Source: Candidatus Latescibacterota bacterium
Lineage (GTDB): Bacteria; Krumholzibacteriota; Krumholzibacteriia; LZORAL124-64-63
Assembly: GCA_030658975.1 (NCBI GenBank)
Contig: JAUSBL010000093.1
Span: 1 to 64,000 of the forward strand
DNA length: 64,000 nucleotides
Direction of reading: 5' to 3'
How positions within the stretch are numbered: the first letter of the stretch is position 1; each line of letters starts with the position of its first letter. Under the pieces are notes generated by a model that saw only the letters and a program-made list of their open reading frames with translations, had not been told where the DNA came from and made no database searches. Made by a program: the position numbers and the translations under genes. Positions 1 through 64,000 of this stretch are shown here, in pieces.

Positions 1-5
1 TCGTC

Positions 6-1859
6 GTGGTCGAGAACATCCGCCGGCACCTGGCGCGCAGCACCGACGGCGCGACGAAGCGGCAGGTCGTCGCCGGGGCGCTGGCCGAGGTGGCGCGGCC
101 CGTGGGCTTCTCCGTGCTCATCGTCGCGGTGATCCTGGTGCCGCTGTTCACGCTGCAAGGGATCGAGGGCAGGATGTTCGCCCCGCTCGCGGCGACCATG
201 CTCATCGCGCTGCTGGCGTCGCTGGCGGTCGCCTTCGCGATCATCCCCGTCCTGTCGGAGGCGGTCCTGGACCGCCGGCCGGAGCGGACGTTCGAGCCCG
301 TGCGCCGCCTCCACGCCGGGTACCTGCGCCTGCTGGAGCGGTCGGTGCGGCGGCCCGTCGCGACGCTCGGCATCGCGGGCGGCGTGCTGGCCGCCGCCCT
401 GGTCCTGGCGCCGTTCATCGGCCGGGAGTTCATGCCGCCGCTGGACGAGGGCGCCATCGCCGTGAACGTCGTGCGGCTGCCCAACGCCTCGCTGGAGGGT
501 TCGGTGCGCGTCGCCGACTTCATCGAGAAGCGGCTGCAGGCGTACCCCGAGGTCGCCACGGTGGTGAGCAAGACCGGACGGGCCGAGATCTCGGAGGACC
601 CCATGGGACCCGAGCAGACCGACGTCGTCATCATGCTCAAGCCGCGCCGGCAGTGGGGGACGGGTCGCGACAAGGCCGAGCTCGTCGAGGCGATCCAGCG
701 GGACCTCGGCGGGATCCCCGGGCTGCGCTCCTCGTTCTCGCAGCCCATCGCGCTGCGCGTCAACGAGCTGATCTCGGGCGTGAAGAGCGACCTCGCGGTG
801 AAGGTCTTCGGCGACGACCTCGCAATCCTGAAGGGCTTCGCCGACGGGGCCGCCGCGGTCCTGCAGGGGATCGACGGCGCCCGCGACGTCAAGGTCGAGC
901 AGGTCGCGGGCATGGCCCAGATCGACGCCGTGATCGACCGCGCCGCGGCGGCCCGCCACGGCCTGACGGTCGCCGACATCAACGCCGTCATCGAGACCGC
1001 GGTCGCCGGCAAGCGGGCCACGACCCTGATCGAGGCCGAACGCCGCTTCGCGGTCGTGGTGCGGTTCCCCGAGTCGGCGCGGGCCGACCTCGCGGGGATC
1101 GAACGGCTGCTGGTCACCGCGCCGGGCGGCGAGCGGGTGCCCCTGGGGCAGCTCGCGGATTTCCAGATGGTCGAGGCGCCGGCCCAGGTGAGCCGGGAGA
1201 ACGGCCTGCGGCGCGTGGTGGCCGAGGTCAACGTGCGCGGCCGCGATCTCGGCGGCTTCGTGGCGGAGGCCCAGGCGCAGCTGGCGCCGCTGGCGGCGTC
1301 GCTGCCGGAGGGCTACCGCGTCGAGTACGGCGGGCAGTTCGAGAACCAGCAGCGCGCGATGCGCCAGCTCGCGATCGTGGTGCCGATCGCGCTGCTGCTC
1401 ATCCTGGTGCTGCTCTACCTGGCGCTGGGCTCGGTGGGGGACTCCCTGCTCGTGCTGCTGAACCTGCCGTTCGCGCTGGTGGGCGGCGTGGTCGCGCTGA
1501 TGGCCTTCGGCCTGCCGCTGTCGGTGTCGGCCGCGATCGCCTTCATCGTCCTGCTCGGGGTCGCCGTGCAGAACGGCGTCGTGCTCGTCGCCTTCTTCCG
1601 CCAACTGCGCGCCCGCGGCGCCACCGTGAACGGCGCCGTGCGGGAAGGCTGCGACCTGCGCTTCCGCCCCCTGGTGATGACCGCCCTCACCAGCTTCATC
1701 GGCCACCTGCCCATGCTCTACGCCACCGGGTCCGGCGCCGACATCCAGAAGCCGCTGGCCGTGGTGGTGATGGGCGGCCTGATCACATCGACCCTGCTGA
1801 CGCTGGTCGTGCTGCCGACGATCTACGTCCTGGCCGGCAGCAGGCGCGGCGTTCTTTGA
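6..1859 (+). CDS. CusA/CzcA-family heavy-metal RND efflux pump, C-terminal part (5' end outside window)
   Basis: RND permease sequence (GREFMPPLDEGAIAVNVVRLPNASLEGS, SKTGRAEISEDPMGPEQTD, multiple TM helices); ORF runs from the window edge. Confidence 0.93.
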   Translation: MVENIRRHLARSTDGATKRQVVAGALAEVARPVGFSVLIVAVILVPLFTLQGIEGRMFAPLAATMLIALLASLAVAFAIIPVLSEAVLDRRPERTFEPVRRLHAGYLRLLERSVRRPVATLGIAGGVLAAALVLAPFIGREFMPPLDEGAIAVNVVRLPNASLEGSVRVADFIEKRLQAYPEVATVVSKTGRAEISEDPMGPEQTDVVIMLKPRRQWGTGRDKAELVEAIQRDLGGIPGLRSSFSQPIALRVNELISGVKSDLAVKVFGDDLAILKGFADGAAAVLQGIDGARDVKVEQVAGMAQIDAVIDRAAAARHGLTVADINAVIETAVAGKRATTLIEAERRFAVVVRFPESARADLAGIERLLVTAPGGERVPLGQLADFQMVEAPAQVSRENGLRRVVAEVNVRGRDLGGFVAEAQAQLAPLAASLPEGYRVEYGGQFENQQRAMRQLAIVVPIALLLILVLLYLALGSVGDSLLVLLNLPFALVGGVVALMAFGLPLSVSAAIAFIVLLGVAVQNGVVLVAFFRQLRARGATVNGAVREGCDLRFRPLVMTALTSFIGHLPMLYATGSGADIQKPLAVVVMGGLITSTLLTLVVLPTIYVLAGSRRGVL

Positions 1860-1870
1860 TGCCGTTAACG

Positions 1871-1905
1871 AAACGCGGCCCCCCAGGTGGGAGGGGCCGC
1901 GTTTT
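1871..1905 (+). terminator. Rho-independent terminator after RND pump (may act bidirectionally)
   Basis: AAACGCGGCCCC-loop-GGGGCCGCGTTTT inverted repeat with T-tract between convergent genes. Confidence 0.85.
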
Positions 1906-1930
1906 GCAGATGTGTCCGGCTGCCGAGCTG

Positions 1931-2443
1931 TCAGGCGGCGGCAGGAGGCGTGGGCACCGGCCGGGCGGCCAGTTCCCTGTCCAGCATGAACAGACCCGGT
2001 CCGTTGCCGCCCATCATCGCCAGCTTGCCGAGGATCGCGTCGACGGCGGCCTCCTCTTCGACCTGCTCGCTGACGAACCACTGCAGCGTGATGTTGGTGG
2101 CGTAGTCGTTCTCCTTCATGGCCAGGCCCGCGAGGTTGTTGATGTTCTCGGTCATGTGGCGCTCGTGGGCCAGGGCGGCCTGGAACATCGCGACGGGGTC
2201 GGCCCACTCCGTGTCGGGCTGGGGGATCGCCCGCACCAGGGCGTGGCCGCCGGTGGCGTGGACGTAATCGAAGAACTTCATGGCGTGCAGCAGCTCTTCC
2301 TGCGCCTGCATGCGCATCCAGTGCGCGAAGCCCTCGTAGTTGCGGGCCTGGGACCAGGCGGACATGGCCAGGTACAGGTAGGCGGAAAAGAACTCGGCCT
2401 GGATCTGCTCGTTCAGGGCTTTCTGGATCCTCTCCTTCAGCAC
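1931..2443 (-). CDS. ftn: Ferritin (non-heme ferritin-like)
   Basis: LNEQIQAEFFSAYLYLAMSAW, HWMRMQAQEELLHAMKFFDYV, QWFVSEQVEEEAAVDAIL typical of bacterial ferritin; GTG start at 2443 preferred over the long ORF start. Confidence 0.93.
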   Translation of the reverse strand: MLKERIQKALNEQIQAEFFSAYLYLAMSAWSQARNYEGFAHWMRMQAQEELLHAMKFFDYVHATGGHALVRAIPQPDTEWADPVAMFQAALAHERHMTENINNLAGLAMKENDYATNITLQWFVSEQVEEEAAVDAILGKLAMMGGNGPGLFMLDRELAARPVPTPPAAA

Positions 2444-2835
2444 GGCGGGTCTCCTTCGTCGGGGTCGGTCCGGGCGGTTCGTGGTCGCGAAAATTCGGGA
2501 GGGCCGGGAGCGTCGCGAGGCGTGGGCGAGCCGGCCGCATGGACATAAGGTAAGACCGAGGCGGGTCACCGTCACGGAAAAAGCCCCCGGCGGCCAATGG
2601 GACGTTGCCCTTGCGGGTAAATCTTGATATTCGTGTTCAGATGAGGGGGTGGCGGCGCCCCTGGTTCGTGCCGATCATGGGCCGCGCCGCCGCGTCGCCC
2701 CGGTTCCCCGGGAGCGGCCGCGCCGCCGACGATTCCCGCCTGAACCTGGCCGGTCCCCGCCGGATCGGCCGTCTTCTCGCGCCCCCCGCAACGTGCGGGG
2801 CAGCGGCCCCCGCGGGCCTGGAAAGGAACGACCCC

Positions 2836-3933
2836 ATGCCGAAGAAGGCCCTCGAAACCTTCAGCGTCTCCTACCTCTCCATCCTGGACGAGGACGGGAA
2901 CGTGGACAAGGAACTCGAGCCGAAACTGAAGAAGCCCGAGCTGATCGAACTCTACCGCCAGATGGTCTGGGCGCGCCGCACCGACGAGCGCATGCTCAAG
3001 CTGCAGCGCCAGGGCCGCATCGGCACCTTCGGGCCGAGCACCGGTCAGGAGGCGTCCCAGTGCGCCGTCGCCTTCGCCATGAAGAAGCAGGACTGGTTCG
3101 CCGGCGCCTTCCGCGAGCACGGCGTGCGCCTGCTGCGCGGCGAGACCCTCACCCGGCAACTGCTCTACTACAACGGCCACGAAGAGGGCAACGTCAACGA
3201 CGGGGACGCCAACCCGCGCAACCTGCCCATCTCGGTGATCGTGGGCGCGCAGCCCCTGCACGCGGTGGGCCTGGCCTACGCCATGCGGCTGCAGGGGGAG
3301 ACCGAGACCTGCGCCGTGACCTTCATGGGCGACGGCGCCACCAGCGAGGGCGACTTCCACGAGGCGATGAACTTCGCGGCCGTCTGGAACCTGCCGGTGC
3401 TGTTCGTGGTGCAGAACAACCAGTGGGCGATCTCGGTGCCCCGCTCGAAGCAGACCAAGTCGGCGACCATCGCGCAGAAGGCCATCGCCTACGGCATGCC
3501 CGGCGTCCAGGTCGACGGCAACGACGCGCTGGCGGTCTACGCCGCCGCCGCCGAGGCGCTCGACCGCGGCCGTCGCGGCGAAGGGCCGACCCTGATGGAG
3601 GCCGTGACCTACCGCCTGATGATGCACACCACGGCCGACGACCAGTACAAGTACCGCACCAAGGAAGAGGAAGAGACGTGGTGGCGCCGCGACCCCCTGG
3701 TGCGCTTCCGCGGCTACCTCGAGGCGAAGAAGATCTGGTCGGAGAAGGACCAGGAGGCCCTCGAGGAGGAGTACAAGGCGGAGATCGAGAAGCAGGTGAA
3801 GGCCTTCGAGGAGATGTCGGGCTGGAAGCCGGACGCGCCCTTCGATCACGTCTTCGGCACAAGTCACGAGCGCATCGAGGCGCAGCGCCGGGAGTTCCTG
3901 GCCGAGACCGCGAAGGAGGCCGCCCGTGGCTAA
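2836..3933 (+). CDS. pdhA: Pyruvate dehydrogenase E1 component, alpha subunit
   Basis: TPP-dependent E1a: TGQEASQCAVAFAM, GDGATSEGDFHEAMNFAAVWNLPVLFVVQNNQWAIS; followed by E1b, E2, E3. Confidence 0.95.
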   Translation: MPKKALETFSVSYLSILDEDGNVDKELEPKLKKPELIELYRQMVWARRTDERMLKLQRQGRIGTFGPSTGQEASQCAVAFAMKKQDWFAGAFREHGVRLLRGETLTRQLLYYNGHEEGNVNDGDANPRNLPISVIVGAQPLHAVGLAYAMRLQGETETCAVTFMGDGATSEGDFHEAMNFAAVWNLPVLFVVQNNQWAISVPRSKQTKSATIAQKAIAYGMPGVQVDGNDALAVYAAAAEALDRGRRGEGPTLMEAVTYRLMMHTTADDQYKYRTKEEEETWWRRDPLVRFRGYLEAKKIWSEKDQEALEEEYKAEIEKQVKAFEEMSGWKPDAPFDHVFGTSHERIEAQRREFLAETAKEAARG

Positions 3934-4906
3934 GCTCAACATGGTTCAGGCCATCAACCTCGCCCTGGACGAGATGATGGCGGAGGATCCGAGCGTGATC
4001 GTGCTGGGCGAGGACGTCGGCGTCGACGGCGGCGTGTTCCGCGTCACCGAGGGCCTGATCGAGAAGTACGGCGAGGCGCGCGTGATCGACACGCCCCTGG
4101 CCGAGAGCGCGATCATCGGCACCGCCATCGGCATGGCCCTGGCCGGCCTGAAGCCCGTGGGCGAGATGCAGTTCTGCGGCTTCTCCTATCTCATGATCCC
4201 GCAGCTCGAGGGTCACGGCTCGCGCTACCGCTCGCGCACACACGGGCAGTTCCACGTGCCGATGGTCATGCGCGTACCCTACGGCGGCGGCGTGCGCGCG
4301 CTCGAACACCACTCCGAGAGCCGCGAGGCCGCGCTGGGCCACCTGCCGGGCGTGAAGGTCGTCATCCCTTCGGGGCCCCGCAACGCGCGGTCCCTGATGC
4401 GCGCGGCGATCCTCGACCCCGACCCGGTGGTCTACATGGAGCCCAAGCGCTCGTACCGCGCCTTCAAGGAGGACGTGCCGGAGACGCCCGAGACGGTCGA
4501 GATCGGCAAGGCGCAGGTGATCCAGGAGGGCACCGACGTCACGGTGATCGCCTGGGGCGCGATGATGCACACCACGAAGAAGGCCGTCGAGGAGATCCGC
4601 CAGGCGCGGGGCGCCAGCATCGAGCTGATCGACCTGCTGACGATCTCGCCCATGGACACCGAGACGATCTGCGCCTCGGTGCGCAAGACGGGCCGTCTGG
4701 CCGTCGTCCAGGAGGCGCCGCTCAGCTTCGGCCCGGCCAGCGAGATCATCGCCACGGTCAACGACCACGCCCTGATGCACCTCGAGGCGCCCGTGAAGCG
4801 CGTGAGCGGCTACGACGTCGTCACGCCCTACTTCAGCCGCGAGAACCTCTTCATGCCGACCGTCGGGCGCGCCCGCCGCGGCATCGAGGAAGTGCTGGAC
4901 TTCTAA
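3926..4906 (+). CDS. pdhB: Pyruvate dehydrogenase E1 component, beta subunit
   Basis: VLGEDVGVDGGVFRVTEGL, DTPLAESAIIGTAIGMALAGLKPVGEMQF; overlaps pdhA 3' end. Confidence 0.95.
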   Translation: MAKLNMVQAINLALDEMMAEDPSVIVLGEDVGVDGGVFRVTEGLIEKYGEARVIDTPLAESAIIGTAIGMALAGLKPVGEMQFCGFSYLMIPQLEGHGSRYRSRTHGQFHVPMVMRVPYGGGVRALEHHSESREAALGHLPGVKVVIPSGPRNARSLMRAAILDPDPVVYMEPKRSYRAFKEDVPETPETVEIGKAQVIQEGTDVTVIAWGAMMHTTKKAVEEIRQARGASIELIDLLTISPMDTETICASVRKTGRLAVVQEAPLSFGPASEIIATVNDHALMHLEAPVKRVSGYDVVTPYFSRENLFMPTVGRARRGIEEVLDF

Positions 4907-4930
4907 ACGGAGCCGTCGAGGAGGAAGCCG

Positions 4931-6430
4931 ATGTTCGAGTTCAAACTGCCCGATCTGGGCGAGGGCATCCACGAGGGCGAAGTGCTCAAGTGGCACGTCC
5001 AGCCCGGCGACGTCGTCGTCGAGGACGCCCCGCTGGTCGAGGTCGAGACGGACAAGGCGGCCGTGACCATCCCGTCGCCCCGCGGCGGCAAGGTGGTCTC
5101 CGTCACCGGCGAGATCGGCGACGTCGTGGCGACGGGCCAGATCATCGCGGTCATCGACGACGGCCAGGGCGCCGCGACCGCACCCGCGGCACCCGCGCGC
5201 AAGGCCGCCGGCACCGGCCGCGCCGCGGAAGAGACGCCGGCGGGGCTGCCCGCCGAGGAGCCCGCCGGCACCGGCCGCGCCGCGGAAGTGACGCCGCCCG
5301 GGCTGCCCACCGAGAAACCCGTGAAGGGCGCACCCCTCGCGCCCACGCCCGACGTCACGGCGCCGGCCGCACCCGCGCCGGCCGCGACTGTGCCCGGCGG
5401 CACCGTGACGCAACCCAACAGCACGGTCTCCGGACGACCGGTGCCCGCGGCCCCGGCCACGCGCCGCCTGGCGCGCGAGCTGGGCGTGGACCTGACGCTG
5501 GTGTCCGGCACCGGCCCCGGCGGACGCGTGACGCCCGGCGACGTGCAGACCTTCCTGGCCGGCGGCTCCGCTGCAAAGGCCACCGTCTCCGCCCCGGCCG
5601 GCGCCGCCGCGCCGGCCGCCGCACCGGCGGACCGGGCCGTCGACGGCACGACGCGCATGGCCGCCGCCGCGGCGAGCGTCATCCCGTTCCTGGACATCGA
5701 GCCCCTGCCCGACTTCTCGCTGCAGGGCCCGGTGGAGGTCGAACCGCTGCGCTCGATCCGCCGCAAGGTGGCACGCAAGATGACGACCTCGATGATCCTG
5801 GTGCCGCACGTCGCCCACATGGACGACGCCGACGTCACGGAACTCGAGGAGTTCCGCCTGAAGATGAAGGCGCGGCGCGACGGGGAGCCCGGCGGCAAGC
5901 TGACGCTGCTGTCGTTCGTGATCCGCGCGATCACCGCGGGGCTGCGGGCGGCGCCGGCGTTCAACGCCAGCCTCGACCCGTTCCGCGAGGAGATCATCTA
6001 CAAGAAGTACTACAACATCGGCTTCGCGGCGGACACGGGGAAGGGTCTCGTGGTGCCGGTGATCCGCGGCACCGACGTCAAGAGCATCCGCGAGATCTCG
6101 CGCGAGATCGAGGAGAAGGCCGCGCTCGCCCGCGAGGGGAAGCTGCCGCTCGAGGACATGCAGGGCGGCACCTTCACGATCACCAACGTCGGCCCGCTGG
6201 GCGGCACCGCCCTGATCCCCACGATCAACTACCCCGAGGTGGCGATCCTGGGCATGGGCCGCGTGCAGGAGAAGCCCGTGGTGCGCGACGGCCAGATCGT
6301 GATCCGCAAGATCCTGCCGCTGACGCTGGCCTTCGACCACCGCGTGGCCGACGGCGCCGACGCGGCGCGCTTCGTGGGAGAGCTGGTCCGCAACCTGAGC
6401 GATCCGAACCTGCTGCTGCTGGACACCTAG
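4931..6430 (+). CDS. pdhC: Dihydrolipoamide acetyltransferase (E2)
   Basis: N-terminal lipoyl domain (VEVETDKAAVTIPSP), PSBD (RRLARELGVDLTLVSGTGPGGRV), catalytic FDHRVADGADAARF. Confidence 0.95.
   Translation: MFEFKLPDLGEGIHEGEVLKWHVQPGDVVVEDAPLVEVETDKAAVTIPSPRGGKVVSVTGEIGDVVATGQIIAVIDDGQGAATAPAAPARKAAGTGRAAEETPAGLPAEEPAGTGRAAEVTPPGLPTEKPVKGAPLAPTPDVTAPAAPAPAATVPGGTVTQPNSTVSGRPVPAAPATRRLARELGVDLTLVSGTGPGGRVTPGDVQTFLAGGSAAKATVSAPAGAAAPAAAPADRAVDGTTRMAAAAASVIPFLDIEPLPDFSLQGPVEVEPLRSIRRKVARKMTTSMILVPHVAHMDDADVTELEEFRLKMKARRDGEPGGKLTLLSFVIRAITAGLRAAPAFNASLDPFREEIIYKKYYNIGFAADTGKGLVVPVIRGTDVKSIREISREIEEKAALAREGKLPLEDMQGGTFTITNVGPLGGTALIPTINYPEVAILGMGRVQEKPVVRDGQIVIRKILPLTLAFDHRVADGADAARFVGELVRNLSDPNLLLLDT
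5210..5323 (+). repeat. Two 57-bp tandem repeats in the E2 interdomain linker
   Basis: GTGRAAEETPAGLPAEEPA / GTGRAAEVTPPGLPTEKPV, period 19 aa. Confidence 0.85.
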
Positions 6431-6449
6431 ACCGAAGGAGAGGCCGCTC

Positions 6450-7856
<1,407 letters not shown>

Positions 7857-7912
7857 ACGGTCGGCCGGACGGGGGCGTGGACCGCCACCGTCCGGCGCGA
7901 CGCCGGGACGCC

Positions 7913-8569
7913 ATGCCCCACCGCTCCGACATCGACGATACGGACAACGGCGAACTGCCAGCCTGGGACCTGGACGCGGATCTGATCGCGTCGGTGGCCG
8001 CCGGCGGATCCGCGCGCGTGCGCGTCCGGCGGTGCGCCGCGGCGCAGATCGTGGTCGGCCGCGGCGGCCGGGCCGGCGTCGAGGTGGACCTCGCGGCCGC
8101 GCGCGCGGCCGGCGTGCCGGTGCTGCGTCGGCCGGGTGGGGGCTGTGCGGTGCTGCTGGACCGGGGCAACCTCGTGGTGTCGCTGGTCGCGCCGATGGCC
8201 GGCGTCGGCGGCGTGACGTCGGCCTTCCGCGCCGTCACCGCCTGGCTCGTGGACGGCCTGGCCGGGTGCGGCGTCGCGGGCGTCGCGGGGGAGGGGGTCA
8301 GCGACCTGGTGCTGGACGACCGCAAGGTGGGCGGATCCTGCATCCAGCGCACGCGGGGTCTGGTCTACTACAGCACGACGTTGCTGCTCGACCCCGATCT
8401 CGACCTCATGGAGCGCGTCCTGCCGCACCCGCCGCGCGAGCCCCGTTACCGGCGGGGACGCCCGCACCGCGCGTTCCTGGGCAGGATCGGCCTGCCGCCC
8501 GATGTCGCACCGGAGGAGTTCGCCGAACTTCTCTCGACGGAGTTGGCGATGCGTATGCCTCAGTTTTAG
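7913..8569 (+). CDS. Lipoate-protein ligase A / biotin-lipoate ligase-family protein
   Basis: RRPGGGCAVLLDRGNLVVSLV, DLVLDDRKVGGSCIQRTRGLVYYSTTLLLD; adjacent to PDH genes. Confidence 0.85.
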   Translation: MPHRSDIDDTDNGELPAWDLDADLIASVAAGGSARVRVRRCAAAQIVVGRGGRAGVEVDLAAARAAGVPVLRRPGGGCAVLLDRGNLVVSLVAPMAGVGGVTSAFRAVTAWLVDGLAGCGVAGVAGEGVSDLVLDDRKVGGSCIQRTRGLVYYSTTLLLDPDLDLMERVLPHPPREPRYRRGRPHRAFLGRIGLPPDVAPEEFAELLSTELAMRMPQF

Positions 8570-8625
8570 CGCCCCGGTCACGGACGACGAAGAATCAAAA
8601 AACTACCCGGCATCCCCCAGATGTA

Positions 8626-8641
8626 TGTTAATAATGTAACA
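8626..8641. promoter_or_regulatory. Candidate Rex operator-like inverted repeat
   Basis: TGTTA-ATAATG-TAACA perfect 5-bp arms in the AT-rich leader upstream of rex; resembles the TTGTTAA-N4-TTAACAA type of Rex site. Confidence 0.5.
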
Positions 8642-8684
8642 CATTTCATTGATTTTATAAGCTACGAAAAATTTTAGAGTTAGA

Positions 8685-8714
8685 TTGTGAAGACACACAC
8701 AGTAATGGCATAAT
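8685..8714 (+). promoter_or_regulatory. Candidate sigma70-type promoter upstream of the rex-hyd operon
   Basis: TTGTGA - 18 bp - CATAAT in AT-rich leader. Confidence 0.4.
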
Positions 8715-8906
8715 GATTGCGATACTCAATATTCGCGCCGGCGTGCCCGCCGCCTGGGCCGCGTTTGAGGCGATCATTGTATCGAACATCATATCAGCGA
8801 GATAACCGCCCACCGTGAATTTGTCTCAATGCTTCCTTGACATGGACGATCCCATTGATGAGCTTGAAGACGTTAAGAAATAAACACCAACCCGACGGAG
8901 ACGGCC

Positions 8907-9533
8907 ATGAAGCGCGCGAAGGCGGACATCCCCCTCAAGACGATGGAGCGGCTGGTGACGTACCGGCGACTGCTGCAGTACCTCGCGGCCGAGGGACGCG
9001 TCTTCGTCTTCTCCCACGAACTGGCCAAGCTCGCGAACAACACCGCGGCGCAGGTGCGCCGCGACCTGATGATCATCGGCCACCACGGCAGCCCGACCCG
9101 CGGCTACAGCGTGCGCCTGCTGACGGCGCACGTGGAACGGCTGCTGGCCGACCACGAGCCCAGCCGTGTCGCCCTGGTGGGCGCCGGCAACCTCGGGCGG
9201 GCCATCCTCGCGCACGTCGGCTTCCAACTGCCGGGCGTCACCATCCTGGCCGCCTTCGACAGCGACGAGGAGCGCACCGGGCGCGTCATCGCCGGAGTGC
9301 GCTGCTACCCGGTGCGGGAGCTCGAGAGCCGCGTCGTCGAGCTGGGCATCAACCTCGGCATCCTGGCCGTGCCGGCGACCGAGGCCCAGGAGATCGCCGA
9401 GCGCCTCGCGGCCGTCGGCGTGGTCGGCATCCTGAACTTCGCCCCGGTGCCGCTGCGCCTGCCCAACGGCGTGGTGGTGGACGAGATCGACATCGGCATG
9501 AAGCTGGAGCGCATCGCCCTTTGCTGCCAGTGA
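8907..9533 (+). CDS. rex: Redox-sensing transcriptional repressor Rex
   Basis: N-terminal winged helix (LPLKTMERLVTYRRLL... NNTAAQVRRDLMIIG), Rossmann VALVGAGNLGRAILAHVGF, GILNFAPVPLRLP. Confidence 0.95.
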   Translation: MKRAKADIPLKTMERLVTYRRLLQYLAAEGRVFVFSHELAKLANNTAAQVRRDLMIIGHHGSPTRGYSVRLLTAHVERLLADHEPSRVALVGAGNLGRAILAHVGFQLPGVTILAAFDSDEERTGRVIAGVRCYPVRELESRVVELGINLGILAVPATEAQEIAERLAAVGVVGILNFAPVPLRLPNGVVVDEIDIGMKLERIALCCQ

Positions 9534-9547
9534 GGAGGAGTTCGCAC

Positions 9548-10033
9548 ATGAGCCCGCTCGTCGTCGACATCCTGGAGCGCTTCCCCGGCGCCCGCCGCGA
9601 CAGCCTGATCCCGATCCTGCAGGCCGTGCAGGAACAGGAGGGGTTCCTGTCGCAGGAGTCCGTCCTGGCGATCGGCCGCCATCTGGACCTGCCCGCCAGC
9701 AAGGTCTACGGCGTGGCGACCTTCTACAACCAGTTCCGCTTCACGCCCATCGGCCGCTTCCACGTCCAGGTCTGCCGCGGCACCGCCTGCCACGTGAAGG
9801 GTTCGGCCAACGTGCTCGACGCGGTCGAACGCGACCTGGGCGTCAAGGCGGGCGGCACCACGCGCGACGGCCTGTTCAGCCTCGAAGTCGTGGCCTGCAT
9901 CGGGGCCTGCGGGCTCGCGCCGGTCATCGCCGTGGGCGGCGACTTCCACGCCGGCGTCGCCCCGCGCGACGTGCCCGGGATCTTCGCCTCCTACCGCGAG
10001 CGCGCGAAAGAGGGTGGCAGCGATGCGGCCTGA
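9548..10033 (+). CDS. NuoE-like [2Fe-2S] subunit of trimeric NADH-linked [FeFe]-hydrogenase (HydC/HndA type)
   Basis: LPASKVYGVATFYNQFRFTPIGRFHVQVCRGTACHVKGS, VACIGACGLAPVI. Confidence 0.93.
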   Translation: MSPLVVDILERFPGARRDSLIPILQAVQEQEGFLSQESVLAIGRHLDLPASKVYGVATFYNQFRFTPIGRFHVQVCRGTACHVKGSANVLDAVERDLGVKAGGTTRDGLFSLEVVACIGACGLAPVIAVGGDFHAGVAPRDVPGIFASYRERAKEGGSDAA

Positions 10034-11975
10034 CGCGACCGACGGGAACATCCTGGGCGGGGAGCGCCTGCACGCCCTGCTGTGCGGCGGCGCCGACCAC
10101 GACGCGGAGCTGAACTCCGAACTGCAGCGGCTGCGGCGCGAGCGGATCGACCGGCCCGTCATCTTCGTCGGCGCCGGGACCTGCGGCCTGGGCGCGGGAG
10201 CGGGCAAGGTGCTGACCGCCGTGCGCGCGCACCTCGCGGCCGGCGGGATCGACGCCGACGTGGTCGAGACCGGCTGCATCGGCCTCTGCTCTGAGGAGCC
10301 CCTGCTGGAGGTGCAGCTGCCGGGCCGGGCCCGGGCGGTCTTCAGCCGCGTGAAGCCGCAGGACGCGCCGGGCATCCTCGACGCGATGCTGTCCGGCACG
10401 GTGCCGACGGCCCATTTCCTGGGCCAGCACGGACCCGAGGGCCTGCGGCGCTGGGACGGCCTGGCCGCGCTCGCCGATCATCCGTTTTTCGCCGGGCAGA
10501 CGCGCTGGGTGCTGCGCAACTGCGGTCTGATCGACCCGGGCAGCCTCGAGGAATCCCTGGCCTGGGGCGGTTACCGCGGCCTGGCCAAGGCCCTGCGCAC
10601 GCAGACTCCGGCCGAGGTCTGCGCCGAGGTCGAACGCAGCGGGCTGCGCGGCCGCGGCGGCGGCGGCTTCCCCACCGGGCGCAAGTGGACCTTCGCCCTG
10701 AACACCGCCGCCGACCAGCGCTACATGATCTGCAACGCCGACGAGGGCGATCCCGGCGCCTTCATGGACCGCGCCGTCATCGAGGGCGACCCGCACCGCG
10801 TGCTCGAGGGTCTGGCCCTGGCCGCCTACGCGATCGGCGCCACCAAGGCCTACATCTACATCCGCGCCGAGTACCCGCTGGCCATCCGGCGCCTGCGCGC
10901 GGCCATCGCCCAGGCCGAGACCCGCGGCCTGCTCGGCGACGACATCCTGGGCAGCGGCTTCGACCTCAAGGTGGTCATCAAGATGGGGGCCGGCGCCTTC
11001 GTCTGCGGCGAAGAGACCGCCCTGATCCACAGCATCGAGGGGCGCCGCGGCATGCCGCGGCCCCGCCCGCCGTTCCCGGCCGTCTCGGGCCTGTTCGGCA
11101 AGCCGTCGGTGATCAACAACGTCGAGACCCTCGCCAACGTGCCGGAGCTCGTCGAGCGGGGCGCCGACTGGTTCTCCTCGCTGGGCACCGCGGGCAGCAA
11201 GGGCACCAAGGTGTTCGCGCTGTCGGGCAAGGTGGCGCGCACGGGTCTGGTCGAGGTGGCGATGGGCACGTCGGTCCGCGAGATCGTGTTCGGGGCGGGC
11301 GGCGGCATCCCCGGCGGCAAGGCCTACAAGGCCGTGCAGATCGGCGGCCCCAGCGGCGGCTGCATCCCCGAGCAGCACCTCGACATCCTGGTCGACTACG
11401 AGTCGCTCAAGACGGTGGGGGCCATGATGGGCTCCGGCGGCCTGGTCGTCATGGACGAGGACACCTGCATGGTGGACGTGGCGCGCTTCTTCATGGACTT
11501 CATCCAGCGCGAGAGCTGCGGCAAGTGCATCCCCTGCCGCGAGGGCACCAAGCACCTGCGCGACATCCTCGACGCCATCGTGCGCGGCCGCCGCCACGAG
11601 TCGGGCGCCGACGCCCTGGCCCGCTTCAAGGGCGTGACCTACCTGCCGCGCCTGGCCGAGGTCATCCGCGAGACCAGCCTCTGCGGGTTGGGCATGACCG
11701 CCCCGAACCCCGTGCTCAGCACGATGCGCTGGTTCCCCGAGGAGTACGAGGCGCACATCTACGAGCGCCGCTGCCCCGCCAAGGTCTGCCGCGACCTGCT
11801 GACCTTCGACATCGACACCGGGCTGTGCAAGGGCTGCACGCTGTGCGCGCGGGTCTGCCCGGCCGGCGCCATCGTCGGCGTCAAGAAGCAGCCGCACCTG
11901 ATCGTCCACGACAAGTGCATCGCCTGCGGCGCCTGCCTCGAGGCCTGCAAGTTCGACGCGGTGGAGGTTTGCTGA
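10023..11975 (+). CDS. hydB: NuoF-like flavoprotein subunit of [FeFe]-hydrogenase (HydB/HndC type)
   Basis: N-terminal [2Fe-2S] domain, NuoF core (SGLRGRGGGGFPTGRKW, CNADEGDPGAFMDRAVIEGDPH, ESCGKCIPCREGTKHL), C-terminal 2x[4Fe-4S] ferredoxin. Confidence 0.94.
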   Translation: MRPDATDGNILGGERLHALLCGGADHDAELNSELQRLRRERIDRPVIFVGAGTCGLGAGAGKVLTAVRAHLAAGGIDADVVETGCIGLCSEEPLLEVQLPGRARAVFSRVKPQDAPGILDAMLSGTVPTAHFLGQHGPEGLRRWDGLAALADHPFFAGQTRWVLRNCGLIDPGSLEESLAWGGYRGLAKALRTQTPAEVCAEVERSGLRGRGGGGFPTGRKWTFALNTAADQRYMICNADEGDPGAFMDRAVIEGDPHRVLEGLALAAYAIGATKAYIYIRAEYPLAIRRLRAAIAQAETRGLLGDDILGSGFDLKVVIKMGAGAFVCGEETALIHSIEGRRGMPRPRPPFPAVSGLFGKPSVINNVETLANVPELVERGADWFSSLGTAGSKGTKVFALSGKVARTGLVEVAMGTSVREIVFGAGGGIPGGKAYKAVQIGGPSGGCIPEQHLDILVDYESLKTVGAMMGSGGLVVMDEDTCMVDVARFFMDFIQRESCGKCIPCREGTKHLRDILDAIVRGRRHESGADALARFKGVTYLPRLAEVIRETSLCGLGMTAPNPVLSTMRWFPEEYEAHIYERRCPAKVCRDLLTFDIDTGLCKGCTLCARVCPAGAIVGVKKQPHLIVHDKCIACGACLEACKFDAVEVC

Positions 11976-13711
11976 TGAGCCCGAACGAAACGTTCCTCGT
12001 CCAGGTGAACGGCCGGCCGGCCGAGGCCAGGCGCGGCGAGACCCTGCTCGACGTCTGCCGGCACGCCGGCGTGGACGTGCCGACGCTGTGCCACATGCCC
12101 GGCCTCGCCCCGTCGGGGGCCTGCCGGATCTGCGTGGTGGACGTGCGCGGGCGCGGGCTGGTGCCCAGCTGCTCGTGCCCGGTGGAGCCCGGCATGAGCG
12201 TGGAGACGAACTCGCAGTCGGCCACGCGGGCCCGCAAGACGATCGTCGAGCTGCTGCTGGCCAACCACCCCGACGACTGCCTCTACTGCGTGCGGCACGG
12301 GGAGTGCGAGCTGCAGGACCTCGCCCAGCGCTACGGCGTGCGGGAGCGGCGCTACGTCACGGCCAAGAACGACGACCACGTGGATGTCTCGAGCCCCTCG
12401 CTGGTGCGCGATCCGGCCAAGTGCATCCTCTGCGGCAAGTGCGTGCGCGTCTGCGAAGAGGTCATGGGCGTCGCCGCCATCGATTTCATCCGCCGCGGCA
12501 GCCACACCCTGGTGGCGCCGGCCTTCAACCGCGGCCTGAACGTCTCGACCTGCATCAACTGCGGCCAGTGCGTCATGGTCTGCCCGACGGGCGCCCTGCG
12601 CGAGAAGAGCCACCTCAAGGAGGTCCAGAGCGCGCTTGACGATCCCGCCATCACGGTGGTCGTGCAGCACGCGCCGGCGGTCTCGGTCAGCCTGGCCGAG
12701 GAATTCGGTCTCGAGCCGGGCGCCGACGTCGAGGCCCTGATGGTGACGGCCCTGCGCCGGCTCGGTTTCGCCCGCGTCTTCGACACGTCGTTTGCCGCCG
12801 ACCTGACGATCATGGAGGAGGCCTCGGAGCTGGTGAGCCGCCTGAAAGGCGGCGGCCGGCTGCCCATGTTCACCAGCTGCTCGCCCGGCTGGGTCAAGTT
12901 CGTGGAGCAGTCCTACCCCGACCTGATGCCCAACCTGTCCACCTGCAAGAGCCCCCAGCAGATGATGGGCGCCGTGGTGAAGCGCGTCTGGGCCGCGCGC
13001 GAGGGACTGGACCCGCGGCAGGTGTTCAGCGTCGCGATCATGCCCTGCACCGCCAAGAAGTTCGAGGCCCGGCGGCCCGAGATGGGCGACGCCCACGACG
13101 TTCCCGACGTCGACGCCGTGCTGACCACGCGCGAACTGGCCCGCCTCATCCGCCTGCACGGGCTGGACCTGGCGCGGATGACCCCCGGCGCCCCCGACCA
13201 GCCCTTCGGCGAGCGCAGCACGGCCGGCAAGATGTTCGGCGGCACCGGCGGCGTGATGGAGGCCGCCCTGCGCACGGCGCACTGGCTGGTCACCGGACGC
13301 GAGATGTACCACCTCACCATCGGCGCGGTGCGCGGCCTGGACGGCATCAAGGAGGCCCGCATCAAGCTGGACGACGTCGAGCTGGGCGTCGCCGTGGTCA
13401 GCGGGCTGGGCCGGGCCCGGCGCCTGCTCGAGGAGATCCGCGCCGGACGCGACGATCTGCACTTCATCGAGGTCATGACCTGCCCCGGCGGCTGCGTGGG
13501 CGGCGGCGGCCAGCCGCTGCGTGCCGAAGCCGGCGCGGTGCGCGGGCGCCTGGAGAGCCTGTACCGGATCGACCGCAGCGAGCCGGTGCGCCTGTCGCAC
13601 CGCAACCGGCAGGTCCAGGAGCTCTACGACGAGGTGCTGGGCGAACCGCTGGGCGCGCGCAGCCACGAGCTGCTGCACACGGGTTACCACGGACGGGACG
13701 GAGCGGCCTGA
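11975..13711 (+). CDS. hydA: [FeFe]-hydrogenase catalytic subunit, NADH-linked (probably electron-bifurcating) type
   Basis: NuoG-like [2Fe-2S] and His/Cys FeS N-terminus; H-cluster motifs TSCSPGWVKF (L1), MPCTAKKFEA (L2), EVMTCPGGCVGGGGQP (L3). Confidence 0.95.
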   Translation: MSPNETFLVQVNGRPAEARRGETLLDVCRHAGVDVPTLCHMPGLAPSGACRICVVDVRGRGLVPSCSCPVEPGMSVETNSQSATRARKTIVELLLANHPDDCLYCVRHGECELQDLAQRYGVRERRYVTAKNDDHVDVSSPSLVRDPAKCILCGKCVRVCEEVMGVAAIDFIRRGSHTLVAPAFNRGLNVSTCINCGQCVMVCPTGALREKSHLKEVQSALDDPAITVVVQHAPAVSVSLAEEFGLEPGADVEALMVTALRRLGFARVFDTSFAADLTIMEEASELVSRLKGGGRLPMFTSCSPGWVKFVEQSYPDLMPNLSTCKSPQQMMGAVVKRVWAAREGLDPRQVFSVAIMPCTAKKFEARRPEMGDAHDVPDVDAVLTTRELARLIRLHGLDLARMTPGAPDQPFGERSTAGKMFGGTGGVMEAALRTAHWLVTGREMYHLTIGAVRGLDGIKEARIKLDDVELGVAVVSGLGRARRLLEEIRAGRDDLHFIEVMTCPGGCVGGGGQPLRAEAGAVRGRLESLYRIDRSEPVRLSHRNRQVQELYDEVLGEPLGARSHELLHTGYHGRDGAA

Positions 13712-13712
13712 C

Positions 13713-15719
13713 ATGGACATCGGACAGCAGCTGGTCGCCACGATCCCGGAGCGGTGCCGCCTCTGCTACACCTGCGTGCGCGACTGCCCGGCCAAGGCCA
13801 TCCGCATCACCGGCGGCCAGGCCGAGGTGGTCGCGGAGCGCTGCATCGGCTGCGGCAACTGCGTCAAGGTGTGCCGCCGCAACGCCAAGCAGGTCGCCGG
13901 CTCGATCGACGACGTGCGCCGTCTGCTGGCCGGGCCGCGCCCCGTGGCGGCGGCCGTCGCGCCGAGCTTCCCGGCCGAATTCCTCGAACTGACGCACGGG
14001 CGGGTCGTGGGCGCGCTGCGCGCGCTCGGCTTCGACCTGGTCTGCGAAGTCGCCTTCGGCGCCGACCTGGTCGCCCGCCGCTACGCCGAGCTGATCAGCC
14101 GCCACCCCGGCCGCCGCTACATCGCGACGACCTGCCCCGCCATCGTCTCCTACGTGGAGAAGTTCGAGCCCGAACTGGTGCCCAACCTGGCGCCGGTGGT
14201 CTCGCCGATGGTCGCCACCGCCCGCGCCCTGCGCCGGCGCCACGGCGACGACCTGGCCGTGGTCTTCATCGGCCCCTGCATCGCCAAGAAGGTGGAGGCG
14301 GTGCGCGAGGGGATCGCCGGCGACGTCGAGGCGGCGCTGACCTTCACCGAGCTGCGCCGCTACCTGGCCGAGGCCGGGATCGAACCGTCGCAGTGCGAGC
14401 CCTCCGACTTCGACGGACCCGCGCCGGGGCTGGGCGCGCTTTTCCCGATCAGCCGCGGGCTGCTGCAGGCGGCCGGCCTGACCGAGGACCTGCTCAGCAA
14501 CGAGGTCGTGGCCGGGACCGGCCCCGACACCTTCATGGAGGCGATCGACGAGTTCCGCGACGGCGTGCTCGACGTGCAGCTGCTGGAGCTGCTGTCGTGC
14601 AAAGGTTGCATCATGGGGGCTGGCATGACCACCACGGCGCCGCTGTTCCGCCGGCGCACGGCGGTCAGCAGCTACGTGCGCGAGCGGCTCTGGGTGCCGA
14701 GCGGCGAGCGGCGTCGCGCCGAGCTGGAGGAGTTCGCCCATCTCGACCTGATGGCGGTCTACGCCCCCCACGACACGCGCATGTCGCAGCCGTCGCCGCG
14801 CGAGCTGGTCGCGATCATGGAGCGCCTGGGCAAGTTCGCGCCCGAGGACGAGCTGGACTGCGGCGCCTGCGGCTACCGCACCTGCCGCGAGCACGCCGTG
14901 GCCATCCACACGGGCATGGCCGAGAACGAGATGTGCCTGCCCCACACGATCGAGCGCCTCAAGGAGTCCCTCGACGAGATCAACGTGTCCCACCGCGAGC
15001 TGGCCAGCACGCAGCAGGCGCTGATCAACGCCGAGAAGCTCGCCAGCATGGGCCAGCTCTCGGCCGGCATCGCGCACGAGGTGAACAATCCGCTGGGCGT
15101 GGTCCTGCTCTACGCCAACATGCTGCTGGACGAGGCGCCGCCCGGCTCGCCCCTGCGCGAGGACCTGCAGATGATCGTGGAGCAGGCAGACCGCTGCAAG
15201 AAGGTGGTCGGGGGCCTGCTGAACTTCGCCCGCAAGTCCAAGGTCGTCCGCCGCCGCATCCACGTCCCGGAGCTGGTCGACCGCGCCCTCAAGGCGGTCA
15301 TCGCGCCTCCGGGCGTCGAGGTGTCCGTCGAGCTCCGCCTCGACGACCCCTATGCCGAGCTCGACGGCGACCAGATCATCCAGGTGCTGACCAACCTGGC
15401 CGTCAACGCGGTCGAGGCCATGCCCAACGGCGGCCGCCTGCGGGTCGTCACCGAGGGCGACGCCGAGCGCATCACGCTGCGGGTCGTCGACACCGGGACC
15501 GGCATCCCCCGCGACATCGTCAAGAAGATCTTCGAGCCGCTGTTCACCACCAAGCAGATCGGCAAGGGCACGGGTCTGGGCCTGGCCGTCTCCTACGGCA
15601 TCGTCAAGATGCACCAGGGGCAGGTCCAGGTCTTCTCGAACGCGGACCCCCGCGAGGGGCCCACGGGCACGACCTTCGTCGTGACCCTGCCGCGCGCAGC
15701 CAAGGGAGAGCCAGCATGA
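13713..15719 (+). CDS. [FeFe]-hydrogenase-like iron-sulfur domain / 4Fe-4S domain / histidine kinase fusion (putative redox or H2 sensor kinase)
   Basis: 2x[4Fe-4S] N-terminus ([23 protein letters not shown]); degenerate H-cluster-like motifs [40 protein letters not shown]04060-like [26 protein letters not shown]; His[18 protein letters not shown] and HATPase [23 protein letters not shown]. Confidence 0.9.
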
Positions 15720-16129
15720 CCGCCGGACACGAGCACGACTACGCCGGGCGCACCGCCCTGGTCGTCGACGACGACCCCGACGTCCTGGAGCAGATCCGGC
15801 TCTTCCTGGAGCGCCTCGGCTTCCGGGTCCTGGCCGGCGAGAGCCAGGCCGAGGGGGAGGCCCTCGTCGACGGCGCCGTCCCCGACCTCTGCATCTTCGA
15901 CCTGATGATGGAGAACAACGACAGCGGCTTCGTGCTCTCCCACCGCATGAAGAAGAAGAGCCCCCAGACTCCGGTTATCTTAGTGACCGGGGTGGCGCAC
16001 GAGACCGGCTACACCTTCGACGCGGCCACCGCGGAGATGCGCCGCTGGGTGAAGGCCGACGCGGTGCTGGACAAGGACATCCGCTTCGAGCAGCTCGCGG
16101 CCGAGATCGCGCGGCTGGTGCAGCAATGA
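15716..16129 (+). CDS. Response regulator, receiver domain only
   Basis: ALVVDDDPDVLEQIRLFLERLGF, PDLCIFDLMME, PVILVTGVA; ATGA-type overlaps with both neighbours. Confidence 0.9.
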   Translation: MTAGHEHDYAGRTALVVDDDPDVLEQIRLFLERLGFRVLAGESQAEGEALVDGAVPDLCIFDLMMENNDSGFVLSHRMKKKSPQTPVILVTGVAHETGYTFDAATAEMRRWVKADAVLDKDIRFEQLAAEIARLVQQ

Positions 16130-17274
16130 CCGTCGAGACGCTGCGGGTGCTGATCGTCGACGACGAGCCCGGGATGCGGCAGGGCGCGTCCCGCGTGCTG
16201 TCGCGCCATGCGCAGACCCTGCCGGACCTGGACGTCGAGGTGCGCTTCGCGGTCGAGACGGCGGCCGACGCGGCCGAGGCCCTGGCGCGGCTCACGGCCG
16301 CGCCCTGGGACCTCCTGCTGCTGGACTACAAGCTGCCCGACCGCACGGGGCTCGAGGTGCTCGACGAGATCCGCACCCGCGGGATCGACGTGGTGACGGT
16401 CATGGTCACGGCCTACGCCTCGCTGGAGGTCGCCGTCAGCGCCACCAAGAACGGCGCCTTCGACTTCCTGGCCAAGCCGTTCACGCCCGACGAGCTCAAG
16501 ACCGTCGTGGAGAAGGCCGCGCGCACGGTCCTGGCGCACCGCCGCGCCCTGGCCCTGGCCGAGGAGAAGCGGCAGGTCCGCTTCCAGTTCATCCGCGTCC
16601 TGGCCCACGAGTTGAAAGCCCCGCTCGGCGTCGTCGACTCGTACCTGCGCATGGTCCAGGACCGCGCCCTGGGGGACGAGCTCGCCGCCTACGACCGCCC
16701 GGTCGAGCGCGCCCTGGTCCGCATCGACGGCATGCGCCGCATGATCGTCGACCTGCTGGACCTGACGCGCCTCGAGTCGGGCCAGAAGCGCCGCGACCTC
16801 GCGACGGTCGACGTGGTGGAGGAGGCGCGCAGCGGCCTGGAGGGCGTGACCGCGGCGGCCGCCGACCGCGGGATCGCGCTGGAACTGCACGCGCCGGCGA
16901 CCCTGCCCATGCAGGCCGACCGCGGCGAGCTGGGCATCATCTTCAACAACCTGCTGACCAACGCCGTGAAATACAATCGCGACGGCGGCCGCGTCGACCT
17001 GACCGTCCGGCCCGCGGGCGACGGCGGCGTCGAGCTCGAGGTGCGCGACACCGGTGTCGGCATGGCGCCCGCGGACGTGGCGCGCCTGTTCGGGGAGTTC
17101 GTGCGCATCAAGAACGAGAAGACCAAGGGGATCGAGGGTTCCGGCCTCGGGCTCTCGATCATGCGCAAGCTCGCCGAACTGTACGGCGGCTCCGTGGCGG
17201 TGGCGAGCGAGCCGGACGTCGGCACGACCTTCACCGTGACGCTCGCCGCCGCGCCGCAGGGGACGGAGCCATGA
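16126..17274 (+). CDS. Hybrid response regulator-histidine kinase (receiver-HisKA-HATPase)
   Basis: RVLIVDDEPGMRQGASRVL, DLLLLDYKLPDRTGLEVL, FIRVLAHELKAPLGVVDSYLRM, NNLLTNAVKYNRDGG, GSGLGLSIMRKLAELYGG. Confidence 0.92.
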   Translation: MTVETLRVLIVDDEPGMRQGASRVLSRHAQTLPDLDVEVRFAVETAADAAEALARLTAAPWDLLLLDYKLPDRTGLEVLDEIRTRGIDVVTVMVTAYASLEVAVSATKNGAFDFLAKPFTPDELKTVVEKAARTVLAHRRALALAEEKRQVRFQFIRVLAHELKAPLGVVDSYLRMVQDRALGDELAAYDRPVERALVRIDGMRRMIVDLLDLTRLESGQKRRDLATVDVVEEARSGLEGVTAAAADRGIALELHAPATLPMQADRGELGIIFNNLLTNAVKYNRDGGRVDLTVRPAGDGGVELEVRDTGVGMAPADVARLFGEFVRIKNEKTKGIEGSGLGLSIMRKLAELYGGSVAVASEPDVGTTFTVTLAAAPQGTEP

Positions 17275-18713
17275 GCGCGCCCCGCCCCGCCGACGGCCGC
17301 CCGCCGCAGCGCGCCCTGAGCGCCGGTTTCGCGGATTTCGTCGACGAGGCCGGGTTCCAGCGGCTGATCGGAGCGGGCGCGCCGGACGCCGCCCGGGTGC
17401 GCGACGTGCTGGCCAGGAGCTTGGCGAAGGAGCCCCTCGCTCCGGACGAGGCGGCCGTGCTGCTGCGCGCCGAAGCGCCGGACCTGATCGAGGAGATCTT
17501 CGACGCGGCGCGCCGGCTCAAGCGCGACGTGTACGGCCGGCGCATCGTGCTGTTCGCCCCGCTCTACATCGGCAACCTCTGCGTCAACGATTGCGGCTAC
17601 TGCGCCTTCCGCGCGAGCAACCCCGACTCGGTGCGCCGCACGCTCTCGCCGGTCGAGGTCGAGGCCCAGGTCGCCGCCCTCGAACGCAGCGGGCACAAGC
17701 GCCTGATCCTGGTCTTCGGCGAGCACCCGCGCTACACGCCGGAGTTCATCGCCGACACGGTGCGGCGCGTCGCGGCGGTCCGGACCGGCCACGGCGAGAT
17801 CCGGCGCGTGAACATCAACGCCGCGCCCCTGGACGTCGCGGGCTTCCGCACCGTCCACGAGGCGGGCATCGGCACCTACCAGGTGTTCCAGGAGACGTAC
17901 CACCGGGCGACCTACGCCCGCTACCACCCGGCTCGCACCTTCAAGGGCGACTACGATTTCCGGCTGGACAGCCCGAACCGGGCCTTCGAGGCGGGCTGCG
18001 ACGACTTCGGGATCGGCGCGCTGTTCGGCCTGGCGGACTGGCGCTTCGACGTGCTGGGCCTGGTGGCCCACGCCCGCCACCTGCGGGAGCGCTACGGCGT
18101 CGGCCCGCACACCCTGAGCTTCCCGCGGCTGCAGCCCGCGAGCGGCGTCGATCTCGCGGGCGCGCCCTTCGTGAGCGACGACGACTTCAAGCGGCTGGTC
18201 GCCGTCCTGCGCCTGTCGGTGCCCTACGCCGGGATGATCCTGACCGCCCGGGAGCCGGCGGCGCTGCGGCGCGAGATCCTGGGCTTCGGCGTCTCGCAGA
18301 TCGACGCCGGCTCGCGCATCGAGCTCGGCGGCTACACCGAGGCCGGCGACGCCCAGGTCATGGACCGCGAGCAGTTCGCCCTGAGCGACCTGCGCCCGCT
18401 CGACGAGGTGCTGCGCCAGCTGCTCGAGGACGGACACGTGCCGAGCTTCTGCACGGCCTGCTACCGCATGGGCCGCACCGGCGAGCACTTCATGGAGTAC
18501 GCGATCCCCGGCTTCATCGAGCGCTTCTGCACGCCCAACGCCCTGGTCACCTTGACGGAGTACCTGCAGGACTACGCGTCGGAGCCCACGCGCGAGGCCG
18601 GCCGTCTGCTGGTGGAGCGGGAGCTGGCGGCCTTCCCCGAGGGAGAGGCCAAGGAGTCGCTGCGGCGCCGCCTGCAGGCGACGCGGGACGGGCAGCACGA
18701 CCTTTACGAGTAA
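17271..18713 (+). CDS. hydG: [FeFe]-hydrogenase H-cluster radical SAM maturase HydG
   Basis: Radical SAM CVNDCGYCAF (CxxxCxxC); C-terminal auxiliary cluster motif CTACYRMGRTGEHFMEYAIPGFIERFC = CX2CX22C, characteristic of HydG rather than ThiH. Confidence 0.94.
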   Translation: MSAPRPADGRPPQRALSAGFADFVDEAGFQRLIGAGAPDAARVRDVLARSLAKEPLAPDEAAVLLRAEAPDLIEEIFDAARRLKRDVYGRRIVLFAPLYIGNLCVNDCGYCAFRASNPDSVRRTLSPVEVEAQVAALERSGHKRLILVFGEHPRYTPEFIADTVRRVAAVRTGHGEIRRVNINAAPLDVAGFRTVHEAGIGTYQVFQETYHRATYARYHPARTFKGDYDFRLDSPNRAFEAGCDDFGIGALFGLADWRFDVLGLVAHARHLRERYGVGPHTLSFPRLQPASGVDLAGAPFVSDDDFKRLVAVLRLSVPYAGMILTAREPAALRREILGFGVSQIDAGSRIELGGYTEAGDAQVMDREQFALSDLRPLDEVLRQLLEDGHVPSFCTACYRMGRTGEHFMEYAIPGFIERFCTPNALVTLTEYLQDYASEPTREAGRLLVERELAAFPEGEAKESLRRRLQATRDGQHDLYE

Positions 18714-18747
18714 GGCGCGGCGGCGCGCCACCACGACCGGAATGAAG

Positions 18748-18775
18748 GAGGGCGCCCCTGCGGGCGCCCTCTTCG
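18748..18775 (+). terminator. Candidate terminator at end of rex-hyd-hydG operon
   Basis: GAGGGCGCCC-CTGC-GGGCGCCCTC perfect 10-bp stem followed by TTCGCTT (weak U-tract). Confidence 0.65.
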
Positions 18776-18823
18776 CTTCGGCCGTTTCGGATCGTCGGGC
18801 GCGAAGCGCTCGCCGATCAGCTG

Positions 18824-20509
18824 CTACTTCACCAGCTGCACGGTGCCGTTCTGCGTGAAGCCGCTGCCGCTCAGGCGCAGGAAGTACGTGCCCGAGGACA
18901 GGCCGGAGGGCGCGAACACCGTGGTGTGCTCGCCGGCTTCGACGTTCCCGTCGACCAGCACGGCCACTTCGCGGCCGCGCATGTCGAAGGCCTTCAGGCT
19001 CACGTGGCCGCTGCGCGGCACGCTGAACCGGACGGCGGTCGAGGGGTTGAACGGGTTCGGGTAGCTGGCCAGCACCGCGTGCGGGGCGGCCGCCGGGCCG
19101 TCGCCGACCGCGGTCACGTAGGCCGTGCCCTGGGGATTGAAGTTCGTCCAGCCGGCGGTCCACTGCTGGTCCATCGGCAGGGCGGGGTCGAAGGCGCCGC
19201 GGTACGTGGTGACCGCGAAGCCGGCCAGGGCGGGCGCGCTGAAGTCGGCGGTGCCGATCAGTTCGGAGCCGGCCGCCGGCACCGGGTTCGGGTTGTTGAG
19301 GTCGCTCAGGTCGGTCAGGCCGATGGCGCTGGGGTTGCGCGGGGCCGTGCCGGTGTTGGCGTAGGCGGGCGTGTTGTACCAGGTGACGACGCCGGCCCAG
19401 CGGCCCTCGTCGTGCACCGTGGCCGAGCCGGGCTCGAGCACCGAGGCCTGGAGGCTGAGGTTGCGGACCTGCAGGACGTCGGTCAGGGCGCTGGCCTGGG
19501 TGAAGGCGTCGCGGATCGACATGCCCCAGGGGTAGCCCATGATGACCGAGTTGTAGATGCTGGTGCGGGTCGAGCGGCGCAGCACGGCGGCGTGCTGGAA
19601 CTTGTGGCCCACGGGCAGGTTGCCGACCAGGGCGTCGGTGCGCTCGGGCCCGATCAGGGTGACGTTCGAGAAGTGGGGGTGGGTGAACGGCGTCGCCTGG
19701 GAGGTCGAGCTGCCGTCGTTGTCCGACTCGAAGCCGTTGGTCTCGCCTGTGGGATCCCACAGGTTCAGGTCCTTGATGCCGAAGGCGAACTGGACGTTGC
19801 CCGTGAAGCCGAAGTCGGTGTCGAACTCGTCGTCGGTGACGCCGAAGCACACCAGGTGGTCGCAGTTCACGGTGCCGCCGAACCACTCGTAGCCGTCGTC
19901 GAACGAGTAGCTGACCTGGACGTGGTGGATCTCCGTGCCGGCGCCCACGCCGCCCATGGTCAGGCCGTTGACCTCGTTATTGAGCTGGAAGCGGTAGCCG
20001 CAGTACTCGATGCGGACGTACTTGAACACGCCGCTGTCGTCGTTGGGGTTCGAGCCGCCGTAGGTGCCGCCGATGATGCCGCCCTCGATCAGGGGATCGA
20101 CCTTGTTCACCGGTGCGCGGCCCAGGATCATGACGCCGCCCCAATCGCCGGGGGCGCGCTGCCCCTCCAGCTTGCGGCTGGTGAAGACGATGGGCTGCTC
20201 GGCGGTGCCCTCGGCGTAGATCTTGGCGCCGCGGGTGATGATCAGCGTGGCCGCGGTGTCGGCCTGGCAGACCGTGCCGGCGGGGATGGTCAGGGTGTAG
20301 CCGTTCTCCACGTAGTAGAGGCCGGTCAGGGTGTAGAGGGTATCGGGGGACAGGGTGCGGTTCCAGGTCTGGGAGTAGCCGGTCCGGCCGGAGTTCAGGC
20401 CAGGACCGAGGATCGCCTGTCCTTGGTAGACGGGCGGCGGCGTGGCCTCGGCCACGGCGCCCAGACCCATCAGCAGGATCAGGGCGATCAGCAGCGGTTT
20501 GGTCTTCAT
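18824..20509 (-). CDS. Secreted protein with C-terminal FlgD-Ig/T9SS-type A-like sorting domain
   Basis: Signal peptide MKTKPLLIALILLMGLGAVAEA; repeats IHHVQVSYSFDDGYEWFGG; C-terminal ASYPNPFNPSTAVRFSVPRSGHVSLKAFDMRGREVAVLVDG. Confidence 0.85.
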   Translation of the reverse strand: MKTKPLLIALILLMGLGAVAEATPPPVYQGQAILGPGLNSGRTGYSQTWNRTLSPDTLYTLTGLYYVENGYTLTIPAGTVCQADTAATLIITRGAKIYAEGTAEQPIVFTSRKLEGQRAPGDWGGVMILGRAPVNKVDPLIEGGIIGGTYGGSNPNDDSGVFKYVRIEYCGYRFQLNNEVNGLTMGGVGAGTEIHHVQVSYSFDDGYEWFGGTVNCDHLVCFGVTDDEFDTDFGFTGNVQFAFGIKDLNLWDPTGETNGFESDNDGSSTSQATPFTHPHFSNVTLIGPERTDALVGNLPVGHKFQHAAVLRRSTRTSIYNSVIMGYPWGMSIRDAFTQASALTDVLQVRNLSLQASVLEPGSATVHDEGRWAGVVTWYNTPAYANTGTAPRNPSAIGLTDLSDLNNPNPVPAAGSELIGTADFSAPALAGFAVTTYRGAFDPALPMDQQWTAGWTNFNPQGTAYVTAVGDGPAAAPHAVLASYPNPFNPSTAVRFSVPRSGHVSLKAFDMRGREVAVLVDGNVEAGEHTTVFAPSGLSSGTYFLRLSGSGFTQNGTVQLVK

Positions 20510-20765
20510 GGAGTATCTCCTCCCGTGTGGTGGTGTCGCGGGTTGTCGTTTCATCATCGTTCTCCCCGGCATCCGTGCGGTCCCGTCCCGCGTCGCCGTC
20601 GTGTCGTCGTCAAGTCAAGGACCCGCGAATGGAAGCGGATCACGTGCGGATTGGCGACGGCTCGGCTCGACGTTCCCGGTCGGATCTCTCGAGCGATCTC
20701 GCGTTCTTCGGCGGTCGTACCTCCCTGGCCGGCGGTGGCGGACCGGCGGGCGCGCCGCGGCGCGC

Positions 20766-23564
20766 TCACAGGTCCAAGCTGAACGAAAGGGCGAAGCTCA
20801 CGCCCCGGGTGATCTTCTGGTAGGGCCGTCCCTCGTCGCCGAGGGTGATCTCCTCGTCCTCGTCGAGCAGGTTGCGGGCGGTGGCCTTGAGCTTCCATCC
20901 CTTGCCGAGCGCCTGCGACAGGGCGGCGTCGAGCTGGCGGCGCGACTCCTCGTAGGCGTCCTCGTCGCGCGAGTCGCCCACGGCGTCCAGGCGGCGGCCG
21001 ATGCGGTTGTACAGGACGCTGGCGTGGGTGCCCCAGCCCGCCTGCCGCCAGGCGAGCGACAGGTTCAGGGACCAGGGCGACTGCCCCTGCATGACGCGCT
21101 CCTTGACCGTGTCGATCCGCTCGCCCTGCTCGTTGGTCTGCGAGTCCACGTACTCGATCGCCGAGGTCACGCGCGTGTAGTTGGCCGTCACGGTGAAGGG
21201 GGCCAGCGCGCCCCAGAAGCTGCCCAGGCCGCGGCGGTACTCCAGCTCGTAGCCCTCGTTCGTGCCGCGCTCCGAGTTGAACCAGGTGCGCACGAAGCGC
21301 TCGGGCGAAGGGATGAGGCGCTCCTCGATGGCGTCGACGAAGGTCTTGCGGAACCAGCTCGCCGCGACGACCTCGCCCTCCCGGGGGAAGAACTCCAGCC
21401 GGACGTCGTAGTTGTCGACGGTGGCGCGCTTGAGCGCGGGGTTGCCCTTGACGTTCTGGAAGGTGTTGAAGTCGAAGTACAGCACGTCGGACATCTCGCG
21501 GAACTCGGGCCGGTTCACCGAGGCGTAGTAGGCCAGCCGCAGGTTCAGCCGGTCGGACGCGCGCCAGGTGAAGTTGCCCGAGGGCAGGGCGTCGCGGTGG
21601 TCGATGCGCGAGAGGACCGACGTGGTGTCCCCGGCCTCGGCGCGCGTGAGGACCTGCTGGTCGGAATCCTCCCAGCGCACGCCGCCGGTCAGGCGCAGGT
21701 CGAGCCCGCCGAGGCGCAGTTCCCGGTCGTACATCGCGTACCAGGTGCGCAGCTCGTGGGTGCCCTGGTAGGCGCCCGTGAAGACGGTGATCGGGACGAA
21801 GCGGAACTTCCCGGGCCCGAAGTTTTCCGGGATGAAGATGCTCCCGGTCCCCCACTGCGTGATGCCGGCGTTGACGCCGGTGATCTGGGAGGCGTCGGCT
21901 GCGAAAGCGTCGATGCCGTAGGCGCGTTCCCGCGACTCGCGGCCCGCGCCGGTCTTGAACTCGCCGCCCAGCAGGGGCAGGTGGGCGTCCAGACCGCCGC
22001 CCTCGCCGTCCTCGGTCAGGGCCGACCAGGTGCGGTAGTTCTCCTTGTGGGTGTAGGACTCGTCGGCGGTGAGGCTGTACTCGATGTGCTTGCGGTCGGG
22101 TTCGGCGGCGTCCGAGGACGAACGGTGCCAGTTCCAGGAGAAGCCGGGCGCCAGATCCCCGTCGGCGAAATCGTGCTCGCCGCCGAGCTGCGCCAGCCGC
22201 ATTTCGCGCTGGTTCCAGACGATGGTCTGCCGCGTCGTCGGGCCGGCGTTCTCGTCGTCGCCCGCCATGAACTGCACCTTCTCCTTCGCCGCACGGCTGG
22301 CGTTGGTCTTGAGGCTCAGCTTGTGGCGCTCCGAAAGTTTGAGGTTCACGTTCGCCAGGGCGCCGATCAGCAGGCTCGACTCGTGGCGCACGCCGGTCAT
22401 GTTCCAGGGGCGCGATTCCAGGATGATGTCCTCGAGCGGGTCCGGCATGTCGACGACGAGCACGGACAACGGGCTGTCGGTGTACTCCTCGGTGTTGCGG
22501 GCGGTCTTGTAGGAGAGAGCCGCCACCAGGCCCAGCTCGCGCGCGCCCCACCGCCAGCGGTCCCCGTAGGAGAAGCCCAGCGAGCGGTCCAGGGGCGCCT
22601 TGCCGCGTCGCGGCGTCCAGTTGTTGGGCAGGGCCCGCGCCAGTTCGTTGCCGGTCAGGCCCTGCGGCAGGGCGCGTGCGCCGTCGTCCTGGCCCAGCCA
22701 GTCGCGGCCGCTGCCGGTCGAGGTCCAGAAGGGTTCGGTCGAGGTGCCCTCGCCGTAGCCGGCGGACCAGTTCCAGCGCAGCGAGCGCGTGTCCGGGAAC
22801 TCCAGGGTGCTCACCTTCACGAAGCCGCCGCTGAAGTCGCCCGGCAGGTCCGGGGTGGCGGTCTTCACGACCACGGTGTTGGCCAGCAGGTTGGCCGGGA
22901 TCATGTCGAAGGAGAAGCTCTTGCGGTCGGTGTCGGTGTCGGTGCTGGTCACCGCGACGCCGTTCAGCGAGGTGCCGTTGTAGCGGTCGGTCACGCCGCG
23001 CACGAAGACGTACTTGTCGTCCACGATCGAGAGGCCCGTCACGCGCCGCAGGGCGTCGCTGCTGGTGCCGTCGGGGGACTGGGCGATCTGGGCGGCGCTG
23101 ATCGCGTCGCCGATGGTCACTTCCTTCATGCGCTCGACCAGGACACCGGTGTCCGTGGACAGGACCCGCTCCCCGGTCACCCGCAGATCCTCGAGCTGGA
23201 AGGCGCGGGCGCCTTCGTCGTCGGTTTCGGCGCCCAGCGGCCGGCCCAGCCGGATGCGCAGGACGGTCTCGCCCTGCAGTTCCACGGCCACGGCCGTGAC
23301 GGTCTCGGCGGGCCGGTCCTCGAAGCTCACCCGCAGGTCGTACATGGCCGGGGCCGGTACGGCGATGGTGAAGCGCCCGTCGAGATCGGTGGTCGCGCCG
23401 GCGGCGGTGCCCACGACCAGGACGCTCGCGCCGGCGATGGGCGCGCCCGACGCGTCGTCGATGACGACCCCGCTGATCGCGCCCTGCTGGGCGTGGGCGG
23501 GGGCGGCGAGCGACAGCAGGAGCAGGGCGGCGGCGGCCGGGATCGGGAGTCGGCGTTCGTTCAT
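20766..23564 (-). CDS. TonB-dependent outer-membrane receptor with N-terminal carboxypeptidase-regulatory-like domain
   Basis: Signal peptide; GAISGVVIDDASGAPIAGASVLVVGTAAGATTDLDGRFTI; plug LRRVTGLSIVDDKYVFVRGVTDRYNGTSLNG; C-terminal SFALSFSLDL. Confidence 0.93.
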   Translation of the reverse strand: MNERRLPIPAAAALLLLSLAAPAHAQQGAISGVVIDDASGAPIAGASVLVVGTAAGATTDLDGRFTIAVPAPAMYDLRVSFEDRPAETVTAVAVELQGETVLRIRLGRPLGAETDDEGARAFQLEDLRVTGERVLSTDTGVLVERMKEVTIGDAISAAQIAQSPDGTSSDALRRVTGLSIVDDKYVFVRGVTDRYNGTSLNGVAVTSTDTDTDRKSFSFDMIPANLLANTVVVKTATPDLPGDFSGGFVKVSTLEFPDTRSLRWNWSAGYGEGTSTEPFWTSTGSGRDWLGQDDGARALPQGLTGNELARALPNNWTPRRGKAPLDRSLGFSYGDRWRWGARELGLVAALSYKTARNTEEYTDSPLSVLVVDMPDPLEDIILESRPWNMTGVRHESSLLIGALANVNLKLSERHKLSLKTNASRAAKEKVQFMAGDDENAGPTTRQTIVWNQREMRLAQLGGEHDFADGDLAPGFSWNWHRSSSDAAEPDRKHIEYSLTADESYTHKENYRTWSALTEDGEGGGLDAHLPLLGGEFKTGAGRESRERAYGIDAFAADASQITGVNAGITQWGTGSIFIPENFGPGKFRFVPITVFTGAYQGTHELRTWYAMYDRELRLGGLDLRLTGGVRWEDSDQQVLTRAEAGDTTSVLSRIDHRDALPSGNFTWRASDRLNLRLAYYASVNRPEFREMSDVLYFDFNTFQNVKGNPALKRATVDNYDVRLEFFPREGEVVAASWFRKTFVDAIEERLIPSPERFVRTWFNSERGTNEGYELEYRRGLGSFWGALAPFTVTANYTRVTSAIEYVDSQTNEQGERIDTVKERVMQGQSPWSLNLSLAWRQAGWGTHASVLYNRIGRRLDAVGDSRDEDAYEESRRQLDAALSQALGKGWKLKATARNLLDEDEEITLGDEGRPYQKITRGVSFALSFSLDL

Positions 23565-23833
23565 GCGTCGGTGCGTCCCTGGTCGGGGTGGCGTGGGCGT
23601 CGCGGCCGATGGTCGCGGATCGAGGGAAAGTCTAGCTGCGCAATGTGCGCGGGAAGTTCAAGCTCGCCGAGAATTCGGCTAATCGGATGTGAAGCGGCTG
23701 TGAACGGCTCCGCCTTCATGCAGTTTTCACGCGCCGTTCGCTTCTTCTCCACAATCCGAAGCTAGACTGCGCTCGGATGACGGACCGGTTTCGCCGGCGC
23801 CGACGCGCCGCCACCGCTCAGGAAGGACCAGGC

Positions 23834-24586
23834 ATGGCCAGATTCTCCGTGTTCCTCGCGCTGCTGGGCTGGCTGGCGGCCGCCGCCGCCCAGGCGCAGA
23901 CGCCGGACGTGCGCGGCACCGTGGACGGCACCCTCGGCGTCCAGCAGCAGACCCAGGTCCGCAAGGACGAGTGGGCGCAGCAGGCGGGGACGCTGCAGTC
24001 CCGCTACCGGTCGGCGAAGGCCGACGTCGCCTACCTCGAGGCGCGGCGCGACTACCAGGCCGGCCAGGTGCAGGCGCTCGAGGCCCGGATCGCGGAATTC
24101 GAACGGCGGCTCGGCGAGGCCGTGCGCCTGCGCAACGGGATCGGCGACACCCTGTCGGTGATCCTGGGCCGGCTGGAGACGCACGTGGCGCGGGACCTGC
24201 CGTTCCTGCCCGAAGAGCGGGCGCGCCGCCTCGAGTCGCTGAAGGCGGAGCTGGCCCGGCCCGACGTCTCGTCGGCCGAGAAGCTGCGCCGGCTGCTCGA
24301 GGCGCTGCAGGTGGAGGCGGGCTACGGCGGCACGGTGGAATTGGGAGAGCAGGTGATCAGCCTCGACGGCTCCCCTCTGAACGTCGACGTGCTGAAGATC
24401 GGCCGGCTGTCGCTTTTCTGGCGCACGCCCGACGGCAAGCGCGTCGGCGAGTACGACCGCGCGTCGGCCGGCTGGAGCGAGCTGCCCCGCAAGCACGCGC
24501 GCAACATCGGCACGGCCATGGACATGGCGGCCCGCATGCGCCCGACCGAACTGATCGCCCTGCCGCTCGGGAGGGTCACGCCATGA
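23834..24586 (+). CDS. DUF3450 family periplasmic coiled-coil protein
   Basis: Signal peptide then coiled coil; VDVLKIGRLSLFWRTPDGKRVGEYDRASAGW; upstream of ExbB-like genes. Confidence 0.85.
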   Translation: MARFSVFLALLGWLAAAAAQAQTPDVRGTVDGTLGVQQQTQVRKDEWAQQAGTLQSRYRSAKADVAYLEARRDYQAGQVQALEARIAEFERRLGEAVRLRNGIGDTLSVILGRLETHVARDLPFLPEERARRLESLKAELARPDVSSAEKLRRLLEALQVEAGYGGTVELGEQVISLDGSPLNVDVLKIGRLSLFWRTPDGKRVGEYDRASAGWSELPRKHARNIGTAMDMAARMRPTELIALPLGRVTP

Positions 24587-26007
24587 AGATGCGCAACGCG
24601 TTGATCGCGGCCGCACTGGTGCTGCTCGCGGCGGCGGCCCAGGGACAGGACGTGCGCGAGGCGGCCCGCAAGGCGGACGCCGACCGCTCTCGCGCCGAGA
24701 CCGAAGCCCTCGCCGCGGAGGAGCGGATCCTCGCCGACGGAGCAGCCCTGACCGCGAAGGTCGGCGAGCTCGAACGGCGGCGGCAGGGACTGGACGACGA
24801 ACTGGCGGCCCTGGAGCGCCGCCGCGAGGCCGGCGAGCGGCGCCTGGCCGAGATGGAGCAGGCCTGGGCCGAGAGCGAGCTGGAGTTCCGCGAGATCTCC
24901 GGCAACGTGCGGCTGGCGGCCCGCGACCTCGAGGCGATGCTCGTGCAGTCGCCCCTGACGGCGACCACACCGGGACGGCCGGGGCTGGTCGCGCCCATCC
25001 TCGACAGCGGGTACTTCCCCGGCGTGGACGACGTCTCCAGGATGACGGGCCTCTACTTCGACGAGATCGCCCGCTCGGGCCAGGTGATCCTGGGCGAGGC
25101 GCCCTTCGTGAACCGCGCCGGCGAGGAGGTCACGGGCCAGGTGATGACGATCGGCAAGTTCACCGCGCTCTACCGGCACGGGGGAGAGACGGGCTTCCTG
25201 CGCTACATGCCCGAGTCCGCCCGGTTCATCGCCCTTTCCTCGCTGCCCGGCCGCGGCATGCGTTCGCTGCTGGACAAGTACATGACCGGGCGCGGCGAAG
25301 CGGTCATCGTCGACCTGTCGGGCGGCGCCGCCCTGAACGCGGTCACCCAGCGCCGCGGCTTCCGCGAGGAGATGCGCGCCGGCGGCCCCCTGATGTACCC
25401 CCTGGGCCTCATCGCGCTGGCCGCGCTGACCATCGTGGTCTACAAGGTGCGGTTCCTCAACAAGGTCGGGCGCAACACCGACAAGTACATGACCCGCGTG
25501 AACCGCCTGGCGGCCGAGGGCAACTGGCACGAGTGCGAGGACATCGTGCGCCGCCACAAGGGCGAGCACTCCCCGGTCAACCACGTCATCGAAGCCGGCC
25601 TGCTCGCGCGCCACGAGGACCGCGAAACGCTCGAGAGCGTCCTGCAGGAGTCCATCCTGCGCGAACTGCCGCGCCTGGAGCGGGGCCTCTCGACCCTGGC
25701 CATCTTCGGCGCGGTGGCGCCGCTGCTGGGGCTGCTCGGCACCGTCACCGGCATGATCGACACCTTCCGGGTGATCACCCTGTTCGGCACCGGCGACCCG
25801 AAGCTCATGTCCGGGGGCATCAGCGAGGCTCTGATCACGACCGAGGTCGGCCTGTTCGTCGCCATCCCCATCATGCTGCTGCACACGTTCCTGTCGCGGC
25901 GCGTCGAGGAGATCATCGGCGAGATGGAGGAGAAGGCCGTCTCCCTGACGAACATCATCCACAAGGAGCAGCGGCGGCATGCCGACACAACTGCAGTTCG
26001 CGCTTGA
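24583..26007 (+). CDS. MotA/TolQ/ExbB proton channel protein with N-terminal periplasmic extension (TtpC-like)
   Basis: N-terminal coiled coil; C-terminal LSTLAIFGAVAPLLGLLGTVTGMIDTFRVITLFGTGDPKLMSGGISEALITTEVGLFVAIP. Confidence 0.92.
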   Translation: MKMRNALIAAALVLLAAAAQGQDVREAARKADADRSRAETEALAAEERILADGAALTAKVGELERRRQGLDDELAALERRREAGERRLAEMEQAWAESELEFREISGNVRLAARDLEAMLVQSPLTATTPGRPGLVAPILDSGYFPGVDDVSRMTGLYFDEIARSGQVILGEAPFVNRAGEEVTGQVMTIGKFTALYRHGGETGFLRYMPESARFIALSSLPGRGMRSLLDKYMTGRGEAVIVDLSGGAALNAVTQRRGFREEMRAGGPLMYPLGLIALAALTIVVYKVRFLNKVGRNTDKYMTRVNRLAAEGNWHECEDIVRRHKGEHSPVNHVIEAGLLARHEDRETLESVLQESILRELPRLERGLSTLAIFGAVAPLLGLLGTVTGMIDTFRVITLFGTGDPKLMSGGISEALITTEVGLFVAIPIMLLHTFLSRRVEEIIGEMEEKAVSLTNIIHKEQRRHADTTAVRA

Positions 26008-26611
26008 GTACCTGCACTCCGGCGGCTGGGTCATGGTCCCGATCGGGATCTGCTCGGTGGCCATGTGGATGTTCATCGTCGAGCGGTTGCAGGCATTCCG
26101 CGTGCTCGGGAGCGGCGACGTGACGATCGCGGAGGCGATCGGGGCCGTATCCGGCGGCGCCGCGCTGCGCCCCGTCGACGGGCTGCGGGCCAGGCTGGTG
26201 CGCGACTTCCTCGCCGAGCGGTCCGGCTATCCGGACCTCGACGGCGAGATCGTGCGGCACAGCGCCATGAAGCTGCGCAACGCCCTGCGCGCGCGCCTGG
26301 CGGCCATCGCGGTGCTGGCCGCCGTGGCGCCGCTGCTGGGCCTGCTGGGCACGGTGCTGGGCATGATCGCGACCTTCGACGTGATCGCCTTCTTCGGCAC
26401 GAGCAACGCCAAGGCGATGGCCGGCGGCATCTCCGTCGCCCTGATCACGACCCAGAGCGGCCTGATCGTGGCCATCCCGGGCCTCTACATCAGCGGCAAC
26501 CTGTCCCGCAAGGCCAAGCACCTCGAGATCATGCTCGACGAGATCACCACGGTGCTCGTGCGCCACGTCCGCGGCCAGACGTCGTTCTCCCGGGAGGCTG
26601 GATCGTCATGA
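25979..26611 (+). CDS. exbB: MotA/TolQ/ExbB proton channel family protein
   Basis: LAAVAPLLGLLGTVLGMIATFDVIAFFGTSNAKAMAGGISVALITTQSGLIVAIPGL. Confidence 0.93.
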   Translation: MPTQLQFALEYLHSGGWVMVPIGICSVAMWMFIVERLQAFRVLGSGDVTIAEAIGAVSGGAALRPVDGLRARLVRDFLAERSGYPDLDGEIVRHSAMKLRNALRARLAAIAVLAAVAPLLGLLGTVLGMIATFDVIAFFGTSNAKAMAGGISVALITTQSGLIVAIPGLYISGNLSRKAKHLEIMLDEITTVLVRHVRGQTSFSREAGSS

Positions 26612-27024
26612 TCAACGTTCGCAGGTCCCTGCGCGGGGGCGACAAGGTCAACATCGACATGGGGCCGCTCATCGACATGGTGTTCCTGCTGCTGATCTTC
26701 TTCGTGGTGACCACGAGCTTCGTCAAGGAGTCCGGTGTCGACGTGCAGCGCTCGACGGCGGCCACGGCCGAGGTCAAGGAGCGCGGCAACATCATGGTGG
26801 GCCTGACCGTCGACGGCGAGGTCTGGTTCGACGGCGAGCGGGTGGACGTGCGCAGCGTGCGCGCCCACGTCGAGCGGGCCCTGGCCGAGGACCCCGAGAG
26901 CGGCGTGGTCATCGTCGCCGACAAGAAGAGCGAGACCGGCCTGGTCGTGCAGATCATGGACCAGTGCCGCCTGGCCGGCGCCAGGGACGTCAGCCTGGCC
27001 GCGAACCGCGGGGACGGCGAATGA
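26608..27024 (+). CDS. exbD: Biopolymer transport protein ExbD/TolR
   Basis: VNIDMGPLIDMVFLLLIFFVVTTSF, DKKSETGLVVQIMDQCRLAGARDVSLA. Confidence 0.93.
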   Translation: MINVRRSLRGGDKVNIDMGPLIDMVFLLLIFFVVTTSFVKESGVDVQRSTAATAEVKERGNIMVGLTVDGEVWFDGERVDVRSVRAHVERALAEDPESGVVIVADKKSETGLVVQIMDQCRLAGARDVSLAANRGDGE

Positions 27025-27665
27025 AAGGCGCAGCGTCGCTCGACGGCGGTCCGCGCCGCTGGGTCGGCCCGGCCCTGCTCGCGGCGCTGCTGGTGAACCT
27101 GGCCCTGCTCGTGCTCACCATGCAGCTGACGAAGCACCGCCGCGCGCCCCAGGACATCAGCGAGCCGGCGGGCATCAACCTCGTGACGCTGGCGCCGCCC
27201 GAGCCGCCCCGGCAGGAGGAGGTCGCTCCCCCCGCCAGGCCCGAACCGACGCCGCAGCTGGACTTCACGCCGGATCTGACGCCGCCCCCCCTGGATTTCG
27301 GCGGCGTGGACCTGGGCCCGGCCGTGAGCGTCAACCTGGGCGGGATCAACGCGGCGCCCGTCGTCGAGGAAGTGATCTTCGAGTCCTTCGAGCTGGACCA
27401 GCCGCCCCAGGTCGAGATGAGGGTGCCCCCGGTCTATCCCTTCAAGGCGCGCGAGCAGGGGATCACCGGCGCGGTGCAGGTGAAGCTCAAGATCAACGTG
27501 GACGGCAGCGTCGGGCGCGTCGTCATCCTCGACGCGCGGCCCAAGGGACTGTTCGAGGACGCGGTCCGCCAGTGCGTGCCGCGCTGGCGCTTCCGGCCGG
27601 GCATGGTCGCCGGGGAGGCCGTTACCTCGTGGGCCGTCACGACGCTGAACTTCGAACTGGAATGA
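27021..27665 (+). CDS. tonB: TonB energy transducer
   Basis: Single N-terminal TM, Pro-rich linker, C-terminal PPVYPFKAREQGITGAVQVKLKINVDGSVGRVVILDARPKGLFEDAVRQCVPRWRFRPG. Confidence 0.93.
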   Translation: MKGAASLDGGPRRWVGPALLAALLVNLALLVLTMQLTKHRRAPQDISEPAGINLVTLAPPEPPRQEEVAPPARPEPTPQLDFTPDLTPPPLDFGGVDLGPAVSVNLGGINAAPVVEEVIFESFELDQPPQVEMRVPPVYPFKAREQGITGAVQVKLKINVDGSVGRVVILDARPKGLFEDAVRQCVPRWRFRPGMVAGEAVTSWAVTTLNFELE

Positions 27666-28891
27666 ACGGAGGGGTTGCCGTGAGGTCGAGCCGCCGGGCC
27701 CTCGCCGTTGTCGCGCTGCTGCTGGCGGCGGGCGCTGCCGCATCGGCGCAGACGGCGCTTCAGCCCGTACCCCGGACTGCGCCCGTGGCCACGCTGGCCG
27801 ACGTGCCGAGCCGGGCCCGCCTGGGCATCGTCAAGGCCCTGCAGGCCCGCGGCGCCGGCCGCGCCGAGGAGGCGGTGCAGCTGCTGCAGACGGAGCTGCG
27901 CGAGCGCCCGCAGGAGGACCACTGGCTGCTGCGTCACCATCTCGGGATGTCCCTGATGCAGGCCAAGCGGCCCGCCGAGGCCGCGGCGCAGTTCGATGCC
28001 GTTGTGGCGACCGAACCGCGCCACGCCGAGAGCTGGCTGGGTCTCGGCCAGTGCGCCTACGAGACCGGCGATTTCGCGACGGCCGGGCGCGCCCTCGACG
28101 AGGGTTTCCGCCGCAACCCGCGCAAGGATCCGTCGCTGCTGTACTTCGCGGGCGTCGCCTATCTGCAGGGGGGGCGACCGGATCTGGCTGCAGGGTTGCT
28201 GGAGCAACTCGCGGGCGGCTTCTACGGCCGCCCCCAGCTCGATGCGTTCCGCGCCCTGATCGCCGCCAGCCTGGAACTCAAGGATCCCGAGCGGGGGCGC
28301 CGCGCCGCCGACGCCATGCTGGCGGCGTACCCCGCGGATCCGGACGCCTGGCGGTTGGCCTTCCAGCAGGCGGCGGCCGTCGGCGACCACCGCCGCGCGG
28401 CGGTCGACCTGACCGTCGTCGACTACCTGCAGCCGCTGCAGGGACGTGAGCGCTTCCAGCTGGGCGACCTGTACCGCGCCGCCGGCGCGCCTTCCGAGGC
28501 GGGTCGTCACTACGAACAGGCCGTCAGCGACACCAGCGGCACCGACGACTACGAGCGGCTGGCCACGGCCTGGCTGTCGGCCCACGAGCCGCAGCGCGCG
28601 CGGGAAACGCTGAAGCTGGCGCTCGCCCGCAAGCCGACGGTGCGCTTCTGGGCCCTGCTCGGCGACCTGGAACTGGCGCAGGAACAGCACGCCGCGGCCC
28701 TCGCGGCCTTCACGGAGTCCCTGGCACTCGACCCGGATCAGGGCCGGATCCGTCTCATGGCCGGTTTCTGCGCTCTGGAGGCGGGCGATCTCGCGGCAGC
28801 CAGGGCCCACCTGGAACTGGCCGCCGTGTTTCCGGAACAGACCGCCAGCGCCACCCAGCTGCTGCAGCGGGCGACTCCGGCGCAACCGTGA
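27662..28891 (+). CDS. TPR-repeat periplasmic protein
   Basis: Signal peptide and tandem TPR-like repeats; ATGA overlap with tonB. Confidence 0.85.
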   Translation: MNGGVAVRSSRRALAVVALLLAAGAAASAQTALQPVPRTAPVATLADVPSRARLGIVKALQARGAGRAEEAVQLLQTELRERPQEDHWLLRHHLGMSLMQAKRPAEAAAQFDAVVATEPRHAESWLGLGQCAYETGDFATAGRALDEGFRRNPRKDPSLLYFAGVAYLQGGRPDLAAGLLEQLAGGFYGRPQLDAFRALIAASLELKDPERGRRAADAMLAAYPADPDAWRLAFQQAAAVGDHRRAAVDLTVVDYLQPLQGRERFQLGDLYRAAGAPSEAGRHYEQAVSDTSGTDDYERLATAWLSAHEPQRARETLKLALARKPTVRFWALLGDLELAQEQHAAALAAFTESLALDPDQGRIRLMAGFCALEAGDLAAARAHLELAAVFPEQTASATQLLQRATPAQP

Positions 28892-28907
28892 TCGGGGCGG
28901 GTGGCCG

Positions 28908-29573
28908 CTACCTGTGCTTCTCCCGCACGTAGACCGAGCGCAACACGATGTCCTTGTCGGCGCGCGGCGGTTTGAAAGCCATCAGCACCGTGAGCTCGGT
29001 CCCGTCGGCGTTCAGTTCGTAGGACGTGGTGCGGATCTGGCCGTCCTGCCCCTCGCTGCGCACGACGATCCTGCCGCCTTCGACGACGGCCGTCTCGAAG
29101 ACCTGACCGCGGTGGGTCCAGCGTTCGCTCTTGCGGCCGTCGGTGGTGAGGGTCTGCGAGATGTCCATGGCGTCGGTCACGCCGAACTCCGGACCCTCGT
29201 GGAAGATGATCAGCCGCGAACGGCCTGCGGCGAGTTCGGGTGGCCCGCCGGCGCCGGCGGTCTTGCCCGCCTGGGCGCCGCCGAATTTGCCGCTGCGCGT
29301 GTTGCCCTGGCCGCCGCCGCCCATGCCACCGCCGCCGCCGCCCATGCCGGGCCCGCCGCCCATGCCCGGCCTGCCGCCCTTGCCGCCGGGGCGCTCGCCC
29401 ATGGTTGCAGTCTTCGGCATGAGCTTGGCGGGATCGTCGGAGCGGGCGACGTCCAGGGTCCAGGCGCCGTTGAAGCGGGAGGCGTTCGCGGCCGGCGTGT
29501 CGCCCGCCGCGAGTGCCGGCGGCAGGACCGCCAGCGCGAGGATGGCGATCAGCATCGTCTTGGTTGTCGTCAT
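28908..29573 (-). CDS. Secreted protein with Gly/Met-rich segment, unknown function
   Basis: Signal peptide MTTTKTMLIAILALAVLPPALA; FNGAWTLDVARSD; GMGGGPGMGGGGGGMGGGGQG. Confidence 0.7.
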   Translation of the reverse strand: MTTTKTMLIAILALAVLPPALAAGDTPAANASRFNGAWTLDVARSDDPAKLMPKTATMGERPGGKGGRPGMGGGPGMGGGGGGMGGGGQGNTRSGKFGGAQAGKTAGAGGPPELAAGRSRLIIFHEGPEFGVTDAMDISQTLTTDGRKSERWTHRGQVFETAVVEGGRIVVRSEGQDGQIRTTSYELNADGTELTVLMAFKPPRADKDIVLRSVYVREKHR

Positions 29574-29725
29574 GTCCGGTCCCTTCACATGTCGTGGGGG
29601 TGCTCCATGCCATACGCGCGGGCGCGACGATTCCTGCGGCGGCAAGGATTCCTGGAGCGCCTTGGCCGTCCATCGGGTATGATGCCCCGGTTCGCGCGAC
29701 GTCCGTCCGGGACCAGGAGGCACCC

Positions 29726-30202
29726 ATGTCCGCGACCCGTCTGCCCGCCGGTTTCCACAGCCTGACCCCGCAGCTCGCCGTCGAAGGCGCCGACCGCGCC
29801 ATCGAATATTACAAACTGGCGTTCGGGGCGGAACTGTTGCGCCGTCACGAGGGACCGGGCGGCAAGGTGGCCCACGCCCTGCTGCGCATCGGCGATTCGG
29901 TGCTGATGGTCAACGACGCGTTCCCGGAATGGGGCTCGCACGCGCCCTACGAGAATCTCTCGCCCTGCACCCTGCACCTCTACGTGGAGGACGCCGACGA
30001 GACGTTCGCGCGGGCGGTCGCCGCCGGCGCGAAGGTGACGATGCCGGTGCAGGACACGTTCTGGGGGGACCGTCACGGCGAGCTGCTCGACCCGTTCGGC
30101 CACCGCTGGGCCGTGGCCGCCTGCGTCGACGAGATGACGCCGCAGCAGCTCGAGCGCGCCGCCGAGGAGGCGATGCGGCGGATGCGGGCAGGAGACGACT
30201 AA
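29726..30202 (+). CDS. VOC superfamily (PhnB/glyoxalase-like) protein
   Basis: LTPQLAVEGADRAIEYYKLAFGAELLRR, DTFWGDRHGELLDPFGHRWAVA. Confidence 0.9.
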   Translation: MSATRLPAGFHSLTPQLAVEGADRAIEYYKLAFGAELLRRHEGPGGKVAHALLRIGDSVLMVNDAFPEWGSHAPYENLSPCTLHLYVEDADETFARAVAAGAKVTMPVQDTFWGDRHGELLDPFGHRWAVAACVDEMTPQQLERAAEEAMRRMRAGDD

Positions 30203-30219
30203 CCGGGACGCCTGGAAGA

Positions 30220-30981
30220 TCAGTCGCCGGCCGTCTGCCCCGCGACGAGGTCCAGCACCAGCGAAGCCAGCGCGTACCCGAAGATCCCCGGCATCGCGAT
30301 CCCGCTCGGCAACCGGTTGCGGATCCGTCCCCGCTCGTAACGCGGGTCGTCCGCGTCGGGCGCCAGCGCGTCGGCCGGTTCCTCCTCCGACCACACGCAG
30401 GGGATGGGCGCGGTCACCCCGCGCCGCCGCAGGTATTTCCGCACCCTTCCGGCCAGCGGGCAGCGCCGACTCGCCCAGAGATCCCCCGACCTCACGAACG
30501 ACACGTCGGTGCGACCGGCCGCGCCCATGCTGCTGGCCACCGGGATGCCGCGCGCGACGCACGCCGCCAGCAACTCGACCTTCGGGTTGAGCGCGTCGAT
30601 GGCGTCGACCACGCACGACGGCGGCGGCGCGAGCAGCGTGTCCGCGGTGTCCGCGTGGAAGAACGCCTCCACCCCGTCCACGCCGGTGTCCGGGCAGGTG
30701 CGCCGCAGGTAATCACCGACGACCGCGACCTTCGGACGGCCGATGTCCTCGACGGTCGCGCACGGGCTGCGGTTCAGCGACGACGCCGTCACCGGATCGA
30801 AGTCGATCAGGACAAGCCGGCCGATCCCGCTGCGCGCCAGCGCCAGCGCGGCGTGCGCGCCCACGCCGCCCAGCCCGCAGACGACGATCGTCGCGGCGCG
30901 GATGGACGCGAAGCCGGCGTCGCCGTAGAGGTCGACGGTGCGCGTGAAGCGCTCAGGGCAGCCGGAAGAGCTCACGGGCAT
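30220..30981 (-). CDS. tcdA: ThiF/E1-like protein, probable tRNA threonylcarbamoyladenosine dehydratase
   Basis: VVCGLGGVGAHAALALARSGIGRLVLIDFDPVTASSLNRSPCATVEDIGRPKV. Confidence 0.85.
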   Translation of the reverse strand: MPVSSSGCPERFTRTVDLYGDAGFASIRAATIVVCGLGGVGAHAALALARSGIGRLVLIDFDPVTASSLNRSPCATVEDIGRPKVAVVGDYLRRTCPDTGVDGVEAFFHADTADTLLAPPPSCVVDAIDALNPKVELLAACVARGIPVASSMGAAGRTDVSFVRSGDLWASRRCPLAGRVRKYLRRRGVTAPIPCVWSEEEPADALAPDADDPRYERGRIRNRLPSGIAMPGIFGYALASLVLDLVAGQTAGD

Positions 30982-31717
30982 TCTCCGTGGTGAGGGCGGC
31001 GACGGCGTCGGCCGTCAGACCGCGCAGTTCTGCCAGGGCGAGGCAGACCTCGCGCACGTGCCGCGGTTCGCAGGCGCCGGCTGGCACGTCCTGCAAGCCG
31101 ATGGACGGGGCGTCGGTCTCCAGCACGATGCGTTCCTGCGGCGCCGTCGCGGCTGCGCGCCGCGCCCGCGCGTCCGTCCGCGTGACAGCGCCGCCGAACC
31201 CCAGGTGCAGGCCGAGGTCCAGGTAGCGGCGGGCCAGTTCCGGCCCGCGCGAGAAGGCGTGCACGACGCCGCGCACCGGTGCGCCTCCGTAGACTTCTTG
31301 CAGCAACGGCACCAGGTGCTCGGCGGCGCCGCGATCGTGCAGGATCACCGGCAGGTCGAGTTCCCGCGCCAGGCGCAACTGCGGGCGCAGGATCTCGACC
31401 TGCCGCTCCATGCCCGGCCCGTCGATCTTCGCGTCGAGCCCGATCTCTCCGACGGCGACCGCGCCGCAGGCGAGCAGGCGCGCGCGCAGGTCGTCGAGGT
31501 CCAGGGCGCGGTCCGCGACCCACGGGTGCAGGCCCAGCGCCGGATGCACGCCGGGGTGCGCCGCGGCGAGCGCCGCGACCGCGTCCCACGATCCCGGATC
31601 GTAGGCCGGCGCCACGATGTCGCTGACGCCCGCCGCGCGGGCGCGCGCCAGCACGCCGTCGATGTCGCCGGCCAGCGGCGCGGCGTCCAGGTGCGCGTGT
31701 GTTTCGATGAGCCGCAT
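30953..31717 (-). CDS. tatD: TatD family metal-dependent hydrolase
   Basis: RLIETHAHLDAAPLAGD, ALGLHPW, VGEIGLD, VVHAFSRGPELARRYLDLGLHLGFGG, LETDAP. Confidence 0.93.
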   Translation of the reverse strand: MRLIETHAHLDAAPLAGDIDGVLARARAAGVSDIVAPAYDPGSWDAVAALAAAHPGVHPALGLHPWVADRALDLDDLRARLLACGAVAVGEIGLDAKIDGPGMERQVEILRPQLRLARELDLPVILHDRGAAEHLVPLLQEVYGGAPVRGVVHAFSRGPELARRYLDLGLHLGFGGAVTRTDARARRAAATAPQERIVLETDAPSIGLQDVPAGACEPRHVREVCLALAELRGLTADAVAALTTENARELFRLP

Positions 31718-31757
31718 GGCGCGATCATGCCCGAGTTGCCGCCTTCCGTCCAGCCCG

Positions 31758-33620
31758 TCAGACCCGCAGGCCGGCTTCGGCGAGGAAGCGGCTGGGCGAC
31801 TTCCTGGTGCAGACGATCTCCAGACGGTGGCGGGCGCGGGTCAAAGCGACGTAGAAGAGGCGGCGTTCGGCCTCGACACCGGCTTCGAGCCCGCCCTCGC
31901 GCCCGGCGTGGGAGTGGGGGATCTGGCCGCGGTCGACGCCGTAGAGGACGACCCGGTCCCACTCGCGGCCCTTGGCGGCGTGGATGGTCGCCAGTTCGCA
32001 GATCCCGGCCGGATCGAGGCCCGCCTCCGCGCAGGCCCGCGCCACTTCGCCCAGCAGGGCCGAGGTGCGCGCCAGCACGGTGGTCGTGCCGGGGAAGTCT
32101 TCCCGCAGCAGTTCGACGACGCGCCGCGCGCCGGCGGCGCGGTCGACCAGCGCGTGGACGCGGATCCGGCCGCGGTGCGGCGCGCCGGGGCGCAGCGGCT
32201 TGCGGAAGCGGCGGCGGTTGTGCCGGATCAGGCGGCGCGAGGCGACGGTGATGCGCCGGCCGCAGCGGTAGTTCCTGATCAGCGGGTGACGCTCGAGGTC
32301 GGGGTAGACCTGGTCCAGCTCGATCACCCGCTCCACCGAGGCGCGCCGCCAGGCGTAGATGCACTGGTCCTCGTCGCCGACGCAGAACAGGGAGTCCTGC
32401 GGGGCGGCCAGCAGCCCGACCAGCAGCGCCTGCGCGGGCTCGATGTCCTGGTACTCGTCCACCAGGACGTGGTCGAAGCGCGCCTGCCAGCGGCGGCGGA
32501 CGTCGGCGTCGCACTGCAGCAGCGCCACGGCGCCGGCGACCAGGTCGTCGAAGTCGAGACGGCCCCGCTCGTCCAGGTGGAGCTGGTAGAGGTCGTAGAG
32601 GCGCGCCGCGGTGCGCGTGCGGGCGTCGCCTCCCGACGCCTGCGCCAGAGCCGTCTGCGGGCCGATCATCGCCGACAGCTTGAAGGCGCTGACGGCGTTG
32701 CGCGCCGCGGTCACGTCCAGCGCGACGCCGTCGGCTTCCGCGTCGCGGGCGAGTTCGGCGAACCGTTTCCACGTCCCGTCGTCGACCTCGCCGATCCCCG
32801 CGCGCGTGCGCCCTTCCTGCTTCAGCAGCGCCAGGCCCAGCCCGTGGAAGCTGCGCACCGCGACGCCGGTCACGCCGGCGCGCTCCAGCCGCGCTGCGAT
32901 CTCGAGCTTGGCGTCGCGGTTGAACGTCGTGCAGAGGATGCGCCCCGGCGCGGCGCCGCGGTGGAGCAGCTCCTTGACCCGCTCGACCAGCACGCTGGTC
33001 TTGCCGCTGCCCGCAGGCGCGATGACCTGCACCACGCCCGTGCCGGCGCGCACCGCCCGGCACTGCTGCGGGTCGAGGGAGAGGGGGCGCGGCGGGGGCT
33101 GGCCGGGAGGCGGCCCGGCGCCGCGGCCGACGACGCGGTCCACCAGGCGCGACAGCCGGCCGCGACGGTGGTCCCGCCGGATGACGCTTCCGCTGACGGG
33201 CGCCGCGTCTGGTGCGTCATCCTGCGCGATGAGCCAGCGCAGGCGCTCCAGCGTCCAGGGGTGACGCCAGTCGGGATCGACGAACGCGTCCGGCTCGAGG
33301 GATTCCAGGTCGCGACCGGCGTGGATCAGCAGGCGGCAACCGCGGCGCTGCGCAGGCGCGGCGAGGGTGCCGTAGATCAGTTGCAGGTCGTCGACCGAGT
33401 CGCAGGTGACGTCGAGCACGACGACCCGTTCTTGGCGGGAGAAGATCGCCAGCAGCCGGGCGGTCGGATTGGTCAGGGAACGGCGGGTTCCGCGGGGACG
33501 GGCCGAGAGGACGGCGCGGCGCCACTTCTCGTATCCCAACACGTGCCAGCCTTCCCTCGCCAGCCGGGCGGGGTCGGGGCGCGAAGTCGTCCAGGCCAGT
33601 CCCGGGGATTGATGCTGCAA
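31758..33620 (-). CDS. UvrD/PcrA-like superfamily I helicase with atypical N-terminal extension
   Basis: QQCRAVRAGTGVVQVIAPAGSGKTSVLVERV, DHVLVDEYQDIEPAQALLV, CVGDEDQCIYAWRRA, LATIHAAKGREWDRVVLYGV, RRLFYVALTRARHRLEI; about 180 aa before the Q-motif/Walker A not recognised. Confidence 0.9.
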   Translation of the reverse strand: MQHQSPGLAWTTSRPDPARLAREGWHVLGYEKWRRAVLSARPRGTRRSLTNPTARLLAIFSRQERVVVLDVTCDSVDDLQLIYGTLAAPAQRRGCRLLIHAGRDLESLEPDAFVDPDWRHPWTLERLRWLIAQDDAPDAAPVSGSVIRRDHRRGRLSRLVDRVVGRGAGPPPGQPPPRPLSLDPQQCRAVRAGTGVVQVIAPAGSGKTSVLVERVKELLHRGAAPGRILCTTFNRDAKLEIAARLERAGVTGVAVRSFHGLGLALLKQEGRTRAGIGEVDDGTWKRFAELARDAEADGVALDVTAARNAVSAFKLSAMIGPQTALAQASGGDARTRTAARLYDLYQLHLDERGRLDFDDLVAGAVALLQCDADVRRRWQARFDHVLVDEYQDIEPAQALLVGLLAAPQDSLFCVGDEDQCIYAWRRASVERVIELDQVYPDLERHPLIRNYRCGRRITVASRRLIRHNRRRFRKPLRPGAPHRGRIRVHALVDRAAGARRVVELLREDFPGTTTVLARTSALLGEVARACAEAGLDPAGICELATIHAAKGREWDRVVLYGVDRGQIPHSHAGREGGLEAGVEAERRLFYVALTRARHRLEIVCTRKSPSRFLAEAGLRV

Positions 33621-33749
33621 CTGTTTGCCTTTGCGAAGGATCCGGCGTTCGACGCCAACGCGTCAGGGTCGTTCCAGGTGCCCGTCGCCCCGCCGGGATT
33701 TTCGGCCTAGCATCAGGCCGTCATCCCCAGCCCGATGATCTTGTCGATT

Positions 33750-33758
33750 TGCTATAAT
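33750..33758 (+). promoter_or_regulatory. Extended -10 promoter element
   Basis: TGCTATAAT (extended -10 consensus), 37 nt before the ATG at 33796. Confidence 0.5.
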
Positions 33759-33795
33759 CAATACGGTGTCGGACTCCCATCCTGCGAGGTGCCCC

Positions 33796-35547
33796 ATGCC
33801 CGCTGACAAGCGCCGTGCCGGCCGGATGCTGGCCATCACGATCCTGGTCACCTTGTGCGCCGCCGCCGGACCGGCCAGCGGCTTCATCGTGGCACATTGG
33901 CGATTCGACGAGCCGGTTGGTGCAACCGTCACGGTCGACGAGACCGGCGGTTTCCACGGTGCGGCGGTCGGCGATGCGTCGTTCGGCGCCCCGGGCATGG
34001 CCGGCGGCGCGCTCGCCCTCGGCTTCGGCGGCGGCGGCGCCATCGACATGGGCGACGTGCTGGCCTTCGACGACGAGGATTTCTCGCTCGTGATGTGGGT
34101 GAAGACCCTGCCGGGCGCGACGGGCGTGATGTACCCGGTGAGCAAGCACGCCTCGGGCTACGGCGGCTACCTGGTCGGCATGAACACCGACGGCGTCTAC
34201 GGCGCGCCGGGCAAGGCCTGGTTCTACGATATCGGCGCGCCCGGCCAGCAGGCCTTCTCGACCACCGACGTCAACGACGGGCAGTGGCACCAGATCGCCT
34301 GTGTGTACCGGCAAGGCGGGCTGCTGGGCATCTGCGTCGACGGCATGCCGTTCGAAGACCTCATCACGGGGCCGATGAACCCCGTGACCGCCGCGAAGTT
34401 CGTGGTCGGCGGTTACGACATCGGCGGCGCGGTCCACGCCGGGTTCCAGGGCTGGATCGACGACGTCCAGGTCTACGACCACGCGCTCAAGCCCCACCAG
34501 ATCGTTTACCTCTTCGCGCACCCGTCGTACGTCTACATCGACGAGATCCTGCCCGTCACCGCCGGCCTGCGGCTCTGGCTGCGGGCCGACGAAGCCGGCG
34601 CCGGCGGCGATCAGCAGCCCGTCGCGATCTGGGCCGACCGCTCGGGGCAGGCCCTGCACGTCGCGCAGTCCGACCCCGCGGCGCAGCCGCGCTACGTCGC
34701 GCGGGCGCTGGGCTGGAACCCGGCGGTCCGCTTCGACGGGAACGACTTCCTGATCCGCGAGGGCGTCGCCGGCTCGTCCCTGACGTCGGCGGACGCGGCG
34801 ACGGTGTACGTCATGGCGCGGCAGGACGGCACGGACCTCTACAACACGGTCCTGGGCTGGGGCTCCGGCGACCACCGGCTCTTCGTGCACTACACGTGGG
34901 ACGGCTGGCTGATCTTCCAGCACGGGCCGCCCAGCGGGCCCGGCGGCGCCGGGTCCTGGCTACCGCCGGCGGGTTGGAGTGACGCCATCCATCTGGTCGA
35001 GCTCAAACGCGAGTCCGGTCTCTTCTCGTGCATGATCGACGGCGTGAACCAGGGCGACCAGGGCACGCTCGGCACGCCGAACCTGGCGTCGGTCCGGTCG
35101 CTGCTGATCGGTTCGGACGTCTACCGTACCAACGACATGACCGGCGACGTCTTCGAGATCCTGGTCTACGACCGCGCCCTTTCGCCGGCGGAGCGCGCCG
35201 CGGTGCGGGACTACTTCCAGCAGCGGTACTACGGGGCGGGGGGCATGGTTGGCGTGGGGAACGCGCCGCGACTGCAGCCGGCGCTCGCGGTCGCCCCCAA
35301 CCCGTTCAACCCGCGCACGGTCGTTTCCTTCGAACTGTCGGAGGCGGGAGAGGTCGCCGTCGCGGTCCACGACGTCCAGGGCCGGCTGGTGCGACAGCTG
35401 GCGTCCGGCCGCTACGCGACGGGACGGCACGAGCTCGTCTGGGATGGTCGCAACGAGCGGGGGCGGGCTGCAGGCGCTGGCGTCTACCTGGTGCGGCTGT
35501 CCGCGCCGCAGGGCGACGCCGTGACGCGCGTCGTGCTCATCAAGTAG
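33796..35547 (+). CDS. Secreted LamG/concanavalin-like domain protein with C-terminal FlgD-Ig/T9SS-like domain
   Basis: Signal peptide; FIVAHWRFDEPVGATVTVDETGGFHG; WHQIACVYRQGG; LAVAPNPFNPRTVVSFELSEAGEVAVAVHDVQGRLVRQL. Confidence 0.87.
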   Translation: MPADKRRAGRMLAITILVTLCAAAGPASGFIVAHWRFDEPVGATVTVDETGGFHGAAVGDASFGAPGMAGGALALGFGGGGAIDMGDVLAFDDEDFSLVMWVKTLPGATGVMYPVSKHASGYGGYLVGMNTDGVYGAPGKAWFYDIGAPGQQAFSTTDVNDGQWHQIACVYRQGGLLGICVDGMPFEDLITGPMNPVTAAKFVVGGYDIGGAVHAGFQGWIDDVQVYDHALKPHQIVYLFAHPSYVYIDEILPVTAGLRLWLRADEAGAGGDQQPVAIWADRSGQALHVAQSDPAAQPRYVARALGWNPAVRFDGNDFLIREGVAGSSLTSADAATVYVMARQDGTDLYNTVLGWGSGDHRLFVHYTWDGWLIFQHGPPSGPGGAGSWLPPAGWSDAIHLVELKRESGLFSCMIDGVNQGDQGTLGTPNLASVRSLLIGSDVYRTNDMTGDVFEILVYDRALSPAERAAVRDYFQQRYYGAGGMVGVGNAPRLQPALAVAPNPFNPRTVVSFELSEAGEVAVAVHDVQGRLVRQLASGRYATGRHELVWDGRNERGRAAGAGVYLVRLSAPQGDAVTRVVLIK

Positions 35548-35920
35548 CTCGCGGGTCCGACGCCGAGCCGTCCAAACCCAGATCCGCAGCCGCGCGCGCC
35601 AGCGCGCGGTCGCGCGTCCAAAGACGGCAGCCCGTCAGCAGCGCCGCGGCCAACAAATGCGCGTCGATCCAGCCGAGGCCGCGGCCGTGCAACCCCCGGC
35701 GCTCGACCAGTGCCAGGGTCTCACGATCGTCGGCCGTCGCGGCGACCGGAAGCGCCTTCAGCAACGCGAGCGTTTCGTCGCGCCGCCTCAGCCCGCCGCA
35801 CGCCAGTTCCCCGAACACGCACGGATGCATCAGCACGGCGCCGTCTTCGAGCAGGCCCGCGAGCGCGGGATCGTGACGCCGCAGGTGGTCGATCCAGACG
35901 GAGGTGTCGACCAGGGTCAC
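35540..35920 (-). CDS. vapC: Type II toxin, PIN domain VapC
   Basis: MTLVDTSVWIDHLR, LGWIDAHLLAAALLTGCRLWTRDRALARAA. Confidence 0.92.
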   Translation of the reverse strand: MTLVDTSVWIDHLRRHDPALAGLLEDGAVLMHPCVFGELACGGLRRRDETLALLKALPVAATADDRETLALVERRGLHGRGLGWIDAHLLAAALLTGCRLWTRDRALARAAADLGLDGSASDPRAT

Positions 35921-36144
35921 GATCGTCCTGCCCGGTCGTCCGGATCCGGTTCGGGGGAGGCGCGGCGCCTGGGCGTCTGTGCGAGCGACGGATCGCTGCC
36001 GCCGAGCCGCGCCAGACGGCGCGCGCTCTCGCGAGCGATCAGGGCCTCCAGCCCCATGCGGACCAGTGAGGTCTTCTCTGTCTCACCGGTCAGCCGGGTG
36101 GCCTGTTCCAGCAGCCGATCGTCGATGTTCAGGGTCGTTCTCAT
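35917..36144 (-). CDS. vapB: Type II antitoxin, VapB family
   Basis: MRTTLNIDDRLLEQATRLTGETEKTSLVRMGLEALIARESARRLARLGG; overlaps vapC; alternative start at 36150. Confidence 0.9.
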   Translation of the reverse strand: MRTTLNIDDRLLEQATRLTGETEKTSLVRMGLEALIARESARRLARLGGSDPSLAQTPRRRASPEPDPDDRAGRS

Positions 36145-36153
36145 ATGCATGAG
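36140..36153. promoter_or_regulatory. Candidate VapB(C) operator, inverted repeat over the vapB start
   Basis: CTCAT-ATGC-ATGAG. Confidence 0.4.
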
Positions 36154-36180
36154 TATGTATTTCCTGGGCATCGATGTCAA
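36152..36180 (-). promoter_or_regulatory. vapBC promoter
   Basis: Minus strand TTGACA - 17 bp - CATACT. Confidence 0.6.
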
Positions 36181-36299
36181 GACTGCGCTCGTCCATCGCT
36201 GATCCGGTTGCCGGAACCGTGCCATGGGTTTATCAATGAGGATGACATTCAATCGCACAATCCAGCCGCTCCCGCGGCCTCGTTCAGGAGGACACCCTC

Positions 36300-36623
36300 A
36301 TGATCAACCTCACCGACAGCGCCCAGCAGGAACTCAAGCGTCTGGCCACCCGCGACGGTCTGAACGCCCCGGTCGTCGTGCTGGGGGTCGACAGCGGCGG
36401 CTGCTCCGGCTTCAGCTACCGCATGGGCATGGACACGCGCGTCCAGGACGGGTACCAGGCCTTCACGTACGAGGGACTGACCGTGGCCTGCGCGCCCGAC
36501 GCGCTGCCGTTCTTCAAGGACATGGAGATCGACTTCTCGAAGGATCTCATCGGCGGCGGTTTCAAGTTCCGCAACCCGAACGCCAAGGGCACCTGCAGCT
36601 GCGGCACTTCGTTCCGCGTCTGA
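36300..36623 (+). CDS. HesB/IscA family iron-sulfur cluster assembly protein
   Basis: DSGGCSGFSYRM ... NAKGTCSCGTSF (Cys35/Cys-X-Cys pattern). Confidence 0.94.
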   Translation: MINLTDSAQQELKRLATRDGLNAPVVVLGVDSGGCSGFSYRMGMDTRVQDGYQAFTYEGLTVACAPDALPFFKDMEIDFSKDLIGGGFKFRNPNAKGTCSCGTSFRV

Positions 36624-36659
36624 TGTGGAATGCGGAGTACCGTTGACCAAGAAGTTACC

Positions 36660-36688
36660 TTGACGGGCTGTTATTTGTTTGCCCTAAT
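36660..36688 (+). promoter_or_regulatory. Candidate promoter of the act-cox operon
   Basis: TTGACG - 17 bp - CCTAAT. Confidence 0.5.
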
Positions 36689-36752
36689 CGGACCGATCCG
36701 CTAGCATTTCCGTCGCTTGAGCCGGGATGCCCCGGCTCGTCCCACGCAGAAA

Positions 36753-37502
36753 ATGAAAGAACGCCGCCATTCGCGGCGGAATCACGCCCTCGGGCGGAAC
36801 GCGGGAGCAGCCCCCTTGGATTCCCAGCAGAAGGACCCCCGGCGGGACGGGCACGATCCTTTCCGGTTTCCCAAATGGGCCAACGCGATCCGCCTGCCGG
36901 TGACCCTGGCGGCGGCGCTGGCTCCCCTCTACATCCTCGGCCTGCTGTACCTGCTCTTCTCGCCGGGCGCGACGAGCGTGGGGTACCAGCCTGAGCAGCC
37001 GGTGCCCTACAGCCACCAGCTGCACGCCGGACAGCTCGGCATCGACTGCCGGTACTGCCACACGGGCGTGGAGACGGGCGCGGCCGCGACGCTGCCGCCG
37101 ACCTCGGTCTGCATGAACTGCCACGCCACGGTGCGGACGCAGAGCGAGAAGCTGCAGCTCGTGCGCGAGAGCTTCGCGACCGGGATGCCCATCCCCTGGG
37201 TCCGCGTCCACGACCTGCCCGACTTCGTCTACTTCGACCACAGCGCCCACGTGCGGCGCGGCGTCGGCTGCGAGAGCTGCCACGGCCGCGTCGACAAGAT
37301 GGAAGTCGTGCGCCAGTCCGCCGGCCTGAACATGGCCTGGTGCCTGGAGTGCCACCGCGATCCCGTCCCGCACCTGCGTCCCGAGGACGCGGTGACGGTC
37401 ATGGGCTACGCGCCCGACGAGCCCCAGTTCGAGCTGGGGCGCCGGTTGCGCGACGCCCGCAACATCACGCCGAAAACGGATTGCTCGACATGTCATCGAT
37501 GA
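36753..37502 (+). CDS. actA: Alternative complex III subunit ActA, multiheme cytochrome c
   Basis: Five CXXCH motifs (CRYCH, CMNCH, CESCH, CLECH, CSTCH), one N-terminal TM; gene order. Confidence 0.9.
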   Translation: MKERRHSRRNHALGRNAGAAPLDSQQKDPRRDGHDPFRFPKWANAIRLPVTLAAALAPLYILGLLYLLFSPGATSVGYQPEQPVPYSHQLHAGQLGIDCRYCHTGVETGAAATLPPTSVCMNCHATVRTQSEKLQLVRESFATGMPIPWVRVHDLPDFVYFDHSAHVRRGVGCESCHGRVDKMEVVRQSAGLNMAWCLECHRDPVPHLRPEDAVTVMGYAPDEPQFELGRRLRDARNITPKTDCSTCHR

Positions 37503-40500
37503 ACCAGAACGGCCTCGACCACAACTACTGGCGCAGCCTGCAGGAGCTGGCGGACGAGCCCGAGTTCCGCCGCTTCCTGGAGGGCGAGTTCCCCGAGCCC
37601 GCCGAGGTGCCGACCGACGCGATGTCGCGGCGGCGCTTCCTGCAGGTCATGGGGGCGTCGGTGGCCATGGCCAGCCTCGTCGGCTGCCGCTGGCCGCAGG
37701 AGACCATCGTGCCGTTCGCGAGCCGGCCCGAGGGGACGACGCCCGGCACGGCGCGCCGCTACGCGACGGTCATGGAACTGGCCGGCGCGGTCAGCCCGCT
37801 GCTGGTGACCAGCTTCGACGGCCGCCCGATCAAGGTCGAGGGCAACCCCGAACACCCGCTGAGCCAGGGCGCCTGCGACCTGTTCGCGCAGGCGGGGCTG
37901 CTCGAGCTCTACGATCCCGACCGCAGCCGCTATGTGCTGGAGCGCGTGAACGGCCACCCCCGCCGCCGTTCCCACGGCGAGGGGGAGACCGCGGCCGCGG
38001 CCGCCTTCGCGGCGTTGCGGGCCCGCCGCGGCGCCGGCCTCGCGGTCCTGACCGAGGCCACGAGTTCGCCCACGTTCGCGGCGCTGCGCGCGCGCGTGCG
38101 GGACGAGTTGCCCGAGGCGGCCTGGTACGAGTACGAGCCGGTCTCGCGCGACAACGAGCGCCTCGGCGCCGGCCTGGCCTTCGGCGAGGCGCGCCGCGTG
38201 CGCGTCGATGTCGCCGCCGCCCGCGTGCTGGCCTGCTTCGACGCCGACCTGCTGCAGGACCACCCCACGGCCCTGCGCAACGCCCGCGGTTTCGCGGACG
38301 GGCGCCGCGCCGAGGACGGCGCGATGAACCGCCTCTACGTCGTCGAGAGCGACCTGAGCCTCACCGGCGGCATGGCCGACCACCGGGTCGCCGTGCCGAG
38401 CCTGGAGATCCCGCACGCCCTCTACGGGCTGGCCGCCGAGCTGGTGCTGGGCCGCGGCCTCGCCCTGCCGGCCGGCTACGAGGCCGTGCTGCCCGCGCTC
38501 GAGCACGCGCGCGCCGCGGGCCATGCGCCGGCCTGGATGGGCGCGCTGGCCGGCGACCTGCTCGCCCACCGCGGGGAATCGCTGGTGGCGGTGGGCCCGC
38601 GCCAGCCCGACCACGCGCACGTGCTGGCGATCCTGCTGAACGAGGCCCTGGGCAACACGGGCCGCACCGTCAGTTACGGGCCCGACGACCAGCGCGGCCT
38701 GTCGCACGGCGCGGCCATCGCGACCCTGACCGTGGCGATGGGCAAGGGGCAGGTGCCGTCCCTGCTGATCCTGGGCGGCAACCCCGTCCACGACGCGCCC
38801 GCCGACCTGGACTTCGGCGGCCTGCTGGACAAGGTCGCCGATTCCTGGCACCTCTCGCTGTTCGTAGACGAGACATCGCAGCGCTGCCGCTGGCACCTGC
38901 CGCGGGCGCACTGGCTCGAGTCCTGGCACGACGTGCGCGACCACGACGGCCGCTACGCGGTGGCGCAGCCGCTGATCGCGCCCCTGTACGACGGCCGGAC
39001 GCCGGCGGAACTGCTGTCGCTGCTGCTGGACGGCGTCCTGCGCCCGGCTCACGACCTCGTGCGCGCCACGGCCGTCGGCCAGCCCGGCGCCGGCGACTGG
39101 GAGGCGCTGCTGCACCGCGGCTTCGCCGACGCGCTGCCCGCCGAGGCCCCGCCGGCCATGGACGGCAGGGGCGTCGTGGCCGCGGTGCGCCGCGGCGGCA
39201 TGGCCAAGCCGCCGGCGATCGGCCCCGACAACCTGGAGCTGGTCTTCGTGCGCGACCCGTCGCTGCACGACGGCCGCTTCGCCAACAACTCCTGGCTGCA
39301 GGAGCTGCCCGACTTCATGACCAAGCTGGCCTGGGACAACGCCGCGCTGTTCGGCGTGTCCACGGCGGCCGCCCTGGGCGTCGTCCACGGCGACCTCGTC
39401 GAACTGCAGTTGGGCGGGCGCCGGCTCGAGGCCGCCGCCTACGTGCTGCCGGGCCACGCGCCCTGGTCGGTGAGCCTGAGCCTGGGCCACGGCCGCACGG
39501 CCGCCGGCGGCGTGGGCAACGGCACGGGCTTCCGCGCCTACGCCCTGCGCACCGCCGCGGCCCCCGACGCCTGCGCGGGCCTGCAGGTGGCGCGCACCGG
39601 CCGCAGCTACCCGCTGGCCACGACCCAGGACCACCACGCCATCGACGCGGTCGGCATGCGGGAGCGCGAGAAGCGCTCGCGCTCGCTGGTCGTCTCGGGC
39701 ACCCTCGCCGAGTACCGCGAGCACCCGGAATTCGCAGCGCACCGCACGCACCACCCGCCGCTGATCTCGCTGTGGCCGGAGCGCCCGCGCGTGGGCCACG
39801 CCTGGGGCATGACCATCGACCTGAGCACCTGCATCGGCTGCAACGCCTGCGTCGTGGCCTGCCAGGCCGAGAACAACATCCCGGTCGTGGGCAAGGAGCA
39901 GGTGGGCAAGGGCCGCGAGATGCACTGGCTGCGACTGGACCGCTACTTCCAGGGCGACCCGGACGCGCCCGCGGTCGCGCACCAGCCCGTCGCCTGCGTG
40001 CACTGCGAACTGGCCCCCTGCGAGCAGGTCTGCCCGGTGGGCGCGACGATGCACAGCGAGGACGGCCTGAACGTGATGGCCTACAACCGCTGCGTGGGCA
40101 CGCGCTACTGCTCGAACAACTGTCCCTACAAGGTGCGCCGCTTCAACTGGTTCAACTTCAACAGCGACATCCCGGACGTCCGCAAGCTGGCCTACAATCC
40201 CGAGGTGACCCTGCGCGCCCGCGGCGTCATGGAGAAGTGCACGTACTGCGTGCAGCGCATCGAGTCGGTGAAGATCGACGCCAAGAACGAGGGGCGCCCG
40301 GTGCGCGACGGCGAGGTCGTCACGGCCTGCCAGCAGACCTGCCCGACCCAGGCCATCGCCTTCGGCGACCTGAACGACCCGCAGAGCCGCGTGGCGAAGC
40401 TGACGACCGGCGACCGGGCCTACCACCTGCTCGCGGAGCTCAACGTGAAACCGCGCACGGCCTACCTGGCCCGCCTGCGCAACCCGAACCCCGAACTCGC

Positions 40501-40511
40501 GGAGAGCGCCG

Positions 40512-40531
<20 letters not shown>
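37490..40531 (+). CDS. actB: Alternative complex III subunit ActB (molybdopterin-oxidoreductase-like plus FeS ferredoxin fusion)
   Basis: Tat-like [97 protein letters not shown]. Confidence 0.93.
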
Positions 40532-41957
<1,426 letters not shown>

Positions 41958-41971
41958 CAGAGCGAGAGGCG

Positions 41972-42517
41972 ATGGCGACACGAGAGACACACGGCCTCTA
42001 CGGCTACCTCGCGGAGTTCCGCGAGCCGTGGGCGCTCATCGATGCGGCCGCGAAGGTCCGCGACGCCGGCTACACCCGCTGGGACTGCCACACGCCGTTC
42101 CCGGTGCACGGGCTGGACGACGCCATGGGGATCCGCGGCACGCGCCTGCCCTGGCTGGTGTTCTGCGGCGGCCTGGCCGGCATGAGCCTGGCGCTGGTGA
42201 TGCAGTGGTGGATGAACGCGCACGACTACCCGTTCCTGATCAGCGGCAAGCCCCTGTTCGGGCTGCCGGCGGCGATCCCGGTCACCTTCGAACTGACGGT
42301 GCTGCTGAGCGCGCTGACGACGTTTTTCGGGATGTGGGGGCTGAACCTGCTGCCGCAGCTCCACCATCCCCTGTTCAACAGCGAGCGGTTCCGGCGCGCG
42401 ACGTCCGACCGCTTCTTCATCTCGATCGAGGCGCGCGACCCCCTGTTCCGGGGCGAGGGCACGCGCGAGTTCCTGGCGGGCCTGGGCGCCGACGCCGTCG
42501 AGCCCGTGGAGGACTGA
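41972..42517 (+). CDS. actD: Alternative complex III subunit ActD (DUF3341)
   Basis: GLYGYLAEFREPWALIDAAAKVRDAGYTRWDCHTPFPVHGLDDAMG; two TM helices. Confidence 0.92.
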   Translation: MATRETHGLYGYLAEFREPWALIDAAAKVRDAGYTRWDCHTPFPVHGLDDAMGIRGTRLPWLVFCGGLAGMSLALVMQWWMNAHDYPFLISGKPLFGLPAAIPVTFELTVLLSALTTFFGMWGLNLLPQLHHPLFNSERFRRATSDRFFISIEARDPLFRGEGTREFLAGLGADAVEPVED

Positions 42518-42520
42518 CCG

Positions 42521-43204
42521 ATGCCGAGATTCATGAAGTCCGCCGCCGTGGTCCTGACCCTGCTCGCGCTCATCCCGCTGCTGGTGCTGGTCAAGGACCG
42601 CGTCACCGACAGCGAGCGTCCCCGACTGTCGCTCGTCTACGACATGGACGACCAGGACAAGGTCAAGACCCAGCGCGCCAGCGAGCTGTTCGCCGACGGG
42701 CGCTCGATGCGGCCGCCGCCGGCGGGCACCGTCGCCCGCGACGAGCCGGTGGGACGCGACCACCTGCGCGACGGCCGCATCGACACCCTGTGGGTGGAGA
42801 CGTTCCCCGCGCCGGTCACCCGGGCGATGGTCGAGCGGGGGCGCGAGCGCTACGGCATCTACTGCGCGCCGTGCCACGGGCTGGCCGGCAACGGCGACGG
42901 CATCGTCGCCAAGCGGGCCGAGGCCCTCATGGAGGGCACCTGGGTGCCGCCGTCGAACCTGGCCGACGCCACGGTGCGGGCGCGGCCCGTCGGCCACCTC
43001 TACAACACGATCCGTCACGGCATCCGCAAGATGCCGGCCTACGGATCCCAGATCGGCGTCGACGACCGCTGGGCGATCGTGGCCTACGTGCGCGCCCTGC
43101 AGGCCGCGCAGGCCGGTTCGCCCGCGGACCTGGAGCCGGCGGATCTCGCCGCGCTCGGCCCGCCGCCAGCGCCGGAGCCAGCGGCGACGACGACGCAGCA
43201 GTGA
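42521..43204 (+). CDS. actE: Alternative complex III subunit ActE, cytochrome c
   Basis: RGRERYGIYCAPCHGLAGNGDGIVAKR (CXXCH), M ligand region IRKMPAYGSQI. Confidence 0.9.
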   Translation: MPRFMKSAAVVLTLLALIPLLVLVKDRVTDSERPRLSLVYDMDDQDKVKTQRASELFADGRSMRPPPAGTVARDEPVGRDHLRDGRIDTLWVETFPAPVTRAMVERGRERYGIYCAPCHGLAGNGDGIVAKRAEALMEGTWVPPSNLADATVRARPVGHLYNTIRHGIRKMPAYGSQIGVDDRWAIVAYVRALQAAQAGSPADLEPADLAALGPPPAPEPAATTTQQ

Positions 43205-43280
43205 CGGCGATGCCAGTGAAACCGGCGTCGCAGTGAAACAGGCGTTGCAAGGCGCCGCGAACCCGACGGGAGCGTAAGTC

Positions 43281-44504
43281 TTGGCTCAACACGCGCGACG
43301 CGAAACCGCCGTCCTGGACGGCGACAACCTGGTCCTCGGCGGCGCCGCCCGGCGCATCGTCGCGGGCGGGCTCGCGGTCGGGGCGGTCGGCCTGGGAGCC
43401 GGCTTCCTGCTGGGCCGCGCGGCCGGCGACGGCATGCGCCACTTCCTGCACGCCTGGCTGCTGAACTGGCTGTTCTTCCTGTCGCTGTCGCTGGGCGCGC
43501 TCTGGTTCGTGCCGCTGCAGCACCTGACGCGCTCGACCTGGAGCGCGGTGGTGCGGCGTCTGGCCGAGATCGTCTCGGGCGCGCTGCCGCTGCTGGCGCT
43601 GCTGTCCCTGCCGGTGCTGCTGAACCTCGGCTCGATCTACGTCTGGGCCGACCCGACGCGCGTCGCCGGCGACGCGCTGCTCGAGCACAAGGCGGGCTGG
43701 CTGAACCCGGGCTTCTTCACCCTGCGGATCGTCTTCTACTTCGCCGTCTGGATCCTGCTGGCCACGATCTTCCGCCGGCGGTCCCTGCGCCAGGACGCGA
43801 CGGGCGATCCCGCGATCACCGCCGGCTCCGAGCGGCTGGGCGGCCCCGCCCTGATCATCTACGGCCTGACCCAGACCTTCGCGGCCTTCGACCTGCTGAT
43901 GAGCCTCGACGCCCACTGGTTCAGCACGATGTTCGGCGTCTACTGGTTCGCGGGCATCGTGGTCAGCTTCTTCGCGGTGATGACGCTGCTGACCGCCGGC
44001 CTGCAGCGCTCGGGCCGGCTGGTGCACGCGGTGACCATCGAGCACTACAACGACTACGGCCGGGCCATGTTCGCCTTCGTCTTCTTCTGGGCCTACATCG
44101 CCTTCAGCCAGTACATGCTGATCTGGTACGCGAACATCCCCGAGGAGACGGGCTGGTACCTGCGCCGCCAGCAGAACGGCTGGTCGGCCGTCGGTTACGT
44201 GCTGATCTTCTGCCACTGGCTGCTCCCCTTCGCCGGGCTGATGTCGCGCTTCACCAAGCGCCGGGTGGCCCTGATGTCGTTCTGGGCGGTCTGGATCCTG
44301 GCCATGCACTGGATCGACCTGTTCTGGCTGATCATGCCCGAGCTGAGCCCGGACGGGATCCCGCTGCGCCTGATGGACCTGGCCCTGCTGGTGGGCATGG
44401 GCGGCCTCTACACAGCGACGCTGGCCTGGGTGGCCGGGCAGCGCCTGCTGATCGCGCGGCGCGACCCGCGGCTGCGGGCCTCGCTGAACTTCGAGAACTA
44501 CTAG
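43281..44504 (+). CDS. actF: Alternative complex III subunit ActF (quinol-binding membrane subunit)
   Basis: Polytopic; HFLHAWLLNWLFFLSLSLGALWFVPLQHLTRSTWSAVVRR; position in act operon. Confidence 0.88.
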   Translation: MAQHARRETAVLDGDNLVLGGAARRIVAGGLAVGAVGLGAGFLLGRAAGDGMRHFLHAWLLNWLFFLSLSLGALWFVPLQHLTRSTWSAVVRRLAEIVSGALPLLALLSLPVLLNLGSIYVWADPTRVAGDALLEHKAGWLNPGFFTLRIVFYFAVWILLATIFRRRSLRQDATGDPAITAGSERLGGPALIIYGLTQTFAAFDLLMSLDAHWFSTMFGVYWFAGIVVSFFAVMTLLTAGLQRSGRLVHAVTIEHYNDYGRAMFAFVFFWAYIAFSQYMLIWYANIPEETGWYLRRQQNGWSAVGYVLIFCHWLLPFAGLMSRFTKRRVALMSFWAVWILAMHWIDLFWLIMPELSPDGIPLRLMDLALLVGMGGLYTATLAWVAGQRLLIARRDPRLRASLNFENY

Positions 44505-44523
44505 ACGGGAGGGGCGCGGGCCC

Positions 44524-44826
44524 ATGCGGACCGAAGCGGACAAGACCGACCTGCACAACGTCGTGACCTACGGGCTGGTGTTCGCGCTGGGCCTGGTGGT
44601 CAGCATCCTCGCGCTGGAGATCGGCTTCCATCTCGTCAAGCGCGACCAGTTCGAGCGCAAGGTCGTGGCGGTGGCGCCGGCCGAGCTGCTGGCCCTGCAG
44701 GCCGCCCAGCAGGGCGTGCTGCAGCAGGGCGTGCGCTGGGTCGACGGGAACGCCGGCCTGGTGGGCATGCCCATCGAAACGGCGATGGACGCCGTCGTGC
44801 GGCGCCACGGCGGGGACGGGGAGTAG
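44524..44826 (+). CDS. Small single-TM protein between actF and sco, unknown
   Basis: 100 aa, one TM helix, tight spacing with both neighbours. Confidence 0.7.
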   Translation: MRTEADKTDLHNVVTYGLVFALGLVVSILALEIGFHLVKRDQFERKVVAVAPAELLALQAAQQGVLQQGVRWVDGNAGLVGMPIETAMDAVVRRHGGDGE

Positions 44827-44828
44827 GC

Positions 44829-45638
44829 ATGACGATCCGGGTCGCGGCGGCGGCGTGCGCGTTTGCGGTCCTGCTGACGGCCGCGGCGCCGGCGCGCGCG
44901 CAGACGGAACTCGCCGGCCTGACCGTGGTCGACATCGTCGAGCGTCCGGGCGCGCCGCTGCCCCTGGACCTGGTGTTCACCGCCGAGGACAGCACGGCGG
45001 TCCGCCTGGGCGACTGCTTCGCGCCCGGACGGCCGGTGATCCTGAACCTGGGCTACTACGCCTGCCCGATGCTGTGCGGCCTGGTGCTCAACGGCATGGT
45101 CGACGGCCTGCGCGACGTGGCGTGGACGCCGGGCCGCGAGTTCGGGATCGTGACGCTGAGCATCGACGAGCGCGAGGGGCCGCGCCTGGCGGGCCTGAAG
45201 AAGCAGAACGCGCTGGAGTCCTACGGGCGGCCCGAGGCGGCCGCCGGCTGGTGGTTCCTGACCGGCAGCGCGCGCGACAGCCGCGCCGTGGCCGACGCCG
45301 TCGGGTTCGGCTTCGACTGGGACGAGAAGACCCAGCAGTGGATGCATCCGGCCGCCCTGGTGGTCTGCACGCCGGACGGCAGGGTGGCCCGCTACCTTTA
45401 CGGGGTGGAGTTCGACGCGCAGACGCTGCGCCTGGCGCTGACCGAGGCGTCCGGCGGCAAGATCGGCGGGACCAGGGAGAAATTCCTGCTGCTCTGCTAC
45501 GACTACGATTCGAGTGTGGGCCGCTACGGGCCGTCCGCGCGCAGGCTGATGAAGATCGGCGGATTCGTCACGGTGCTCGCGATCGCGGGCTGGCTGGCGC
45601 TGCTGTGGCGCCGCGACCGCAGAAGGAAATCGACATGA
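44829..45638 (+). CDS. SCO1/SenC copper chaperone-like protein
   Basis: GYYACPMLCGLVLNGMVDGL (CxxxC), FGIVTLSIDEREGP, QQWMHPAALVVCTPDGRVARYLYG. Confidence 0.9.
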   Translation: MTIRVAAAACAFAVLLTAAAPARAQTELAGLTVVDIVERPGAPLPLDLVFTAEDSTAVRLGDCFAPGRPVILNLGYYACPMLCGLVLNGMVDGLRDVAWTPGREFGIVTLSIDEREGPRLAGLKKQNALESYGRPEAAAGWWFLTGSARDSRAVADAVGFGFDWDEKTQQWMHPAALVVCTPDGRVARYLYGVEFDAQTLRLALTEASGGKIGGTREKFLLLCYDYDSSVGRYGPSARRLMKIGGFVTVLAIAGWLALLWRRDRRRKST

Positions 45639-46687
45639 TCTTGAGCGGGTTGCTGAACACGCTGTCGGTCCGCGGGGCGGGGGCCCCCTTCCTGGCCACG
45701 GGCGACGGGACCTTCTGGCTGCCGGTCCGGGCCTCCGAGGCCGCCGGGTCCGTCGACAACCTGTTCTATTTCATCTTCTGGATCTCGCTGTTCTTCTTCA
45801 CGCTGCTGATGGCCCTGCTGGCGATCTTCGCCGTGCGTTACCGCCGCCGCCGCGAAGGGGAGGAGCCCGAGCCCTCGCCGTCCCACAACCTCGCCGTCGA
45901 GGTGGTCTGGACGGCCATCCCGGTGCTGCTGGTCGCGGTGATCTTCTGGTTCGGCTTCCAGGCCTACGTCGACATGTCCACGCCGCCGCTGAACGCCTAC
46001 CAGATCCAGGTGACGGGCCAGAAGTGGAAGTGGACCTTCACCTACCCGAACGGGTACGTGGACGAACTGCTGCACGTCCCGGCCGACCGCCCGGTGCAGC
46101 TGGTGATGACCTCGCAGGACGTGATCCACAGCCTGTCGATCCCCGCCTTCCGCATCAAGCGTGACCTGGTGCCGGGACGCTACAGCAAGGCCTGGTTCAC
46201 GGCCGTGCGGCCGGGGGACTACGACATCTACTGCGCGGAGTACTGCGGCACGCAGCATTCGTCGATGATCTCGACCGTGAAGGTGCTCCCGCCCGAAGAG
46301 TTCGACGCCTGGATGCTCGAGCACTCGGACATCCTGAGCGGCCTGACCCCGGTCGAAGGCGGCGAGCGCGTCTACAACGTGCTCGGCTGCAAGCAGTGCC
46401 ACACGCTCGACGGCGTCGCCGGCGTGGGTCCGACCTTCCGCGACCTGTTCGGCAGCGAGAGGTCGTTCAAGGACGGTGGGCGGGCGCTGGCGGACGAGAA
46501 CTACATCAGCAGCTCCGTGCTCGACCCGCAATCCCAGATCGTGCAGGGCTTCGAACCGGTGATGCCGACCTTCAAGGGCCGCATCAAGGACCAGGAGATG
46601 ACGGCGCTGATCGCCTTCCTGAAATCGCTGAGCGAACACGCGCCGGGGGAAGAGGCGCCGGCGGCCGTCGGCGCCGGGACCCCGTAG
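45635..46687 (+). CDS. coxB: Cytochrome c oxidase subunit II with fused cytochrome c domain (caa3 type)
   Basis: CuA motif YDIYCAEYCGTQHSSMISTV; C-terminal CKQCHTLDGVAGVGPTFRDL. Confidence 0.95.
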   Translation: MILSGLLNTLSVRGAGAPFLATGDGTFWLPVRASEAAGSVDNLFYFIFWISLFFFTLLMALLAIFAVRYRRRREGEEPEPSPSHNLAVEVVWTAIPVLLVAVIFWFGFQAYVDMSTPPLNAYQIQVTGQKWKWTFTYPNGYVDELLHVPADRPVQLVMTSQDVIHSLSIPAFRIKRDLVPGRYSKAWFTAVRPGDYDIYCAEYCGTQHSSMISTVKVLPPEEFDAWMLEHSDILSGLTPVEGGERVYNVLGCKQCHTLDGVAGVGPTFRDLFGSERSFKDGGRALADENYISSSVLDPQSQIVQGFEPVMPTFKGRIKDQEMTALIAFLKSLSEHAPGEEAPAAVGAGTP

Positions 46688-46732
46688 GCGAACGAATAGC
46701 GGGGCGCCGCGCCCCGCAGACCGGAGGCTTCC

Positions 46733-48399
<1,667 letters not shown>

Positions 48400-48403
<4 letters not shown>

Positions 48404-49248
48404 GCACCCCCCACGAGGGACGCGACGAGCACGCCCATCCCCACCTGCAGCACCATTTCGAGTCGATGGCGCAGCAGTACGATTCCGGCAAGTTCGGCAT
48501 GTGGCTGTTCCTGGTCACGGAGGTCCTGCTGTTCGGCGGGCTCTTCTGCGCCTACGCGGTCTACCGGGCCAACCACCCCGAGATCTTCGCCTACGCGCAC
48601 CAGTTCCTGGACAAGACCCTCGGCGGCCTCAACACGCTCGTGCTGATCGTCAGCAGTCTCACCATGGCGATGGCCGTGCGCTGCGCCCAGCTGGGGCAGC
48701 AGCGCCGGCTCAAGCAGATGCTCGCTGCGACGCTGCTCTGCGCCTGCATCTTCCTGGGCGTCAAGGGCGTGGAGTACGAGCACAAGTGGAAGCACGGCCT
48801 GCTCTGGGGCACGCACTACGTGCCCCAGGGCGAGACGGTAGCGCCGGCGGACGCCGCCGGCGCGGCGACGACGGCCGAGACGACGGCCGCCGCTGCCGCG
48901 GCCCCCGCCGACGGCGGCACGACCCTGCCGCACGCGGCGACCGGGCCGCAGGGCCTGGCCGACCACTCGCAGCCCGGCCACGGCGGCGCGTCGCACGGCG
49001 GGCACGGACCGGCGGGCCCGGCCCCGCGCAACGTGCACCTTTTCTTCGGCATCTACTTCGTGATGACGGGCCTGCACGGCATCCACGTGCTGGCCGGCAT
49101 GATCGCCATCGTCTGGCTGCTGCGGCGGTCCGCGGCGGGCGAATTCGGGCCTGAGTACTTCGCGCCGGTCGACTTCGTCGGCCTCTACTGGCACCTGGTG
49201 GACCTGATCTGGATTTTCCTCTTCCCGCTGCTCTACCTGATCCATTGA
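48400..49248 (+). CDS. coxC: Cytochrome c oxidase subunit III
   Basis: [69 protein letters not shown]. Confidence 0.93.
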
Positions 49249-49276
49249 GCGGCGGACCGCGGGAGGCGGCACGAGC

Positions 49277-49618
49277 ATGAGCAAGCACCATGAAGGCCCC
49301 ACGTACGCCCACGTCGTGCCCGTCAGGACGCTGCTGGGCGTGTTCGGCGCGCTGATGTTCCTGACGATCCTGACCTACGCCGTGACCTACGTCGACCTGG
49401 GCGCCCTGAACATCTGGGTGGCCCTGGGGATCGCCCTGGTCAAGGGCACCCTGGTGGCCCTGGTCTTCATGCACCTGCTGTGGGACAAGAAGTTCTACGC
49501 CGTCGTGCTGATGAGCGCCCTGCTCTGCGTGATGATCTTCATCGGCATCGCCCTGCTCGACAGCGGACAGTACCAGGCCGACCTGATCCCTGATTTCGCC
49601 CCCGGAATCGTCCAGTAG
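49277..49618 (+). CDS. Cytochrome c oxidase subunit IV (CtaF/CyoD-like)
   Basis: Three TM, ALVKGTLVALVFMHLLWDKKFY; end of cox operon. Confidence 0.88.
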   Translation: MSKHHEGPTYAHVVPVRTLLGVFGALMFLTILTYAVTYVDLGALNIWVALGIALVKGTLVALVFMHLLWDKKFYAVVLMSALLCVMIFIGIALLDSGQYQADLIPDFAPGIVQ

Positions 49619-49852
49619 GCTCTGGCCGGGACATTGTCCCTGCCCATGCTATGTTGCGACTTGGATCCGCACATCCTGCCGAGACCGGGGACACGCTCCG
49701 GGCACCTCGTGTGCCCGGAGCGCTTGGCCTTCCGGCCCTTTCGCCATCCTGGCTTCAGGGCCTGCAGGACACCCCGGTCTCGGCAGGATGTGCGGATCCA
49801 AGTCGAACAGCAGCATGGGCATGGGAGGGACAATTTCCCGGCCAGAACCTAC
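49615..49852. repeat. 238-bp long imperfect inverted-repeat element, arms 49615-49690 and 49772-49852
   Basis: 34-bp perfect core arms CGACTTGGATCCGCACATCCTGCCGAGACCGGGG (49657-49690; reverse complement 49772-49805), near-identical outer arms, and an internal 12-bp stem (49694-49705/49711-49722). Confidence 0.9.
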
Positions 49853-49853
49853 G

Positions 49854-50585
49854 TCATTCGGGGCCGAGAGCGGCTGAGACGGCTGCGGGGTCGGCCACGG
49901 TGCCGGGGTACGTCCGCAGCGGGAAGGGGATGTGGCCCGCGTCGGCGAAGGTCACCAGACGGCACGTCCCGTCGGGCCGCACCTGGATCACCGTCAGGCT
50001 GCAGTTGGCGATGCTCATGCCCAGCCAGGCTTCCGGGTCGACGCCCAGCGCGCGGCAGACGAACCAGCGGATGACGTTGCCGTGGCAGACCACGATGTCG
50101 TGGGCGTCGCGGTCCGCGGCCGGCCGGACCAGGCGGTCCCAGGCGGCGGCCAGTTCACGCCCGCAGGCCTCGGCCTCGCCCGGTTCCAATCCGGCCATGA
50201 CGTCGGCGCGGCGGGTCGCCGGCGTGCACTCGCGGATGTCGCGGTGGAGTTCGAGCACCGGACCCGGCAGCCGCTCGTCGATGATCGCCGCGGTCTCGCG
50301 GGCCCGCGTCATGCTGCTGGACTGCAGCGACGTGAATTCGATCCCCAGAGAGGCCAGCAGATCGCCGGCCAGAGCCGCCTGGTGCCGGCCCAGGCGGTCC
50401 AGGGCGCAGCCGGCGTCCTCGTCGCAGCCCTCGTCGCGCACGTACTCGCCGTGGCGGATCAGGTAGAGATGACGGACCGGCGCGTCGTGCGCCGGCCACC
50501 CGGCCCCGACTTCGGCCGCCGTCGTCGCCAGCAGGGCCAGCGCCAGCAACGCCGCCGCGCCCGCCTTTCCCTTCGTTCCCTTCAT
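49854..50585 (-). CDS. Exported histidine phosphatase (phosphoglycerate mutase-like/SixA-like)
   Basis: Signal peptide; HLYLIRHGEYVRDEG, QSSSMTRARETAAIIDERL, DIVVCHGNVIRWFVCRALGVD. Confidence 0.9.
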   Translation of the reverse strand: MKGTKGKAGAAALLALALLATTAAEVGAGWPAHDAPVRHLYLIRHGEYVRDEGCDEDAGCALDRLGRHQAALAGDLLASLGIEFTSLQSSSMTRARETAAIIDERLPGPVLELHRDIRECTPATRRADVMAGLEPGEAEACGRELAAAWDRLVRPAADRDAHDIVVCHGNVIRWFVCRALGVDPEAWLGMSIANCSLTVIQVRPDGTCRLVTFADAGHIPFPLRTYPGTVADPAAVSAALGPE

Positions 50586-50767
50586 CGCAACCCTCCCGTT
50601 GAGCGTCTCGCCGCGCAAATACGCTGTCCCGTAGCAGGCTAGGCGAACCGCCGCCCGCCGTCGAGCCTCAAGCTCCCGCCGCGCCTGCCGATGATAGGAG
50701 CGGGATCGGCCGCCCGCGAGCGGAGCGATGGGCCCGTCCCCGTTTCGCACGTTCACGGAGGCCGCCC

Positions 50768-51955
50768 ATGTTCCCTGGAATGTCCCTGCGCGCGAGGCTG
50801 CTGACGGCCGGAGTCGGCGTCACGATCTCGCCGCTCATGGTCCACATGCTGCTCGAGCGCAACGAGGACGGCCGGCAGATGCTGCTGACCGGACTGGCGG
50901 CGGTCGCCCTGGCCGTGGTCGTCTGGTCGCTCGTGGCCCGGGGCATCGGCCGCGATCTCGAGCAGGTGGCGCAACGGCTCGGCGGCGCGGGCACCCACGT
51001 GGTGACGGCGTCCCGCCAGGTCGCGGCCGGCGGGCAGCACACGGCGCAGGACGCCGCCGAACAGGCGGCCAACCTGCAGGATGTGACGGCCACCCTCGCC
51101 CAGCTGGTCGGCATGACCGGGCGCAACGCCGACAGCGCCCGCGAGGCCAACCGCGAGGCAGGCGAGGTCTGCCGCGAGGCGGCGACCGGCAGCGAGGCGA
51201 TGAGCCGGCTGGCCGGGACCGTCGGCCGCATCAAGTCCGCCGCCGACGAGTCGGGCAAGATCGTGCGCAGCATCGACGAGATCGCGTTCCAGACCAACCT
51301 GCTGGCGCTCAACGCCGCGGTCGAGGCGGCGCGGGCCGGCGACGCGGGTCGCGGCTTCGCCGTCGTCGCTGAGGAGGTCCGCAACCTCGCGCGGCGCAGC
51401 GCCGAAGCGGCCAGCATCACGACGGCCCTGATCGAGGAGTCGCGGGTCATCGCCGCCGACGGCGTGCGGGCGTCCGAGGAGGCGGCCGCGGTCCTGCGGC
51501 GCATCGCCGGCGGCATCGAGCGGGTCAGCCACCTGGTGCGGCAGGTCGACGCGGCCAGCAGCGAACAGTCGCGCGACCTCGTCCAGATCAACGAGACGGT
51601 CGTGCGCATGGACCGGGTCGTCCAGAGCAACGCCGCCGGCGCCCAGGAATCGGCGGCCGCCAGCCAGCAACTCGCCGGCCAGGCCGCGCAGTTGCTGGAC
51701 CTCGTCGCCGAACTCGAACGCGTGTTGACGGGACAGGGAACCCAGGCCGCGGCCCGCCCGCCGCGGGAAAGGCGCACCGCGGCGTCCCGTTCACCGGCGC
51801 CGCGATCCCCGGCGTCCCCATCGCCGCCGCCGCGACGGCGCGACGCGCCGCGGAAGTACGCGGAGACGGGACAGGACCGGGCTTCGGCCCTGGACGACGA
51901 CGATTATCTGGACCTCGCCACGGCCTGGGACGAGCCGAGCAGGCTCGAAGTCTGA
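50768..51955 (+). CDS. Membrane-anchored methyl-accepting chemotaxis protein-like signaling protein
   Basis: Short TM N-terminus then MCP hairpin [47 protein letters not shown]; no recognisable periplasmic sensor. Confidence 0.92.
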
Positions 51956-51990
51956 TCGAGCGCACCGATCCGGCAAGGGAAGGAACGACC

Positions 51991-52419
51991 ATGAGCGCCA
52001 TCGCCTGGAACGACGAACTCGAACTCGGTTTGCCGCTGATCGACGAGCAGCACCGGCGGCTCATCGATCGCTACAACGAACTCGCCGCCGCCTACCGCCG
52101 CCGCGAACCGGACGACGATCTCGCCCGGCGGCTGGGGATCCTGCTGGAATGCGCCGTCGTGCATTTCAACTCGGAGGAGGCGCTGATGGCGACGCTCGGC
52201 TACGTCGGCCTCGATGAGCACCGCGAAGAGCACCAGGACCTGCTCCAGCGCGTGCGGCGCTTCCAGACCGCCCTGACTGAAGGCCGCCAGACCATCACGC
52301 TGCCGGTCCTGCAGTACCTTCAGCACTGGCTGCTCGGGCACGTCCGCGGCGCCGACCGCGATTTCGCCAGGGCCGCCCGCCGGCTCGCCGCCGACGCCCT
52401 GATCGCCCAACCATCCTGA
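51991..52419 (+). CDS. Bacteriohemerythrin
   Basis: LIDEQHRRLID, HFNSEEALM, HREEHQDLL, HWLLGHVRGADRDF iron-ligand pattern. Confidence 0.92.
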   Translation: MSAIAWNDELELGLPLIDEQHRRLIDRYNELAAAYRRREPDDDLARRLGILLECAVVHFNSEEALMATLGYVGLDEHREEHQDLLQRVRRFQTALTEGRQTITLPVLQYLQHWLLGHVRGADRDFARAARRLAADALIAQPS

Positions 52420-52428
52420 GGAGACCGT

Positions 52429-52845
52429 GTGAGGCCTCTGGAGTGGGACGTGCGGTTCAGCTCGGGGGTCGCGTCGCTCGACGACGACCACCGGGAATTC
52501 CTCGCCCTGCAGAACAGTCTGCTCGAAGCCCGCGGCCACGGCCGCGGGCACCGCGTGCTGCACGAGGTCCTGGAGCAGCTGATCGCGTGGGCCGAGATCC
52601 ACCAGGCCCGCGAGGAGGCGATGTTCGGCGAGACCGGGTACCCGGGCGCCGCGCGGCACCGCGCCGAACACGAGCGACTGCTCGCCGCGGCGCGCAGCCT
52701 GCGTCTGCGGCACGCCCTGGACCTCGAGCGTCTGACGCGCGCGGTGCTGGGTCTCTTCGACTACTGGTGGAAACGGCACATCCTGGAGCACGACCTGGAA
52801 TTCGGACGCTACCTCGCCGCAGAACGGCACGGCGCCCCCGTCTGA
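52429..52845 (+). CDS. Bacteriohemerythrin
   Basis: LDDDHREFLALQN, HQAREEAMFGETGYP, HRAEHERLL, WWKRHILEHDLEFGRYL. Confidence 0.9.
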   Translation: MRPLEWDVRFSSGVASLDDDHREFLALQNSLLEARGHGRGHRVLHEVLEQLIAWAEIHQAREEAMFGETGYPGAARHRAEHERLLAAARSLRLRHALDLERLTRAVLGLFDYWWKRHILEHDLEFGRYLAAERHGAPV

Positions 52846-52854
52846 CCCGTCCCG

Positions 52855-55089
52855 TCAGGGGAGCCGGCGCCGACCCAGCCGCAGGCTGTTCAGCACCACC
52901 GAAACCGAACTGAAGGCCATGGCCGCGGCCGCGAGCATGGGATGGAAGTCGCGCAGCATGGGAGGCAGTCCCGGCACGCCGTGCAGGGCGCCGGCCGCCA
53001 CGGGGATCAGCACCACGTTGTAGCCGAAAGCCCAGGCCAGGTTCTGGCGTACCGTCCGCATGGTCAGCCGGCTCAGCTCGCGGGCGCGCTGCACGGCGCC
53101 GAGCCCGCCGCGCACCAGGGTCACGTCCGCGGCCTCGATGGCGATGTGGCTGCCGTGCCCCACGGCGAAGCCCACGTCCGCGGTCGCCAGGGCGGGCGCG
53201 TCGTTCACGCCGTCGCCGACCATCCCGACCGTGCAGCAGTCGGCGAGGAAGCCGCCGACGACGGCGGCCTTGTCCTGCGGCGTCGCCGAGTCGAACACCT
53301 GCTGGATGCCCAGCTCGCGCGCGACCGCGGCCGCCGCCAGCGGCCCGTCCCCCGTCAGCATGATCACATCGACGCCGAGCGTCTCGAGGTCCTGGACGGC
53401 CGCGGCCGCTTCCGGGCGCAGCGCGTCGCGCACGGCCACGAGCCCGGCGACGGCCCCGTCGACCTCGACCAGCATGACGGTCCTGCCTTCGCCGGCCAGC
53501 CGGTCGGCGACGGTTTGCAGGTCGGCGGGCGCGCCCTGCGGCGCGATCCACGCGGGCTTGCCCACGCGCACCGCGCACCCGTCGACGACCGCCGTGACGC
53601 CGTGGCCCGGCACCACGCGGAACGCAGTGGCGATCGGGAGCCGTGCGGCGCCCGCGGCCAGGGATCGCCCGACCGGATGCTCCGACGGCGTCTCGGCCGC
53701 CTGCACCAGGGCCGCGAACCGCTGCGGCGACAGGCCGGAGCCGTCGGCGACGACCCAGTCGGTCGCTTCGGGGCGGCCTTCGGTGAGCGTGCCGGTCTTG
53801 TCCATCAGCAGGGTGGTGACGCGGTGGGCCCGTTCCAGGGCGGCGGCATCGCGGAACAGCACGCCGTGGCGGGCGGCCAGACCCGTGCCGACCATCACCG
53901 CGGTCGGCGTCGCCAGACCCAGGGCGCAGGGGCAGGCGACGACCAGCACCGCGATCATGCGCGTCAGGGCCGGCGCGAAGGCGCCGCCGAACGCCCACCA
54001 GCCCGCGAACGTCAGCAGGGCCACGACTGCAATCACGGGCACGAACACGGCGGCGACGCGGTCGGCCAGGCGCTGGACCGGGGCCTTGCTCTGCTGGGCG
54101 CGGCGGACCAGGGCGGTCACGCGCGCCAGTGCGGTCTGCTCGCCCACGGCCGTCACGCGCACCGTCAGCAGGCCGTCGCGATCGATCGAGCCGCCGAGGA
54201 CCTCGTCGCCGGGCCCGCGGTCCGCCGGCAGGGGCTCGCCGGTGAACATGCTCTCGTCCACGGCGGCGTGCCCCTCGCTCACCAGGCCGTCGACTGGCAC
54301 GCGCTCTCCGGGCCGCACGCGCACGACGTCTCCCGGCTGCAGGCGGGAGACCGGCACGTCGTGCTCGACGCCGTCGCGCAGCAGGCTGGCCCGTTCCGGC
54401 GCCAGGGCCAGCAGGGCGGTGATGGCGTCGCCGGCGCGGCCGCGGGCCCGGGCCTCGAGCAGCTTGCCCAGCCGCACCAGGGTCAGGATCACCGCGGCGG
54501 TCTCGAAGCCGGAGTGGCCGCCGAGGCCCGGCGCGAAGAGCAGCGCCACCGCGTGCAGGTAGGCGGCCCCGGCGCCCAGCGACACCAGCGTGTCCATGTT
54601 GGCGGTGCCGGCGCGCAGCCCGCGCCAGGCTCCGACGTAGAAGGCGCGCCCGGTCACGAACTGCACGGGCGTGGCCAGGGCGCCCAGCAGCCAGGGCATC
54701 CAGGCGGCGTGGAGCCACGCCGCCCCGAGGCCCAGGTCACGGGCCATCGACAGGACGAACAGGGGAGTGGTGAAGACGGCGCCGACCAGGAAGTCGCGCC
54801 GGTGCCCGGCCTCCTCGCGGCGCCGGGCCTCCCGGCCCGCCTCCTCGGCGGACAGGGCGGCCGTGGGCAGGGCCAGTTCGAAACCGGCCGCAGCCACCGC
54901 GGCCGCCAGGGTCTCGTGGCCGACGAGCGCCGGGTCGTAGCTCACGGTCACGGTGTTGTCGGCGAGGTTGACCGCGGCCTCCAGCACGCCGGGCGTGTCG
55001 CGGCCGAGAGCTTTCTCGACGGAAGCGGCGCAGCTGGCGCAGTGCATGCCGAGCACGGGTAAAGTGGCCTGGACGCTGGGGTTCGGCAC
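52855..55089 (-). CDS. copA: Copper-translocating P1B-type ATPase
   Basis: HMA GMHCASCAASVEKAL, CPC in VVACPCALGLATPTAVMVG, DKTGTLTEGRPEATD, GDGVNDAPALATADVGFAVG; GTG start with GGAGG upstream. Confidence 0.95.
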   Translation of the reverse strand: MPNPSVQATLPVLGMHCASCAASVEKALGRDTPGVLEAAVNLADNTVTVSYDPALVGHETLAAAVAAAGFELALPTAALSAEEAGREARRREEAGHRRDFLVGAVFTTPLFVLSMARDLGLGAAWLHAAWMPWLLGALATPVQFVTGRAFYVGAWRGLRAGTANMDTLVSLGAGAAYLHAVALLFAPGLGGHSGFETAAVILTLVRLGKLLEARARGRAGDAITALLALAPERASLLRDGVEHDVPVSRLQPGDVVRVRPGERVPVDGLVSEGHAAVDESMFTGEPLPADRGPGDEVLGGSIDRDGLLTVRVTAVGEQTALARVTALVRRAQQSKAPVQRLADRVAAVFVPVIAVVALLTFAGWWAFGGAFAPALTRMIAVLVVACPCALGLATPTAVMVGTGLAARHGVLFRDAAALERAHRVTTLLMDKTGTLTEGRPEATDWVVADGSGLSPQRFAALVQAAETPSEHPVGRSLAAGAARLPIATAFRVVPGHGVTAVVDGCAVRVGKPAWIAPQGAPADLQTVADRLAGEGRTVMLVEVDGAVAGLVAVRDALRPEAAAAVQDLETLGVDVIMLTGDGPLAAAAVARELGIQQVFDSATPQDKAAVVGGFLADCCTVGMVGDGVNDAPALATADVGFAVGHGSHIAIEAADVTLVRGGLGAVQRARELSRLTMRTVRQNLAWAFGYNVVLIPVAAGALHGVPGLPPMLRDFHPMLAAAAMAFSSVSVVLNSLRLGRRRLP

Positions 55090-55260
55090 GGGCACCTCCG
55101 GGGCTGCGGGATCGTTCCATGATAGCGGCGATCGGCCCCGCGCCCCAGCCCGAACCGGAGCTGCCGGGGCCCCGGGTGCCGGACCTTGACGCGGCGGGCG
55201 CCTGTGCCGACAATGCCCGTTCGCGGCATCGGCTGATCCCACATCGGAGGTACGCGCGTC

Positions 55261-56643
55261 GTGACGTCCCTGCCCGCCTGCATCAAGGCTTACGACATCC
55301 GGGGACGCGTTCCCGAGGACCTCGACGCGGACCTCGCCCGCCGTTTGGGTCGCGCCCTGGCCGCCCGGATCGGCGCAGGGACCCTGGCTGTCGGCCGGGA
55401 CTGCCGCACCAGCAGCCCCGAACTCGCGGCCGCGGTCGGCGCCGGCCTCGCCGAGGGCGGCTGCGACGTCCGCGACCTCGGACTCTGCGCCACTGAGCAG
55501 ATGTACCACGCGGTGATCGCCCGGGGCCTGGACGGCGGCGTCATGGTCACCGCCAGCCACAACCCGCTGGGCTGGAACGGGATGAAGATCGTGGCCGCCG
55601 ACGCGGTCCCCGTCAGCGGGGACAGCGGCCTGCACGCCGTGGGGCGCGCCGCCGTCGCCGGCGATTTTCCGGCCGCCGCGCGTCGCGGCACGACGACGCC
55701 GCTGGATACCGGCGACGAGTTCCGCGACTTCCTGCTGGGATGCGTCGACGCCGGGACCCTGCCGGCCCTGACCATCGTCGCCGATGCGGGCCACGGCTGC
55801 GCCGGTCCCGTCCTGGACCTGCTGGAACCGCACCTGCCCGTGAAGCTGATCAAGCTGCGCCACGTGCCCGACGGGAATTTCCCCACCGGCGTGCCCAACC
55901 CCCTGCTGCCGGAGAACCGCGCCCTGACCGCGGCCGCCGTCCGCGAGCACGGCGCCGATCTCGGGCTGGCCTGGGACGGCGACGCCGACCGCTGCTTCTT
56001 CTTCGACGAGACCGGGGCCTTCATCGAGGGCTACTACCTGGTCGCCCTGCTCGCCCGCGCCGCGCTGCGCCGCGTGCCGGGGGGGCGGATCGTCCACGAC
56101 CCGCGCCTGGTCTGGAACACGATCGACACGGTGCGGGAGGCCGGCGGCGTGCCCCTGCAGAACAAGACCGGCCACGCCTTCATGAAGGAGCGGATGCGCG
56201 CCGAGGACGCCGTCTACGGCGGCGAGATGTCGGCCCACCACTACTTCCGCGAGTTCCGCTGGTGCGACAGCGGCATGCTGCCCTGGCTGCGCGTGCTCGA
56301 GGAGATGGGACGCACCGGGCTGCCGCTCTCGGCCCTGGTCGGGCGGATGCAGGCCGCCTATCCGGCCAGCGGCGAGATCAACCGTCGCCTCGCGGCCCCG
56401 CAGCGGGCCGTGGCGGCCGTCGCCGCCCGCTGGCTCGACCGCGCGGTGGCGGTGGACCGCACCGACGGCCTGTCGCTGGACCTGGGCGACTGGCGGCTGA
56501 ATCTCAGGGAATCCAACACCGAGCCGGTGCTGCGCCTCAACGTCGAGTCGCGCGGCGACGCGGCGCTCATGAAGGCGATGACCGACGAGGTCCTGGCCGT
56601 GATCGACGGGGCGGGGTCCGGCAACGGGGAGGGTGTTTCGTGA
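55261..56643 (+). CDS. Phosphomannomutase/phosphoglucomutase
   Basis: AYDIRGRVPEDLDADLARRLGRAL, VMVTASHNPLGWNGMK, AWDGDADRCFFFDETG, GGEMSAHHYFREF, NLRESNTEPVLRLNVES. Confidence 0.94.
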   Translation: MTSLPACIKAYDIRGRVPEDLDADLARRLGRALAARIGAGTLAVGRDCRTSSPELAAAVGAGLAEGGCDVRDLGLCATEQMYHAVIARGLDGGVMVTASHNPLGWNGMKIVAADAVPVSGDSGLHAVGRAAVAGDFPAAARRGTTTPLDTGDEFRDFLLGCVDAGTLPALTIVADAGHGCAGPVLDLLEPHLPVKLIKLRHVPDGNFPTGVPNPLLPENRALTAAAVREHGADLGLAWDGDADRCFFFDETGAFIEGYYLVALLARAALRRVPGGRIVHDPRLVWNTIDTVREAGGVPLQNKTGHAFMKERMRAEDAVYGGEMSAHHYFREFRWCDSGMLPWLRVLEEMGRTGLPLSALVGRMQAAYPASGEINRRLAAPQRAVAAVAARWLDRAVAVDRTDGLSLDLGDWRLNLRESNTEPVLRLNVESRGDAALMKAMTDEVLAVIDGAGSGNGEGVS

Positions 56644-57464
56644 CGGCCCGGCGAGCGTTCGCAGGCGCCCTGTTCCTGGCGGCCGTCGCGGCGGTCGCCC
56701 CCCCCGCGCGCGCGGCGGGCTGGCGCGAGCTGGCGCCGGGGCTGGAACTCGGCTCCTTCGCGCTGCCGGGCGGCAAGGCGTCCGACGGGGAGCCGCTGCA
56801 CGTGGTCCGGCTCGATCCCGAACGCTGGGAGCTGGTGCTGCTGAACGCCTCGGCGCCGGGCGAGGGCGAGGCGCACTCGGCCCGCGACTGGTGCCGCCTG
56901 AAGGGCCTGGCGGCGGCCGTCAACGCGAGCATGTACCAGGCCGACCACCTGCGCAGCGTGTCGCTCATGCGTACCCGCACCCACGTGAACAACGCCTACG
57001 TGTCGCCCGACAACGCCGTGTTGGCCTTCGATCGGCGCGACGCGGGCGTGCCGCACGTGCGCATCATCGACCGCACGTGCGAGGACTTCGCCGCCGCGGC
57101 GGCCCGCTACGGCACCCTGGTCCAGAGCATCCGCATGGTCTCGTGCGACCGGCGCAACACGTGGGAGCCGCAGGCCCGCCGCACCAGCGCGGCGGCCATC
57201 GGGACGGACAGGTCCGGCCGCGTGCTGATGATCCACTGCCGCAAGCCGTTGCCGACCCACGACCTCATCGAGCACCTGCTCGCTCTGCCGCTCGACCTGG
57301 CGCAGGCGATGTACGGCGAGGGGGGCTACCAGGCCCAGCTCTACGTGGGCGCCGGCGGGCAGGAGTACCAGTTCGGGGGCGGCTTCGACGACGGCCGCAA
57401 TCCCGGCGATCCCGGCCGGCAGGCCTGGCCGCTGCCGAACGTGGTGGCCGCGCGGCCGCGCTGA
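56640..57464 (+). CDS. Phosphodiester glycosidase (NAGPA domain) family exported protein
   Basis: Signal peptide; AAAVNASMYQADHLRSVSLM, AAAIGTDRSGRVLMIHCRKPLPTHDLIEHLL, AMYGEGGYQAQLYVGAGG; GTGA overlap. Confidence 0.75.
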   Translation: MTARRAFAGALFLAAVAAVAPPARAAGWRELAPGLELGSFALPGGKASDGEPLHVVRLDPERWELVLLNASAPGEGEAHSARDWCRLKGLAAAVNASMYQADHLRSVSLMRTRTHVNNAYVSPDNAVLAFDRRDAGVPHVRIIDRTCEDFAAAAARYGTLVQSIRMVSCDRRNTWEPQARRTSAAAIGTDRSGRVLMIHCRKPLPTHDLIEHLLALPLDLAQAMYGEGGYQAQLYVGAGGQEYQFGGGFDDGRNPGDPGRQAWPLPNVVAARPR

Positions 57465-57485
57465 AGCCGGCGCCGCCGGCCGCGG

Positions 57486-58637
57486 TCAGAAGACGCCGGT
57501 CCACGCCCCTTCGCGCATGATCTCGCGCGCACCGTCCGGCCCTTCGAGCGTCACCGAGGCGACGGCCACCGCGGGCTGCACCTGCGGGATGTAGACGCGG
57601 TCGAGGTGCACCACGGCGTCGGGTCCGCTGAAGTCGGCGGGGCCGACCGCCCCGCCGAAGTGGTCGCTGCGGCCGAAGGCCACGTGCAGGCCCAGCTTCT
57701 CATCCAGCAGGATGCTGCCGACCGGCTCCAGCCCGAAGTCCCCGAGCACGCCCAGCCCCAGCTCCGCCAGGTTGGCGTAGGCCGGCTCCGCGACGATGCG
57801 CGCCGCCTCCGCCGCGCCGTGCGGCCCCTCGCTCAGGACCGTGACCGCCTTGTTGCCCTCGATCCGGTAGACCACGACCTCGTCGTCGAACTGCACGGGC
57901 AGCTCGCCGCGGCTGCCGCTGGGATCGCCCGGGAGTTCACCCTCGTAGGGCACGATGTAGGTCTCGCCGCTCGGCAGGTTGCCGGCGACGCCGTTGCGCG
58001 GGAACAGTCCGCCGGAGGCGTGGGCCTCGCGGTGGCGCAGGTCCAGGCGCAGGGTGTGGGTGCGGTCGCGGACCCTGGTGACGATGGTCGCCGCCGTGGC
58101 CGGGTCCAGCAGGGCCTTGAGCAGGTCGACGCGGCGGTTGACCTCGGCGTAGTCGATCTGCAGGGCCGGGATCATCGACGGCAGGAAACCCGGCATGGTG
58201 GCCGCGCGCAGGGGATGGGACCGCGCCGCGACCTTCAGGGGCGCCGTCGCCGACAGCTCCGTCGGCGCCAGCAGGATGCTGTGACCCGCGAACAGTTCTT
58301 CGAAGCTGATCGTGTTCCCGGCGGGCAGCTCGTCGGCGTTTCCGTAGGTGCGGGCGCCGTCGCCGGGGTGGCAGTGGGCCGGCAGGTCCGCGTTGTTGCC
58401 GCCCGCGTTGCGGTACCAGGCCAGGGTCGTGCGCGGCACGCCGGTCGCGCCGGCGGCGGCGCCCAGCCGGCGGACCCAGTCGGCGGCCATGGCGCGGCGC
58501 GCCGCCCACTCGGGATTGTCGGCGAGCCTGGCGTCGGGCAGGTCGACCAGCACGGCCAGTCCGCGGTCGGCGGCGGTGGGGACGAAGACCCGCCGGACGA
58601 GGCGGACGAGGTCATCGGTGCTCAGGACGGCGTTCAC
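57486..58637 (-). CDS. M29-like aminopeptidase (thermophilic metallopeptidase) family protein
   Basis: NLPSGETYIVPYEGE, NLAELGLGVL, ILLDEKLGLHVAFGRSDHFGG resemble M29 C-terminal metal-site motifs. Confidence 0.7.
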   Translation of the reverse strand: MNAVLSTDDLVRLVRRVFVPTAADRGLAVLVDLPDARLADNPEWAARRAMAADWVRRLGAAAGATGVPRTTLAWYRNAGGNNADLPAHCHPGDGARTYGNADELPAGNTISFEELFAGHSILLAPTELSATAPLKVAARSHPLRAATMPGFLPSMIPALQIDYAEVNRRVDLLKALLDPATAATIVTRVRDRTHTLRLDLRHREAHASGGLFPRNGVAGNLPSGETYIVPYEGELPGDPSGSRGELPVQFDDEVVVYRIEGNKAVTVLSEGPHGAAEAARIVAEPAYANLAELGLGVLGDFGLEPVGSILLDEKLGLHVAFGRSDHFGGAVGPADFSGPDAVVHLDRVYIPQVQPAVAVASVTLEGPDGAREIMREGAWTGVF

Positions 58638-58828
58638 GCGGGGGTCCTTTCGGGACGGGGGAAGAGCCGGCACCATGATAGCAGCACGGGCCTCGGGGCC
58701 CAAGGCCGGCGTCGCGCCGGTCCGCCCGGGCAGATTCCGGTGGCGGCCCGCCGCATCCCGGCACTATGTTCGGGGCGTCCGCCGGGGCGCCGCGCGCTCC
58801 GCACCCCTTCCGCGCCTCGAGGAGCACC

Positions 58829-60088
58829 ATGGCAAGCGATCGCGACATGAATCTGGCCCTGTTCCTGGATTTCGACAACGTGGCCATCGGCGCCCGCGAC
58901 GCGCGGCAGCGCTTCGACATCCACGTCGTGCTCGAGCGACTGCTCGAGAAGGGCAAGATCGTCGTCAAGAAGGCCTACGCCGACTGGAGCTACTACCAGG
59001 ACTACATGTCCGACCTGCACGGCGCCGCCATCGAGATGATCGAGGTCCCCAGCTCCCGCATCAGCGGCAAGAACAGCGCCGACATCCGCATGGTCGTCGA
59101 CGCCATGGACCTCTGCTACAGCAAGGACCACATCGACGCCTTCGTCGTGATCTCCGGGGACAGCGACTTCTCGCCCCTGGTCTCGAAGCTGCGCGAGAAC
59201 GACAAGAGCGTGATCGGCGTCGGCATGAAGGGGTCCAGCTCCGAGCTGCTGATCCGCAACTGCGACGAGTTCATCTTCTACGACGACCTCGTCCGCGAAC
59301 CCGTCGCCGTCGAGGCCGTCAACATGGACGCCGTGCCGTCGGACAAGAAGAAGCTCTTCAACCTGCTGATCGCCACGATCGAAGGCCTGGTGCGCGAGCA
59401 CAAGGGACCGCTCTACTCGTCCCTCGTCAAGGACACGATGAAGCGCAAGAAGCCCGACTTCAACGAGCGCACCTGGCGCTACTCCTCGTTCAGCGACCTG
59501 CTGGAGGAGGCCATGTCGCTGGGCCTGATCACCGTCGAGCGCGACGAGCGGGCCGGCGGCACCCTGGTCGTCACGGCGCTGGGCGGCACGCCGGCCGTGT
59601 CGTCCGGGACCAACGGCGCGCGCAAGCCCGCCCGCCGCCGCGGGCGCCGCCGCGGCGGACGCGGGGAGGAAGGCCGCATCGGCGGCGCCGTCACGGGCCG
59701 TCCGGACGCGCCCGAGCCGGCCGCCGCCGCCGGACCGCCGCCGGCATCCGCCCCCGCGGACAACGGCGGCGCCGAGGGCAACGGCGGCGCTGAGGGCGCC
59801 GACGCGCCGAAGCCCGCGCGTTCACGTTCGCGCCGCTCCCGCGCCGCGCCCGCCCCGGACAAGCCCGCCGCGGCGCCCGCGGCGCCCGCGCCCGCGACGA
59901 AGCCCGTGAAGAAGACGACGGTGCGCAAGCCGGCGAAGAAGACCCCTGGCCGCGAGGCCGCCAAGCCCGCAGAGGCCCGGACGAAGGGCGCGGCGAAACC
60001 GGCGGCCGGCAAGGACGCCCCCGCGAAGACCCCCGCGCGCCGGCCGGCCAGGAAGGCGCCTGCCCGCAAGGCCCCGACCAAGGACTAG
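58829..60088 (+). CDS. NYN-domain (LabA/PIN-like) protein with OST-HTH-like domain and Lys/Ala/Pro-rich tail
   Basis: LALFLDFDNVAIGARDARQRFD, KKAYADWSYYQDYMSDL, SADIRMVVDAMDLCY, VVISGDSDFSPLVSKLRENDKSVIGVG; C-terminal PAKK/ARKA repeats. Confidence 0.9.
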   Translation: MASDRDMNLALFLDFDNVAIGARDARQRFDIHVVLERLLEKGKIVVKKAYADWSYYQDYMSDLHGAAIEMIEVPSSRISGKNSADIRMVVDAMDLCYSKDHIDAFVVISGDSDFSPLVSKLRENDKSVIGVGMKGSSSELLIRNCDEFIFYDDLVREPVAVEAVNMDAVPSDKKKLFNLLIATIEGLVREHKGPLYSSLVKDTMKRKKPDFNERTWRYSSFSDLLEEAMSLGLITVERDERAGGTLVVTALGGTPAVSSGTNGARKPARRRGRRRGGRGEEGRIGGAVTGRPDAPEPAAAAGPPPASAPADNGGAEGNGGAEGADAPKPARSRSRRSRAAPAPDKPAAAPAAPAPATKPVKKTTVRKPAKKTPGREAAKPAEARTKGAAKPAAGKDAPAKTPARRPARKAPARKAPTKD

Positions 60089-62419
60089 ATGGCGATGACC
60101 GGGGATCACGTGGACCTCTCCCGCGAGCCGACCTGGCGCGAGATGCTGGAGTTCCACCGCTCCGAGTCGCCCGTCCTCTACGAGAAGATCATCCGCCACT
60201 TCCTCCTCGTGCTGATCGAGGAGGATCTCATGACGCTCGACGAGCTCGAGGAGCAGGTCTCGCGCGTCGCCGGCGACGCCGATTTCATCCACTGGTCCAA
60301 TCCCAACCGCCCCGCGCCGTCGCTGAGCGAAAGCGCCGTGGAGCAGCTGCGCGACATCGTGCTCGAGAAGGCGGCCGACCTCTGGTCCGACGACAAGCTC
60401 GAGGACCTGATCTACATGGCCATCAAGAAGGACCTGGCCCTGCGCCTGGCCGAGATGGCCGACGACCCGTTCAGCTCGTGGCGTGATATCGGGCGCGAGT
60501 CCCTCGAATTCTCCAAGATGCCCATCGGCGGCGCGACGCTGTCGCTGTCCGACGCGATGGGCACGCGCGTGGCCCTGATCCGCCGCCTGCTCTCCGACCA
60601 GCTCGCCTACCTGAGCATCGCCAAGAACGTCCTGACGATCCGCGACTTCTCGGAGATCATGTCGCGCGTGATCGGGCCGGAGCGGGGGCTGGGCAAGCTG
60701 GGCGGCAAGGCGGCCGGGTTCATCCTGGCGCACGACGCGCTGTCCAAGGCCCGCCGCCAGGGCCGCGCCGTGGGCGAATTCAAGACGCCCCACACCTACT
60801 ACATCCGCTCGGACGTGATCCTCGACTTCCTGAAGGCCAACGGGCTCAGCGACCTGACGAACATCAAGTACCGCGAGGGCGAAGACCTGCGCCGCCAGTA
60901 CAGCATCCTGCAGCGGCTCTACCGCACCGGCCGCTTCCCCACGTACGTGATCAAGCGCCTGTCGGGGATCCTCAAGACGCTGGGCGAGGTGCCGCTGGTG
61001 GTGCGCTCGAGCAGCCTGCTCGAGGACCGCCTCGACGCCGCCTTCTGCGGCAAGTACAGCAGCCTCTTCGTCGCCAACCAGGGCTCGCTGCACGACCGCA
61101 TGCAGGAGCTGCTGCGCGCGGTGACGCAGGTCTACGCGAGCGTCTTCAACCCGGCCGCCATCCAGTACCGCAACGAGCGCGGCCTGCTGGACTTCCGCGA
61201 GGAGATGGCCTGCATCATCCAGCCGGTGGTCGGCCGCCGCATCGGACGGTACTGGCTGCCGGCCTTCGCCGGCGTGGCCTTCGGCTCCAACGACTACACC
61301 TGGTCGCCGCGACTGCGCCGCGAGGACGGCATGGTGCGCCTGGTGGCGGGCCTCGGCACGCGCGCGGTCGACCGCGTGGGTGAGGACTATCCCAAGCTGT
61401 TCAGCCCCGGGCAGCCCAGCCTGCGCACCGTCGTGCACCCCGACGAGATCCTGCGCTACAGCCAGCACTACGTCGACGTCGTGGACCTCACGGACAACGA
61501 GTTCGTCACGGTGCCCCTGGAGCAGCTGATGAAGGAGGCGGGCAACCGGTTCCCGATCGCGCAGCAGATCTTCTCGATCTACCGCGACGGGCAGCTGATC
61601 CCCGCGACGGGCCTGCTGTTCAACGTCGAGCCCCGGGACCTGGTGGTCACCTTCGACGGGCTCCTGGAGCGCACCGGGTTCGCGCGGCAGATGAAGGAGA
61701 TCCTGGACGTGCTCGGCGAGACCTGGCGCGTGCCCGTGGACGTGGAGTTCGCCCACGACGGCGAGCACCTCTTCATCCTGCAGTGCCGGCCCCAGAGCCG
61801 CGCCGGGCACTACGCGCGCGTCGAGATCCCGAGCGGCGTGCGCGCCGAGGACCGGATCTTCTCGGCGGAGCGCTTCGTCCAGATGGGGCAGGTCGAAGAC
61901 ATCGAGTACGTCGTCTACGTGCCCGGCGAGGACTACGCCGCGATCGCGGACTACGAGCGTCTGCTGGCGGTGGGCGCCACCATCGGGCAGTTGAACCGCG
62001 TCCTGCCCCACCGGAAGTTCGTGCTGATGGGGCCCGGGCGCTGGGGGAGCCGCGGCGACGTCAAACTGGGCGTTCGCGTGGACTACGCCGACATCAACCA
62101 CTCCCGGATGCTGCTGGAGGTCGCCCGCCGCAAGGGCGACTACGTGCCGGACGTCTCGTTCGGCACCCACTTCTTCCAGGACCTGCTCGAGGCCGACATC
62201 GGCTACCTGCCGCTGTTCCCGGACGACGCCGGGGTGATCTTCAACGAGGAGTTCCTGCTGGGCTCGCCGAACTCCCTGGCGGACCTGCTGCCCGCCCGGG
62301 CGGACCTGTCCGGCGTGGTCCGGGTCATCCACGTACCGGCCGTGGCGCAGGGTCGCCGCCTCGACATCATCATGGACGCCGACCAGGGCCGCGCCCTCGC
62401 CTTCCTGAAGCAGGCCTGA
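60089..62419 (+). CDS. PEP/pyruvate-binding domain protein (PPS/PPDK N-terminal-like)
   Basis: LGGKAAGFILAHDAL, VPLVVRSSSLLEDRLDAAFCGKYSSLFVANQG, EEMACIIQPVVG, VDVEFAHDGEHLFILQCRPQS. Confidence 0.85.
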   Translation: MAMTGDHVDLSREPTWREMLEFHRSESPVLYEKIIRHFLLVLIEEDLMTLDELEEQVSRVAGDADFIHWSNPNRPAPSLSESAVEQLRDIVLEKAADLWSDDKLEDLIYMAIKKDLALRLAEMADDPFSSWRDIGRESLEFSKMPIGGATLSLSDAMGTRVALIRRLLSDQLAYLSIAKNVLTIRDFSEIMSRVIGPERGLGKLGGKAAGFILAHDALSKARRQGRAVGEFKTPHTYYIRSDVILDFLKANGLSDLTNIKYREGEDLRRQYSILQRLYRTGRFPTYVIKRLSGILKTLGEVPLVVRSSSLLEDRLDAAFCGKYSSLFVANQGSLHDRMQELLRAVTQVYASVFNPAAIQYRNERGLLDFREEMACIIQPVVGRRIGRYWLPAFAGVAFGSNDYTWSPRLRREDGMVRLVAGLGTRAVDRVGEDYPKLFSPGQPSLRTVVHPDEILRYSQHYVDVVDLTDNEFVTVPLEQLMKEAGNRFPIAQQIFSIYRDGQLIPATGLLFNVEPRDLVVTFDGLLERTGFARQMKEILDVLGETWRVPVDVEFAHDGEHLFILQCRPQSRAGHYARVEIPSGVRAEDRIFSAERFVQMGQVEDIEYVVYVPGEDYAAIADYERLLAVGATIGQLNRVLPHRKFVLMGPGRWGSRGDVKLGVRVDYADINHSRMLLEVARRKGDYVPDVSFGTHFFQDLLEADIGYLPLFPDDAGVIFNEEFLLGSPNSLADLLPARADLSGVVRVIHVPAVAQGRRLDIIMDADQGRALAFLKQA

Positions 62420-62488
62420 CCGCCCGCCGCGGCCTGAACTCAAGACTCTCCCGACGGGGCCGAAGACTACCGAGGAGAAGCCCCGGGC

Positions 62489-64000
62489 ATGCCGCCCGGG
62501 ACGACCTCGCCCCGTCGCACCGGGGAGGCCTGGGCCTTGACCGTCAGCCTCGACATCGACACGCCCGTCGCCGGTTTCCGCGCGCGGTGGCGCCAGGTGC
62601 TGGAGCCGCTCGACGGCATGGTGCTGACCGCCGCGGCGAACCCGGCCGCGGACGATCTCGACGACCTGCTCCGCCTGTTCCGCGATCTCGGCTGCGAGGC
62701 CGACACGGCCGGAGAGCGGGATGTCGCCGCGCGCGCCCGCGCGGCGCAGAACGTCCTGCTCGACGACGGGCTGGGCGCGGGCGCCGACCGCATCCTGGAG
62801 ACGACCGACTGGATCCTCCGTCGCCTCGCGCCGGAAGAGACCGCGGAAGCCGCGGACGTCGGCTGCGGCCAACAGGACATCGTCGACCTGCGGCCGCTCG
62901 ACCCCGAGACGCTGCGCGACTTCCTGGACGAGGCCGGCGAGCACCTGGACGAGGCCGAAGCCCGGCTGCTGGCGCTGGAGTACGCGCCGGACGCGCCCGC
63001 GTCCCTGAACGCCGCGTTCCGGTCGTTCCACACCCTCAAGGGCATGGCCGGCTTCGCCGGTCTCGCCCCCGTCCAGGCCCTGGCCCACGCCGCCGAGCAC
63101 CACCTGGAGCGCGCCCGCCGCGGGGAGATCGCGCTCGTCGGCGATGAACTGGACCTGGCCCTGGCGGCCACCGACGCCCTGAAGCGGCTCGTGGTCGGCG
63201 TGGTCGAGGGCCTGCGGCACGACGGGCGGCTGCGCGTACCCACCGACGTCCCGGCCCTGGCGGCGCGTCTGGCTCCGGCGCCGAAGACCGGCGGCCTGGT
63301 CGTGCTGGCGCGCGGGAAGGAGCACGCGCGCGATGCGGCCTCTGCGGCTATGCAGCCGGCTCCGGACGACGCTCCGACCTGGGCGGCCGCGCCGCCCGCG
63401 CCCGCCGTCGCCCGGCGCGAGGCGGTGCGCGTGAGCGCGGATCGTCTGGACCTGCTCGTGGACACCATCGGCGAACTGGTGATCACCGAGGCGATGGTCC
63501 GGCGCCACTGCGACCTGCGGCGAATGCCGGTGGAGCAGCAGCGGAACCTGGAACGCCTCGCCAAGCTCAGCCGCGAACTGCAGCGCATCGGCCTGGAAGT
63601 GCGCATGGTGCCGGTGCGGCCCGTCTTCCAGAAGATGGCCCGGCTGGTGCGCGACCTGGCCCGCAAGTCGGGGCGCGACGTGGAACTGCGCACCGACGGC
63701 GAGGACACCGAGCTGGACCGCTCGGTGGTCGACCTGCTGACCGACCCCCTGATCCACCTGCTGCGCAACGCGGTGGACCACGGCATCGAGGCCGACCCCG
63801 CGACGCGCGTCGCCGCCGGCAAGCCGGCGCGCGCCACCATCGGCCTGCGCGCCTACCACGACGGCGGCAGCATCGTCCTGGAGGTCGAGGACGACGGCCG
63901 CGGTCTCGATCGCGCCGCGATCGTCGACAAGGCCATCCGCCGCGGGCTGTTGCCGCCCGGCGCACATCCGGCCGACCACGAGATCCAACGCCTGATCTTC
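62489..64000 (+). CDS. cheA: CheA-like chemotaxis histidine kinase, 3' end outside window
   Basis: Manual translation from ATG 62489 (open to the window end, so absent from the ORF track): Hpt SFHTLKGMAGFAGL, dimerisation VSADRLDLLVDTIGELVITEAMV, P4 HLLRNAVDHGIE, LEVEDDGRGLD. Confidence 0.92.
   Translation, partial: MPPGTTSPRRTGEAWALTVSLDIDTPVAGFRARWRQVLEPLDGMVLTAAANPAADDLDDLLRLFRDLGCEADTAGERDVAARARAAQNVLLDDGLGAGADRILETTDWILRRLAPEETAEAADVGCGQQDIVDLRPLDPETLRDFLDEAGEHLDEAEARLLALEYAPDAPASLNAAFRSFHTLKGMAGFAGLAPVQALAHAAEHHLERARRGEIALVGDELDLALAATDALKRLVVGVVEGLRHDGRLRVPTDVPALAARLAPAPKTGGLVVLARGKEHARDAASAAMQPAPDDAPTWAAAPPAPAVARREAVRVSADRLDLLVDTIGELVITEAMVRRHCDLRRMPVEQQRNLERLAKLSRELQRIGLEVRMVPVRPVFQKMARLVRDLARKSGRDVELRTDGEDTELDRSVVDLLTDPLIHLLRNAVDHGIEADPATRVAAGKPARATIGLRAYHDGGSIVLEVEDDGRGLDRAAIVDKAIRRGLLPPGAHPADHEIQRLIF

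What the first reader, a model, noticed from the sequence alone, without database searches (positions are those of the whole stretch)
49615..49852. 238-bp near-palindromic element filling the gap between convergent genes
Seen: arms GTAGGCTCTGGCCGGGACATTGTCCCT...CGACTTGGATCCGCACATCCTGCCGAGACCGGGG and its reverse complement pair over about 76-81 nt, with 34 consecutive perfect bases, two mismatches in the outer 27 bases and one small indel. A second 12-bp hairpin (CGCTCCGGGCAC/GTGCCCGGAGCG) sits in the loop. The element begins on the stop codon of the last cox gene and ends two bases before the stop of the convergent phosphatase. It has no transposase. Candidates: a MITE or other non-autonomous element, a REP/BIME-like repeat, a long dsRNA-forming or bidirectional terminator structure, or a structured RNA.
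Basis: partly seen in the sequence, partly recalled or inferred. Interest (0 to 1): 0.65.

Follow-up and report, generated by a model that had tools for sequence, protein, structure and literature searches.

The report
Stop-codon-anchored palindromic 3'-end RNA element
The palindrome is one copy of an apparently undescribed family of structured elements, present in two bacterial phyla, that sits directly after the stop codons of housekeeping genes such as infB and whose long stem changes its sequence freely because mutations in one arm are copied into the other.

Summary
The palindrome is real (z = -17) and not single-copy. Its genome, a Krumholzibacteriota draft, holds about 50 copies. All share one architecture: an 81-nt core forming a three-way junction with two hairpins and near-invariant loops, closed by a 24-45 bp, almost perfect stem. 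The stem sequence differs between copies, and at nearly every position all four Watson-Crick pairs occur. Covariance models find it in 22 of 38 genomes of this family, one weak match in a second family, and 55 of 118 Eremiobacterota genomes, including a single-contig one. They find none in 151 Armatimonadota genomes; Rfam has no match. Elements lie in sense orientation after a gene (104:37), with the stem starting at the stop codon. Host genes recur across genera and phyla, above all infB. At orthologous sites arm changes are concerted (97 double against 62 single, 0.3 expected), mostly locus-unique, with almost no G-U pairs. This fits template-switch copying between arms. Best reading: a cis-acting structured 3'-end mRNA element, probably a stabiliser or insulator, whose stem is rewritten by DNA-level correction. 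The window copy belongs to a long-armed, MITE-like derivative. Function is inferred, not shown.

The parts
49615..49656 (+). outer left arm, starting on the TAG stop of the oxidase gene; contains the left side of a conserved asymmetric internal loop
   Evidence: pairs imperfectly with 49806-49852; shared with other long-armed (type A) copies
49657..49690 (+). inner left arm, 34-bp perfect stem (P1)
49691..49771 (+). 81-nt conserved core (three-way junction)
   Evidence: CM R1 match 49667-49795, 137 bits, E 2.6e-31
49694..49722 (+). hairpin P2, 12 bp with UC[C/G]-type loop
49734..49762 (+). hairpin P3 with near-invariant CGCC[A/C]UCC-UGGC tip
49772..49805 (+). inner right arm, pairs with 49657-49690
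49806..49852 (+). outer right arm
49277..49618 (+). upstream host gene: caa3-type oxidase subunit IV

Best explanation
This is a cis-acting structured element of the mRNA 3' end. The sense transcript of the upstream gene carries, from its stop codon on, a long stem (P1, 24-45 bp or more) closed by an 81-nt three-way junction whose two hairpin tips and junction strands are conserved across two phyla. SHOWN: architecture, covariation, sense orientation, start at the stop codon, recurrence behind the same genes, and concerted change of the two arms at orthologous sites. INFERRED: (1) at the RNA level it most likely protects and insulates the 3' end of well-expressed housekeeping messages, including inside operons, perhaps together with a factor that reads the conserved loops; (2) P1 stays perfect because replication template switching copies one arm onto the other, so its sequence drifts freely. 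The window copy is a long-armed type A member that spread in this genus with weak orientation bias, like a MITE.
For: At least about 50 copies in the own genome. Covariation over 44 elements: 95.6% of cells paired, 37 of 44 pairs with double changes, score 0.723 against 0.161 shuffled, 0/500. Arms: 3033 Watson-Crick, 26 G-U, 40 A-C and 61 other of 3160 pairs. Upstream gene sense 104:37 (p = 1.5e-8), 9:0 in the first Eremiobacterota genome, downstream gene 68:68; non-type-A copies 96:24, p = 2e-11. Stop codon to stem start: median 3 nt, IQR -2 to 7, n = 79. Host genes recur: infB in 4 Krumholzibacteriota genomes and 14 Eremiobacterota genomes, 13 of them sense; also tuf, ffh, atpG, typA, pyk, a glutamate-synthase-type gene. 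Orthologous sites: 97 double and 62 single arm changes (0.3 doubles expected if independent); 170 of 194 surrounding 13-mers unique to the locus; a paired 1-bp deletion in both arms (L102/L225). Template switching as maker and keeper of RNA stems is published (PMC8794818).
Against: No transcript data; transcription and any RNA function are inferred. The near absence of G-U pairs is unusual for stems selected only as RNA, so part of the perfection needs no function. Orientation is not absolute: 37 of 141 are antisense or between divergent genes, and infB in G134 and atpG in G154 face an inverted element. At one orthologous site a relative simply lacks it and has a plain 8-bp hairpin. Many genomes of the same families lack it. 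Genes were called by a simple codon-usage script, not a standard gene finder.
Confidence: 0.6

Rival explanations
1. A purely selfish non-autonomous mobile repeat (MITE or REP-like) that prefers to insert directly after stop codons and has no host function.
For: Many dispersed copies with 85-95% identity; patchy presence; an element-free orthologous site; type A copies 17:13 in orientation and some lie between divergent genes; cores within a genome resemble each other more than arms do.
Against: Recurrence behind infB in two phyla with unrelated arms; arms homologous at infB across genera, so the sites are old; no Y1 transposase gene in the genome; no target duplication visible in the one filled/empty comparison.
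Confidence: 0.22
2. A DNA-level site: a cruciform-forming palindrome at gene ends that binds gyrase or a nucleoid protein or absorbs supercoils, as proposed for BIMEs.
For: Perfect Watson-Crick pairing with no G-U preference on either strand; location at transcription-unit ends and between convergent genes.
Against: Strong sense-strand orientation and exact start at the stop codon; asymmetric conserved internal loop and junction strands.
Confidence: 0.1
3. A bidirectional transcription terminator.
For: Stable hairpin between convergent genes at the window site; the element-free relative has a simple hairpin at another convergent site.
Against: No T-tract after the window copy; stem far longer than needed; copies lie inside operons, e.g. 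after infB with a same-strand gene following; conserved loops unexplained.
Confidence: 0.07
4. An assembly artefact (inverted-repeat chimera).
For: Several contigs end in a copy; one contig of G003 begins inside the palindrome.
Against: Same sites in independent species and in a 3.5-Mb single-contig genome.
Confidence: 0.01

Closest known systems
REP / BIME (repetitive extragenic palindromes) and RAYTs
   Same: Intergenic palindromes in many copies near gene 3' ends; proposed roles in mRNA stabilisation, termination and supercoiling (PMC3733652, PMC2817692 abstracts)
   Different: REPs are 20-40 bp with a conserved GTAG/CGTC tag; here an 81-nt three-way junction is conserved, the arms are not, the stem starts at the stop codon, and no Y1/RAYT gene was found in the genome
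ERIC / RU enterobacterial repeats and bacterial MITEs
   Same: 103-168 bp (RU) or similar non-autonomous intergenic repeats
   Different: Those conserve their ends (own knowledge); here the centre is conserved and, outside type A, the ends are specific to the locus; found in two distant phyla
Template-switch origin and maintenance of RNA hairpins (Monttinen and Loytynoja 2022, PMC8794818)
   Same: Multi-base compensatory changes made by copying one arm from the other
   Different: [quoted passage not shown] here dozens of independent long stems in bacteria show it between sister species
Intercistronic stabilising stem-loops, e.g. in the puf operon (own knowledge)
   Same: A stem-loop after one cistron of an operon protects the upstream message
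   Different: A dispersed family with a conserved core, behind many unrelated genes
CsrB/RsmZ-type RNAs (own knowledge)
   Same: On the antisense strand the hairpin tips often read CAGGA(U/A/G)G and the genome has csrA
   Different: The orientation bias makes the other strand the mRNA strand; many P2 loops lack GGA

Membership tests
REP/BIME | 20-40 bp palindromic unit with conserved GTAG or CGTC end tag | tested here: not met
   conserved unit is an 81-nt three-way junction with variable arms
REP/BIME | RAYT (Y1 transposase, PF01797) in the genome | tested here: not met
   no match in the own genome, 92% complete; control genomes matched
MITE | conserved terminal inverted repeats | tested here: inconclusive
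   type A copies share outer ends (TAGGTTCTGGCC...); other copies do not
MITE | target-site duplication | tested here: inconclusive
   one filled/empty comparison shows none, but flank divergence is 14-19%
MITE | parent transposon with the same ends | not tested
   only PF01797 was searched
Intrinsic terminator | GC-rich hairpin followed by a T-run | tested here: not met
   no T-run after 49852 in the window; only the window copy was inspected for this
Known Rfam RNA family | match at gathering score | tested here: not met
   no match for 20 loci from both phyla; window region only far below thresholds
Structured cis-RNA | covariation supporting one consensus structure | tested here: met
Structured cis-RNA | consistent sense orientation to the adjacent gene | tested here: met
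   a bias, not absolute
Structured cis-RNA | transcribed and functional | not testable with these tools
   needs RNA-seq and mutants
Template-switch maintained palindrome | concerted, locus-unique changes in both arms | tested here: met

The most novel reading that the evidence does not exclude
The core alone is a mobile unit that, on arriving downstream of a stop codon, generates its own arms by fold-back copying of the target sequence, so that each insertion carries a private perfect palindrome: an undescribed mode of insertion. Cores within one Eremiobacterota genome are 58-86% identical while their arms (37-51%) are only modestly above shuffled sequence (27-32%), and one element-free orthologous site has a different short hairpin.
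Probability: 0.15. Interest if true: 0.9.

Novelty: new variant of a known kind. Interest (0 to 1): 0.74.

Why it matters
It would add a cis-element tied to translation and energy genes (infB, tuf, ffh, atpG, typA) in two little-studied phyla. It also gives dozens of parallel natural experiments on how long RNA stems stay perfectly paired, a question usually answered with slow G-U intermediates. Here double changes outnumber single ones between sister species and G-U pairs are almost absent, which makes template-switch maintenance of stems directly measurable.

Tried and rejected
Rfam: no match. RAYT/Y1 transposase: absent. CsrA sponge: csrA is present and antisense loops look like CsrA sites, but the sense bias and the many loops without GGA argue against it. 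Arms as pre-existing terminator hairpins: native hairpins in the window have stems of at most 12 bp and mostly do not start at stops. RNA-only compensatory evolution: rejected as the sole explanation because G-U pairs are not enriched. L102/L225 first looked like complete arm replacement; on inspection it is a paired one-base deletion. Perfect palindromes at contig ends (L082; the start of G003:C180) were set aside as possible artefacts. Viral contigs: two pattern hits, no arms. Other phyla: 14 of 15 genomes clean; the Capsulimonas hit is a different palindrome; 0 of 151 Armatimonadota. Literature searches found no description of such a family in these phyla, but only open-licence papers are held.

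Full report
Window 49615-49852 is a near-palindrome with a perfect 34-bp inner stem (49657-49690 with 49772-49805), imperfect outer arms, and an 81-nt interior that folds into two hairpins. The fold is 17 standard deviations below shuffled sequence. It starts on the stop codon of a caa3-type oxidase subunit IV gene.

It is one member of a family. A search of the own genome (3.2 Mb, 133 contigs) gave tens of further places, and later searches with other members brought the total to about fifty. Folding and arm alignment show the same architecture everywhere: an 81-nt core, a closing stem of 24-34 perfect pairs, then in many copies an outer stem after an asymmetric internal loop. The core is conserved (mean identity 0.82). 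The arms are not (mean 0.48, many pairs of copies unrelated), yet they are complementary within each copy. Nearly every arm position uses all four Watson-Crick pairs across copies. Covariation on 44 elements is far above shuffled and slid controls.

Distribution: named matches are Krumholzibacteriota MAGs, including two that belong to the same genus as the window but were labelled Gemmatimonas or Fibrobacter by their submitters. A covariance model finds the element in 22 of 38 genomes of this family, one weak match in a second family, and none in the rest of the phylum. One pattern hit in Eremiobacterota led to ten copies in that genome and, with a second model, to 55 of 118 Eremiobacterota genomes. 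One of these, G088, is a single 3.5-Mb contig carrying copies, so this is not an assembly effect. Of 15 genomes from other phyla 14 were clean, and 0 of 151 Armatimonadota matched. Rfam has no family for it.

Position: with a simple codon-usage gene caller, the gene on the left of the element (the side of hairpin P2) reads towards it in 104 of 141 cases (p = 1.5e-8), while the right-hand gene is 68:68. Outside the long-armed type A the bias is 96:24. The stem begins at the stop codon: stop-to-core distance minus arm length has median 3 nt and IQR -2 to 7 over 79 elements, and in a first set of 42 distance and arm length correlate at rho 0.70. The + strand is therefore the 3' end, or the intercistronic part, of the upstream message.

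Host genes: many are housekeeping genes and recur. Translation factor IF-2 (infB) carries the element in four Krumholzibacteriota genomes (L051, L240, L244, L246). In Eremiobacterota it does so in seven sampled genomes (L267, L281, L282, L294, L298, L306, L321); in L282 the element is inverted. In a direct test of 30 further element-positive genomes, 7 have it 14-30 nt after infB, all in sense. With 1-20 copies among roughly 3000 genes, chance would give well under 1% per genome. Others are tuf (L084, L301), ffh (L275, L283), atpG (L274, L280; inverted in L278), typA, pyk, guaA and a glutamate-synthase-type gene. Arms behind infB are recognisably related among three Krumholzibacteriota genomes and unrelated between phyla.

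How the stem stays perfect: among 3160 arm pairs only 26 are G-U on the sense strand, 40 are A-C and 61 are other mismatches. If RNA pairing alone drove compensation, G-U intermediates should be common. At 49 orthologous pairs within the genus or nearly so (left flank at least 88% identical), 97 pair positions changed on both arms and 62 on one; independence predicts 0.3 doubles. The sequence around the double changes is unique to the locus in 170 of 194 cases, so most did not come from other copies by conversion. Examples: typA (L183, L194, L226) and a ribonucleotide-reductase-like gene named by eye (L195, L208: 5 double, 0 single over 30 positions); a paired one-base deletion in L102/L225. 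Template switching between hairpin arms is the published process with this signature (PMC8794818). Core exchange between copies also occurs: at the window site the sister species has the same insertion with another P2 hairpin (L001/L048).

Origin of sites: one site filled in two species is empty in a third, which has an ordinary 8-bp hairpin spanning the two convergent stops. No target duplication is visible, but the flanks differ by 14-19%, so this is not conclusive. Type A copies, to which the window element belongs, share outer ends, are weakly oriented and look like a recent MITE-like spread within the genus.

Interpretation: a structured 3'-end or intercistronic mRNA element, most likely stabilising or insulating, whose P1 is maintained by arm-to-arm copying plus selection for pairing. 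The RNA function is inferred. The selfish-repeat reading remains the main rival and may be right for type A.

Noticed in passing
G000:C66 17.1-17.5 kb (L009), C55 18.1-18.5 kb (L010), C125 23.9-24.3 kb (L041); L049, L054, L095, L264, L276, L288, L311, L312: Elements often occur as close neighbours within about 200-800 bases, mostly in opposite orientation and usually with unrelated arms.
   Followed up: partly
L042 and L043 near 1000: Isolated right outer-arm pieces (GGGACAATTTC..GGCCAGAACC) without a core, next to ordinary hairpins: remnants or solo ends of type A.
   Followed up: no
all elements, both hairpin tips: Tips often read CAGGA(U/A/G)G on the antisense strand, like CsrA sites; sense tips read UCC(U), complementary to Shine-Dalgarno sequences. 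csrA is present.
   Followed up: partly
L284 (G208, Armatimonadota) about 1500-1600: A different long palindrome just after a stop codon with CCAUCCUGG in its arms.
   Followed up: no
G003:C180:1-145: A contig that begins inside an element and is self-complementary beyond it: probable assembly artefact at a hairpin.
   Followed up: partly
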